Virus record (IMG/VR): IMGVR_UViG_3300035228_000112
Span: 1-43,111 of that record
Source of the DNA: a virus
Length of the DNA stretch: 43,111 nucleotides
Strand: one strand, 5' to 3'
The notes under the pieces were generated by a model. The model did no database searches. It was not told the DNA's origin and worked only from the letters and a program-made list of their open reading frames with translations. A program made the translations under genes and the position numbers. This document shows, piece after piece, positions 1 through 43,111 of the stretch; within the stretch, counting starts at the first letter, position 1; each line of letters starts with the position of its first letter.

Positions 1-100
1 CTTTGTTCATTATCTCTTCATATTCTTCCCATTGTCGCTCTTCAAGCCAATGAAGCATTGCGTCAGTTGGTGGGTTGTTCATTATGTATGTGTTACTCAT
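1..100 (-). CDS. Small hypothetical protein, runs off the left edge
   Basis: An ATG at 98-100 opens a frame reading MSNTYIMNNPPTDAMLHWL and then a Glu/Trp-rich stretch that is still open at base 1. Its ATG overlaps the TGA of the upstream gene (ATGA at 97-100), the junction type used throughout this phage, which is the main reason to believe it. No family recognised. If the two window ends are joined as a circle, the frame meets a stop after four more residues, giving a protein of about 36 residues. Confidence 0.5.
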   Translation of the reverse strand, partial: MSNTYIMNNPPTDAMLHWLEERQWEEYEEIMNK

Positions 101-333
101 AATCCCATCATGAACTCGTTAAGTTCATCGTTGTACTGTTCTTCAGTATCAAACTGTCTACCATGAATGATACATGGAAATGTTTTCTTTGTAGCTGTAG
201 TCTGTGTATCTTTGATGTCGTAACCCATCTCAAGCAGGTTGTTCACGTAAGGGTTGTTTGTTTTCATACCTATAGTATGGCATGGATTGGCTGGAAAGTC
301 AAGCGATGGTGGACAGTTGTAACATTGGTTCAT
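97..333 (-). CDS. Small hypothetical protein (78 aa)
   Basis: The 78-residue protein starts MNQCYNCPPS and ends in an acidic segment (EEQYNDELNEF). Its ATG overlaps the stop of the gene upstream (ATGA at 330-333) and its TGA overlaps the start of the gene downstream, so it belongs to a translationally coupled string of left-end genes. The N-terminal Cys-X2-Cys and a further Cys in the first 20 residues could bind metal, but no complete zinc-finger pattern is present. No known family recognised. Confidence 0.6.
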   Translation of the reverse strand: MNQCYNCPPSLDFPANPCHTIGMKTNNPYVNNLLEMGYDIKDTQTTATKKTFPCIIHGRQFDTEEQYNDELNEFMMGL

Positions 334-497
334 AATGGCTGGTAGTACACATGTTCTACACTCTCGCTTATTTCATGATGCTGAACACCGTTAATCTTAC
401 TTGGTTTGTTACGCTTACCCTTTGGTACTTTGTTACACCATAACAGCTCACGCATAGGTTTAGCTCCAAGTGTGAATGTGACTTCTTTGAGTTTCAT
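330..497 (-). CDS. Small basic hypothetical protein (55 aa)
   Basis: ATG at 495-497 opens a 55-codon frame beginning MKLKEVTFTLGAKPMRELLW and ending YYQPL. It contains a basic patch (KGKRNKPSK) and a HisHis pair. It starts three bases after the previous stop and overlaps the next start by ATGA, filling what would otherwise be an unexplained gap in a packed gene string. No family recognised; the call rests on packing and coupling. Confidence 0.5.
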   Translation of the reverse strand: MKLKEVTFTLGAKPMRELLWCNKVPKGKRNKPSKINGVQHHEISESVEHVYYQPL

Positions 498-500
498 TAC

Positions 501-839
501 TCAAACCCTCGCGAAGGAATAACCATTCTCAAACTTATGGACTAACTTATCATCAGTGATAAACCACTCAAACTTATGTTGATACACACTACATGTGAAC
601 CCATCACACAATCCATTGATGATAGCATTGAGTCTTGACTTAGTTGTAGTTGTCTGCCAACCTCCATCATATACTTCAACTTGATTAGTACCAATAACAC
701 CAATAAGATTGTTATGAAGATATACATTAGAACACACATAAGTATCATTGTAGTTGATAGTCTCAATGCGTGTATTATCTTTCTTCCAGTCTTTACGTTG
801 CTTGATAGCGTCAATCATCTGTTGTTCAATGAGTCGCAT
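501..839 (-). CDS. Conserved cyanophage protein of unknown function (112 aa)
   Basis: 112 residues beginning MRLIEQQMIDAIKQRKDWKK, with the blocks VYLHNNLIGVIG and GWQTTTTKSRLNAI. From memory, the pattern of an amphipathic N-terminal helix, a VYLH-N motif and a GW-TTKSRLNA block is a family repeated in cyanophage genomes, with no function assigned. The ATG (837-839) has a good upstream ribosome site (AAAGGGAGA). It is the first gene of the left-end group, directly after the 840-1185 intergenic region, so a promoter is expected there. No catalytic motif is visible. Confidence 0.7.
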   Translation of the reverse strand: MRLIEQQMIDAIKQRKDWKKDNTRIETINYNDTYVCSNVYLHNNLIGVIGTNQVEVYDGGWQTTTTKSRLNAIINGLCDGFTCSVYQHKFEWFITDDKLVHKFENGYSFARV

Positions 840-925
840 GTGTTCTCCCTTTGTTTGTATGCATACAGTATGACACAGCTCAACACCTTTGTGTTGGATT
901 GGTAGACAGTTCGTTGACTGGCGTT

Positions 926-952
926 AACACGTAACCGTTACGCATACGTGTT
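926..952. repeat. Nested palindrome, operator-like
   Basis: Arms AACACGTA (926-933) and TACGTGTT (945-952) are perfect reverse complements. Between and overlapping them, CGTAAC (930-935) and GTTACG (937-942) form a second perfect dyad. The two pairings compete for the same bases, which resembles a protein-binding operator more than a terminator, since no T-run follows on either strand. Confidence 0.45.
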
Positions 953-1027
953 CATTACAGATGTTTTGAGAATCATTATCATTATCAATAATCAATACCG
1001 ATACGTATTCGTACCGCAACAATTAAT

Positions 1028-1102
1028 CCGCTCGCGCTACGCGCTCGCTCCGCGTGATGATAATGATGATGATGGGCAAAGGAAGCGAGCGAAGCGAGCG
1101 GC
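1028..1102. repeat. GC-rich long inverted repeat
   Basis: The segment 1028-1051 (CCGCTCGC..GCTCGCTCC) is a near reverse complement of 1081-1101 (GGAAGCGAGCGAAGCGAGCGG), enclosing a spacer with repeated GAT/TGA triplets. The same GCTCGC/GCGAGC theme recurs at 1199-1221, inside the last codons of thyX. It would form a long hairpin or cruciform in an otherwise AT-rich phage genome, like small mobile palindromic elements in other genomes. Confidence 0.5.
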
Positions 1103-1121
1103 AATGATCAGATATACTGAC

Positions 1122-1133
1122 CCCCCATGGGGG
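1122..1133. terminator. CCCCCATGGGGG palindrome, possible terminator
   Basis: A perfect 12-base palindrome. A TTTT run follows on the plus strand, so the terminator geometry points to plus-strand transcription, although no plus-strand gene was found. On the minus strand, where thyX is read, the sequence after the stem is TCAGT, a poor terminator tail. It may simply be a hairpin downstream of thyX. Confidence 0.3.
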
Positions 1134-1185
1134 TTTTCATCAGCATTACTTATATGAGATAGGCTTCAGAAATTTATGTTATTTT

Positions 1186-1842
1186 TTACGAGGTTATAGC
1201 TCGCACTTCGTGCTCGCTCGGCCACATTGCCTCTGCAACAAGAGGGAAATGAGTCCGTATTAACCCGTTAACGCCAGTTGCAATCAATTGATGTTCAAGT
1301 TGAGTCCCGTTAGAGCATCTTAGGTCAGTATAATGCAACCAAGATCGAAGAGTACCGTTCATATAGAGTTTAGTAGGTGTACTAAGGGGAAGAACATCTC
1401 TTGCACATTCTTTAGCGACACCAGCGGCTAACATTTCGTTATAGAGAGCTAAAGATTGATCAAACAGGTCTTGAGTACGTATTTGAAACTCTTGTTGAGT
1501 AAATTCATTAAGGTCATCAATACTATTCTGACGGTTTGAGGTATCTTGACGTCTAAAGTTAGGAAGAGAGGGCGTGTTAACGACTTGAGCGTATCTTTGG
1601 CTAAATTCTTGAAAACTAAATGATCTATGTCTTAAGATTTGACTAGCAACACTTCTGGTAGTGTCAATCTGTACACACATATTAACCATTTCAAAGGGAG
1701 ACCAATGCTTATGTTTAATAAGATATTTAATTAATTTAATACAATCAGGATTATCTTGGTTAGCTGGATTAGATACTCTAGCCATATAAGCTATCAATTG
1801 TTCAGCATCAGGAGTGACATGAACTAACTCTACATTATGCAT
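1186..1842 (-). CDS. thyX: Flavin-dependent thymidylate synthase ThyX
   Basis: Converts dUMP to dTMP using methylene-tetrahydrofolate and FAD/NADPH. The 218-residue length fits the family. The signature RHRxxSxxxxSxRY is present as RHRSFSFQEFSQRY, and the C-terminal half carries RSWLHYTDLRC followed by a Gln/Glu/His block (TQLEHQ), as in other ThyX active sites. It would use dUMP made with help from the phage RNR and MazG-like protein, but sits far from them, alone downstream of terL and flanked by two non-coding regions, so it is probably separately expressed. A TATACT -10-like box lies just upstream of its ATG. The last codons are made of the GCGAGC-type palindromic repeat seen at 1028-1102, so the extreme C-terminus looks atypical. 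Confidence 0.93.
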   Translation of the reverse strand: MHNVELVHVTPDAEQLIAYMARVSNPANQDNPDCIKLIKYLIKHKHWSPFEMVNMCVQIDTTRSVASQILRHRSFSFQEFSQRYAQVVNTPSLPNFRRQDTSNRQNSIDDLNEFTQQEFQIRTQDLFDQSLALYNEMLAAGVAKECARDVLPLSTPTKLYMNGTLRSWLHYTDLRCSNGTQLEHQLIATGVNGLIRTHFPLVAEAMWPSEHEVRAITS

Positions 1843-1887
1843 ACAGTAGTATAAGTTGTGGTGGGATTAATGTTTTGTGATGGGATG

Positions 1888-1948
1888 TTTAATAAGTTCT
1901 CACGGGATTCATCTTATTAAAGTTTTAATAAGGATTTATCTTATTAAA
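1888..1948. repeat. Four alternating copies of TTTAATAAG / CTTATTAAA
   Basis: Exact 9-mers occur at 1888-1896 (TTTAATAAG), 1913-1921 (CTTATTAAA), 1924-1932 (TTTAATAAG) and 1940-1948 (CTTATTAAA). The middle two form a perfect dyad with a 2-base spacer. They lie in the thyX leader, 50-110 bases upstream of its ATG. Iteron-like or operator-like spacing; binding protein unknown. Confidence 0.55.
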
Positions 1949-2010
1949 GGATGTGTTTTTAAAGAATGAAGAAGAGGGATTGTTTGTCTTTTGTGTCCTC
2001 ACGCTTCATT

Positions 2011-2050
2011 AAGAAAAGAGGAGGAATGAGAGCTTGTCTCGAATTCCTCC
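2011..2050 (-). terminator. Rho-independent terminator-like hairpin between terL and thyX
   Basis: On the minus strand GGAGGAAT (2050-2043) pairs perfectly with ATTCCTCC (2027-2020). An inner GAGA/TCTC stem closes a short loop, and TCTTTTCTT follows. It would stop transcripts coming from terL or from the promoter-like site about 35 bases upstream. Just before it, CTCTCC-GAAA-GGGAG (about 2048-2064) could pair instead with part of the left arm, an arrangement compatible with attenuation. Confidence 0.55.
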
Positions 2051-2080
2051 CTTTCGGAGAGTCGGGTCCACCCTTCCCTT

Positions 2081-2102
2081 CCCCCCTATAAGGGTCCGAT
2101 CT
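2081..2102 (-). promoter_or_regulatory. Phage RNA polymerase promoter candidate downstream of terL
   Basis: Minus-strand sequence AGATCGGACCCTTATA (2102-2087) is followed by GGGGGG (2086-2081). Relative to the T7 promoter it keeps the C-G pair near -12/-11 and the terminal TATAGGG. Its ATCGG..ACCC.TA core also resembles the reported Syn5 cyanophage promoter (ATTGGGCACCCGTAA, recalled). The 16-base core recurs exactly at 40371-40386. Position just past terL recalls the T7 right-end promoter phiOR. Confidence 0.5.
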
Positions 2103-2121
2103 GGTTAAACCCAGTGGTGCG

Positions 2122-3852
2122 CTAGCGCGACACCCAGGTGGGGATTGAGTTTTTAGAGTTACCCCTGGCTTGTTGTCTTTGTTCTAGATTCATACCAAAA
2201 ACCATATGATTAGCAGAAGCATGTGGATCATCAATCATCTCTTCAATCATTGAATTCCACTCATCACGTTTACGATTTTTAATAGCTTCTAGGGCAGAGA
2301 TACCAAGAGCATCTGTATAATATTGTACACCTTGAGCTAACGCATCTATTCTATCATCATGTCTAATTGCACCTTTTTCACGACACATTCTTGACATTTG
2401 ATAGAACAGCATATAAAGAAGACGTTCTTCTGGTGCAGCTTGTGGATTAGATTTAAAGTCCCATTCTATAACAGACCGGTCGATAACGAGTCGGTGTTGA
2501 TTAAGGACGGGTTCAAGGGAGTCAATGATTCGATCTTCTTTTCTAACATTTGCTCGGACTTCTTCAATATCAATTGCTTGTTTTGTTTGTTGAAGATGTT
2601 TGCGGAACAACTCGCTAACAATGCCGTCACCAAAATTAGTTTCAATGAGGAGCTTAGAAACGCCATACTTTTTACAACCTTTTAGAATATCGAGTAATGT
2701 ATTGTCGCTGTATCCGTCTCTGTAAGCACGCATGTCGTGCAAGTACAAGAAACCGTTGCGTTGTGAGATATAAGCTGCTGCTGTTTCATCCGAGCCACGA
2801 CCCGATGGGTCAACCGAGCAGATTGTCTCTTGGTAAGGATCCCATGTTCCTTGTAACTGCATTGGAGAGTAGAAATAGTCTCCAGGGAGGCCAACAGTGG
2901 GGAGGTCTTTGATAACGTTTTGTGGATCGGAGCACCAAACAACGGATTCGGGAGCAGTAGAGGGGTTAACGCTAGTGACGATAAGGTCAGCGCATTTAAG
3001 AGGAAACTTTTCAGCATCGGATAAACTCGTGTCTAACATGAACTGCAACATAAAGTTGCTACGACCCATTGACGCTTCACGTTCAATCAGGTCTTCATTA
3101 TCAAATCTATCATCAGTTACTTCCCATTTCTCTGCACCTTGATCTATATCTTCTACCAGTTGAGGCGCTAGAAGGCCCTCGTATTGAGAAACCTTCCTAG
3201 GATACCTAGCAGGCCAAACAAAGGGCTTGTAGGCTCTCTCAGCTAGCTTACGATAGACAGTAAATGTTGTCTGAGGTGTACCAAGAAACATAATACGACT
3301 ATCATTCTTGGGAGTAAGGATAGATTCAGCTTCTGTACATAATTGTAGAAGCTTCTCTCTCATAAATTCTGTCATTGAGTTGCCAGGTACTTCAATATCG
3401 TCAAGAATCATTAAGTCAGCACGAGAACCGGTAAGCTGACCAGTAATACCCACTGATTTAACAGAAGGGGCTTGGTGAGGGGAACAAGCCACATCAAATG
3501 AGATCCGACTCCAACGGGAGTCATCAGATTTAGGGCGCAAATGTACCAACCAAGGTGTTTCAATGATTAATTTCTGTAGGAAGATTGACATGTTATCTGC
3601 TCGTTCTTTAGAAGCAGATATAATCATTATTTTCTTTTCGGGGTTATTAAATAAAGTCCAAAGAACAAAAGCACCAGTAATCCAGCTCTTACCAACTCCC
3701 CGAAATGCTTGGATTTGTAAACGCTTTGGACCATGTTGAAGGTAATCAGCAATTGCATATTGAGCACGTGTAGGGTTTGGTAGATCTAATTCACTCCATA
3801 ATGCTTGTAGGAATAGCTTAAAATCGTCTTTAAGGAGGTCTAAAGTGTTCAT
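2122..3852 (-). CDS. terL: Terminase large subunit (T7 gp19-like DNA maturase B)
   Basis: Packaging motor ATPase and nuclease that cuts concatemers and pumps DNA into the prohead through the portal. The 576 residues are typical for T7-like TerL. Walker A is QAFRGVGKS (about 48-56), Walker B is LMILDDIE (about 146-153), and the RNase H-like nuclease is marked by SVDPSGRGSDETAA, ETNFGDGIV and a late DDRIDALAQ. It lies two genes plus an HNH endonuclease away from the small terminase. No Shine-Dalgarno precedes the ATG, as for several late genes here. Its stop codon lies inside a GCGCTAGCGC palindrome (2119-2128), just before the promoter-like site. Confidence 0.95.
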   Translation of the reverse strand: MNTLDLLKDDFKLFLQALWSELDLPNPTRAQYAIADYLQHGPKRLQIQAFRGVGKSWITGAFVLWTLFNNPEKKIMIISASKERADNMSIFLQKLIIETPWLVHLRPKSDDSRWSRISFDVACSPHQAPSVKSVGITGQLTGSRADLMILDDIEVPGNSMTEFMREKLLQLCTEAESILTPKNDSRIMFLGTPQTTFTVYRKLAERAYKPFVWPARYPRKVSQYEGLLAPQLVEDIDQGAEKWEVTDDRFDNEDLIEREASMGRSNFMLQFMLDTSLSDAEKFPLKCADLIVTSVNPSTAPESVVWCSDPQNVIKDLPTVGLPGDYFYSPMQLQGTWDPYQETICSVDPSGRGSDETAAAYISQRNGFLYLHDMRAYRDGYSDNTLLDILKGCKKYGVSKLLIETNFGDGIVSELFRKHLQQTKQAIDIEEVRANVRKEDRIIDSLEPVLNQHRLVIDRSVIEWDFKSNPQAAPEERLLYMLFYQMSRMCREKGAIRHDDRIDALAQGVQYYTDALGISALEAIKNRKRDEWNSMIEEMIDDPHASANHMVFGMNLEQRQQARGNSKNSIPTWVSR

Positions 3853-3898
3853 AGGTAGAATCTAGCGTGTAGGGGGTTAGGAGGGCTTGTAGAGGGTT

Positions 3899-5503
3899 TT
3901 ACTTATTAGTTTTTTTCTGCCTTTGCCTTCTTTTAATTTCTTTTGACTCCGCCTTCTTTTTGTTTTTCCAGTATTTTATTGGACCTGTACCAGAATATGA
4001 AGTACTAACATTTTGAAGTGCGTCATCAAGTTTATTTATGGAAACTGCATCTTGAGCTGTAGGAAGAACAACATCTTGAATTGTGTCTCTCCATAAGACA
4101 AGTAACTCGTCAACATTTTTAGCTTTATTTACTTTTTCAGCCCACTCTAGTTCATTAAACTCATCTTTAGCATAATCCATTGCAGTGTGTAATTCGTTAT
4201 GAGGTTTTGTTCTCATATTTAACATATTACTTTTATAATCACCTGGCTTTGCGCCTAGTTTAATAGCAATATTATTCATTAAGACAAGATCATCTGCTTC
4301 CGCTATTCCTTTATTAATCATCCAATCCATGCGATCAAAAAAAGCAGAGCTAAGAACTTTAGGAAATAAATGATGCGCTTCTAAGTATTCGCCAGTTTTC
4401 AAGCCTTTAGCAAGTTCTTCTTGCCTCTTTGCAGCTTTACCTGCCGTTGTTTGATACCACAATGGATCTTCTGGGGTCGGTACAGAAACATTTGAACGTT
4501 TTCTGTGAAGCATAGCTTTGGTATTTTCAATAGTATCTCTAAAGTTTTTTATTTCTCGTAAATCAGCACCATTTTCGATCATTTCATTTAATTCATCTCT
4601 CATTAATGGTAATTTATCAACTCGTTCCTGAACCTCACCAGCACGTCTAGTTAGGTGTTCAGCTTGTTTGTTCGAAATAATTTTATCACCCGTACTTACA
4701 CCACCAAGTTGAAGTATTTCCCGATCTCTTGCAGTCACTGCTTTCATAACTGCCCCGCCTTTTTCTACATTTAACTGAATATTAGGTGCAGCACCAGCCG
4801 TAGCTAAAGCAGCAGGAGGAGTAGGTGGGAAGATATTATCAATAGTAGGCCCATACTTATCAATAGCTTTAATAGCAGTTTTAGCACCTTGTTTAATAGC
4901 CGGTGTTGCTCGTCTTACTGCAGCAGACCCACCAGCAGTAAGTGCTGCCATTGCAAGTTCATCTGTAATAAATCTGCTAGTATTAGTTTTCTCACTAATA
5001 AACTCTAGACCTTGATCAGCTAAAGTAACTACACCATTAGCAATATTAAGCCCAACATTTATACGTTGTTGAGTTTCGTAATTTTGATCTTGGTAAAAAT
5101 CTACAGCAGCAGTAGCAGCATCTGTTATTTTCTCAGTAGCAAAATCTTTTACTTCTTGAGGTATAGCTTCAGTAATTGAATTACCAAACCTTTGTGCTGC
5201 AATGCCACCCATTCTAAACTGACCTTCGTCCATCAGTTTATCAAAAGATCCTTTAGATTGCCATCCATAGTTTTGGCCAGACCAGAAAACAGGTTCTCCA
5301 TTTAAAACAGCTTCGCTACCAATTGGACGAACTTCTTCATTTATTTGGGTAGAATCTTTTTTGTCTGCTGCTTGTTGAATACCTTCAAAAACTTGTTCTC
5401 TGTTTTCATTAAAATCTGCTACCCTATCACGTATAAATTTACTTGATTCATAAATAACAGGAAACTCTTCCTTTGCATAATTTTTTATAGCATTAAGTGG
5501 CAT
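3899..5503 (-). CDS. Large protein with C-terminal toxin-like His-rich nuclease domain (534 aa)
   Basis: I do not recognise the full protein. The N-terminal half (1-200) has Trp/Gly-rich WSGQNYGWQSKGSFD and helical Ala-rich segments, then a Pro/Ala linker (224-240) and a coiled-coil-like region (255-335). The C-terminal third contains EAHHLFP (376-381), a paired Asp/Asn segment (DDLVLMNN, 404-411), and TKPHNELHTAMDY (432-444). HH..N..H...H is the layout of HNH/AHH-type (His-Me finger) nucleases at the end of polymorphic toxins. The tail is strongly basic. It sits between an HNH gene and terL, where T7 has no such gene. It could be a virion-carried, injected nuclease or a packaging nuclease. 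Nuclease fold likely, role unknown. Confidence 0.6.
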   Translation of the reverse strand: MPLNAIKNYAKEEFPVIYESSKFIRDRVADFNENREQVFEGIQQAADKKDSTQINEEVRPIGSEAVLNGEPVFWSGQNYGWQSKGSFDKLMDEGQFRMGGIAAQRFGNSITEAIPQEVKDFATEKITDAATAAVDFYQDQNYETQQRINVGLNIANGVVTLADQGLEFISEKTNTSRFITDELAMAALTAGGSAAVRRATPAIKQGAKTAIKAIDKYGPTIDNIFPPTPPAALATAGAAPNIQLNVEKGGAVMKAVTARDREILQLGGVSTGDKIISNKQAEHLTRRAGEVQERVDKLPLMRDELNEMIENGADLREIKNFRDTIENTKAMLHRKRSNVSVPTPEDPLWYQTTAGKAAKRQEELAKGLKTGEYLEAHHLFPKVLSSAFFDRMDWMINKGIAEADDLVLMNNIAIKLGAKPGDYKSNMLNMRTKPHNELHTAMDYAKDEFNELEWAEKVNKAKNVDELLVLWRDTIQDVVLPTAQDAVSINKLDDALQNVSTSYSGTGPIKYWKNKKKAESKEIKRRQRQKKTNK

Positions 5504-5505
5504 AA

Positions 5506-5835
5506 TTAATTAATATACTCCATAATTAGTTTTTCACGGAGTCTATTAACTCCAAATTTGTCTCTCATCCAACTAAGGACGGGTGTACTTCCTTTATCCT
5601 GATTACATCTGGTACAGGCGCATACAACATTCGTTGCGACATCCTCTCCGCCACGTGCGCGAGGATGAACATGATCGATAGATAACTGACTAAGGTCATA
5701 GGTTTTTCCGCAATAGATACAAGTATGGTCAAAGTGTTCCTTAATAGAGCGTCTCCACAGACGCTTAGCTTCTGGTGAGGTCATGGCTATTAAGTTGTAG
5801 AGGTAATCGTTAGGGGTAGGAAGTAATGGGGTCAT
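5506..5835 (-). CDS. HNH endonuclease (109 aa)
   Basis: A compact HNH nuclease: CIYCGKTYDLSQLSIDHVHP carries the first CxxC and the DH pair, followed by RARGGEDVATNVV (Gly-Gly and Asn) and CTRCNQDKG (second CxxC). This is the full zinc-stabilised HNH pattern. Next to terminase genes such proteins usually assist DNA packaging or act as homing endonucleases; position favours the first. The ATG follows AAAGGACGCGC, one of the repeated AAGGACG leader sequences of this phage. Its start overlaps the end of the upstream gene by four bases. Confidence 0.9.
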   Translation of the reverse strand: MTPLLPTPNDYLYNLIAMTSPEAKRLWRRSIKEHFDHTCIYCGKTYDLSQLSIDHVHPRARGGEDVATNVVCACTRCNQDKGSTPVLSWMRDKFGVNRLREKLIMEYIN

Positions 5836-6068
5836 GCGCGTCCTTTACGTGCTCTGTTTTTTGATGCTGCTTCGAGGAATGTCTTTCCATTTTTCTTGTG
5901 GGATACATCCTTGCCATCACCGTTGCCGTAGGTTCCACGTTTACGGTTTTCTTTATTTAATGCAGATCGTTTAGAGATCTGTAATTTAGAGCCATCATAT
6001 TTCTTTTGGTAAGATTTATAATTACCATTAGCATATTTGGCTCCGCTATGACTAGAGCTTCGAGCCAT
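5832..6068 (-). CDS. Small basic conserved phage protein (78 aa)
   Basis: Starting from ATG at 6066-6068 (MARSSSHSGAKYANG), the protein has 78 residues and is very rich in Lys, Arg, Ser and Asn. The block ENRKRGTYGNGDGKDVSHK is, from memory, a motif of small proteins encoded near phage terminase genes and of unknown function. An upstream in-frame ATG at 6096-6098 adds ten residues lying inside the previous gene and is less likely. The charge suggests nucleic-acid binding, but no domain is recognised. Confidence 0.65.
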   Translation of the reverse strand: MARSSSHSGAKYANGNYKSYQKKYDGSKLQISKRSALNKENRKRGTYGNGDGKDVSHKKNGKTFLEAASKNRARKGRA

Positions 6069-6300
6069 AAAGTCTCCGTTGTACAAGTTCAGGGTCAACA
6101 GTTGGCATGATACTAACTAGCTTATCTAATGGGCTACCTTCAAAGGCGACACCACTGATATCATTCTTTGCTAACCAATCACAAGCTGCTTTTAGATCTT
6201 GTGTGGAAGCCTCACCCGATTTAATACGGGCAAGGAATTCCTTTGTGACAAGATTATGCAACTCATTGAACTGGTCTTCAGTTGCTTTCTTGTTTGTCAT
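6052..6300 (-). CDS. terS: Terminase small subunit (T7 gp18-like DNA maturase A)
   Basis: 82 residues, all helical by inspection: a leading helix (TEDQFNELHNLVTKEFLARI), then KSGEASTQDLKAACDWLAKNDISGVAFEGSPLDKLVSIMP. The GEAS..L.AA..WL..N.I pattern is that of small terminase and DNA-packaging proteins of T7-like phages. It would bind concatemeric DNA and recruit TerL for cutting and packaging. Position before the HNH gene and terL agrees, although T7 has the two terminase genes closer. Coupled to the upstream gene by ATGA. Confidence 0.65.
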   Translation of the reverse strand: MTNKKATEDQFNELHNLVTKEFLARIKSGEASTQDLKAACDWLAKNDISGVAFEGSPLDKLVSIMPTVDPELVQRRLYGSKL

Positions 6301-6467
6301 TTTGCTTTAGGTTTAGCCTTTGGCTTAGGTTTAGCTGGTGCTTTAATCTCATAACGAACTTCATTAGGTTCATGGATGAGATGTGATTCGTCACGTTCAG
6401 CTTCAGCTAATGTTTCGTATTCACCAAGTACTTTACTGGTGTATAGGTCGATAAGTTGATAAGTCAT
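6297..6467 (-). CDS. Small hypothetical protein with Lys/Pro/Ala tail (56 aa)
   Basis: ATG at 6465-6467 opens a 56-codon frame (MTYQLIDLYTSKVLGEYETL). The body is acidic and the C-terminus is a KPKPKAKPKAK repeat. Both ends overlap neighbours as ATGA, in line with a real coupled gene. The Lys/Pro/Ala tail resembles that of the next upstream small protein, so the two may be related or share a partner. Function unknown. Confidence 0.6.
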   Translation of the reverse strand: MTYQLIDLYTSKVLGEYETLAEAERDESHLIHEPNEVRYEIKAPAKPKPKAKPKAK

Positions 6468-6625
6468 GCTTTGTTATCGTTAACAGAGTTTGTTGTTTTA
6501 CCTTTAGCTTTAGCTTTCTTTGGTTGTCCGTCTAACTTATAACGAAATGGTTGTGGTACAGGTTGCCCAGGTTTTGTTACTTTTCCCTTGCGAATACCCT
6601 CAAGAGATTCATTTTCGTAAGCCAT
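6464..6625 (-). CDS. Small basic hypothetical protein (53 aa)
   Basis: Starts at ATG 6623-6625 (MAYENESLEGIRKGKVTK), has a Pro/Gln middle (PGQPVPQPFRYKLDGQPK) and a Lys/Ala-rich end. It sits two bases after the coiled-coil protein and overlaps the next gene by ATGA. The size, charge and coupling support it; no family recognised. Confidence 0.55.
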   Translation of the reverse strand: MAYENESLEGIRKGKVTKPGQPVPQPFRYKLDGQPKKAKAKGKTTNSVNDNKA

Positions 6626-6627
6626 AA

Positions 6628-6876
6628 TTAATTCCTCAATACGATTTGATCTAATTTGTTTTCGATACGTACCATATGGTCCTCCATACGTTGGACCATT
6701 ACTGTTAGGTCAGCTTTAGATACGTAGTCTTGCGCTACACTTAATTCAATAGCGTCAATACGCCTATCAAGGCCACTAATGCGGTCATGAACGTTATTTA
6801 TTCTGTTGTGTAATCTGTTATTTAAAGCTGCCCCACCACCAATCAAAGCGATGAGAGCAGTAACTGCTGCTTCCAT
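6628..6876 (-). CDS. Small protein with hydrophobic N-terminus and coiled coil (82 aa)
   Basis: The first 18 residues (MEAAVTALIALIGGGAAL) form a short hydrophobic, Gly/Ala-rich helix. The rest is a heptad-patterned coiled coil (NRLHNRINNVHDRISGLDRRI and following). From memory, this architecture is repeated in cyanophages close to the tail-fibre and lysis genes, without assigned function. It may sit in the inner membrane with the coiled coil outside or inside, perhaps as a lysis accessory, or be a virion protein. Its start overlaps the stop of the previous gene (TAATG). Confidence 0.6.
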   Translation of the reverse strand: MEAAVTALIALIGGGAALNNRLHNRINNVHDRISGLDRRIDAIELSVAQDYVSKADLTVMVQRMEDHMVRIENKLDQIVLRN

Positions 6877-7508
6877 TATTTAAGTGAGACAATAGGTACA
6901 ACGTCATGGCACAGCACTTCTACGCGACTGCCAGGACGAAATGTAAAACCAGCTTTCATGATCTCCGTACATTTCAGAGCACGTACTAGCTCATAGTCCA
7001 ACCGCATCTTCTGTTCATGCCTTCGTGCGATCTGTTTGCATGTTTCAACCATGCCACCATCTAGTGGTACAGAAAAGCCAAGCTGTACACCAAAGTTTTG
7101 GGTACGTTGATACGCATCTGTGTGTACATCACCACCCATATAAAATGGTTGGAATGTCATTGTAGTTCCATTACAAGAGTTACCACCGACAAAGTATTGC
7201 CGAGATGGTGCTCCGTTGTTTTGGAACTGCACAGCCTGATTAGTCACGTTACCCGTAGCTGCTGCTACAGGGTTTGCAGTATTAGATACAGTTGGTTCTT
7301 CTGCGTAAGCTGGACTTACTGCGAGAAGACTGATAAGGAAGTAGTAGTAGAAACTTGTTCGATGGTTTCGGTGATGTCGATTGTCTCGATCACTCCTGCC
7401 GCTCTGTCTACGATCTCCAGTTGAAATGGATCTCCAGCAGTAGTTACTGAAAATGTTGTGGATGAATCTCCGATCGAACCACTTGGTGTTACGTTGGTTC
7501 CAGACCAT
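6876..7508 (-). CDS. Secreted cyanophage protein, start codon unclear
   Basis: The convincing part begins around 7333 with a signal-peptide-like segment (FLISLLAVSPAYAEEP) and continues with AATGNVTNQAVQFQNNGAPS, Cys-containing and His/Lys-rich segments, ending in CHDVVPIVSLK. From memory this matches a conserved cyanophage protein found near the fibre genes. No ATG, GTG or TTG lies in frame close to the signal segment. The only in-frame ATG (7506-7508) adds about 58 residues that overlap the upstream gene and look like an out-of-frame shadow. Either a -1 frameshift joins it to the upstream gene, a rare start codon is used, or a base is missing. Confidence 0.6.
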   Translation of the reverse strand: MVWNQRNTKWFDRRFIHNIFSNYCWRSISTGDRRQSGRSDRDNRHHRNHRTSFYYYFLISLLAVSPAYAEEPTVSNTANPVAAATGNVTNQAVQFQNNGAPSRQYFVGGNSCNGTTMTFQPFYMGGDVHTDAYQRTQNFGVQLGFSVPLDGGMVETCKQIARRHEQKMRLDYELVRALKCTEIMKAGFTFRPGSRVEVLCHDVVPIVSLK

Positions 7509-7666
7509 GCTTTGTAATCTCCCCCGTACACTTCTGTTGCGATAGTACGGTCAATATCAATAGTTGTTGTGGTAGTAGATTGCATACTACCTTGTGTAAA
7601 ATTAGGTGTAACTGATTGAGCTGACACTGGTGCCGCTAACAGTAATAACAAAACTAATTTCTTCAT
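7316..7666 (-). CDS. Secreted Thr-rich cyanophage protein (116 aa)
   Basis: Starts with a clear signal peptide (MKKLVLLLLLAAPVSAQS), followed by SVTPNFTQGSMQSTTTTTIDI, YGGDYKAWSGTNVTPSG and a Thr/Ser-rich end STTTSLSVFSQ. It is probably exported to the periplasm of the host. I recall the same pattern as a small cyanophage gene beside the fibre and lysis block; function unknown. Coupled to the holin-like gene by ATGA. Its stop falls within the coding part of the next secreted protein, see that entry. Confidence 0.7.
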   Translation of the reverse strand: MKKLVLLLLLAAPVSAQSVTPNFTQGSMQSTTTTTIDIDRTIATEVYGGDYKAWSGTNVTPSGSIGDSSTTFSVTTAGDPFQLEIVDRAAGVIETIDITETIEQVSTTTSLSVFSQ

Positions 7667-7839
7667 TTGTTCTTCTCCCTAGAAATAGAAAACGTTGCCA
7701 AAGTTCCGCTTAAAATAGAGGCTACATATGTTGGGTCCATCTTCTCCATCCAGCCTGCATAACTAGCAGTCAAGAGTCCGGCGGACCAGACAAGGACGAC
7801 GAACTTGATAAGTCCTCCTTTTTTTTCATCTTGTTCCAT
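7663..7839 (-). CDS. Holin-like small membrane protein (58 aa)
   Basis: Frame from ATG 7837-7839: a short charged N-terminus (MEQDEKKGG), a first membrane segment (LIKFVVLVWSAGLLTASYAG), a short polar turn (WMEKMDP), a second hydrophobic segment (YVASILSGTLATFSIS) and a basic tail (REKNK). Two transmembrane helices with a charged C-terminus is the class II holin layout, comparable with T7 gp17.5. It overlaps the end of the Pro-rich gene by about 70 bases and is coupled to the next gene by ATGA. It would release the lysozyme-fold enzyme at 26635-27087. Holin function is inferred. Confidence 0.6.
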   Translation of the reverse strand: MEQDEKKGGLIKFVVLVWSAGLLTASYAGWMEKMDPTYVASILSGTLATFSISREKNK

Positions 7840-8246
7840 GCTTGTTTAATTATAGGTTTAAATAAACTTACTAAATGTTTAAACAAAGAAGTAGCAATTA
7901 AAGTAGCTGCAACCGATACAACAGCTGTAGATGCTGCAGTAACTACAATTGCAGTACTAGGTACAGGCACTTCAATATCAGTACCGGGTATACCTAGTTT
8001 TTGTACTTCTGGTGGTGTAAATGGTGGAGGTTTAGCTACAGGTACCTTTGTTTTAGGTGTAGCTTTAGGTGGTTCATCTTTAGCGTTAGGCTTAATACCC
8101 GGAGGTGGCCTAAGGTCGCTAGGAGGCACTACTAAGGGCTTGTAAGAGGGTATATCTGCCCGTGGTACCTCTAGTATTGGTGGGGGTAATTGAAGCGGTT
8201 CAGGGAGCGTTATAGAGGGGAACAGTGGTGGCTCCCCAAGGTTCAT
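7770..8246 (-). CDS. Conserved cyanophage Pro-rich membrane protein (158 aa)
   Basis: The first 95 residues are Pro-rich (EPPLFPSITLPEPLQLPPP and several PP repeats). A hydrophobic segment follows (STAIVVTAASTAVVSVAATL, about 97-120), then an amphipathic basic region (FKPIIKQAWNKMKKKED) and a Ser tail. I recall this composition from many cyanomyoviruses and cyanopodoviruses beside the tail-fibre genes; its function is not established. A Pro-rich arm plus one membrane anchor would suit a spanin-like or virion role, but that is a guess. Coupled upstream by ATGA. Confidence 0.7.
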   Translation of the reverse strand: MNLGEPPLFPSITLPEPLQLPPPILEVPRADIPSYKPLVVPPSDLRPPPGIKPNAKDEPPKATPKTKVPVAKPPPFTPPEVQKLGIPGTDIEVPVPSTAIVVTAASTAVVSVAATLIATSLFKHLVSLFKPIIKQAWNKMKKKEDLSSSSSLSGPPDS

Positions 8247-8407
8247 TTCTTAACCGGGAATAATCCGTTACGAATGAATTCTACTGCTTTGTCATCGATA
8301 TCATTATCGGTTGACTCACACAGTTTCTCTAGCATTTCTACAATCAGTGCTTTAACACGATCAGATTGTAAGAATGAAAATAGTAGTGGTCTAATAAGTG
8401 TAATCAT
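8243..8407 (-). CDS. Small conserved hypothetical protein (54 aa)
   Basis: ATG 8405-8407 opens MITLIRPLLFSFLQSDRVKA and continues LIVEMLEKLCESTDNDIDDK to the end FIRNGLFPVKK. A hydrophobic amphipathic N-terminus precedes an acidic helix. Both junctions are ATGA overlaps. The pattern resembles small proteins near phage lysis genes, but no function is assigned. Confidence 0.6.
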   Translation of the reverse strand: MITLIRPLLFSFLQSDRVKALIVEMLEKLCESTDNDIDDKAVEFIRNGLFPVKK

Positions 8408-8583
8408 GATTCATCAGCGGGTAGTGGTTCGTTGCCTTCGGCTAGCCATTCGAGATATTCTTGATAGTCACGATTATCTTCTGTAACGGGGACAATAGCT
8501 ACGTTGCCATCTTCGTCCTGCCGCTTAAGTGAATCTTCCGTGTTTGTAATTGGATCTCTGACCAAAGTATATTTATAAGTCAT
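8404..8583 (-). CDS. Small fibre-associated protein (59 aa)
   Basis: ATG 8581-8583, preceded by TTAACT, opens MTYKYTLVRDPITNTEDSLK. The C-terminal block NRDYQEYLEWLAEGNEPLPAD closely follows a sequence (NRD..EY..WLAEGN.P.PAD) common at the ends of small phage fibre-associated and chaperone-like proteins. It lies directly downstream of the tail fibre, as tail fibre assembly genes do. Role inferred from motif and position. Confidence 0.6.
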   Translation of the reverse strand: MTYKYTLVRDPITNTEDSLKRQDEDGNVAIVPVTEDNRDYQEYLEWLAEGNEPLPADES

Positions 8584-8595
8584 AGTTAATTGTTT

Positions 8596-11500
8596 TTAAA
8601 GTTCGGCGTCGGCTGTAAAGTGCAAAAAGAAGTAACGAGCACCGACAGTACCGGTAGCCGTTGCGTTACCTCTAATCCCTCTTGTCCCAGCTACTGCTAC
8701 TTGACATGTAGCGGCATTAAATCCTGCTATTACTGAATTATTTGTCATTGCAACAGTAGGTATAGCTCTTTTCTCAACGGTAAAAGCTTTAGTGGCATAA
8801 TTAATTCCGTTAAGAAGTGCATATCCACTCCAAACAATGGCATCTCCCTGATTAAAGGTTGACCCAGCAGGCACACCTTCAAAATAACGCTGGCACTTAG
8901 CCAGGGTCTCAGCGTAGCTTTTGTGTTCAAACGGAGTGGCCTTGGAACCGACCTCTAATTGGACGCCAGTAAGTTCAAAGTAATTTCCTGTTGTATCCGA
9001 AAAATCATTATCATTAGCAGCTAAATTAAATACATTTGAAGTGTTCCAAGCGTCTTCGGTGCCAAACCAGTTACTGCCAGAATCAAGCGTCCACATTACT
9101 TCAAGACCTCTGCCATTGCCAATGAGCCAAGTGCCTGCAGTAGCTCCAGGTATGGTTCTTTTTATCTGAAACCATGCGTCAGCACCCATGTGTGAAAATT
9201 GTGCAATGTAATTGTAATCAGCAGCACTATTCCTAAGAGCTACTGAATAGTTGCCCGATACATTAGTACGTACCCAAAAAGATAAAGTTACTGTTTTTGC
9301 ATTTGCTGTTCCATAGTTCAATTGAGCTGCGTCAAACCCTTCAATAGGCTGACTAATAACTGTGTATCCAGTTGTGGGAGTAGCAGCTCCAGACGTAACC
9401 TCAACTCTAAGTGATTTTGAAAAACCTGTACCAATAGGGAAATTTGGTACATTAGAGCTTTGAGATTGCGTCAATGTATGGGTATTAGTGGCAGCATCGT
9501 AGAGTCTAAACCTGTCAACTAAATACGTACCATCGGCTGTGTTAGCAAGAGAAGTTCCTCTTTGCGATACCTGCATCGCCCCATTCGTAATGAGGTTCCT
9601 GTTACTTAACGCCCCAGCAGTTGGCATCTGCAAGCCATCAATCTTGACATGACCACTAGAATCAATATCAATACCGCCGTCTGTTGTAGTGGTATTCTCT
9701 AAGCGGTTTGTTTTAAGTAGTGGTCCACTGCCAAGTGACCCCCACCCAGTGGTATAACCTTCAAAACTTGCCGTTGATGTGTTATATCGGACCATACCTC
9801 CTGCAGGACTACCATCACGTTGTGCAGTAGTACCAGCAGAAAGATTAGAAGAACCGGTTGCAGATGTACGTGGTGTATATCCAGCAATAGTTTGACCACT
9901 ATTAAAGACAATATCACCAGTCATTGTACCGCCAGCCAATGGCAGACGTGCAGCAATGTTGGTTACGTTAGTAGCAATGTTAGTTGTGTTGGTAGTAATA
10001 TTACCAGCATTTGTTGCATCACCAGCATCTACATATGTTTTAGATGTAGCTTCTGTACCAGCACTAGGGCTAGCAGGAAGACCAGTAATTGTATTACTGT
10101 TGACATCTAAGTCACCACCAAGTTGAGGAGTCAAATCTGACTTCAAATCAAAGGCAATTGAACCTGATGGGATAGTAACAAAACCTAGTTGTTGATCTAC
10201 TTCAAAGAATGGATCATCTGTCTGGTTACCACCAATAGTAAACTTACCGTTATGGTCAGTTGTAGCAGTCCAGATCTTACCGTCGTTTAGTTCAGTCTTT
10301 TGCTTTGAGTCATCAGGAACACCACCATTTTCAGGCAATGCACGATAATCAGTACCACTACCTACATACTCCATTGTATGACCACTAGAAGCGATCTGAG
10401 AACGTAAGAAGAATGATACAGCTAGATCATCAGCTAAAGCACCATTAAGACCAAGATTTACACTACGGTTATTAGGGTTAGGACGACTAATAGTAACTGT
10501 CCAACCATTACCACCTTCAGTATCAGTATTAGCAACAGCAGATAGGATAGGATAAGTAACACTATTAACTGTTACCAACATGTTACTAGCAGGACGTTGT
10601 GTATCACCAAACCATCCCACACCAGCAGCAGGCTGATTAATATTAAATGAAATAGCACCACTATTAGCAGTACCATCTACATTAGAAGTAAAGATAGCAG
10701 CAGATGATTTACCATCAGCAACAAGGGCTTGATCACCAAAGTCAGTAGTAGAAGCAGCTAAGTTAGCTTGGCCACCATTTAATGCTTTAATATGATATTT
10801 ATTAAAGAAAGCATAGCTACTGGTACATTGTGTATAACCATTGTTAGTAACAAGTAAACCAGGACCATTAAGACCAACGTGGGTATAACTGTCACACACG
10901 ATTGAACGTAGAGGACTAGCAACCGCAGGTGTAGCACCATTAATTAGAACACCGCCACCAGTTGGTGCAGAGTCATTATCACCAGCTAAACCACCACCTG
11001 GTGTGATGACATTAATAGCTGAGTTGTCAATCTCAGAATCTGAGAAATTAGTACAGTTTTGAATATAAGGAGACTTGACAATAGTACATCCAGGTAGGAA
11101 AGCAATGTTCCAACCTTGATTAACAGGTAGAGAAGCATCATCAGCATTACCAAGTGCTCCACTAGCCTTCATACCAGTGAAGGTAATGTTTTGAATAAAC
11201 GTACCGCTGTTAACACGGAACATAGTATTTTCTTCTGTAGCTACTGTCGGGTGAACGATACAGCTACGCAAAGCAGTACCAACGATTGATACGTTAGACT
11301 TCTCGATGTCAATAGGACAAGCTTCTTGATAAGTACCAGGAGCCACTACAACAACACTACCATTACCAAAAGTAGCATCAGCATTAATCTGTTGAACAGC
11401 TGCTTTAATCGTCAGCTTAGGACGACTAATACGGTGACCATCATTGCTATCAGATCCACTAGAGGCATCAACATAAACAACCTTAGGTTGGTTAGTAAAC

Positions 11501-12393
11501 GTACCACCAGAAGCCACGCCGGTCCAAGCAGAACCATTCCAAACAGAAAGAGTTAGATCAGCAGTGTTTTGCAACCATGTCTTACCTGTTTCCCAATCAC
11601 TACCAGCAGGTGTGCCAGACTGTACAAGCGTATCAAAACGACGTGCAGCTGCACTAGCAGTAAAGATGTTAGTGTCTGCAGGAGCAGGAGAACTTGCATT
11701 CTGTTCAGCATACGTGATAATATCTACATCTTTTAGCTTACCAAAATCAATAGCATCATCATTTAAACCAAGAGTAATAGTGCCATCACCATCATTAGTT
11801 ACAGTAATACCAGTACCATCAGTACCAATATCACTTGTAATAGCAGTGTCAATCTTGGCGTCAACACGTGCATCAATAGCTTGAGTAGTAGCTACCTGAT
11901 CATCATCTGAATCCCATGTTTCAGTAGAATAAACAGTACTATCAAAATTATTCCAATAATATTGTTTTAGATAATCATCTACATCATCAGGGATACCAGC
12001 ACAATTAGCCTCTTGAATAGCATATCGTAGCTGTTCAAAGTTCTTATTTAGATCATCAGACCTAATAGCTGAACCAGGGTTAAACAATGCACTGATGTCA
12101 TCGAGTTTTGTAATTCGACGGATCTTTACATTGTCAACCGTGGATTCACCTGGATCAGTTGGAGCAGCAGGTGAAGGGGGAGCAGTACCAGTGAACTCTA
12201 CAATAGTAGGGTTAGCATCAGTAACTTGCCAAGGGTATGTACCGTCCGTTGTGAGCTTTTCGTCGTATTCTTTTGTAGTTACGTTCCAAAAATAAACGTG
12301 TATTTCAGATTTAAAAATGTAGGGAAAGTCAAACGAAAACTGTGTCTTCGATCCATTCCCAGCTTGAATTGTTTGTACGTCAGTACATGCCAT
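8596..12393 (-). CDS. Tail fibre protein (T7 gp17-like N-terminus, 1265 aa)
   Basis: Receptor-binding fibre. The N-terminal 130 residues match the T7 fibre attachment domain (TIQAGNGSKTQFSFDFPYIF, IRRITKLDDISALFNPGSAI, LNKNFEQLRYA). The middle is a long Ser/Thr/Asn/Gly-rich region with YVDASSGSDSNDGHRISRPK, a pectate-lyase-type beta-helix start, and repeated TNTTNIATNVTNIAA coiled-coil-like repeats near 780-815. The C-terminus ends with a lectin-like module holding QLEVGSKATPFEHKSYAETL and CQRYFEG. The fibre would sit on the tail and decide host range. It is much longer than T7 gp17 (553 aa). Confidence 0.9.
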   Translation of the reverse strand: MACTDVQTIQAGNGSKTQFSFDFPYIFKSEIHVYFWNVTTKEYDEKLTTDGTYPWQVTDANPTIVEFTGTAPPSPAAPTDPGESTVDNVKIRRITKLDDISALFNPGSAIRSDDLNKNFEQLRYAIQEANCAGIPDDVDDYLKQYYWNNFDSTVYSTETWDSDDDQVATTQAIDARVDAKIDTAITSDIGTDGTGITVTNDGDGTITLGLNDDAIDFGKLKDVDIITYAEQNASSPAPADTNIFTASAAARRFDTLVQSGTPAGSDWETGKTWLQNTADLTLSVWNGSAWTGVASGGTFTNQPKVVYVDASSGSDSNDGHRISRPKLTIKAAVQQINADATFGNGSVVVVAPGTYQEACPIDIEKSNVSIVGTALRSCIVHPTVATEENTMFRVNSGTFIQNITFTGMKASGALGNADDASLPVNQGWNIAFLPGCTIVKSPYIQNCTNFSDSEIDNSAINVITPGGGLAGDNDSAPTGGGVLINGATPAVASPLRSIVCDSYTHVGLNGPGLLVTNNGYTQCTSSYAFFNKYHIKALNGGQANLAASTTDFGDQALVADGKSSAAIFTSNVDGTANSGAISFNINQPAAGVGWFGDTQRPASNMLVTVNSVTYPILSAVANTDTEGGNGWTVTISRPNPNNRSVNLGLNGALADDLAVSFFLRSQIASSGHTMEYVGSGTDYRALPENGGVPDDSKQKTELNDGKIWTATTDHNGKFTIGGNQTDDPFFEVDQQLGFVTIPSGSIAFDLKSDLTPQLGGDLDVNSNTITGLPASPSAGTEATSKTYVDAGDATNAGNITTNTTNIATNVTNIAARLPLAGGTMTGDIVFNSGQTIAGYTPRTSATGSSNLSAGTTAQRDGSPAGGMVRYNTSTASFEGYTTGWGSLGSGPLLKTNRLENTTTTDGGIDIDSSGHVKIDGLQMPTAGALSNRNLITNGAMQVSQRGTSLANTADGTYLVDRFRLYDAATNTHTLTQSQSSNVPNFPIGTGFSKSLRVEVTSGAATPTTGYTVISQPIEGFDAAQLNYGTANAKTVTLSFWVRTNVSGNYSVALRNSAADYNYIAQFSHMGADAWFQIKRTIPGATAGTWLIGNGRGLEVMWTLDSGSNWFGTEDAWNTSNVFNLAANDNDFSDTTGNYFELTGVQLEVGSKATPFEHKSYAETLAKCQRYFEGVPAGSTFNQGDAIVWSGYALLNGINYATKAFTVEKRAIPTVAMTNNSVIAGFNAATCQVAVAGTRGIRGNATATGTVGARYFFLHFTADAEL

Positions 12394-12401
12394 AATAAAA
12401 A

Positions 12402-15400
12402 TTACCTACGTTGTAGTTCAGCGGTGGGTTGTAATTCAGTAGCAAATTTATCCTTTGCTTCTTTCTCTGCTTTGTCTACTTTTAGTTTAATTAGCTGTGC
12501 TTGCATGTCTCCATCAAGTCTGGCATAAGCTGCATTTTCAGAAAACTTTTGTGCAGCACGTAAACGACCGTGGATATTATGCCATACAGTTAAGTCAGGC
12601 ATATTACCTTGTTGTTGCATTTTATCAAAACTTTCCAGTGACTTCCATTCCTTAACACTACGCATTACTTCTTTAATACCATCTTGAAAATGACCATCTT
12701 CACCCATAATACGCATCAATTCAGAACGCATTCTTGGTGGAATTTTTACACCATCTTTGGTTTTAAATACACTTGAAGTAGGATAATCAATATGATCTAA
12801 AAATTCTTCTTCAACAGTTTGTGCGTCATGAATTGGGAATGGTGTGTAAGCATTCCAAACACGTTGTAAGAAACTATAGCTATTTTCTTTTTTACCATTA
12901 ATAGGACTATAAATAAATGGATCAGCAGTCTTTGGATCAATTTCTAAAGCAAACCTATTACGGTTTCTTAGTTGACTGTAAAGATCATTATCTACAATAC
13001 GTAATCCATCAGAGAAAATACGACTCCATTCAGCACGTTGTCCAGAAAGAGGACCAAGACCATTTAAGAATCCAGCACTCCAACGTTCTATTGCACCGTC
13101 ATTACCTCCAAGAAAGTCTAACAAAGGTCTAATAGTAGACAAACCTGTATTATCAGTAGTAGCTGCACCAATCACAAAGCCAAGAGCAGGTAACATTTTT
13201 TCAATACCTTCTCTACCAATATGATCAAAACTATCCATTGTATTAACAGTAGTTGCAATCCAATCAGCAAGTACACCAAAACCTTGATAACTAACGTATT
13301 TACCATTTGGTAGCTTTATACTACGTGGTTTCCATCCACGTTTAATCCTAGCTGCTTGAATGTTTTTATCAGGATGACCATCACCAGTAATTCTATCATC
13401 TTTAAACAAAGCAAAAGTTAATCCTACTGCTGTTGCACCAATAGCTTTACGACCAAGTGTTTCGTATTTAAGGTCAGTAATCCTATTAACTTTAGCTTGT
13501 ACGGTCATGTTTGCTACATCATAACCACGTACCTTAAGAAGATTATCGATGTGCTCTTCATTGCCAAGTAACTGTTTAAGTGGTGTAAATGCTAGTTCAT
13601 TAATGTCTCTTTGAAAAGGTGAGTACGGTGCATATTTAGCAAACATTGCAATTCTGTTTTGACCTGTAGTAGGAAACATCAAGAATGGTTTCATAAATGC
13701 AGCATGTTGTGCCATTTGATTCATACCTGACATAAGAGGTGAATCAAGGTTAAGTGCTAACTCATTTGTTTGCCAACGAACAGCTTCATCTTTCAATAAA
13801 TTGTTTTTGTCAAACATCTTTTCATAATGTTTTTGAGCAATAGGTCCAAGGTTTTCTTTAGTTAAAGGTTTACCAGATTCCATAAGTTCATCGATTGCTC
13901 TGAAATAAGATTCAGAATGTCCAATCATAGAACCAGTAAAACCATCAGTTGCAATCAAACCATTAGAACCAAAACGCATCCTAGGATCACTAGCAATTGC
14001 ATACATAGTTTCTATTTGTTGTACAACATATTGTGTACCCCATTCACCTTCTGCTGCACGACTAGCTGCTACTTCTCTAAGAAAATCAAGCTCATCTTCT
14101 TTTTGAAGAAGTAAATCACGACGTGTGACAGAAGCTACACTATCAGGATCTTTTGATGCTTTAGCAAAGATTTCACCCATGTATTTTGATGCTCTACTGG
14201 TACTATCATTAATTGCACCATAAGCAATAAAACCACGTCTTATAGCTTTAAAATCACCATGTGACAATGCACCTAAGAAATGAGAAGTTGGTTTAGAAAT
14301 AATACCACCAACACCATCAAACATAGCAGATAAAGGTGTTCTAAATGCAGACAAATAACCTGAATAAATATTAGCCCAAATACCACCAAGTATTTTGTTT
14401 TGTACTTCAGGGTTAGGGTCAATAATAGCTTTACCTAGATTACCTGTCATATCAAAGATCAAATCATTCATAGCTTTGACAGTACTAATATCACCATTAG
14501 TCATCTCATAAGCCATTAAGAATTGCTTCATAAGATTAGGGTTAGTCTCACCAATAGCACGTAATGTAGTACCAAACGTCTGTGATTTTTTAAAGATCTT
14601 TTGTGCCATTTCACTAGCTTCTGCTACAGTGCTAGCGTTATAACCTTCTACATTTGTAAAACCACTTTTGATTTGTTGTAGCATACCGATCTTACGGTTC
14701 TTATAAAAAGAAGCGGAACCTTGTAATTGTACAAGATACTCCATCAAATCAATAACTTTATTTTGACCAGCTTGGACTGACTCTGTACCATCCATAAGAC
14801 GGATACCTTCAGAAAGGTCCGCAACACGGCCTGAGAGCGATCCAGCCAGCAGAGAGTGTGCTCTAGATACATCCATAGCAGACACCTCTTCTCCGAAGCC
14901 TCTGAGGGCTTTAGAGACCATACCAAAGCCTTCTTCAGACATGACCTGTACACCAGCATCATTAACGCTAAGATACGGTTCAATGATTTGACGAACCTCT
15001 TGACGACTCATACGTGGATCAAATAGCTGTCGTGTAAGGTCCATTGATGCTTCAATTTGATCATCAAATGTTACTGTCCAACCACGACCTTGCATACCAA
15101 TACGATCAGCTTGACGTAATTGATCAGCAAGTCCAAGGACAACATCATCAATATTACCTTGACCACGTAAACCATACTGCAATGCAGGTTCAGAAATCAT
15201 ATTACCAATACGACCATCTACTACATTTAAGTTACGTGCAATACGTGCAGCATCAATACTAGCACCAACAACACCAAAGTCATCTACAGTACGTACAGCT
15301 GTTTCAGTATAATCAAACATATCATGGACACCTTTTAAAGGTTTATCCATGTTAGGATTCTGAGAAAGATTATACATACCAATTTCATCAAGAGCATCCT

Positions 15401-16394
15401 CTTGACGTAGCATACCAATTTCTACTGATTCTTCAATATTAACAGGACGTGGAGGAGGAGAGTTTGTATCTAACCAAGCTTGTCCTGCTTTGCTTTCTCC
15501 AATCATTTTATTGATCTTACGAGAAAAACCTGTACTACTTACAATACCAGCTCCTGCTCTAACAACACCAACAGCAAGTTCACCTACCAGTCCAGTCAGA
15601 AGATCTTCATAGATATTCTTCCTACGTTTTTCAGCAGGTTCATCTGTATCTAATGTAGCTAAGTCATCAGGAATAAAATCATATTGAGCAGGAATAGCTT
15701 TCTTAGCCATACCTAATATGTTCTCACCTTCATACTCACTACTTACTGCACCAACTGCTAGACCACCTAATGCTTCAACACCACGATTACCAATGTATTT
15801 CATAAAAGGTGTGTTGCCAATACTCCAACCCACACGGGCTTGAGCAGCAGCACCACCAGCTCTAAGAAGACCAATACCAGCAATGGTAGGCAAAAGGACA
15901 GAAGAGATATCTCTTACTGCTTGTGCTGTTTCGTTTTCAAATTTAGTAGGTTTAGGTACGTTAACACCAGGTATAACATTAATTAAATCAACACCAAAAT
16001 CTAGACCACCTGTAGGTATAGCCGCTGCAAGTTCAGTAGCATACCTTGGGTCTTCAGCAAAACCAGGTAGTTCAGCATCAACACCTGTAGCTAATTGATT
16101 GCGGTTCCATTCTTTACGACTCATCCCTTGGGCTTCGTAATAAGAATAATCTTGAGACTTATCAAATGGTGCTTGTTCTTGTTGAGGTGCCGTAGCTACC
16201 TCGGCTTGTGGAGCTTGTTCTTGTTCTCCCGTAGGAGCGGGCACAGCTTGAGGAGTAGGCTCAACTGCAGCAGCAGCTTTTGCTTTCTCCTCTTCAGCAG
16301 CTTGACGAAGAAGCTCGTTTTGAAGTTGTGTCTCTTCATCTAACAAGAGGTCTTCTTCGTCTGCCCTAAACATCTCGTTAGGATCGTAATTCAT
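12402..16394 (-). CDS. Internal virion protein, gp16-like ejectosome component (1330 aa)
   Basis: Third and largest of three consecutive internal core proteins. It starts with acidic and Gln/Ala/Pro-rich low-complexity sequence (1-80), followed by hydrophobic helices (ISSVLLPTIAGIGLLRAGGA near 165-185) and a long mostly helical body. In T7 the gp16 core protein is ejected first and, with gp14 and gp15, forms a channel across the cell envelope. Unlike T7 gp16, no lytic transglycosylase domain is seen here; it is in the upstream neighbour instead. The ATG is preceded by TAAACT, a start context shared with other genes here. Product call is based on size and position. Confidence 0.8.
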   Translation of the reverse strand: MNYDPNEMFRADEEDLLLDEETQLQNELLRQAAEEEKAKAAAAVEPTPQAVPAPTGEQEQAPQAEVATAPQQEQAPFDKSQDYSYYEAQGMSRKEWNRNQLATGVDAELPGFAEDPRYATELAAAIPTGGLDFGVDLINVIPGVNVPKPTKFENETAQAVRDISSVLLPTIAGIGLLRAGGAAAQARVGWSIGNTPFMKYIGNRGVEALGGLAVGAVSSEYEGENILGMAKKAIPAQYDFIPDDLATLDTDEPAEKRRKNIYEDLLTGLVGELAVGVVRAGAGIVSSTGFSRKINKMIGESKAGQAWLDTNSPPPRPVNIEESVEIGMLRQEDALDEIGMYNLSQNPNMDKPLKGVHDMFDYTETAVRTVDDFGVVGASIDAARIARNLNVVDGRIGNMISEPALQYGLRGQGNIDDVVLGLADQLRQADRIGMQGRGWTVTFDDQIEASMDLTRQLFDPRMSRQEVRQIIEPYLSVNDAGVQVMSEEGFGMVSKALRGFGEEVSAMDVSRAHSLLAGSLSGRVADLSEGIRLMDGTESVQAGQNKVIDLMEYLVQLQGSASFYKNRKIGMLQQIKSGFTNVEGYNASTVAEASEMAQKIFKKSQTFGTTLRAIGETNPNLMKQFLMAYEMTNGDISTVKAMNDLIFDMTGNLGKAIIDPNPEVQNKILGGIWANIYSGYLSAFRTPLSAMFDGVGGIISKPTSHFLGALSHGDFKAIRRGFIAYGAINDSTSRASKYMGEIFAKASKDPDSVASVTRRDLLLQKEDELDFLREVAASRAAEGEWGTQYVVQQIETMYAIASDPRMRFGSNGLIATDGFTGSMIGHSESYFRAIDELMESGKPLTKENLGPIAQKHYEKMFDKNNLLKDEAVRWQTNELALNLDSPLMSGMNQMAQHAAFMKPFLMFPTTGQNRIAMFAKYAPYSPFQRDINELAFTPLKQLLGNEEHIDNLLKVRGYDVANMTVQAKVNRITDLKYETLGRKAIGATAVGLTFALFKDDRITGDGHPDKNIQAARIKRGWKPRSIKLPNGKYVSYQGFGVLADWIATTVNTMDSFDHIGREGIEKMLPALGFVIGAATTDNTGLSTIRPLLDFLGGNDGAIERWSAGFLNGLGPLSGQRAEWSRIFSDGLRIVDNDLYSQLRNRNRFALEIDPKTADPFIYSPINGKKENSYSFLQRVWNAYTPFPIHDAQTVEEEFLDHIDYPTSSVFKTKDGVKIPPRMRSELMRIMGEDGHFQDGIKEVMRSVKEWKSLESFDKMQQQGNMPDLTVWHNIHGRLRAAQKFSENAAYARLDGDMQAQLIKLKVDKAEKEAKDKFATELQPTAELQRR

Positions 16395-16402
16395 AGTTTA
16401 GT

Positions 16403-19400
16403 TTAATCTTCGGTATGATAAAATTCAAACTCAAATGTATTTCCATCATCGTCAGTAATAGGTACTACATTAGCACTTTTTTCTCTATAAAAACCTTCAC
16501 CATCTTTTACAAAGATTTTTTTACCGCTAGCTATAGCGGAATCTATTCCTGCATGAAAAGACGACGCTCCAGGTGCAGGTGGTGTTCTATTTCCATAAGG
16601 AGATGTAACTTCAAACGATGTTAAAGGTACTGCATTCTCAGCATTATCACCAATGTAAACTTTACTAAGAAGATCAGGACGACTCATTGGGTCAATACGT
16701 TGTCCTTTATTAGGACCAGATTTTACTAGAATACGTGTGTCAAGATGATCACCTGTTGATGGTAATGTGTCACGCTGATATGGGATCACTGAACCAGCTG
16801 GCATCATTCCTTGTCTAATTAATTCAGGACGCTGTAGCAACCTAGGGTCACCACTATACTTATACAGAGCTTTAGTAACCTTTCTCATATGGTTTACAGT
16901 TTCTGCAGGTAAATCCCGGATACCTTGTACATACTCTTGCATTCTACCAGGACCAGCATTATAAGCACCAGCAGCTAGAATAGGATCACCAAATTGATCT
17001 AGTAGGTCTTTCATGTAAGCAGCCATACCTTTGATGCTTGAATCAGGATCATTAACATCTACACCGTATTCACGTGCAGTATCTGGAGTAAATTGTGCCA
17101 TACCTTGAGCACCAGCAGAACTGGTTTTGTTAGTCTGCCAATGGGCTTCTGTCTCCAAATTTGCTGCAATAAGAGCTGGTGGTACACCATAAGTTTTAGA
17201 GTGTGTGTCAACCATATCTCTGTATTCAGCTGGTGCTACATGTCGGTTCCATTCGTTACCTAGTTTGTTACCTTCGTAACCATGAACACGTGTAGTTACA
17301 TTAGCATTAAGATAACGTTGTAATAGTTTTTGAGCAGAAGGTGAATACTCCCCCACTCGTGCTAAAGATTCTGGTGGTTCAATAGGATCCATTCCAGCAA
17401 GAACTAATTGCTTATTTAATAGTGATAAAACACCACCAGACAATCCTTTAGAAGCAAGAAATAGTTTTACGTTTGGTACATACCCAGGCTTATTAATATT
17501 TTTAATTTCTGTTTCAAGCTCAGTTTGAGTTAAAACACCATATTTTTTGTTAATAATTTCCTGTTGGCGACCATCGTTTAAAGCGTCTTGTACTTGCTGT
17601 GCTTGTTCTTTTGTTGCTTCAGATCCAGTTAAATTTTCATCTTTACCTAAGTTTGGAAAGTTATACAAACCAGTAAGAGCATCATATTTTCTATAATATT
17701 TACCTTCTGGGTTTTTGCTATCTGTTGCAATTTTCTTTTCAATGTCTACAGCAGCGTCATCAGAAGCTTGTTCAATCCCGACAGCAGCAGCATTTTTTTT
17801 AACTAATGCATCAAACTCACGTGTAAGAACTCGTGCGGCTTTAGTACTACTAGCTGAATCTTTAGGAAACGGTGCAGTAGCAGATGGTTTTTTAACGTAA
17901 TTAGCAACAGTTTTACGTTGAGCTTTATAAGGCTCATTCTTTAACAACGGGTTTTGTTCGTCTAAAGATTTTTGTAATTGATTACCAAGTACAGAGTCAT
18001 AACTAAATACTTCAGTAACAAAAGATTGAGTCAAAATACCACGAGCTTGTAAATCTTTAGCTTGTGTTTTTAACTGTTGAATATAAGGAGCGTTAAGAGG
18101 ATCTAAAGCAGCCTTTGCTTTTGTAAGCCATTCAGGATTACCTTGTTGATTATCTTTAAAAGATTCTTCAGCAGCAGCTAAAGTTTCAGGTGTTGGATTG
18201 TTTTGATATTCCTGCCACCATTCCGATGATTCTGCTTGATAATCATTACGTTCAGTTGTACGCTGGTTAGTATTCCAAGAACGACGGGCAGCTTCACGAG
18301 CGTTTAAGGTGGCAATAGTGTTAAATTCGTGATCTTCTTTGTAGGTACCATTAAAACCTTTTCTAATAACTACACCATTTTTATCTTTTGTAAAATTAAC
18401 GTCTAAGTTTAAAAAATCGTTTTCATCTACTACAAATGTACCATCAGTGTTTTGTATTAGTGCTAACGCGTTTAAACGCTTATGAGCTTCAGCAGGACCG
18501 TAAATATTATTAACAGTGTTAAAATAAGCAGCACCATACTCAGCAAAATTACCAAAAGCTTTATTTTTAGCAAGTCTTATTGTATCATCATTAAAATCTT
18601 TTGTTGCGTTGTTTGTGGCAACAGTCAGACTTGATTGATTGATTTCATTAATTTTTACGTAAGCCTCTTTTAAAAACCCTGGATTTAAACCAAGTAAATT
18701 TTTACTTTCTAAAAATGCATAAGCTGCTTCAGATTGAATTCCGGCTAAAACTCCCGGATTTCTTTGGGCTTCTGCATAAGTTACTTGCTGACCATTTATT
18801 TCTAAAGTTTTGTTAGGGTCATTTATAAAATCATTAAGAAAAGGCTGGTAGTCTGTGATAGTTGATTGTGTAACACTAACACGCATAGCAGCAACACTTT
18901 GTTTTGCTGTTTGGTTCCTTATTCGTGCTATTTCGTGTTCATATCCTCCTATTTTTTCTAATGCATTAATACGAGCTTCTTGATAATTAAGTGCAGTTTC
19001 TACTTCATTCTCACCTTGTTTGTATTCAATATCAGACTGTTTTATTATACCTGCTGTAGCTCTATCCCTTTCCACTTCGATTGCATCTGCATCTTTCTGT
19101 TTCTTCTTCCTTAACTCTTGAGCTTTCTCAGCAGCGGTTGCACTAAAACTAGCAATAGAATCAAAGATCTTTGCACCAAGTTCAGTCTCTTGCTGAATCC
19201 TATCTTGTGTAGCTTGAGCATTATATTGTTGCTGTTGACGTTGTGTATCAATGTTTGTTGATGCTATGTTAAAATCACGCTGCCTTTCCTTTTCAGATAG
19301 GGCTGCGTTTGATTCCATATCTTGAAGTATACGACGTTGGTTTTCTAAATCAGAATCCCTACGTGCTCGCATACCTTCTACAATACGATTACTTTCTGCT

Positions 19401-19486
19401 GACATCTGTTGGATGTTTGCATTGCTAACCGTAACTGCATTAAAGCCCCTGCCTCTTGCGGCAGGTGTGTATTTACGTTGTGCCAT
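16403..19486 (-). CDS. Internal virion protein with lytic transglycosylase domain, gp15 position (1027 aa)
   Basis: The N-terminal 200 residues are charged coiled coil; a long helical body follows. Residues about 765-870 form a lytic transglycosylase (SLT) domain: the catalytic Glu is probably E780 in LETEAHW, with GAQGMAQF (792-799) and AYNAGPG (841-847). The last 65 residues contain SPYGNR and FHAGIDSAIASG, which resemble the start of an M23/LytM peptidase domain, but the final HxH is missing. The protein would cut peptidoglycan during genome ejection. In T7 the transglycosylase is on gp16, so the domain has moved in gene order. It starts nine bases after its downstream partner ends and is cotranscribed with the gp14-like gene. 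Confidence 0.85.
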   Translation of the reverse strand: MAQRKYTPAARGRGFNAVTVSNANIQQMSAESNRIVEGMRARRDSDLENQRRILQDMESNAALSEKERQRDFNIASTNIDTQRQQQQYNAQATQDRIQQETELGAKIFDSIASFSATAAEKAQELRKKKQKDADAIEVERDRATAGIIKQSDIEYKQGENEVETALNYQEARINALEKIGGYEHEIARIRNQTAKQSVAAMRVSVTQSTITDYQPFLNDFINDPNKTLEINGQQVTYAEAQRNPGVLAGIQSEAAYAFLESKNLLGLNPGFLKEAYVKINEINQSSLTVATNNATKDFNDDTIRLAKNKAFGNFAEYGAAYFNTVNNIYGPAEAHKRLNALALIQNTDGTFVVDENDFLNLDVNFTKDKNGVVIRKGFNGTYKEDHEFNTIATLNAREAARRSWNTNQRTTERNDYQAESSEWWQEYQNNPTPETLAAAEESFKDNQQGNPEWLTKAKAALDPLNAPYIQQLKTQAKDLQARGILTQSFVTEVFSYDSVLGNQLQKSLDEQNPLLKNEPYKAQRKTVANYVKKPSATAPFPKDSASSTKAARVLTREFDALVKKNAAAVGIEQASDDAAVDIEKKIATDSKNPEGKYYRKYDALTGLYNFPNLGKDENLTGSEATKEQAQQVQDALNDGRQQEIINKKYGVLTQTELETEIKNINKPGYVPNVKLFLASKGLSGGVLSLLNKQLVLAGMDPIEPPESLARVGEYSPSAQKLLQRYLNANVTTRVHGYEGNKLGNEWNRHVAPAEYRDMVDTHSKTYGVPPALIAANLETEAHWQTNKTSSAGAQGMAQFTPDTAREYGVDVNDPDSSIKGMAAYMKDLLDQFGDPILAAGAYNAGPGRMQEYVQGIRDLPAETVNHMRKVTKALYKYSGDPRLLQRPELIRQGMMPAGSVIPYQRDTLPSTGDHLDTRILVKSGPNKGQRIDPMSRPDLLSKVYIGDNAENAVPLTSFEVTSPYGNRTPPAPGASSFHAGIDSAIASGKKIFVKDGEGFYREKSANVVPITDDDGNTFEFEFYHTED

Positions 19487-19488
19487 GA

Positions 19489-20313
19489 TTAACCAAATAA
19501 ATCAAATTGAGCTGCTGTACTAGCTGCACTGGAGATACCACCAATAAGTGGTAGCATCGGATTAGTATATTGAGCAGGTGCTACAGCACCAGGAATGACT
19601 TCAGCAGGTGCAACAAAAGTTTTGTCTGGTCCCATAACAGGTTTAATTAGATCAGGTAAAGCTTGAGGTTTAATCATTAAATTAGCTGCAGCTTGTAGAT
19701 CTGCTCCATATTTCTGAAGATTAGATTCTTGCATACCACGTTGAAACTCACGTTCACCACTAACCAAACTAGCAGACATAATAGCTGCATTTCTACCTTG
19801 TTCAGCAAGTGTAGATTGCATAGCTTTTACTCGTGAATTACCAGCTTGTCCTAATGAAGCACGTCCTGTGTTCTGCAAGTTTTCGATCATTGAAGCTTGA
19901 CCTTCAAAAGCTGTAGATGCTAACAGCTCATTAAAAGATGCTTGTTGTGACTCATACGCTCTTTGAGCACCAATTGTATTAAAAGCTAGCTGGTTAGAAT
20001 AATTATCAACAGAAGCCGCGTATTTTTTAGTTTCGTGTAGATACCTATAATCTTGAATCTCAGTATCATATTTCCACTGTTTTAATGCTGTTTCATATTG
20101 AAACTGCTTGGCAGCAAAGTAATCTTGTTTTGATGCTTCAAAAGCTGTTTGATTATATTCGTTGGTAATATCAGCTTGTTGGTTTGCCAACTTCTGGGCT
20201 TTTTTCTGAGATTTTTTTGCAGACTTATTTTGCTTGTCAGCTTGAGATGCGCCAAATATGCCACCTGCAATAGAAGATACTGCACTAATTGCGGCAAATA
20301 CTGGAAAAGCCAT
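19489..20313 (-). CDS. Internal virion protein, gp14-like (274 aa)
   Basis: The N-terminus has a hydrophobic, Gly/Ala/Ser-rich segment (FAAISAVSSIAGGIFGASQA) and then a Lys-rich coiled coil (NKSAKKSQKKAQKLANQQAD) with Tyr/Gln-rich helices. The C-terminus is Pro/Ala-rich. Length and layout resemble gp14-type core proteins of T7-like phages, which insert into the outer membrane during ejection. It is directly upstream of the transglycosylase-bearing core protein, two bases apart, as in the T7 order 14-15-16. Confidence 0.8.
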   Translation of the reverse strand: MAFPVFAAISAVSSIAGGIFGASQADKQNKSAKKSQKKAQKLANQQADITNEYNQTAFEASKQDYFAAKQFQYETALKQWKYDTEIQDYRYLHETKKYAASVDNYSNQLAFNTIGAQRAYESQQASFNELLASTAFEGQASMIENLQNTGRASLGQAGNSRVKAMQSTLAEQGRNAAIMSASLVSGEREFQRGMQESNLQKYGADLQAAANLMIKPQALPDLIKPVMGPDKTFVAPAEVIPGAVAPAQYTNPMLPLIGGISSAASTAAQFDLFG

Positions 20314-20315
20314 GC

Positions 20316-22841
20316 TTAAGACCTCCTATAGAAACGTGGGGAATAGTTGCCTTCCCACATCATTGACACCAACGATACAGGGTATGGTAAATTACTTGTC
20401 ACTTTTAATTCAAAATTAGTATTACGTTGATGGATGGGTATAGTAAACACACGTTCAGATACTACAGGGTTGGTATCACCAGAGTAATAATCAGCTTCAG
20501 CTGTGTGTTGAACATCTTTCCACTGGTTAGATCCAGTAGATTTCAGTTTAAATGTAATAGCACCAGTACGACCAATAGAGAATTTAACTCTAGAGATTGT
20601 TAAAGGTGCTGTATAATCAGTAGTTTTCTCATCACGTCTAAAGTAAAATTTAGGTAATACTACTTCAAGGTCATAATTATAACCTACTACAATACCATCT
20701 GCATAACCAGAGAAGTCACCCTTTACTTCAAAGTAACGGTAACCTGTACCAATCTCTGTACGTTCAGTAGCAGTAGCATAGTACCCTTGATCTGAATCTA
20801 GTACTGCTGTAGTGCCTACATCTGCTGTAGGAACAGTAAGAAGCATAGCAGCTTCTTTATCTGCAATAGGTGTGTAAGGTACGTAAATTTTAGTGATGTC
20901 GTTTGTCGTGTCATACACAACAGCATCAACGCTCACAGCGGGCTTTACGGGCCTCGTAGCCATGTCTAGGCATGGATTACCAGTAATGCTAGTTGCAGCT
21001 GCTACAACGTCTCCTGTGGGTATCTCATCAAGCACTGTACTTCCAATAGTATATTCATCTTCACGTTGCAATACAGAAAGAACACTATCGTTAATTATTT
21101 TTGTTGCTTGTATAGTACCAGGTAAAAGCCATTTAGTCCAAGCTTGAAACAAGTCTTCCTTACCATTATTATAATATCTATAAAGATACAAATAAGATGT
21201 ATCTCTATCAACTAACATAATAACAGAGTTCTGTGGACTAACTGTTAAGTCATCTACAGTACTAGGAATCCATTGTAAAACAGCTTTGCTAATGTCAATA
21301 ACAATAGGACTTTGTTCTACATCACGTAGTTGTATACTAAATAGTTTAGAATAATCAGCAACACGACTAACAAATGCATATGATGTACCAACGTCAACTG
21401 GTTGTACATCAGTAGCCATTTCATAGTTAGACAAAGATCTAATCAAAGCAGAACTTGGTGTCAAAATTGTACCGTCTGCTGAGAACACTTGAAACTGTTG
21501 ACGTTCACTGAGTAACAGTAAACCTTGTTGGGTAGGTTGTACTTCAAATAATTTTACAGGTTTAACACTTGATACATTTAAATCAATAGGATCTGAATCA
21601 ATCTGTGTTAAAGCTGATTTAACAAAGAAGTTATAGGTGTCATTAGCAACACCAAAGATTACGTTATCTTCTGATAAGACACCAAACCTATTACTATAAA
21701 AGAAAGATGATTGAATTGTTTTACCAATAAAAGATGGTACAGGACTTGTTTCGTCATCACCTGCTTTTCTATCATTGTAAGTAACAGGCCCAAAAGTAAA
21801 AGCAGTTGCTGCAGTAAGAGCCAACTGATGTGGCATTGTTGCTGCATCTAACCCTGGTGATACATCACGTGCTAATGATTCTTTCCAATAACCTTCACCT
21901 TTAATACCGTTGTAAGCTACAAATTCAACATAATAATCATCTTCTGGACCATCACTATTTAAGATTTTAACGTGATCACCTTGTCTTGATTGCAAAGGTA
22001 ATTTAGATACATCTGTTACTTCATCTTGAAATACTTCAAGAGCACTATTGTTAGGACCACCTTTTGCTTCTATTGTAAAAGTTTGGAAAGTACCAGTAGG
22101 TACTGATCCATTAGTAACAATAGTGTTTCCTGTGGTATTTCTTCTAATAACAATACTATTATTATAACTTTCAAGATACCATGTACCGCTAAAGTTAGCA
22201 TTACTGGCAGCTTGTTGAGTTGTAATTAAATTTTTAACAGCACCAAACAAATCATGTGTAGCGTGAGTACCTGTTAAAAATGTACTAAAAATAGCATTAC
22301 TTTGAGCAGTAGCAGTTGCTACTAAACCTTGTATAGTTACTTCATAAACATAAGTATTGACAAGTGTTAGTAATTTAAGAGTAGCAGTAGACTTAGCAAC
22401 AAACGTACCCGATGCTTGCATAGCAGTGGTAACTGTTTTGTTTGTAATAATTGTAGTATCTTGAATGCTACGGAAATGATAATCGTTTTGGCTAGTACCA
22501 GTTAAATATGCAGTAGCATTATTAGTTACAGTACAGAACGTACCTTCAGCTGCAGTCCATACAAAAATATCTGTACCTTTAATACAACCAACATATGAGC
22601 CAGCTGCATCACGTTCAATAAAGAACCAAGATGCACCAGCTAATTCAGTTTTATTAAAATTAGTACCATTAGCTTTTTTAAGATTATTAATATGTTTCAT
22701 ACCAGGTCTTTTAAGTAGACCATAAGTAGGATCAGGATAACCGTTGATGCATTCAGTTACTTGGCTGTTTAATTTTTTATCGTCATTTTGACGGGATACA
22801 CCACCAAGGAAATTTGGTGTTAATTGAGTTACTGCTGGCAT
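20316..22841 (-). CDS. Tail tubular protein B (T7 gp12-like nozzle, 841 aa)
   Basis: Forms the tail nozzle below the gp11-like adaptor. The N-terminus MPAVTQLTPNFLGGVSRQND is characteristic of T7 gp12 homologues (NFLGGVSRQ..), and later blocks such as PEDDYYVEF, GYWKESLARD, FFYSNRFGVLSEDNVIFG and QQFQVFSADGTILTPSSA are typical. Length is close to T7 gp12 (794 aa). Its start codon overlaps the stop of the gp11-like gene by one base, so the two are translationally coupled. Confidence 0.92.
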   Translation of the reverse strand: MPAVTQLTPNFLGGVSRQNDDKKLNSQVTECINGYPDPTYGLLKRPGMKHINNLKKANGTNFNKTELAGASWFFIERDAAGSYVGCIKGTDIFVWTAAEGTFCTVTNNATAYLTGTSQNDYHFRSIQDTTIITNKTVTTAMQASGTFVAKSTATLKLLTLVNTYVYEVTIQGLVATATAQSNAIFSTFLTGTHATHDLFGAVKNLITTQQAASNANFSGTWYLESYNNSIVIRRNTTGNTIVTNGSVPTGTFQTFTIEAKGGPNNSALEVFQDEVTDVSKLPLQSRQGDHVKILNSDGPEDDYYVEFVAYNGIKGEGYWKESLARDVSPGLDAATMPHQLALTAATAFTFGPVTYNDRKAGDDETSPVPSFIGKTIQSSFFYSNRFGVLSEDNVIFGVANDTYNFFVKSALTQIDSDPIDLNVSSVKPVKLFEVQPTQQGLLLLSERQQFQVFSADGTILTPSSALIRSLSNYEMATDVQPVDVGTSYAFVSRVADYSKLFSIQLRDVEQSPIVIDISKAVLQWIPSTVDDLTVSPQNSVIMLVDRDTSYLYLYRYYNNGKEDLFQAWTKWLLPGTIQATKIINDSVLSVLQREDEYTIGSTVLDEIPTGDVVAAATSITGNPCLDMATRPVKPAVSVDAVVYDTTNDITKIYVPYTPIADKEAAMLLTVPTADVGTTAVLDSDQGYYATATERTEIGTGYRYFEVKGDFSGYADGIVVGYNYDLEVVLPKFYFRRDEKTTDYTAPLTISRVKFSIGRTGAITFKLKSTGSNQWKDVQHTAEADYYSGDTNPVVSERVFTIPIHQRNTNFELKVTSNLPYPVSLVSMMWEGNYSPRFYRRS

Positions 22842-23725
22842 TAGCGTTGTAAAGTATGGAAGGGCTGATAAGGTTGATAGTAATTACCACTCTTTGGTGC
22901 TCCAAAGAATGATAGATCCTCTTGGTTACACTCATACTCCATAGCCATAGCACGGGTAAATGCTTCTTTCTGTTGTAGCATTTGGTATTGATTACCATCA
23001 CCGATAATACGACTAGACACAACAGAAGCTGCACGAGCTACAATGAAAGCTTGGATAGGATCAGGAATATTAGCCCAGTCAAAGTACCAAGTAATATCAA
23101 CATAAAGTGTTTCGTCTGTCCATTTGTTAGAGTGTTTCTTTTTGTCGTAGAGTTGCCCACCACGATTAATAGAATCCCTATCAATGTTTTGTGTATAAGT
23201 TCTATTCAGATCCATTTGAAGAACATTATTAGCAATGTTTACTTCATTATTAGAATCAGGTGTGATTGGATAGTCTAATTCTTTATTGAAGGACCAGCCT
23301 TCTGATTGTACTTCACGTGAGACTTCCCTCAGGGTGTTGAGTGCAATTGCAACGTCCGGGTTGGTTTGATTTTCAACTCTACTTGTAACGCTGGATTGAG
23401 TTAAAGCCTGATTAGATATAGTCTGTGAGATGTTCACAGTGTATTCATACGTAACAGGAGATGTAGCAGGAGAAGCTTCGACACCAGCAACAGCAATAGA
23501 TGTACCAGTAGTCACACCAGTACCGCCGATATAAGTTCCGACAGGAATATTAGCAGTAGTAGTGGTTAGCGTTGTGCCAGCAATAGAACCAGTGAACCTT
23601 GCGGTTTCATTAATTACAAGAGTTTCTTCGGTTGTCAGTGTAGTAACAGGAGCCTGACCAACTGACGCCAGGATCTGATTAACAGCTTGTAGCTCAGTGT
23701 TGGAGCCAGTAGTAGGAAAAGGCAT
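22841..23725 (-). CDS. Tail tubular protein A (T7 gp11-like adaptor, 294 aa)
   Basis: Ring adaptor between portal and nozzle. Blocks typical of gp11: ELQAVNQILASVGQAPV at the start, VAIALNTLREVSREVQSEGW, LYDKKKHSNKWTDE, YFDWANIPDPIQAFIVARAA and ending in QPYQPFHTLQR. It is about 100 residues longer than T7 gp11 (196 aa). The extra sequence is a Thr/Val/Gly-rich beta-type insert near 45-115 (TGSIAGTTLTTTTANIPVG and following). The ATG is preceded by CAAACT. It is the first gene after the terminator that follows the capsid gene. Confidence 0.9.
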   Translation of the reverse strand: MPFPTTGSNTELQAVNQILASVGQAPVTTLTTEETLVINETARFTGSIAGTTLTTTTANIPVGTYIGGTGVTTGTSIAVAGVEASPATSPVTYEYTVNISQTISNQALTQSSVTSRVENQTNPDVAIALNTLREVSREVQSEGWSFNKELDYPITPDSNNEVNIANNVLQMDLNRTYTQNIDRDSINRGGQLYDKKKHSNKWTDETLYVDITWYFDWANIPDPIQAFIVARAASVVSSRIIGDGNQYQMLQQKEAFTRAMAMEYECNQEDLSFFGAPKSGNYYQPYQPFHTLQR

Positions 23726-23760
23726 AGTTTGATAATGAGTATTATTCTCAATAAAGAATT

Positions 23761-23788
23761 AAAAAAAAGGAGCCTCCGAAGAGACTCC
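23761..23788 (-). terminator. Strong rho-independent terminator after the major capsid gene
   Basis: On the minus strand GGAGTCTC-TTCG-GAGGCTCC is followed by eight T. The stem contains one G-U pair that only works in RNA read from the minus strand, so the orientation is fixed. The UUCG tetraloop adds stability. It sits where T7 has Tphi after gene 10 and would let capsid mRNA exceed tail mRNA. Confidence 0.9.
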
Positions 23789-23802
23789 CAATATAATATA
23801 AA

Positions 23803-24939
23803 TTAGAATGCGGCAGGCTTGGTAGCAGTACCGGCAAACAGTTCAACAGCAGCAGCTGGATTCAGGTAGTCGGCACCCATAGCCAAACGGCCAAGGATCA
23901 CGTCACCCTGATAGATAACAGAAACGTCACCACTGGTTACTTGAACCTGAGGAGCAATCGCTTCGACACAACCAGCAGCTTCACGCTGGAAGATCAAACC
24001 ACAGCTATTAGCAAATTCGGTTTCTTCACCGTACTCGTTGTTGATACCGGTGACATCAGCAGCAGCATCTTCAACAGCTTCAGATACGAACGAACCGGTG
24101 TTACCAGGATCGGTAACGCCAGGGTTAGTAGCAGAACCAGTACCGTACTTAGTACCATACTGAGAGAAGAAAGGAATATTCATGGACTTGTAGATCTTGA
24201 TACCTGCGATCTCCACGATTCCGTCGCCACCTTGCAGTGCGGAACCTTGAACGTCGCGGTTGATCAGACCATTAGAACCAACGGCTTGGATCAGTGCATA
24301 GTACTGACGGGGGTTAAGAACGCCCACACGTCCATCCTGACTGACACCCTTTTCGTCCATTGCAGCGGCTGCATCATAGAATGCATTTACCAAAGCAGTA
24401 GAAGAATAAGCATCAGATGCAGCTGTAGTAGTACCAACACGAACCTGAGTACCACCAGGCTCAACATAGCCACTAGCAGTAATAGGTGATGCTGCACGTG
24501 CGCCACGAGTGACGGCACGGAAGATCAAGCGGTCATACTTTTCGGCAAGAGCATAGCCGATTTTACGGCTAATCTCAGAGCGCAGATCGTAATGAGAAAG
24601 AGTCTCATCAAGGTCATAAACGAACGCTGAACTGATCAGCAAGTCATCAACCGTGATGGTCTTCTCAGCCACAGGAGGCGCATTGTTGCTATCACCGAGG
24701 ATGCTATTCCCAGGAGTATGGAACTCACTTTTGGTGCGCCCGGTGTAGATGAACTGCAAAGATTTGCCGTTCTTAAGTGTACGCTTCATCACAAGATCGC
24801 GAGCGATCGTATTGCGTTGGAAGCCTTTGAACATTTCTCCACTGAACAGTTTCAGATAGAGAGCGCGGGTATCACCCGCCAGGTTAGCCTGACCCAGCTG
24901 AGTTAGCTGAGTGGGGTTAACAGAAGATTGAAAAGCCAT
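23803..24939 (-). CDS. Major capsid protein (T7 gp10-like, 378 aa)
   Basis: HK97-fold shell protein. The sequence follows T7-like and cyanopodovirus capsid proteins: LYLKLFSGEMFKGFQRNTIA at 28-47, KNGKSLQFIYTGRTK, HTPGNSILG, TVDDLLISSAFVYDLDE, KYDRLIFRAV and NPRQYYALIQAVGSNGLINR. About 376 residues would be usual, which agrees. It lies after psbA and before the strong terminator. The leader is unusual: no Shine-Dalgarno is visible, and a hairpin plus a run of seven T ends one base before AAATG. Confidence 0.95.
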   Translation of the reverse strand: MAFQSSVNPTQLTQLGQANLAGDTRALYLKLFSGEMFKGFQRNTIARDLVMKRTLKNGKSLQFIYTGRTKSEFHTPGNSILGDSNNAPPVAEKTITVDDLLISSAFVYDLDETLSHYDLRSEISRKIGYALAEKYDRLIFRAVTRGARAASPITASGYVEPGGTQVRVGTTTAASDAYSSTALVNAFYDAAAAMDEKGVSQDGRVGVLNPRQYYALIQAVGSNGLINRDVQGSALQGGDGIVEIAGIKIYKSMNIPFFSQYGTKYGTGSATNPGVTDPGNTGSFVSEAVEDAAADVTGINNEYGEETEFANSCGLIFQREAAGCVEAIAPQVQVTSGDVSVIYQGDVILGRLAMGADYLNPAAAVELFAGTATKPAAF

Positions 24940-24941
24940 TT

Positions 24942-24970
24942 AAAAAAAGAGAGTAATAATATAGACTCTC
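24942..24970 (-). terminator. Hairpin with T7 tract directly before the capsid start codon
   Basis: On the minus strand GAGAGT (24970-24965) pairs with ACTCTC (24954-24949) around a 10-base AT loop, followed by TTTTTTT and then AAATG of the capsid gene. It has intrinsic-terminator form. It may end psbA transcripts or act as a translation-control hairpin for capsid mRNA. A perfect 16-base palindrome, CTCAAAGATCTTTGAG (24968-24983), overlaps its 5' arm and offers an alternative fold. Confidence 0.6.
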
Positions 24971-24983
24971 AAAGATCTTTGAG

Positions 24984-25062
24984 TTATTTAATTTGTATTG
25001 TGGTCTATCCCACCGTCTAGACGGCAAAGGGTATCCTCGTAAGGGCCAATGCCAATAGTGAT
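24984..25062 (-). promoter_or_regulatory. Psb-capsid intergenic leader with promoter-like site and dyad
   Basis: Contains the perfect palindrome CCGTCTAGACGG (25013-25024) and, on the minus strand, ATTGGCCCTTACGAGG (about 25049-25034). This matches the promoter candidate at 2102-2081 (ATCGGACCCTTATAGGG) apart from one missing base and a few changes. A phage promoter for the capsid gene is expected here. Weak individually, stronger by position. Confidence 0.35.
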
Positions 25063-25081
25063 GAGGGGAATTGCACCCCTC
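25063..25081 (-). ncRNA. RNA hairpin A (downstream of psbA), paired with hairpin B
   Basis: On the minus strand GAGGGG-TGCAATT-CCCCTC: a perfect 6-bp stem and 7-base loop, starting 17 bases after the psbA stop. Hairpin B at 26253-26271 has the identical loop and a different but equally perfect stem, so pairing is conserved and sequence is not. Either a 3' element of the upstream gene or a 5' element of the downstream gene; may relate to the PhotoRC motifs described near psbA. Confidence 0.65.
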
Positions 25082-25098
25082 TTTAAGATCTATCTCAC

Positions 25099-26181
25099 TC
25101 AGCCGATCACAGGTGCTACTAAGGCCACAGGTGTGGAGCTAGTTGACGCAAGATCAAGCGGGAAGTTGTGTGCATTTCTTTCGTGCATGACTTCCATTCC
25201 GAGTCCTGCTCGGTTAAGGATATCTGCCCAGGTGTTAAGGACGTGTCCGTCACTGGACTGGATTGATTGATTGAAGTTAAAGCCATTCAAGTTGAATGCC
25301 ATAGTACTAACCCCAAGAGCAGTAAACCAGATACCCACGACAGGCCAAGCAGCGAGAAAGAAGTGCAAGCTACGGCTATTATTAAAAGACGCATATTGAA
25401 AAATGAGGCGACCAAAGTAACCATGTGCTGCAACAATATTATAAGTCTCTTCTTCTTGTCCGAACTTGTAACCATAGTTCTGACTTTCAGTTTCAGTTGT
25501 CTCACGTACAAGGGAAGACGTAACCAGTGATCCATGCATAGCTGAGAACAAGCTACCACCAAAAACACCAGCAACTCCCAACATGTGGAAGGGGTGCATG
25601 AGGATGTTGTGCTCGGCTTGGAAAACCAACATATAATTAAAAGTACCGGAAATGCCAAGAGGCATAGCGTCTGAAAAGCTACCTTGTCCAAAGGGATAAA
25701 CAAGGAATACAGCGGATGCCGCTGCCACGGGTGCGGAGTATGCAACAAAGATCCAGGGCCTCATTCCAAGGCGATAACTAAGTTCCCACTCTCGTCCCAT
25801 GTAAGCATAGATACCAATAAGGAAGTGGAAGACAACCAGTTGGAAAGGACCGCCGTTGTAGAGCCACTCGTCGAGTGAGGCAGCTTCCCAGATTGGGTAG
25901 AAATGTAGACCGATGGCGTTTGAAGATGGGACGACTGCCCCTGAGATAATGTTGTTTCCATACATGAGAGAGCCAGCAACGGGCTCACGAATACCGTCGA
26001 TGTCAACGGGTGGAGCTGCAATAAATGCAACGATGAAGCAGGTTGTAGCAGCGATTAGTGTTGGAACCATAAGGACTCCGAACCAACCAACGTACAGTCG
26101 GTTGTTAGTACTGGTTACCCAGTCACAGAAGTTGTTCCAAATATTCTTTTGTTGTTGTAGCGCGATTGTAGACGTAGCCAT
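25099..26181 (-). CDS. psbA: Photosystem II reaction centre protein D1
   Basis: Full-length D1 (360 aa). It replaces photodamaged host D1 in thylakoid photosystem II so that electron transport and ATP supply continue during infection. Five membrane helices are present, and the Mn-cluster ligands near the C-terminus are intact ([15 protein letters not shown], equivalent to H332, E333, H337, D342, A344). A C-terminal extension ([15 protein letters not shown]) is left for CtpA processing. The residue equivalent to 130 is Glu ([13 protein letters not shown]), the high-light D1:2 type. It is inserted between the lysis-like genes and the capsid gene, flanked by two matching hairpins, so it is probably expressed late at high level. 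Confidence 0.98.
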
Positions 26182-26252
26182 TTAAATAGTAGTGCATTGT
26201 TATTTGAACGATTAAGTAAGACCAATTTAAAGACCTGGCAGTCTAGAGCTAG
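26182..26252 (-). promoter_or_regulatory. psbA leader
   Basis: 71 bases between hairpin B and the psbA ATG, AT-rich, with no Shine-Dalgarno. A TCTAGA palindrome (26242-26247) and AATTGGTCTTAC (about 26226-26215), which loosely echoes the ATTGGCCCTTAC of the capsid leader, are the only features seen. The promoter relation is speculative. Confidence 0.3.
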
Positions 26253-26271
26253 GGGAGGAATTGCACCTCCC
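26253..26271 (-). ncRNA. RNA hairpin B (upstream of psbA), paired with hairpin A
   Basis: On the minus strand GGGAGG-TGCAATT-CCTCCC: perfect 6-bp stem, loop identical to hairpin A at 25063-25081. It begins 16 bases after the stop of the upstream barrel-like gene, almost the same offset as hairpin A from the psbA stop. Both are preceded by ATAGA. No T-run follows, so it is not a terminator. Confidence 0.65.
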
Positions 26272-26287
26272 TTATTCTATTTAGCTA

Positions 26288-26638
26288 TTAGAAGCTGTAC
26301 TTGACTCCGACCTTAGTGCCGTAATCATTTACATCATCAAAGGTTGCAGCGACTTCACCATATACGGAGAGGCGCTCTGTTGCTTGAACTGAACCGCCAA
26401 GCTTACCAGTCAGTTTAGTTTCTTCTTCACCACCATCAGGTGCAAAGATAGAGGGACCAGCTTGTACATAATAAGAGCTGTAGCCATTACCATTTTCATA
26501 TCCAAGATGGAAATCTGTAACATGCCCAATAAAGTTAGAGCCACTAAAGCCAGCGTTGTTCTCAACGTTTACATAAGGACCAGCCAGAACGGGTGAAGCA
26601 GCAAACAAAGTTGCGGGGAGGATAGCAAAAAATTTCAT
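26288..26638 (-). CDS. Secreted small beta-barrel-like outer membrane protein (116 aa)
   Basis: A signal peptide (MKFFAILPATLFAASPVLAG) precedes about 96 residues with alternating hydrophobic and polar strands (FIGHVTDFHLGYE, SSYYVQAGPSIF, TKLTGKLGGSVQATERLSVY, GTKVGVKYSF). The final Phe is typical of outer membrane barrel proteins inserted by BamA. I recall similar small proteins in other cyanophages near psbA or lysis genes. It could alter the host envelope or block superinfection. It overlaps the lysozyme gene by four bases (ATGA), so it is read with it; the two may cooperate at the envelope. Confidence 0.65.
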   Translation of the reverse strand: MKFFAILPATLFAASPVLAGPYVNVENNAGFSGSNFIGHVTDFHLGYENGNGYSSYYVQAGPSIFAPDGGEEETKLTGKLGGSVQATERLSVYGEVAATFDDVNDYGTKVGVKYSF

Positions 26639-27087
26639 TGTAGTTTAGTTAGAAAAGAATAAGTATGTTGTGTACGATTACCATGAACACCCCAGCCTAA
26701 CCAGTAGTATGCAGCATTCATGTAATAAGGAATAGCTTGATGTTTAGTTTGAAAAGCATAAAGATCTTTTCTAAACCGCATCTCCTTTATTAAGTAATCA
26801 GTTTGACATTTGAGACCACTAGGATCTTGTTTGCGTTCGGCACAGTGGCTGCCAAGACCAATGTACCGCTCAATGGATGTCCATTGAATCAAACCATATC
26901 CACCACTAAGACAGCGATCGTAAGGAACGATAGCACCACCCTCGCAGATGTTAGGTTTAAAGTTAGACTCTTGTTGGATGTTACCCATAATGACTGCCAG
27001 TGCTGTACGGTCTGTCACACCAGCAGAAGTCTGTAGTTGTTCTAGAACGTACTGCTGAGGCGCAGTACATTGTGGGCATTCAATCAT
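26635..27087 (-). CDS. Lysozyme-fold cell wall hydrolase (150 aa)
   Basis: Matches the phage tail lysozyme-type domain: VIMGNIQQESNFKPN (catalytic Glu in QESNF), then GGYGLIQWTSIER, and a C-terminal aromatic helix (YYMNAAYYWLGWG). This would hydrolyse peptidoglycan. No signal peptide is present, so release would need the holin-like protein at 7663-7839, or the protein is virion-carried. Several Cys (C4, C7, C48 region, C82, C94) might form disulfides after export. It lies between the small basic proteins and the barrel protein, in the structural operon, not in the lysis block. Endolysin is the most economical call. Confidence 0.75.
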   Translation of the reverse strand: MIECPQCTAPQQYVLEQLQTSAGVTDRTALAVIMGNIQQESNFKPNICEGGAIVPYDRCLSGGYGLIQWTSIERYIGLGSHCAERKQDPSGLKCQTDYLIKEMRFRKDLYAFQTKHQAIPYYMNAAYYWLGWGVHGNRTQHTYSFLTKLQ

Positions 27088-27233
27088 GATTTTTTAGCAG
27101 TTTTAGCAGCTCGTTTAAAGTTGGCAGCAGTAGGAGCACCTTTGCTTCCTGGCTTACGCATCTTTTCATTGGAGCCTTTTGCGATACGCATTTTCTTTGC
27201 GTGTATGTTAGCGTAGAGACCTCGTTTAGCCAT
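27084..27233 (-). CDS. Very small basic protein (49 aa)
   Basis: Frame from ATG 27231-27233: MAKRGLYANIHAKKMRIAKG, then a Lys/Ala-rich end (FKRAAKTAKKS). Both ends overlap neighbours (TAATG and ATGA). Nearly one residue in three is Lys or Arg. It resembles small ribosomal-protein-like or nucleic-acid-binding peptides encoded in several cyanophages; no function known. Confidence 0.65.
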   Translation of the reverse strand: MAKRGLYANIHAKKMRIAKGSNEKMRKPGSKGAPTAANFKRAAKTAKKS

Positions 27234-27481
27234 TAGGATTTACCACATTTCCATTTACGTAATGCAAGAGCCTTCCGTGTGGGACGACCCTTGCTGTCTT
27301 TCATTGGACCTTTGACACCACCCATCCTAGCACAGAAAGACTTCTTACGCTTTCCGCCACCAGGTTGTGGTGCCTTTAGATTAGAACCAGTTTCCCGGTT
27401 ATACTTTTCACGACCAGCTTTAGTAAGACCACCAGATCGTGACTTGTGTGTACCGATCTTTAGGCTAACGTTCTTAGCCAT
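27233..27481 (-). CDS. Conserved cyanophage basic protein, DUF6321-like (82 aa)
   Basis: 82 residues with GGLTKAGREKYNRETGSNLK, PQPGGGKRKKSFCARMGG and a final ALRKWKCGK. This pattern (GL...GR.KYN...G..LK.P.P.GGKR..SFCAR) matches a protein family common in marine phages and known as DUF6321. Function is not known; the strong positive charge suits DNA or RNA binding, perhaps packaged in the virion. Coupled to both neighbours by one-base stop/start overlaps. Confidence 0.75.
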   Translation of the reverse strand: MAKNVSLKIGTHKSRSGGLTKAGREKYNRETGSNLKAPQPGGGKRKKSFCARMGGVKGPMKDSKGRPTRKALALRKWKCGKS

Positions 27482-27561
27482 TACTTTTTAGTACCTTTCT
27501 TAGTACCTTTCATAGGTGGCCTACCTTTCTGTGATCCGTAAGTTCCTTTACCTTGTGGCAT
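27481..27561 (-). CDS. Tiny basic protein (26 aa)
   Basis: Only 26 codons from ATG 27559-27561 (MPQGKGTYGSQKGRPPMKGT then KKGTKK). Its ATG overlaps the hli stop (TAATG) and its TAA overlaps the next ATG in the same way, filling the gap exactly. Gly/Lys-rich and probably unstructured. I recall similar peptides in other marine phages near capsid genes. Confidence 0.6.
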   Translation of the reverse strand: MPQGKGTYGSQKGRPPMKGTKKGTKK

Positions 27562-27755
27562 TACCATACTCCAGGGATAATTTGACCAGTTAGTGCATAC
27601 GCTCCAAGCGCAGCCATCACACCTAGCATAGCTAGGCGACCGTTGAGTTTTTCTGCTTTGTCGTTGTGATTCACAGTGTAGTTTTCGTCAGTGTACATGG
27701 TGGGTTCTTTAGCAAAGAGGTTCTGTTGTCCGCGATCGTTGGTGGTAACAGTCAT
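27561..27755 (-). CDS. hli: High-light-inducible protein
   Basis: A single-helix relative of chlorophyll a/b-binding proteins that protects photosystem II under stress. The 64-residue protein has a variable polar N-terminus (1-32), then the signature AEKLNGRLAMLGVMAALGAY (ExxNGRxAMxG) and a short end GQIIPGVW. It lies immediately after the scaffold gene (one-base overlap) and about 1.4 kb before psbA, so both photosystem genes are read with capsid assembly genes, as in other cyanopodoviruses. Confidence 0.95.
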   Translation of the reverse strand: MTVTTNDRGQQNLFAKEPTMYTDENYTVNHNDKAEKLNGRLAMLGVMAALGAYALTGQIIPGVW

Positions 27756-28399
27756 TAGAATTCAATGTCAGAGTTTTGAAGTTTACGTATAACGTCATCC
27801 CTGAATGCAGGGTCATTATCATAGCGTGGATCATTCATAGCTTGTACAAGTTCCTGTTGACTACGGAACTGTTCATTTTGCTGAGCAGCAGAACGCTTAC
27901 CAGTAAGTAATTGTCCATCATTACCCACAGCATCACTATACTTATTACTCAATGCTTGTACAGCAAAGTAAATAGAGTTAGCATTACCGCTAGCCATTAC
28001 AGAATCATACATACTAACTTCTTCTTTAGACATGTTTTCACCTGCCCAACTAAGCATTGATTTGTATGCTTTCTCACCGCCAACCATTTCAAATAGTTGA
28101 CCAGCTTGTTCTTCAGTAAGTTGATCATCAGAAGATTCTTCTTCTTCTGTGTTTTCTTCTGCTGGTTGTTCTTCTTGCTCTACTTCTTCACCGGCTTCTG
28201 GTTCATCACTCGGTTCACCAAGTTTCTTTTGTAGTGCAATATAAGCTTGTTCTAATGATGACTGGTCCTTAAATTTACCAGCCAACAGCGGTTGCTCTGC
28301 ACCCTCAAGAGACTCAGCAACCTGCAAAGAGTCTTGCTCATCAGCATTCATTTCTGGCTGATCAGCAGGTGTATCATTCATCGTAAGTGTTTCAGGCAT
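27755..28399 (-). CDS. Capsid scaffolding protein (T7 gp9-like, 214 aa)
   Basis: A strongly acidic protein between the portal and capsid genes, as T7 gp9. It has a Glu/Gln/Ser-rich middle (EAGEEVEQEEQPAEENTEEE), the conserved KFKDQSSLEQAYIALQKKLG in the N-terminal half, and a helical C-terminus (FRSQQELVQAMNDPRYDNDP) that ends with DVIRKLQNSDIEF, probably the capsid-binding end. It would guide procapsid assembly and leave before or during packaging. Confidence 0.88.
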   Translation of the reverse strand: MPETLTMNDTPADQPEMNADEQDSLQVAESLEGAEQPLLAGKFKDQSSLEQAYIALQKKLGEPSDEPEAGEEVEQEEQPAEENTEEEESSDDQLTEEQAGQLFEMVGGEKAYKSMLSWAGENMSKEEVSMYDSVMASGNANSIYFAVQALSNKYSDAVGNDGQLLTGKRSAAQQNEQFRSQQELVQAMNDPRYDNDPAFRDDVIRKLQNSDIEF

Positions 28400-28400
28400 A

Positions 28401-29981
28401 TTATTGTGGTGGGGTTGGTTCTGGTGGTTGCTGTTGCATCATCTGCATTGCAGCTTGTTCACGTTTCTGTTCAACAGCAGCCATCTGTGGTTCTTGTTGT
28501 TGAGCAGCCATTGCTTGTTGTTGTTCCATAGCTTGTTGCTGTTCACCCTGTTGTTCTTCCATACTCTTCACAAGGTTAAGTACGTCGATACCAGAGGCAG
28601 CTGCAAGACGTTTGATAACTTCATCAGTATTGATGAACTGACCAATAGCTTCAGGTCCAATAGTTTGTGCAATGATCTGTAGGAATTGACCAAGGCTTTC
28701 ACGATCTTGACCACGACCAAGTGCATTGATACCAGCAACGATTGTTGGTTTAACAATACCACCTTTAGGTAAACGTGGGATCTCTCCAGTCTTTTGTGCA
28801 ACAGAAAGTTTACGGTTAAGATAAGGGACAAGGAACTCAACAGTTAGTAGGCTGAATAATCCTCCAAGTTGTTGTTCCAGCTCAAGTTGTGTCATCCGAA
28901 CCTCTTCAGCTGTAGTGCGTTCAGAGTCCCTAACGTTCATAATTAGGAATGCTTCACTCAAACGTTGAGTTAAAGACCCAATCATTTGATAAGCTGTTTG
29001 GAAGTCAGCTGTCTTACCAACTTGCACCACACCAATATCATCAGGTCGTCCCTGGATGATAGCACCATTGCCTGCCTTGGCAAGCGTTGATGGTTTGGTG
29101 GTACTGCTTGGTGAGATAGTGAACACTACTTTAGCAGCTGCTGCGCTGCCTTCAACGATGGCTTGTGACAGAGCTTCAAGTGACTTTAGATCACCAAGAA
29201 ACTCTTCCACTCTACCACGTCCGTAGACCTCTCCGTCTACGTGGTTAAAGCGTAGCACAAGCCAAGGGTTACTGTCAACAGGTGCTTTACCCATTGACTT
29301 GTAAAGGATCTGATCGTATACCTCTTGATGCCATACCCATCGATTATTGTCTAGCGTACAGTGTGTATAAATATCACATTCATCACTTTGTGCTGTTGTG
29401 CTATCAGATACATCATTAGGTGTAGCTTCTTTATAGTCGGGGTAATTTTTTTTAAGTATTTTTTTCGAGATTGTTTCTTTAGTTACAATTTCTATAACAT
29501 TACCGTTACCATCTCTATCTACTACATATCGGTTTAAAGGATAGAGCTTGAGTCCATCCTTACCCATAAAGATAAGAGCATTACCAGCTACAACTAAATG
29601 CTTTAGTGCTTGGTGAACAACGACACGATCAGTGGAAGCTGCAATAGATTCCATGATAGTGCGTTCAACTTTAGCAAACGACAAGTCAAGTTCTGATCTA
29701 ATCTCAGGACCAAGTTCTTCTGGAAGATTAATATCATTCACCTGGAGCTTAAAGAAGCTGGTTTGTGGAGGTAGCAATGCAAGCATAAGTTTACTTGCAA
29801 GCGTCACCACACCTTTAGCTCCTGTTGATTGCCAGGGAGTAGTAAGTTTAAGAGCACCTTTAGTAAAGTGCTCATCTTCACGAATAAGATAAGGTAAGGT
29901 TAGATCTGCTGCTTGTCTAGCAGAGTTTAGAAACTGGGAACGGTCCGAAGACAATCTGTCATAACGTGATTTAGCAGTCAT
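28401..29981 (-). CDS. Portal protein (T7 gp8-like head-tail connector, 526 aa)
   Basis: Twelve copies form the DNA channel and motor dock at one vertex. Typical portal features: YDRLSSDRSQFLNSARQAAD and LTLPYLI at the start, WQSTGAKGVVTLASKLMLAL, LFLQVND-like FFKLQVNDINLP, EVYGRGRVEEFLGDLKSLEA and EAFLIMNVRDSERTTAEEV. The C-terminal 70 residues are a Gln/Met/Pro-rich low-complexity tail. Length agrees with T7 gp8 (536 aa). The start overlaps the previous stop by one base. Confidence 0.95.
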   Translation of the reverse strand: MTAKSRYDRLSSDRSQFLNSARQAADLTLPYLIREDEHFTKGALKLTTPWQSTGAKGVVTLASKLMLALLPPQTSFFKLQVNDINLPEELGPEIRSELDLSFAKVERTIMESIAASTDRVVVHQALKHLVVAGNALIFMGKDGLKLYPLNRYVVDRDGNGNVIEIVTKETISKKILKKNYPDYKEATPNDVSDSTTAQSDECDIYTHCTLDNNRWVWHQEVYDQILYKSMGKAPVDSNPWLVLRFNHVDGEVYGRGRVEEFLGDLKSLEALSQAIVEGSAAAAKVVFTISPSSTTKPSTLAKAGNGAIIQGRPDDIGVVQVGKTADFQTAYQMIGSLTQRLSEAFLIMNVRDSERTTAEEVRMTQLELEQQLGGLFSLLTVEFLVPYLNRKLSVAQKTGEIPRLPKGGIVKPTIVAGINALGRGQDRESLGQFLQIIAQTIGPEAIGQFINTDEVIKRLAAASGIDVLNLVKSMEEQQGEQQQAMEQQQAMAAQQQEPQMAAVEQKREQAAMQMMQQQPPEPTPPQ

Positions 29982-30643
29982 TAGATGTTAAGTGTTCCAG
30001 ATTTCAGTGTACCTAACGCATTATAGCTAGGATTTATTTTAAATTGATTCTTTAGTTTTTTAAAACTTTGGGTTCCAGCAGTTTTTGGTGTATCGCTAGC
30101 AGTTTGTATTTGTAGGTTAGCACTTTTACCCATCATTGACTGGTTAGCTGATGATGCTGCTGCTGCAGCGGCGGCTTCTTTTTGTGCTTTAGCTTGTGCT
30201 TCAGCTTGTGCTTTTACCTGAGCGGAATAATCTGCCATCATTTTAGAGATAGCAGACTTTTCACTTTGAAGGATTTGCAATTGTTTAGTATTAGCTGTTG
30301 CTGCTGCCGATGCAGTAGCTTGTAATTGTTGCTGGTAAGCTTGTTGTTGCTTCTGTTGTGCAACTTTAGGGTCATTATAAATGTACAAGCCAGAGGTTCC
30401 AGTCCCCTTCTTGTATCCATAAGAGTCTTTACCAGTTTTGCCCCATTTGTTTCCTGTTGCTGATTTGCTATAAAGAGCATCACCATAACCACTGTGAAGT
30501 GGCGTAGATGAGCTTATGTAACCTGATTTTAATTGCCCATACTGACCTTTTTTTAAGTCATCATAATCAAGATTATCATAATACTTGCTTGGCAGCTTTT
30601 TCTTTGATAGCATGCTATATGCAAAAGCGCTTGCTATGCCCAT
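29981..30643 (-). CDS. Virion-associated protein in the gp7.3 position (220 aa)
   Basis: No strong family hit from reading. N-terminus Gly/Ala/Ser then Tyr/Lys/Gly-rich (KYYDNLDYDDLKKGQYGQLK); the middle is a Gln/Ala-rich coiled coil (KVAQQKQQQAYQQQLQATAS; AEAQAKAQKEAAAAAAA). The end, ALGTLKSGTLNI, recalls the GGGINI end of T7 gp7.3, a small tail or host-range protein encoded immediately before the portal gene, as here. Assembly or virion role by position; larger than T7 gp7.3 (99 aa). Confidence 0.55.
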   Translation of the reverse strand: MGIASAFAYSMLSKKKLPSKYYDNLDYDDLKKGQYGQLKSGYISSSTPLHSGYGDALYSKSATGNKWGKTGKDSYGYKKGTGTSGLYIYNDPKVAQQKQQQAYQQQLQATASAAATANTKQLQILQSEKSAISKMMADYSAQVKAQAEAQAKAQKEAAAAAAASSANQSMMGKSANLQIQTASDTPKTAGTQSFKKLKNQFKINPSYNALGTLKSGTLNI

Positions 30644-30825
30644 TAGTTTTCCTCCATATAATTAATGACCCACTCAACAACACTACGTTGACCGGACCTG
30701 TACATAATTTTTTCCATTGTATCTTCAGGGTTAGGGTTAGTTGGTGGGAATGATTCTTCTAATGCAGCTACAAGTCCACGGGAATTCATCCCTAAGACTT
30801 CAAGCGTATTGGGGGAGATTGACAT
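30643..30825 (-). CDS. Small conserved hypothetical protein (60 aa)
   Basis: From ATG 30823-30825: MSISPNTLEVLGMNSRGLVA, acidic Pro-rich turn (FPPTNPNPEDTMEK), and a C-terminal helix IMYRSGQRSVVEWVINYMEE. A further in-frame start at 30892-30894 would extend 69 bases more into the RNR gene and is less likely. The MYRSGQRSVVEWI-type block recurs, as I recall, in cyanopodoviruses after the RNR genes. Function unknown. Confidence 0.65.
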   Translation of the reverse strand: MSISPNTLEVLGMNSRGLVAALEESFPPTNPNPEDTMEKIMYRSGQRSVVEWVINYMEEN

Positions 30826-31516
30826 TACTATGCTCGAAGAAGGCGGGCATTCTAGCTGATTTAGTTGCCGAAAGTTCTGGGGCTTTGCCCTCATACATTA
30901 AGCGATCACTAGAATCCAGCCAAAATTTTTTATCCAAATATTTATCGGTAGTATTAATACCTAGGGGTTGCATTACCCAATTGATAGTTGCTTTGCGGAG
31001 TTTATCAAGACTAGGACTGATATCAAGCCCCAACTCCCGACAAACAAGGCTATTGGCAGCAACGTGAATTTGTTCATCTCTACTTATATCCGCACTGACT
31101 GTTCGCATTCCAGCGTCACCATTAAAGCGCATGAATGGTAGAAGAACGAAGAAAATTGCACGTTCGGCAACCATCGCTTTGAGGATCGTATGATCAGGAT
31201 GCGTAGTCCAAGCTTCCCTGAGCCTGAGAGCTTCCGATTCAGCTTTTTCGTCAACACCGTAAGCATTGGCAATGTAACCAAGTGCCAAGTCGTGATTTTC
31301 CTCGTCGGTAATATTTGATTCCAATAGCTCCCGCGATAGTTTTGGTACGTCGGTATCCAATCCATCACGGATAAAATCTCCCACAGGTAGTTCCATATGT
31401 CGCAACGCAAGAGCACGGTGTACCGTCTCTTCCGCTCCTGCCTTGCATAATCCGGCAGTTGTCTGTACTGGTGTCCATTTCCGTTTCCGGTTTAGTAGTT
31501 TCTCGTAAGGGTTCAT
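30800..31516 (-). CDS. nrdB: Class I ribonucleotide reductase small subunit (cyanopodovirus type)
   Basis: Short R2-like protein (238 aa versus about 375 in E. coli). Metal-ligand motifs are in order: EENH (E72, H75), AERAIFF (E118, aligned with E204 of E. coli) and RDEQIHVAA (E148, H151, aligned with E238 and H241). Four residues after H75, where E. coli has the radical Tyr122, stands Leu79, so a Tyr-free radical mechanism or metal cofactor is possible. The ATG at 31514-31516 overlaps the nrdA stop as ATGA, giving coupling with the large subunit. A TTG nine bases upstream is in frame but less likely. This subunit is often missed and the enzyme called class II. Confidence 0.8.
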   Translation of the reverse strand: MNPYEKLLNRKRKWTPVQTTAGLCKAGAEETVHRALALRHMELPVGDFIRDGLDTDVPKLSRELLESNITDEENHDLALGYIANAYGVDEKAESEALRLREAWTTHPDHTILKAMVAERAIFFVLLPFMRFNGDAGMRTVSADISRDEQIHVAANSLVCRELGLDISPSLDKLRKATINWVMQPLGINTTDKYLDKKFWLDSSDRLMYEGKAPELSATKSARMPAFFEHSNVNLPQYA

Positions 31517-32877
31517 TCTTGACAATCACATGTAAGTTCTTCATTTAAAAGGTCAGCAAGGTACTCATCAACATCATCTTTAATAGCAGCATAAACATTA
31601 GATTTATCTTGCGTATCAGACATGACTTGTAATGAATAATAAAGGCTGGTTTGCGGAGACCGTAGCCACTCTTCCACGAATGCATTATCGTAGGTTACAG
31701 TATCACTCCAAGAGTTGTAACTATATCCATGAAGAAGTCCGGTGGAGTCTAGCATCGTCATGATGCCATCAGCAACACGTTTGTAAGCCTCCCAGCCTAC
31801 CTCAGAGGCGATCTCTACGTCACCATAGTTGTAAGTTTGTACTCCGAAAGTACCCGAGTCGCGATCGACTGTCTGCGAGATAGGTGGAGCGATTTCTGGT
31901 GTGCTAGTATAGCCATCCAGATCCACGCTTCGATAACTGCAACTGGCGGTTGGAGCGATAGCAAAGGCTCGAACCATATTATACTCGCGAGCGATTGTGG
32001 CTGCTTGGTTAATTCCTGAAGCAATTTGAGAGACAAGTTCATAAGATGCAGATCGGATAGTTTCATTGTTATTATATTGATCTAACGCTCTTCCAAATTG
32101 TTCGTAAGTTACTCCGTACCGCCGTAGGAGGTTTGCGAGACCAAGCATTCCGAGTCCCACTTGTCTATCAACTTCAGGCGGGAGGTATTCTCCAGAATCT
32201 CCGACAGCTGTCCTACTATGTAGGCTGCACAACTCGGACATACCTTCAACAAATGCTCGTGGGATGTCGTCGAACTCACAGGCTCCAAGATTGATATGCT
32301 GTAATAGACAGGTACCTCGTGATGGCAGGTATACTTCGAGACAGACGTTACCTCTGATGCGCTTTCCTTCATTGTCATATTTTACTTTGTTGAGCCAGAT
32401 GTCACCTGATTTGATTCCATATAGTAGGTCTTCCTTGAACGTACAATCCTGCCACCACTCTTCAGTGATGTTGATGCATCGTTTAACCCAAGGTAGTTCG
32501 GATCTATTAGCATTGATAAACTCCCTAGCATCAGGATGGGATAAGTCAAGGTGAAGAACAATGGCACCGTTTTTGTAGATCCCACCACGTCTAAGTATTT
32601 CATTTAAAGAAGAATAAATTTTACCAAAACTTACAGGACCAGAAGCAGTAACTCCTGACTCTCTTGTCTTACCTTTATGGTCTAGTTTAGAGAGATGGAT
32701 AGCACAACCTGCGCCATACCTGAGAGCGTGTGAGGCAAACCTCCAGCTGGCTTCAATACCATTTGGGCCTTCCATTTCATTTTCAACTACAAATACTGTG
32801 CAGCTGACTGGTAGGCGATGTGTAGGATCATCGATCCATGATTGAACCCGACCTGTGCGGGAGATATAATTAGACAT
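31513..32877 (-). CDS. nrdA: Class I ribonucleotide reductase large subunit (454 aa)
   Basis: Reduces ribonucleotides to deoxyribonucleotides for phage DNA. Short form without the N-terminal ATP cone. Key residues are in place: C26 (SC, partner thiol), N177-C179-E181 in GNVCLEV, C190 in TCLLQHINLG (second redox Cys), Y413-Y414 in SLYYS (radical path), and a C-terminal Cys pair C450/C452 (CDC) that re-reduces the active site. The adjacent Tyr pair supports class I rather than the B12-dependent class II label given to many relatives. Coupled to nrdB downstream and eight bases overlapped by the MazG-like gene upstream. Confidence 0.9.
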   Translation of the reverse strand: MSNYISRTGRVQSWIDDPTHRLPVSCTVFVVENEMEGPNGIEASWRFASHALRYGAGCAIHLSKLDHKGKTRESGVTASGPVSFGKIYSSLNEILRRGGIYKNGAIVLHLDLSHPDAREFINANRSELPWVKRCINITEEWWQDCTFKEDLLYGIKSGDIWLNKVKYDNEGKRIRGNVCLEVYLPSRGTCLLQHINLGACEFDDIPRAFVEGMSELCSLHSRTAVGDSGEYLPPEVDRQVGLGMLGLANLLRRYGVTYEQFGRALDQYNNNETIRSASYELVSQIASGINQAATIAREYNMVRAFAIAPTASCSYRSVDLDGYTSTPEIAPPISQTVDRDSGTFGVQTYNYGDVEIASEVGWEAYKRVADGIMTMLDSTGLLHGYSYNSWSDTVTYDNAFVEEWLRSPQTSLYYSLQVMSDTQDKSNVYAAIKDDVDEYLADLLNEELTCDCQE

Positions 32878-33253
32878 TGAGTAGATCAGTTAGGTTTGGA
32901 GGTTTGTAGTTTGGTCCTTTTAAGACCTTACCGTCTGGGCGGTAAATAGGTTGTCCATTCTCATCTAGTTTGGACATGTTTGATTTATGAACGCGATCCA
33001 TAGCTTCATCTAGATCCCAGCCTTCATTAGCAGCAAACTGGTAACAAACATAGACAAGATCACAAAGCTCTTTCAGTTGTTCGTGTTCATCTTTTAGATG
33101 AAAGGCTTCGTGAAACTCTGACCATTCTTCATCGATCAAAGATTTCTGGGTCAGACGCCCATTCATCGAATCCAAGATCGAGTAAGCGTCCCGAAATTCT
33201 TTTGCCTGACTCAAGAGTGTCGTCCCAGTCTGATTGTGTTTGGTCGAGTTCAT
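32870..33253 (-). CDS. MazG-like nucleotide pyrophosphohydrolase (127 aa)
   Basis: All-helical NTP pyrophosphohydrolase family (MazG/PRA-PH/HisE type). The metal-binding motif is visible as DEEWSEFHEA (42-51) followed by LKELCDLVYVCYQFA (61-75), the EExxE...ExxD arrangement; the end RVHKSNMSKLDENGQPIYRP and GKVLKGPNYKPP is typical of marine phage members. It would cleave nucleoside triphosphates or similar compounds. The first 41 codons overlap the DUF3310 gene by 125 bases; a start at the internal Met30 (33166) would shorten the overlap. Confidence 0.8.
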   Translation of the reverse strand: MNSTKHNQTGTTLLSQAKEFRDAYSILDSMNGRLTQKSLIDEEWSEFHEAFHLKDEHEQLKELCDLVYVCYQFAANEGWDLDEAMDRVHKSNMSKLDENGQPIYRPDGKVLKGPNYKPPNLTDLLNV

Positions 33254-33419
33254 GTTGTAAATAGTGGATTGCTTTGGCTAGGTCTTTTCTTTTGTCTCCT
33301 TTGTATTCACAACGACAAATGTATTTAACAGCATTAGCTTGGAAGAAACTGAGGTTTTGATTAACGATGAAGTCTCCTACTTCCCAGTTGTTTCCGTAGT
33401 GTTCAGGTGATTGGGCCAT
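33129..33419 (-). CDS. DUF3310 protein (T7 gp1.7-like, 96 aa)
   Basis: Carries the DUF3310 pattern: an N-terminal HYGNN.WEVGDFIV, FFQANAVKYICRCEYKGDKR and a Leu/Lys helix DLAKAIHYLQHELD. In T7 this fold forms the C-terminal part of the nucleotide kinase gp1.7; here it stands alone and the kinase part is absent. The location beside nucleotide-metabolism genes agrees with a role in nucleotide supply, but the biochemical activity is not established. It overlaps the upstream ORF end by 43 bases. Confidence 0.72.
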   Translation of the reverse strand: MAQSPEHYGNNWEVGDFIVNQNLSFFQANAVKYICRCEYKGDKRKDLAKAIHYLQHELDQTQSDWDDTLESGKRISGRLLDLGFDEWASDPEIFDR

Positions 33420-33568
33420 TGTTTGACTAGGTTAGATACGGTGTTAGCAAGTGCAAAGTTCTGACGTTGTAACGCCATGAACAATGTAATGATATCGGTT
33501 TTATCAGCTTTCGGTAATAAGTCTTCAAGCCTTCTTATCTTGAAGTCCTGTTCCACTGTCAACCTCAT
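33377..33568 (-). CDS. nblA: NblA-like phycobilisome degradation adaptor (63 aa)
   Basis: Core from MRLTVEQDFKIRRLEDLLPK through TLFMALQRQNF to NLVKQW. Cyanobacterial NblA has the same plan: (L)S/T-EQ-F-R, a helix with a Lys/Met turn, a second helix ending L-x-K, and W two or three residues later (LLKHQW in Anabaena, NLVKQW here). L-x-K marks phycobiliprotein-binding residues. Size matches (about 60 aa). NblA delivers phycobilisomes to Clp protease. The call is by pattern, not by search. Start unsettled: ATG at 33566-33568 is closest to the NblA length; upstream ATGs at 33614-33616 and 33620-33622 add 16-18 residues (MTGEQNNPSFSPPPPI). It overlaps the exonuclease end by 44 bases. Confidence 0.65.
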   Translation of the reverse strand: MRLTVEQDFKIRRLEDLLPKADKTDIITLFMALQRQNFALANTVSNLVKQWPNHLNTTETTGK

Positions 33569-34292
33569 AATCGGAGGAGGGGGAGAAAAGGATGGGTTGT
33601 TTTGCTCTCCAGTCATAATCATTGTTAGTAAGGATCTTTGCAAGTCTTGCGTTTTGTAGTGCGATGTCTTCACCAAGATCCTTCTCAGCAAATGCATCAA
33701 CAACTGTTTTCCAAGTGTAGCCTTTGTCTTCAAACAAAGCAACAGCACGTTTGATTCCTATTCCAGGTACGCCACTGTAGCCATCGGTTTGGTCTCCTGC
33801 AAGCGCCTGTATAAGGTGCCAACGTTGTCCCTCTGCTTCTTCCACATTCACGGTTTCATCCATGGTGTAGAGCGTTCCAGGTATCTGTCGCATGTCCTTG
33901 TCAGGACTAACGATAATGTTACCAGGATATTTGGTAGCGTAGATACCCATACTATCATCAGCTTCAAGAGTCGGTAGTATTACTACTTCGTACTCATCTT
34001 TGAGAGCATTGATAACACGTTTGTATCCACAGGGTTTCTTACGATTACGATGACCTTTGTAAGCAGGCATGATCTCTTTACGAAAGTTAGAGCTATCACT
34101 AAAGAATAAAACTACCTCAGGAACATCCCACATGAACTTATTTTTAATTTTGTTTAGTTCACGTTTAACTGATGCGTATGCTTCACTAAATTTGCTGACA
34201 ACTACAATTACATCATCACCGAAATCAAGGTCTGATTCTGCACCAGCGCAAGCTTTGTAAACAATGTAATCTGCGTCAACAAATAACTTCAT
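33525..34292 (-). CDS. 5'-3' exonuclease (T7 gp6-like, 255 aa)
   Basis: Member of the FEN/5'-exonuclease family. It degrades host DNA and removes RNA primers. MKLFVDADYIVYKA supplies the first acidic pair, RKEIMPAYKGHRNRKK the gateway helix, ILPTLEADDSMG the second acidic cluster, VSPDKDMRQI the third, and LAGDQTDGYSGVPGIGIKRA the metal ligands plus helix-hairpin-helix. Slightly shorter than T7 gp6 (300 aa). Start overlaps the preceding small gene as ATGA. Confidence 0.93.
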   Translation of the reverse strand: MKLFVDADYIVYKACAGAESDLDFGDDVIVVVSKFSEAYASVKRELNKIKNKFMWDVPEVVLFFSDSSNFRKEIMPAYKGHRNRKKPCGYKRVINALKDEYEVVILPTLEADDSMGIYATKYPGNIIVSPDKDMRQIPGTLYTMDETVNVEEAEGQRWHLIQALAGDQTDGYSGVPGIGIKRAVALFEDKGYTWKTVVDAFAEKDLGEDIALQNARLAKILTNNDYDWRAKQPILFSPSSDYEVDSGTGLQDKKA

Positions 34293-34417
34293 TTACCTTG
34301 GCCTCTATATTTCTTCTTACCTTTTCGTGGCTTACTATGCAAGCCGTTACCCTGACGGGTTTTCTTTGATGTGAACGGAACTACTGTTAGTACCCCCATC
34401 ATTGATTTACTTCTCAT
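34289..34417 (-). CDS. Very small basic protein between DNA polymerase and exonuclease (42 aa)
   Basis: ATG 34415-34417 overlaps the polymerase stop (TAATG) and its TGA overlaps the exonuclease start (ATGA), so it fits the gap exactly. The sequence starts MRSKSMMGVLTVVPFTSKKT and is Arg/Lys/Gly-rich to the end (PRKGKKKYRGQGK). It resembles the basic peptides at 27084-27561. Function unknown. Confidence 0.6.
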   Translation of the reverse strand: MRSKSMMGVLTVVPFTSKKTRQGNGLHSKPRKGKKKYRGQGK

Positions 34418-35754
34418 TAGTGGGTTTCACTCCAGTTGTTTCCGGTTTTTGCTTCAGCATCGATTCTGATTCTGAGGTTGTAGTATTCTCCAGCTGAGAG
34501 ACTGCTAAATACCAAGGATGAACATAAGTCAGCTGCTTGTTCAGTGGCACACTCGAATTGCAATTCGTCATGTATAAAGGCTAGTTGAGAACAACATAAA
34601 TTTAATTCTTTAATGTTTTGTTGATTGATAACCAGCCAACGTTTAGCCAGGATGGCGGAATTACCCTGCAGGCAGTAGTTTAACGCTTTATGCGGGCTAT
34701 CCACCATAATTTTTCTGCCATCGATAGCTTTGATAAATCCTCTTTCTGAAGCTGTCTTGATAGACGCCAAGAGTTTATCGAGTCCATCAATCGCGTCAAT
34801 ATATGCCGCTCTGATTTCCTTACCTTTTTTCTTGGCTTTCGGGGATGAAAGAAGTTTGTCATAACTGTGTCCAATTTTTTCGTCACCTGCGCCATACAGG
34901 AATGCATATGTTACGGTTTTTACAAGCTTCCTAGATATTCCTATCTTGTCAGCATTGACTTGGTGTATATCTCCGTTGAGGAGGATGTCTGCGTATCTTC
35001 CATCATCATATCTGGCAAGGAAATGAGACAACATACGTAACTCAATCCCAGACAAATCAGCAGCGACCATGACTTGACCCGGAGTTGGTAAGAAAAGCTC
35101 TCTAAATCTTGGGTCACTTGGAACTTGAGCTAAATTGGGGTTTCGGTGGGCACATCTAAAAGTAGAAGTAGCAACTGAACAATGATGATGTATCCTACTA
35201 GCACTCGTACATAGCTTCAGCCATGCGTTCGCGCCTTCGGATATCATTCCAAGCATCTTCGTTATCGTCAAAATCTGGAGGAATGCAAGGGCAGTCTCTG
35301 TCCCTATCTCCTTCAGTATTGGCTCGTCGATGATAGACTTCCCAGTAGGTGTCTTCTGGGTTGGAGTCCAGCCATGAAATGTTTGCAGGATCCATGAAAT
35401 ATGATCTCTTGATTGTGTATTTAATTCTTTAAGACGTGTAAATGGAGCGTCTTTGACATAGCCTTGGGTCCGATTATCTCGCTTAGGAGTAAATACTGGT
35501 CCGGCAACGTAAGGATGCCTGTTGCGTAGTAATTGATTAACTTTTTCAAGCTCTTGTCTGAGAGTTGATGCAAGTTGCCATGCAGAACGTTCATCAAAGT
35601 ACCATCCATGTAGTTCTTGTTTGGTAAGGATTTCTGCTGCTTCATGTTCTAGCGTGATCCATTCAGGTATGGTTGAAAGTGGTTCCAAAGTTTCCTTGTG
35701 ACAGTAACGTCTTGTATCATGTAGTCCTCCATTTCTGGTGACCATTCTTTCCAA
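34417..35754 (-). CDS. DNA polymerase, polymerase domain part (T7 gp5-like)
   Basis: Family A polymerase fingers, palm and thumb. Motif A AADLSGIELRMLSHF (D233), motif B KTVTYAFLYGAGDEKIG (K279, Y283; Tyr as in T7 Y526) and motif C IHDELQFE (H395, D396). It aligns from about residue 29 (IPEWITLEHEAAEIL) with the sequence following the exonuclease domain in T7 gp5. The first 28 residues, starting at an ATG at 35754, are out of frame with the true exonuclease reading and look like a shadow. The thioredoxin-binding loop between the thumb helices is clearly shorter than in T7 gp5. Taken with the exonuclease part this is one gene with a frame change. Confidence 0.93.
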   Translation of the reverse strand: MERMVTRNGGLHDTRRYCHKETLEPLSTIPEWITLEHEAAEILTKQELHGWYFDERSAWQLASTLRQELEKVNQLLRNRHPYVAGPVFTPKRDNRTQGYVKDAPFTRLKELNTQSRDHISWILQTFHGWTPTQKTPTGKSIIDEPILKEIGTETALAFLQILTITKMLGMISEGANAWLKLCTSASRIHHHCSVATSTFRCAHRNPNLAQVPSDPRFRELFLPTPGQVMVAADLSGIELRMLSHFLARYDDGRYADILLNGDIHQVNADKIGISRKLVKTVTYAFLYGAGDEKIGHSYDKLLSSPKAKKKGKEIRAAYIDAIDGLDKLLASIKTASERGFIKAIDGRKIMVDSPHKALNYCLQGNSAILAKRWLVINQQNIKELNLCCSQLAFIHDELQFECATEQAADLCSSLVFSSLSAGEYYNLRIRIDAEAKTGNNWSETH

Positions 35755-36188
35755 TCGGTATCTTTACAGTAATCACCTTTAGCTTCATCAAGGCGATAAC
35801 CCCAAGCAGCTAGTGAATGTGACCCGTAAAGTTTAAGTGGCATACCAGCCCATGTCTTTTGTTTGTCAATCTCTATCAAGTTCGGGTGATAAAGACGGCT
35901 AAGCAAAAGAGTGTCCAAGCAATCACCAACACGTCTAAACCATGGATAAAACTTATTGATGATGCTAAGGTCATAATTAATAATGTTATGACCGACAATA
36001 CAATCAGCGTCTTCGAGGTATTGGATAGCGCGGACGATAGGTTGCGTCGCTGGTCTCTCTGTAGCTGACGTAAACGACTGATCATTAAAGACCATCGTTT
36101 CTTCAGTGTTTGTGTCGTAGATGCAGAGACAATGGATTTTGGTGGCATCATTTAATAGTCCGTCTGTTTCTAAATCAAAGATCAGCAT
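35649..36188 (-). CDS. DNA polymerase, 3'-5' exonuclease part (T7 gp5-like)
   Basis: N-terminal proofreading domain: FDLETDG (D5, E7), GHNIINYD (D73), CLDTLLLSRLYHPNL and EDYMIQDVTVTRKLW (D160), each matching T7 gp5. The frame ends in a stop at 35649-35651 after PYLNGSR. Downstream homology continues in the frame one base back, so full-length polymerase needs a -1 shift, or one missing base, near 35665-35690. The start has the leader CAAGGACGTTGAATG, shared with other genes here. With the following part the length is about 600 residues, normal for a T7-like polymerase. Confidence 0.93.
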   Translation of the reverse strand: MLIFDLETDGLLNDATKIHCLCIYDTNTEETMVFNDQSFTSATERPATQPIVRAIQYLEDADCIVGHNIINYDLSIINKFYPWFRRVGDCLDTLLLSRLYHPNLIEIDKQKTWAGMPLKLYGSHSLAAWGYRLDEAKGDYCKDTDWKEWSPEMEDYMIQDVTVTRKLWNHFQPYLNGSR

Positions 36189-36404
36189 TCAACGTCCTTG
36201 CCATTGATAGGTTTTATCAACAAACTGAGCACGTTTCACTGCCTCTTTAGTAGGAGGATTAGGCTTATGCAATGTCAAATCAATACGAAATTCTGTACCT
36301 TCTTTGATAAACTCTTCATTCATTGCTTCATAATCAGAAATCTGTTGTGGCGTCAAACGCTGCTGGTTCTGTGGTTTCATTGAATTTACAAGTGGATAAG
36401 TCAT
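36189..36404 (-). CDS. Small hypothetical protein (71 aa)
   Basis: ATG 36402-36404, preceded by TAAACT (the start context seen before other genes here), opens MTYPLVNSMKPQNQQRLTPQ. Overlaps the last 70 bases of the primase-helicase gene. It has a Gln/Asn-rich start, a helix (SDYEAMNEEFIKEGTEFRID) and a basic end (EAVKRAQFVDKTYQWQGR). A later Met (36378-36380) is possible. It fills the only gap between helicase and polymerase. No family recognised. Confidence 0.5.
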   Translation of the reverse strand: MTYPLVNSMKPQNQQRLTPQQISDYEAMNEEFIKEGTEFRIDLTLHKPNPPTKEAVKRAQFVDKTYQWQGR

Positions 36405-37941
36405 AGTTTAATCGACAAGCAATGCCTGTTTCCCCAGAGTAGCGATTCTTGAGAACTCTAACAATTGTATCAGAGTGTTTAGTTTCACTCTGTTGATTTC
36501 TTTCGAGTCCAATAACTGCATCGCTAAGTTGAGCGATTGCCGCACTTCCGCGAAGTTGTCCGAGTGTAACACGTGCACCTTCTTCATGGTTTTGATCGGA
36601 TGATCCTCGTTTTAAATGTGATACTAAAAATAATGATATGCCAGTGCGCTCAACCAGTGAACGTAAGCGTGTCATCGTTTGGTCTATCATCCGTCGTTCA
36701 TCCCCATCAAGACCACTCATAAGAATGGATAGGTGATCAAGAAAGATAATCTTACAATCAAGTCCTGAGGCTAGGTATTCAATCCTGTTATAAATAATAT
36801 CAGGATCAAAACTACCAAAGCCATCGAAAAGATAAAGGTTCCAGATATTAATACTGGAATCAAACGCTTTTGTAAGTTCGTCATGAGTATGTTCTCCTAA
36901 TGCTAGGTTCTTACCTACAGAAGCAGACATCAAACCTAAAGCTGTACGGCGGTTTGACTCTTCAAGTGCCAAGTATCCAACCCGTTCTCCGTTCGATAAC
37001 AAGTGAGCAGCCAAGTCTCTACACACGGACGACTTGCCTTGGCCTGATCCTGAAGTAATTGTGACAAGCTCTCCGCGCCTAATCCCGTGAAGCTTTGACT
37101 GTAATCCTTGAAATGGGTAGTCATAATCAGCTGGTGGTTGTGGTGTGGTAACTAATTCAAGTAAAGATCTAGCATCTACAATACCATCAGGTCTGAATTC
37201 CTTACGTTTAAAGAATGCATCATCAATAGCCTTGTAATCGCTAGCCTGTAAAGCGTCTGAGAGGTCTTTGTAAGCCTCTAGACGGGCGATGTAAACCTTG
37301 CCAGGTGGTAATACACTCGCAGCCTCTTCAGCAGCCTTCTGACCGGCTTCATCTGCATCGAACCAAAGTACGATTTCACTGTAACCTTGAAGGAACTCCA
37401 GGTTTTTCTGGACTGCTTTCTTGGCTGATGCAGCACCACTAGGTAGTGATACTACAGGCCAAGTTGGGAATATCTCTCCGTAAGACACACAATCTAGCTC
37501 ACCTTCTGTGATGATTATGCGTTTACCACTGCTCCCCCATAAATGTTGACCAAAGAATGTACCAGGTGTTTCTCCTTCGTAAGTAAATTGTTTGTCCTTG
37601 GTTTTTATCTTAGCACCTTTTACAATGCCAGATGGATCATGATAGTAAAACCTTAGCTTGTCCCCATCACGATATACTTTAAATCTTTCACAAGTAGATT
37701 GACTGATCTTGCGTTTCTGCAGCCGTTCGGCTGAGCCTTTGATCTGCACAATAGAATTAGTGTGAATGTGTGTTATGTTTTCCTGTTCATCTGTATAAGT
37801 ATGGCAGACAAAACAATAACTGTGGTCAGTGTAGATCGCATTGCCATCTGATGATCCACAATTATTACAAGGTCCATGTCTTATAAACTCAGAGGAGCCA
37901 GTCGATGGGTATGTTGTGGAATGATGTCCACGGTATGTCAT
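36334..37941 (-). CDS. DNA primase/helicase (T7 gp4-like, 535 aa)
   Basis: Bifunctional replisome protein. The N-terminal zinc finger is CNNCGSSDGNAIY...CFVC (about 23-46). TOPRIM primase is marked by IITEGELDCVS and WFDADEAGQKAA. The RecA-like helicase domain has Walker A SGSGQGKSS (about 312-320), Walker B IIFLDHLSIL, LVSHLKRGSSD and RGSAAIAQLSDAVIGLERN with NRYSGETG. It unwinds DNA and makes primers for the gp5-like polymerase; length agrees with T7 gp4 (566). Its first 53 bases overlap the upstream endonuclease gene. Confidence 0.95.
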   Translation of the reverse strand: MTYRGHHSTTYPSTGSSEFIRHGPCNNCGSSDGNAIYTDHSYCFVCHTYTDEQENITHIHTNSIVQIKGSAERLQKRKISQSTCERFKVYRDGDKLRFYYHDPSGIVKGAKIKTKDKQFTYEGETPGTFFGQHLWGSSGKRIIITEGELDCVSYGEIFPTWPVVSLPSGAASAKKAVQKNLEFLQGYSEIVLWFDADEAGQKAAEEAASVLPPGKVYIARLEAYKDLSDALQASDYKAIDDAFFKRKEFRPDGIVDARSLLELVTTPQPPADYDYPFQGLQSKLHGIRRGELVTITSGSGQGKSSVCRDLAAHLLSNGERVGYLALEESNRRTALGLMSASVGKNLALGEHTHDELTKAFDSSINIWNLYLFDGFGSFDPDIIYNRIEYLASGLDCKIIFLDHLSILMSGLDGDERRMIDQTMTRLRSLVERTGISLFLVSHLKRGSSDQNHEEGARVTLGQLRGSAAIAQLSDAVIGLERNQQSETKHSDTIVRVLKNRYSGETGIACRLNYDLSTCKFNETTEPAAFDATTDF

Positions 37942-38242
37942 GGCGTTCGCACCATTTAGCGTATGTTGTTTTTGATTTCTTGCTGATTGTATTAAAGGGT
38001 GCCTGGAAGACCATACGTAAATCTAATTCAGGGTGCTGTTGTTTGACTGCTTTAATCTTGCGTCTGTCATCAGCATCCCAATAGCCTTTACATTCTAGCA
38101 CAACGCCATTCGGTAAGAAAAAGTCTGGCGTGTATAAATGTGGAATTGTATAAGGTACTTTTTCAGTTTCATATTCGTACTTGACATCCAGGTTGCAAAG
38201 AAGATCAGCGACCTTCTCTTCAAGACCTGATCGGAATGCCAC
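37889..38242 (-). CDS. Endonuclease I / Holliday junction resolvase (T7 gp3-like, 117 aa)
   Basis: Close match to T7 gp3: AFRSGLEEKVADLL, YEYETEKVPYTIP, YTPDFFLPNGVVLECKGYW. The catalytic set is seen as Glu in SGLEEK, Asp in TPDFF, and Glu-X-Lys in LECKG. It cuts branched DNA and helps degrade host DNA. GTG start: the codon at 38240-38242 follows the SSB stop as TAGTG; it overlaps that gene by one base. Slightly shorter at both ends than T7 gp3 (149 aa). Confidence 0.93.
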   Translation of the reverse strand: MAFRSGLEEKVADLLCNLDVKYEYETEKVPYTIPHLYTPDFFLPNGVVLECKGYWDADDRRKIKAVKQQHPELDLRMVFQAPFNTISKKSKTTYAKWCERHDIPWTSFHNIPIDWLL

Positions 38243-38805
38243 TAGAAGTCATCCTCAGTGCTTTCAGTAGGCGTTACATTAGGCTCACTAGCCTTGAACC
38301 CTTCAGTCTTACCAAAGAGTGCTGCAACGTTTTCTGGAGACATATCACCAGTATCTACACCAGCTGATGTATTGAGAGACACCAATTGTACACCAACCAA
38401 TTTAAGGCTTGTTCCATACGTAACTCCATCACGGAGGATATACGGCTTCTGATAGAACGCAAGCTTAACACGACTGCCAGCATACATAGGTGTATTGTCA
38501 TCAGAAATAATTGTTCCTTCAGTATCCACAACAGGTGGTCTTGCTTCTTCATTCCAAGAGAATTTTACTTTATATTGTCCTTCAGTTACTTCTTCCCAAG
38601 GTTCAGGCTTAAGGGTAGAACGCTTAGGATTCTTTAGTTTAGACTCAGCCCACTTAAGGGACTCAACTCTATCATCTTCTAGTACATCAACCATTGATTG
38701 ATCAACTAGAGCAGCAAGTGAATAACCAAACTTACTTGGTTTCAGTACAGCTTGATATCCTTCAAGGACTACAGGCTGTGCGGTTTTGTGGATTTGACGT
38801 GGCAT
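38242..38805 (-). CDS. Single-stranded DNA-binding protein (T7 gp2.5-like, 187 aa)
   Basis: OB-fold ssDNA-binding protein for replication and recombination. Its place between RNA polymerase and endonuclease is that of gp2.5, and the C-terminus is acidic with a terminal Phe (TESTEDDF), as in T7 where this tail recruits polymerase and helicase. Core segments FGYSLAALVD, YKVKFSWNEEARPPVV and MYAGSRVKLAFYQKPY are consistent with the OB fold. Start overlaps the RNAP stop by one base (TAATG). Confidence 0.9.
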   Translation of the reverse strand: MPRQIHKTAQPVVLEGYQAVLKPSKFGYSLAALVDQSMVDVLEDDRVESLKWAESKLKNPKRSTLKPEPWEEVTEGQYKVKFSWNEEARPPVVDTEGTIISDDNTPMYAGSRVKLAFYQKPYILRDGVTYGTSLKLVGVQLVSLNTSAGVDTGDMSPENVAALFGKTEGFKASEPNVTPTESTEDDF

Positions 38806-41201
38806 TAGCAGAAAAAATAAGTGGAATCAATTACGGAGCTAGGTTCTAGATCTCCAATAATCGGTGGGTTAGACTCTGCGCCTATTTGGTTAGCAAAGTC
38901 TTGCAAGTAATTGTGTTCGGCAAAGAGGTACATATATGTCTCTCGTACAATTGCACTGAGAGCAGACATGTCGGTAGCACGACACAATACAGAATCATGA
39001 ATGAGAGCGATCGGTGCATTGAAAGCCAATGCGCTGAAGTGGAGCAAGGAAGCATCGAGTGAATGTATTAGATTTGGAGCAGTAGCATTACGATGGTGTT
39101 GCAAATCATTTTCCTCATTTTCATCGACAGCTACAGTAAGTTTACAATTACCCATTAATTGTAAGTTAATACGTTCTGTTTCTTTTTTCATGAGTTTTTG
39201 AGTAACAACAAAACCTGATGGTGTTGTCCAAGAAATAGAAGGTAAAGTCCAAATCCACCTTTCTTTTTTTGTTTTCTTGTCTTTTATGTATTTACCAGGA
39301 CCAGTTTTAATTACTTCTGTAACAGCATCTTCAATCCAACTCATGACAGCCATAGGACCAGGTACGACCTCATCCATAGCATTTCTAACAGCCTCAACAG
39401 TTTTTGTCAAGTCATCTTTATCAATCTCAATACCCTTTTCAAGTAGTGCGTCCTTGATGTACCCACGATTAGAAAAAGGTTTTGCATTGTAAGGTACGGT
39501 CATTACTACTCTTTTGACTACCTTTCTATCCATATGATTGCGGATAGAATTAGGGCAGAAAGGAGTAGCAGTACGAGCGACGACAGCATAAGCATCCTGT
39601 GGTTTATCAGACGGTAATACGTTAACTAGACTAGCAGTATTCTTATCTTTAGCAAGACCTGCTAATATCTGTAACCCGCTACAAGTAGCATCTGTAGCTA
39701 CAGGCAAGCTTGTAAAATGACGATCACACTTAAGCACACAATGGTAATACTCATCACATGCCGACAGAAATTGCCATGGCTCATCTGCTGCCTCCCATTC
39801 GTGTATGTGTAAGATAGGATCACTAGCGACACAAGATATAAGATGAGTATTATTTTTTACCCAATCTAATCTTTCTTGCATCGTAGCTTTATCTAGACCA
39901 TAAGTAGTAGCTACTTGAAATGCTAACCAGTCTTCAGCTTCAGGAGTCATGTAAGCTGGTTCAGCAAAAGACAATAAACTTTTTCCAAAGTCTGTGTCTT
40001 GTGGTGTTAAGAATGCAGGGATTGGGTAAGCTCTACCTCTGTAATCAAAAGACCAAGGAATAAAGAATTTATCTTTACCTTTAAATCTTTGTACAGCTTC
40101 CATTGTCATTCTTGTTCTACATGACTTCTTAAACTCTTGAGCTTGTAGATTGTAAACAGCAGCAGCTTGTCTATTATAACTATGACGAGCTTCTTTATTA
40201 GTTGCTATGTCTACAGGCTTAGGAGGTAAGTCATGATGAATAATAGGGAGAAACTTACCGACAGCTCGTTCCAATCTATCTAGTTCTTCCGCTACACCCA
40301 CAGTAAAGGGGTTTAGACGGTAAGCAACCTTTTGAATTCGGTTCAAGAACTCAATAGGTCTCTCTCCCTGTATAAGGGTCCGATCTCCCCTTCGTACCAT
40401 AGAATGGCCTCGCATCACCTCATTTAGGATATAACCGCCACATTTTTCATGTGTCCAGTCATTAGGTTCGATGAGCATTGGCCAAGCAAGTGGGCTGAAT
40501 AACTCAGCATCACGCATTACTGCGTCCTTGATCTCAAGAAATTCTGGAGTAGGTACAACATGTTGAGTGGTTTTGCGTCCGATTCGTTGTAAATCTTTTG
40601 TGAACCACCCGCTGCTTTGCATGATGCAGTCAAGTAACCAACCTCCAAGTTTAATGCGATTAGCGACGCCCCATGTTTCCCATTGTTTAACGTCATAGCG
40701 ATTCATCAAAGTACGGATCACAACTATTTTTTGTTGTGTACCTATTGAACGATGCCAATAGTTTTCTTTTAAAACATGTAACAAGCCTGGTGCATGTGTT
40801 TCGTAGTGACGCATTTGGCATTCTTGCTCAATAGCAAGGCCAATAGCATCACACACATTTACTGTTTGATTGCTTTTGTCTTTATATGAAAAGACTTTAT
40901 CAAACGTTAGTTTAACAGCTAATGCAGCAGCTGCCAAAGGCTCAACATCAGCAAGATACTTTTGTATTTCTTTGAAAGCTACACCTGTTTTACCACGTTT
41001 AATGGCATACTCTACAGTGTCTTCAATACGTGCAACCACAAGAGGCAACAAGGTATCGATAGAAGCAGCTCCGTATACAGTAGCAGACGCATAAGATTTG
41101 TTTTCTAGGTCGTAAGTGTTCTTATGTAATCGCTTGAGTCCTTGTGAAATAGCATCACGCTCAAGTTGAATCTGTTCGTCAATCTCCGCTGGTGTAGGCA
41201 A
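38805..41201 (-). CDS. Single-subunit phage RNA polymerase (T7 gp1-like, 798 aa)
   Basis: Transcribes middle and late genes from phage promoters. Catalytic residues correspond to T7: D504 in VATDATCSGLQ (T7 D537), K563 and Y571 in RKVVKRVVMTVPYNAK (T7 K631, Y639) and H735-D736 in LIHDSVL (T7 D812). The promoter-recognition loop would be about 668-700. About 85 residues shorter than T7 RNAP, mostly in the N-terminal domain, as in other cyanopodoviruses. Start codon is TTG (41199-41201), with a strong Shine-Dalgarno GAGGAGGAG five bases upstream. The small upstream gene overlaps it by 23 bases. A sequence resembling a phage promoter lies inside codons 272-278. Confidence 0.96.
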   Translation of the reverse strand: MPTPAEIDEQIQLERDAISQGLKRLHKNTYDLENKSYASATVYGAASIDTLLPLVVARIEDTVEYAIKRGKTGVAFKEIQKYLADVEPLAAAALAVKLTFDKVFSYKDKSNQTVNVCDAIGLAIEQECQMRHYETHAPGLLHVLKENYWHRSIGTQQKIVVIRTLMNRYDVKQWETWGVANRIKLGGWLLDCIMQSSGWFTKDLQRIGRKTTQHVVPTPEFLEIKDAVMRDAELFSPLAWPMLIEPNDWTHEKCGGYILNEVMRGHSMVRRGDRTLIQGERPIEFLNRIQKVAYRLNPFTVGVAEELDRLERAVGKFLPIIHHDLPPKPVDIATNKEARHSYNRQAAAVYNLQAQEFKKSCRTRMTMEAVQRFKGKDKFFIPWSFDYRGRAYPIPAFLTPQDTDFGKSLLSFAEPAYMTPEAEDWLAFQVATTYGLDKATMQERLDWVKNNTHLISCVASDPILHIHEWEAADEPWQFLSACDEYYHCVLKCDRHFTSLPVATDATCSGLQILAGLAKDKNTASLVNVLPSDKPQDAYAVVARTATPFCPNSIRNHMDRKVVKRVVMTVPYNAKPFSNRGYIKDALLEKGIEIDKDDLTKTVEAVRNAMDEVVPGPMAVMSWIEDAVTEVIKTGPGKYIKDKKTKKERWIWTLPSISWTTPSGFVVTQKLMKKETERINLQLMGNCKLTVAVDENEENDLQHHRNATAPNLIHSLDASLLHFSALAFNAPIALIHDSVLCRATDMSALSAIVRETYMYLFAEHNYLQDFANQIGAESNPPIIGDLEPSSVIDSTYFFC
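40364..40386 (-). promoter_or_regulatory. Promoter-like sequence inside the RNAP gene
   Basis: Minus-strand AGATCGGACCCTTATA (40386-40371) followed by CAGGGAG. The first 16 bases are identical to the candidate promoter at 2102-2087. It is fully explained as coding sequence, so it could be chance, but the same 16-base string followed by a G-rich start is notable. It may be a phage promoter or an origin-associated element. Confidence 0.3.
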
Positions 41202-41313
41202 TAGGCTCCTCCTCTGCGTCCTTGTTGTGCGTGTATGTGAAATCGTAGCATTGAGCTAGCTCAGGGTAGTCCTCACTAAACTCTGCAAACTGGTCAATCG
41301 TAATCAGGCTCAT
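41179..41313 (-). CDS. Small acidic protein (44 aa) upstream of RNAP
   Basis: ATG 41311-41313: MSLITIDQFAEFSEDYPELA, then a Glu/Asp-rich end including NKDAEEEPIAY. It overlaps the previous gene by 20 bases and the RNAP start by 23; the RNAP Shine-Dalgarno lies in its coding region, so its translation may control RNAP synthesis. No family recognised; acidic T7-type early inhibitors are a formal possibility. Confidence 0.6.
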   Translation of the reverse strand: MSLITIDQFAEFSEDYPELAQCYDFTYTHNKDAEEEPIAYTSGD

Positions 41314-41617
41314 CGGTGTTTTTTGGTGGGTTAAATTGTAGTGTATCTTCAGTACAAACTATAAACTCTGTACCTTTTAGCATCAGTTGTCGCACTTTTT
41401 TTTCTGCTGATGCTGGTCGTTGGTATGTATACTCTTTGATCTTACCGCTTGGCTTTGTCTCTCTAATGATACAAAACACTGAGCTAGGTAGTTGCCAGCC
41501 GTGGAGCTTCCAATCATTGAACTCTTCGTATGTTGGTGCATAAAGAAACTCATCGGGAACTTCCTTCCACTCTCTCCAGTTGTTTGGAAAGTAAGGCTTT
41601 TTACCACTCATAATCAT
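41294..41617 (-). CDS. Early hypothetical protein (107 aa)
   Basis: Starts MIMSGKKPYFPNNWREWKEV (a second ATG at 41609-41611 is equally possible), with PDEFLYAPTYEEFNDWKLHG, a central IIRETKPSGKIKEYTYQRPA and an acidic end. Rich in Trp, Tyr and Pro. I do not recognise a family. It lies in the early cluster where T7 encodes host-takeover proteins and overlaps both neighbours. Confidence 0.7.
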   Translation of the reverse strand: MIMSGKKPYFPNNWREWKEVPDEFLYAPTYEEFNDWKLHGWQLPSSVFCIIRETKPSGKIKEYTYQRPASAEKKVRQLMLKGTEFIVCTEDTLQFNPPKNTDEPDYD

Positions 41618-41780
41618 CTAAGATAATGTTCTTTACGTTACATGATCCACCGGACAATTCAGCAGCAGCCCATGCAGCATGCTCTAAATTGGGTGCAAGT
41701 AAGAACCGCACCTGATCATCTAGTGTTGTAGTGTAACGCCAAGTCTTTGGACGTTCTGATTCTTTACGCATGGCAATCAT
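41601..41780 (-). CDS. Early hypothetical protein (59 aa)
   Basis: ATG 41778-41780: MIAMRKESERPKTWRYTTTL, DDQVRFLLAPNLEHAAWAAA, and an end containing LDDYEW. The ATG overlaps the TGA of the upstream gene (ATGA). Its end overlaps the next gene. The WRY..TL...V.FL.AP..EHAA.. pattern looks like a folded small alpha/beta protein, but no family is recognised. Confidence 0.6.
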   Translation of the reverse strand: MIAMRKESERPKTWRYTTTLDDQVRFLLAPNLEHAAWAAAELSGGSCNVKNIILDDYEW

Positions 41781-41911
41781 AGGATGTCGGTGGGTTTGAT
41801 GTATTGTGCTTTGAGAGCTTCTGTACGCTCTTTAAGCTTCTTCAGCTGTCGTTGTACCCAAAGGGTTTGAAAGCCTGCTGTAGGGGCATGTGGACGTGTC
41901 TCAGGTGTCAT
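41777..41911 (-). CDS. Early hypothetical protein (44 aa)
   Basis: ATG 41909-41911: MTPETRPHAPTAGFQTLWVQ, then a basic helix (RQLKKLKERTEALKAQYI). The start overlaps the end of the upstream gene and the stop overlaps the next start (ATGA). Pro-rich leader plus coiled-coil-like helix; function unknown. Confidence 0.55.
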   Translation of the reverse strand: MTPETRPHAPTAGFQTLWVQRQLKKLKERTEALKAQYIKPTDIL

Positions 41912-42050
41912 CTGATGCTATCTCGATAGAATGGATTGTATAGTCTAATTTGGTTAGACGTTCAACTTGTTTATCCATCATTTCTTCAGAAAAGGTAAAC
42001 AATGAACGCATCTCATTTAAGAAATTACAGTAGTAGTTAATCCTGATCAT
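41901..42050 (-). CDS. Early hypothetical protein (49 aa)
   Basis: Start chosen at ATG 42048-42050 (MIRINYYCNFLNEMRSLFTF) because it follows the leader CAAGGACGCAGCAATG, the same ribosome-site block used by the gene at 42940. An upstream ATG at 42090-42092 lacks such a leader. The body is helical, with an acidic patch. No family recognised. Confidence 0.6.
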   Translation of the reverse strand: MIRINYYCNFLNEMRSLFTFSEEMMDKQVERLTKLDYTIHSIEIASDDT

Positions 42051-42072
42051 TGCTGCGTCCTTGATGAATGTG

Positions 42073-42399
42073 TCATGATGGATAAACCTCATTCAGTTGT
42101 TTAACGAAGTCTTCAAGCAGTTGTTGTTCTGTTTCTTCTCTTTGTTTCTTATTGAGAATGTATTCTTCAAGCAATGTTTCTTTGTTTTTTATATTATAAA
42201 GATTAGGTCGATTATATTCTCTTGAAGCATACCATGCACTGTTGGCATATCTTTGAATATTCTCTAAATCATGTTTAACAGTACAATAAGTTCTGCGTTT
42301 TACTGCTGAATCAATTTTACAGCTAAGACTTAGCAGTTTATCAGAAAGATCTGCAACTGCTTCACGTAACAATACAACTTCATCATTCTCATTGTACAA
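42073..42399 (-). CDS. Early hypothetical protein with coiled-coil character (108 aa)
   Basis: Start placed at TTG 42397-42399 since AAAGGAGGT, the best Shine-Dalgarno in the window, lies eight bases upstream. An in-frame ATG at 42466-42468 would make a longer product overlapping the small membrane protein. Sequence: YNENDEVVLLREAVADLSDK, a Lys/Arg segment with several Cys and Tyr, and a Gln/Glu-rich C-terminal helix. Function unknown. Confidence 0.65.
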   Translation of the reverse strand: MYNENDEVVLLREAVADLSDKLLSLSCKIDSAVKRRTYCTVKHDLENIQRYANSAWYASREYNRPNLYNIKNKETLLEEYILNKKQREETEQQLLEDFVKQLNEVYPS

Positions 42400-42400
42400 A

Positions 42401-42520
42401 TTACTTACCTCCTTTGTAGTAGCGTGATGTAATACGATTAGAACGTTGATACACTGTTGCCGTGGCAAATAAGCCTATCATGCCGACAACAGCTAGGATG
42501 ATTGTGGTCTCACTGGGCAT
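42401..42520 (-). CDS. Small single-pass membrane protein (39 aa)
   Basis: ATG 42518-42520 follows GAGGAG. MPSETTIILAVVGMIGLFAT is a clear membrane segment, followed by a basic tail (RSNRITSRYYKGGK). Early membrane microprotein; function unknown. Its stop is adjacent to the TTG start of the next gene, whose Shine-Dalgarno it contains. Confidence 0.6.
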   Translation of the reverse strand: MPSETTIILAVVGMIGLFATATVYQRSNRITSRYYKGGK

Positions 42521-42647
42521 CGTAATACTCCTCTTTAAAGTCTTCAAAGCTCATGGCTGGTACATAATCGTCACCACCATCTAGTGGTGTTGGGTCATAG
42601 TCTGACAAGTAACGCTCATAAGCGTATACTAAATGAAGTTCTAGCAT
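42510..42647 (-). CDS. Small acidic early protein (45 aa)
   Basis: ATG 42645-42647 overlaps the stop of the first gene (TGATG), with GGAGG just upstream. MLELHLVYAYERYLSDYDPT, then Asp/Glu-rich to the end. Unknown function; acidic, Tyr-rich early proteins of this kind often mimic DNA or bind host enzymes, but that is only analogy. Confidence 0.55.
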   Translation of the reverse strand: MLELHLVYAYERYLSDYDPTPLDGGDDYVPAMSFEDFKEEYYDAQ

Positions 42648-42940
42648 CAGTCCTCCTCTGTGGTGGTGGTGTCGTTCTTGTCAACAAACTTTTGTAGTGC
42701 TTCAATCATTTCTTTGGCGGACGACAGTGCACTATCTCTAACTTTTAACTCATTAAAGACATTACGCTTACTACACATTGCATTGCGACAAGCCATAAAC
42801 ATGGCGTCAGCGTTAATACCATTGATGCAAATAGTGTTGTCCTCAAAATCATGAAGATTAATAGAGTCGTCACACTCTGCCCAAAAGACAGAAGCATCCT
42901 TCATGTAATAAGTATACATGACTGAAGGTTGAGAAAGCAT
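42647..42940 (-). CDS. First early gene, hypothetical protein (97 aa)
   Basis: First complete gene after the right-end leader. The ATG at 42938-42940 has the leader CAAGGACGCACCAATG. The protein begins MLSQPSVMYTYYMKDASVFW, has ICINGINADAMFMACRNAMC and an SALSSAKEMIEALQKFVDKN helix with a Thr/Glu tail. Four Cys but no classic metal site. No family recognised. By position it is one of the first proteins made, like T7 gp0.3/0.4. Confidence 0.65.
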   Translation of the reverse strand: MLSQPSVMYTYYMKDASVFWAECDDSINLHDFEDNTICINGINADAMFMACRNAMCSKRNVFNELKVRDSALSSAKEMIEALQKFVDKNDTTTTEED

Positions 42941-43111
42941 TGGTGCGTCCTTGTAATGTGAAGTGAATGTGTTGAATGTGAAACCCGCCGCAATGTATTA
43001 TTAATTACGACGAATTGTGATTAGTTAATAATAATAATTAATCAGTGAGTTAGTAATAACTAACACTTAGAAGTTACGATTGAAGAAATAGTATTCACAA
43101 TTATGATAGAT
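42941..43111 (-). promoter_or_regulatory. Right-end leader region, early promoter expected
   Basis: AT-rich, no gene. Host sigma-70-type early promoters are expected, as in T7. On the minus strand TTGTGA (about 43095-43090) with TAACTT 18 bases on, and TAATAC nearer the gene, are loose -35/-10 candidates. A short dyad (gttagt-aata-actaac, 43049-43064) could be an operator. No copy of the left end is visible here, so no terminal repeat is apparent. Confidence 0.4.

Follow-up and report, generated by a model that had tools for sequence, protein, structure and literature searches.

A structured RNA leader with a variable but self-complementary hairpin ahead of the capsid gene of cyanopodoviruses

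Introduction

Do the stacked palindromes which lie directly ahead of a phage capsid gene belong to a terminator, to a DNA-binding site or to a folded part of the capsid mRNA? This question is raised by a virus record of 43,111 bases, analysed over its whole length (referred to here as the window), in which the long genes lie on the minus strand. The 378-aa ORF downstream of the palindromes is recognised by tblastn as a T7-like major capsid protein (the best 10 of 1367 matching phage records are 80–90% identical to it and nearly all of these are annotated as capsid or head protein), and the leader which serves it is the 159-base gap separating this gene from psbA (Table 1). A terminator-like hairpin and T run are also seen immediately 3' of the capsid gene (window positions 23789-23768, minus strand).

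A preliminary description of this DNA had reported the palindromes CCGTCTAGACGG and CTCAAAGATCTTTGAG and a GAGAGT/ACTCTC hairpin stacked ahead of the capsid ATG, and all of these motifs are indeed present there on the minus strand, with inspection of the sequence confirming the seven T residues, the AA and the ATG which follow. A detail absent from that description is that the 16-mer palindrome and the GAGAGT stem have three bases in common (GAG), so that the two are alternatives or must share them. Perfect palindromes of at least 12 bases are not rare in such genomes (the window has 14, and 18 related genomes have between 4 and 18 each) and can therefore take on meaning only through conservation in relatives. 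Such conservation is found, with the longest palindrome having a half-length of at least five in 137 of 162 distinct leaders compared to about 9% of dinucleotide shuffles. As judged by comparison of leader sequences, both palindromes belong to a larger predicted RNA, which we divide into elements P0 to P6 and in which it is self-complementarity rather than sequence that stands out as conserved.

Table 1. Features of the capsid leader and its flanking genes in the window (sequences are given 5' to 3' on the minus strand).
Feature	Position	Strand	Remarks
psbA	25099-26181		Upstream of the capsid gene; identified via annotated relatives
P0, two-armed tRNA-like	25057..25099	(-)	Acceptor-like AGTGA 25099-25095 / TCACT 25061-25057; acceptor stem by eye
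P0 T-arm	25081-25063	(-)	GAGGGG-TGCAATT-CCCCTC
P1 + P2 + conserved ATAC	25023..25053	(-)	P1 is GGCATTGG 25053-25046 / CCTTTGCC 25030-25023; covariation
P2 (inside P1)	25044-25035	(-)	CCT 25044-25042, UACG tetraloop, AGG 25037-25035; followed by ATAC 25034-25031; covariation
P3	25013..25024	(-)	CCGTCTAGACGG, self-complementary
P4 hairpin	25000..25013	(-)	GTGG-GATAGA-CCAC; covariation
P5	24968..24983	(-)	CTCAAAGATCTTTGAG; central hexamer AGATCT 24978-24973
P6	24949..24970	(-)	GAGAGT 24970-24965 / ACTCTC 24954-24949; 5' arm shared with P5 3' arm
T7 run + AA before ATG	24940..24948	(-)	Seven T at 24948-24942; lineage-specific, not conserved
Major capsid protein gene	23803-24939	(-)	378-aa ORF, ATG 24939-24937; T7-like major capsid protein by tblastn

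Results

The leader is conserved amongst the cyanopodoviruses

Retrieval anchored on the capsid gene gave at least 80 loci from viral contigs in addition to those of named phages, and these leaders have a compact core in common (one locus-level search took 75 chosen loci). The order of elements from 5' to 3' is P0, P1 (8–9 pairs), an unpaired C, P2 (3–4 pairs) with a tetraloop which we take to be of the YNMG type, AYAC, P1', P3, P4, an A/T-rich spacer, P5, P6 and the ATG. A covariance model of the core (R2) was run on 19 whole cyanopodovirus genomes and produced a single strong match (E < 0.001) in 18 of them, in every case in the capsid leader, with Syn5 as the sole exception giving no strong match. 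When six further phages were searched as loci with the same model, NATL1A-7 gave a strong match and S-CBP4, P60 and S-TIP28 gave weak matches in the leader (E = 0.085, 1.1 and 3.7, respectively), S-CBP2 matched only off the leader, and SS120-1 did not match at all.

A blastn search of the core against 50,697 phage records returned 37 records at E ≤ 1, all of them cyanophages or uncultured marine phages with the match in one place each and with no annotated feature underneath it. Rfam 15 had no match in window positions 24000-27000 at E ≤ 5 and none at the gathering score across the whole window, and in 11 relatives it returned only tRNA and Glutamine-II matches, none of which lie on the P1–P6 leader. 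Nothing on this leader was found in the open-licence literature, a scope which mostly does not extend to subscription journals. There is a strong case, built on sequence comparison, for a conserved, uncatalogued structured RNA ahead of the cyanopodovirus capsid gene, which would act in cis. Very many viral contigs carry it, our count of these being a lower bound, and P-SSP7 and Syn5 are laboratory models. The element offers a direct handle on late-gene expression in the absence of Shine-Dalgarno sites.

Several observations were made on individual loci during this survey. Glutamine-II riboswitches (RF01704) were found upstream of the capsid leader in eight of the 11 relatives searched (L088 2677-2730, L021 3248-3300 and L056 3692-3746, and also in L096, L098, L099, L100 and L102), and none in the window. 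Five contigs which GTDB lists with bacterial genomes (L401–L405) match the P3–P4 pattern, each upstream of a capsid-like gene, and are probably phage contigs. One leader, that of L068, carries a small LAGLIDADG-like ORF (3634-3981) between P4 and the start codon (Pfam PF14528, E = 1.1e-4, with a score of 22.9 bits against a cut-off of 22.5), and here the usual P5 palindrome was not seen. In two others (L179 423-512 and L197 8855-8944, minus strand) P2 is much longer than elsewhere, and by eye L197 retains the UACG loop.

Covariation defines the 5' domain

Nine of 170 reference sequences were removed before alignment; seven were false regex matches and two, L179 and L197, are real leaders with the longer P2, which would not have lowered the counts given here. 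The first alignment held 73 of the 159 remaining distinct sequences, and the gapless alignment A2 the 39 distinct sequences without indels (71 of the 170 references matched). For P1, P2 and P4 in these 39 sequences, 92.1% of cells are paired compared to 76.9% after shuffling, 10 of the 15 pairs have double changes, and the covariation score is 0.432 against 0.134 for shuffled and no more than 0.10 for slid sequences. Every shuffle is beaten on four of the five measures used, the number of further pair types being the one which is not above the shuffles. A larger set of 66 distinct model-aligned rows scored 0.381 against 0.107 for shuffles, in an alignment which was itself fitted to the structure. 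The middle of P1 is often unpaired by standard rules (24 and 20 of the 39 cells at two pairs), and P4 covaries through GCTG/CAGC, GTAGG/CCTAC, GTGTG/CACAC and GTCTG/CAGAC, of which the GTGTG rows sit one base out of register in A2.

P3 overlaps both of its neighbours, as its first CC is the last CC of P1 and its last G is the first G of P4, and in the predicted monomer fold of the window P1 and P4 (pair probabilities of about 0.8 and 0.76) are favoured over P3 (about 0.06). The centre of P3 takes few forms; in 190 listed loci with an oriented CCGTN4ACGG core, N4 is CTAG in 164, CATG in 24 and ATAT in two and nothing else, where many of the loci came from a scan with fixed flanks and a free N4, and three other matches were unrelated coding sequence. 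Three further leaders have other self-complementary centres by eye, and the P3 centre has undergone at least 19 changes, with 'other' counted as a fourth state, on a capsid tree of 178 leaders with a capsid protein of at least 300 residues. There is no internal covariation within the P3 stem in P-SSP7-type leaders, and as their GG-CC-GG is nearly invariant, this set can provide none for P3 itself.

The blocks shared between P1 and P3 differ between lineages, with GG-CC-GG in P-SSP7-type leaders, CC-GG-CC in Syn5-type leaders and GAC-GTC-GAC in part of the S-CBP1-type leaders (the last two compared by eye in 28 of 50 Syn5-type and 38 of 80 S-CBP1-type loci), and in NATL1A-7 the middle block is CT, which by eye pairs with both partners through G-U. 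Exceptions occur in some S-CBP1-type leaders, in which P3 is GTCATTGAC and not self-complementary, or lacks the shared block. This swap of blocks, as seen by eye, is the trace which would be expected if P1 and P3 were alternating partners.

A tRNA-like element or a second type of hairpin precedes the core

P0 adjoins the upstream gene so closely that the stop codon of psbA includes the first base of P0. In the window it was not called by ARAGORN or Rfam and has no full cloverleaf with an anticodon arm, and our acceptor-stem script picked an alternative stem, GTGAT/ATCAC, which is exactly at threshold. A contiguous acceptor-like stem accompanies 21 of 26 T-arms in 19 genomes compared to 115 of 520 shuffled controls. 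Amongst 144 distinct upstream stretches of sufficient length, 74 have what we refer to as a type-B hairpin (CACCTCAGAGTCGGA inside a variable stem) and 55 a T-arm, with the 15 left unclassified by the script resembling variants of one or the other, and in NATL1A-7 the P0 slot is occupied by a genuine tRNA-Gly (L098 2731-2801) which ends 2 nt before P1. This arrangement suggests that P0 is a processing site at which the transcript would be cleaved.

Similar elements were noted in other places. A near-complete tRNA-like sequence lies in the P0 slot of L226 (around 11506, minus strand), although by eye its anticodon arm looks shrunken. A T-arm-like hairpin resembling P0, GGGAGGTGCAATTCCTCCC, is found upstream of psbA in the window (26253-26271, minus strand), and a T-arm hairpin also lies ahead of psbA in G003. 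Two-armed tRNA-like elements precede early genes of P-SSP7, S-SBP1, P-SSP10, P-SSP3 and others (L244 625 and 1022, L238 610 and 1348, and also in L257, L261 and L232), many of them followed by TTG and a hairpin, and these suggest one general processing scheme.

P5 changes in sequence and nearly always remains self-complementary

In each of 160 distinct tails running from P4 to the ATG we chose the best hairpin with its stem, rather than its loop, as the criterion (a qualifying stem having at least three pairs, one of which is G-C). The loop is a palindromic tetraloop in 146 of these and wobble-palindromic in three, one hairpin was mis-picked and 10 tails had no qualifying stem; in all 11 of the latter a palindromic hexamer is present by eye. 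The centre of the picked hairpin lies 31–45 nt before the ATG in 150 of the 160 tails (one of the 150 being the mis-pick). Control hairpins from the same genomes have palindromic tetraloops in only 165 of 4649 cases, compared to 78 of 78 capsid leaders under the same filter, where the controls come from random windows of 18 genomes which may overlap each other or the leaders, and where the range allowed for P5 is narrower than in the 160-tail search.

The pattern of change within P5 can be followed outwards from its centre. All 59 distinct 16-mers whose loop is palindromic are Watson-Crick complementary across the central six bases; at positions 1–2 this follows from the selection of the class, and at the third pair from the centre it likewise holds in all 59. 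Positions 4, 5 and 6 then have 3, 10 and 19 G-U pairs (32 in total) and 0, 0 and 1 mismatches. In a set of 69 distinct 16-mers, the first departure from Watson-Crick pairing on moving outwards has U on the left and G on the right in 52 of 64 cases. These departures and the G-U pairs of the outer stem fit a rule of RNA pairing rather than one of DNA palindromes, and the one-way direction of the G-U pairs may in part be explained by the right arm being shared with P6. The one non-palindromic centre, GTGC in three leaders, is also self-complementary through U-G pairing.

Sequence turnover at P5 is considerable, with 17 different central hexamers in the P-SSP7-type leaders, and on the capsid tree the hexamer has changed at least 62 times. 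Recombination could inflate this count, and for three leaders from a single clade a palindrome adjacent to the usual one was scored. No RNA has the same hexamer in P3 and P5 (0 of 184), which would avoid pairing in cis. We extended the P5 test to 79 of 80 S-CBP1-type and 42 of 50 Syn5-type loci, which gave 67 and 33 distinct loci, respectively, of sufficient length. The S-CBP1-type loci obey the rule in 66 of 67 cases (12 distinct 16-mers), so that a hairpin whose apical sequence stays self-complementary despite sequence change, as expected of a kissing loop, is found in both P-SSP7-type and S-CBP1-type leaders. Only eight of the 33 Syn5-type loci pass the strict test, with several more having shorter palindromes by eye and others none there, and the palindrome rule is weak in this lineage.

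Allowing up to two mismatches, the P5 12-mer of the window occurs 10 times in the window against 3.2 expected, a number reached by none of 100 shuffles, and a second exact copy of CAAAGATCTTTG lies at 19162-19173 inside a 1027-aa ORF. This enrichment leaves some room for a role of the 12-mer outside the leader. Across 16 genomes with an assigned palindrome, a phage's own 8-mer core is not clearly commoner than the cores of other phages. Some clades (L074, L110, L116, L138 and relatives) have a stemless self-complementary hexamer (TGGCCA, CTCGAG, TGATCA or CGATCG) between P4 and P5, for which we found no correlation with P1 by eye.

P6 and the T run are not general features

A P6 score of at least 11 is reached in 57% of 160 leaders compared to 26% of shuffles, and in 85 of the 91 leaders carrying P6 its 5' arm overlaps P5 by 3–7 nt. 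The absence of a Shine-Dalgarno site reported in the preliminary description is shared by nearly all of the relatives, as a string resembling one at -17 to -4 was found over 5 nt in one and over 4 nt in five of 160 distinct leaders. The same description had called the leader terminator-like, and in this it is not supported, with a T7 run present in three and a run of T5 or longer in 31 of the 160 distinct leaders, and with the GAGAGT/ACTCTC-type stem not universal. The comparison with P-SSP7-type leaders which it proposed supports a structured mRNA element reaching the start codon and does not extend to the T7 run. The omission of P6 by a simple terminator scan is given no weight here, since the loop limit of 8 excludes the 10-nt P6 loop. 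We argue from the covariation of P1, P2 and P4, together with the G-U pattern in P5, that the leader is probably transcribed and acts as RNA, which counters the case of hairpins that are never in the mRNA.

Discussion

A proposed dimerizing leader and its alternatives

The reading we prefer, which may well be correct though we stop just short of calling it probable, is that the capsid mRNA has a processed and folded leader whose homodimerization loop would tune stability or translation. P0, whether a tRNA, a tRNA-like fold or a type-B hairpin, would mark the boundary with the upstream gene and would probably be cut by host tRNA-processing enzymes, after which the capsid mRNA would begin at or near P1. 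On the evidence of covariation, P1, P2 and P4 form a compact 5' domain, and P3, judging from its shared bases, would alternate with P1/P4 or pair between molecules. P5 would present its six-base self-complementary centre on an RNA stem, where the sequence drifts and self-complementarity stays, and the likeliest reason for this would be homotypic loop-loop or duplex pairing of two capsid mRNAs. In what is the weakest step, pairing in trans would shift the balance between P5 and P6, as these share bases just before the start codon, and so might tune stability or translation with the concentration of the message.

Dimerization of the leader is likely given the self-complementary centre of P5, and since a tetraloop cannot pair with itself within one hairpin and the outer stem obeys RNA rules, we infer pairing between two RNA molecules. 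The predicted gain from homodimer formation has a median of -12.3 kcal/mol against -6.4 for shuffles in 60 leaders, to which the palindrome itself contributes by construction, and falls below the shuffled 5th percentile in only 33 of the 60. In the predicted monomer fold of the window the P5 hairpin has a pair probability of only about 0.05, since its AGATCT is taken up in pairing with another AGATCT upstream. Further points against this reading are the small size of a 4-nt loop for a kissing complex, the lack of a flanking-purine rule, the weak palindrome rule of the Syn5-type leaders, the S-CBP1-type leaders in which P3 is not self-complementary, and the stemless palindromic hexamers of some clades, which are not needed by a hairpin model. 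If the loop does dimerize, a bacterial virus would provide a natural case of functional mRNA–mRNA pairing, and the many compensated changes recorded in its evolution might serve to test specificity. A fuller version, which we consider possible but doubtful, is that of a self-recognition code, where the hypervariable, nearly always self-complementary loop would dimerize with messages of its own phage type alone, combined with tRNA-type cutting and concentration-dependent control of the capsid.

The bases which P1 shares with P3, and P5 with P6, together with the block swapped across lineages (by eye), would also fit a cis-regulatory RNA controlled by a protein or ligand, in which P1/P3 and P5/P6 are alternative folds and a symmetric dimeric protein, such as the capsid protein, reads the self-complementary loops. 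The highly conserved ATAC and GATAGA look like recognition sites, and we know of no ligand or protein for this leader; however, a protein reading the loop should conserve its sequence, and with 17 hexamers in P-SSP7-type leaders we find this explanation rather unlikely. It is improbable that the palindromes act instead as DNA, as operators of a dimeric DNA-binding protein of the phage MarR type which co-evolves with its operator. Perfect palindromes of variable sequence would be expected of such sites, a dimeric MarR-type protein has been described for P-SSP7 (PMC9692554), and the enrichment of the window 12-mer (10 against 3.2 expected at up to two mismatches) offers mild support, but departures at P5 positions 4–6 are by G-U (32, with one other mismatch), own 8-mer cores are not clearly enriched in the 16 genomes, and the distance to the start codon is narrow with an overlap with P6. 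A multicopy operator is unsupported for the same lack of clear enrichment of the 8-mer cores, though the 12-mer speaks mildly for it.

Three further explanations concern transcription or the phage particle. That the GAGAGT/ACTCTC stem is followed directly by seven T residues might suggest an intrinsic terminator or attenuator stopping transcription ahead of the capsid gene under some condition, but this is very unlikely with a T7 run in just three of 160 leaders and a P6 which is not universal. In T7-like phages late promoters lie close to the capsid gene, and a conserved, AT-rich leader adjoining that gene might hold a promoter from which the phage RNA polymerase transcribes the capsid operon. 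We give little credence to this, as the 27-mer P3–P4 motif is single-copy at up to three mismatches, the covariance model has one strong match per genome, and a promoter would not be expected to show compensatory changes. No convincing promoter emerged when the intergenic regions of seven genomes were searched de novo for repeated 13-mers, and the Syn5-type promoter (PMC3950665) has one match with three mismatches against 0.63 expected. Finally, to our knowledge no RNA is known in these phage particles, nor is there any sign of an RNA 3' end ahead of the capsid gene, and the release of a stable small RNA for the particle or packaging motor, similar to prohead RNA, seems exceedingly improbable. 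The self-complementary loops and the location beside the capsid gene speak for it, as does the prohead RNA of phi29, which multimerizes via loop-loop pairing (PMC7357161).

Comparison with known systems

The leader of gene 10 of coliphage T7 serves the major capsid gene of a related phage and presumably has some resemblance of letters to the leader described here, in which there is no Shine-Dalgarno site and no promoter was found. A tRNA or two-armed tRNA-like fold directly ahead of an mRNA domain recalls tRNA punctuation, in which tRNAs act as mRNA processing signals and which is known from mitochondria; here the cleavage is putative, and roughly half of the relatives have a different hairpin in place of the tRNA-like fold. 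The guanidine-II riboswitch is made up of two hairpins with kissing loops, and the likeness is in the paired hairpins with loops capable of interaction, whereas in our leaders the P3 and P5 hexamers never match (0 of 184) and there is no Rfam match. This family is named amongst RNA dimers in PMC7357161. Glutamine-II, or the Downstream-peptide motif (RF01704; described in PMC2864571), is likewise a cis-regulatory RNA of cyanobacteria and their phages, but is a separate element with another fold, and there is no aptamer match at the leader and none in the window.

The likeness to the retroviral HIV-1 DIS lies in the six-base self-complementary apical sequence of a leader hairpin (PMC4066764 and PMC7357161). 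The two are not homologous, and in our case the hairpin belongs to a DNA-phage mRNA and has a variable stem, a loop of 4 nt and a putative role in dimerization. The palindrome of the HIV-1 DIS is flanked by purines (PMC4066764), whereas P5 follows no flanking-purine rule. Were the self-recognition reading true, a phage with double-stranded DNA would carry in its capsid leader a dimerization signal of the retroviral kind.
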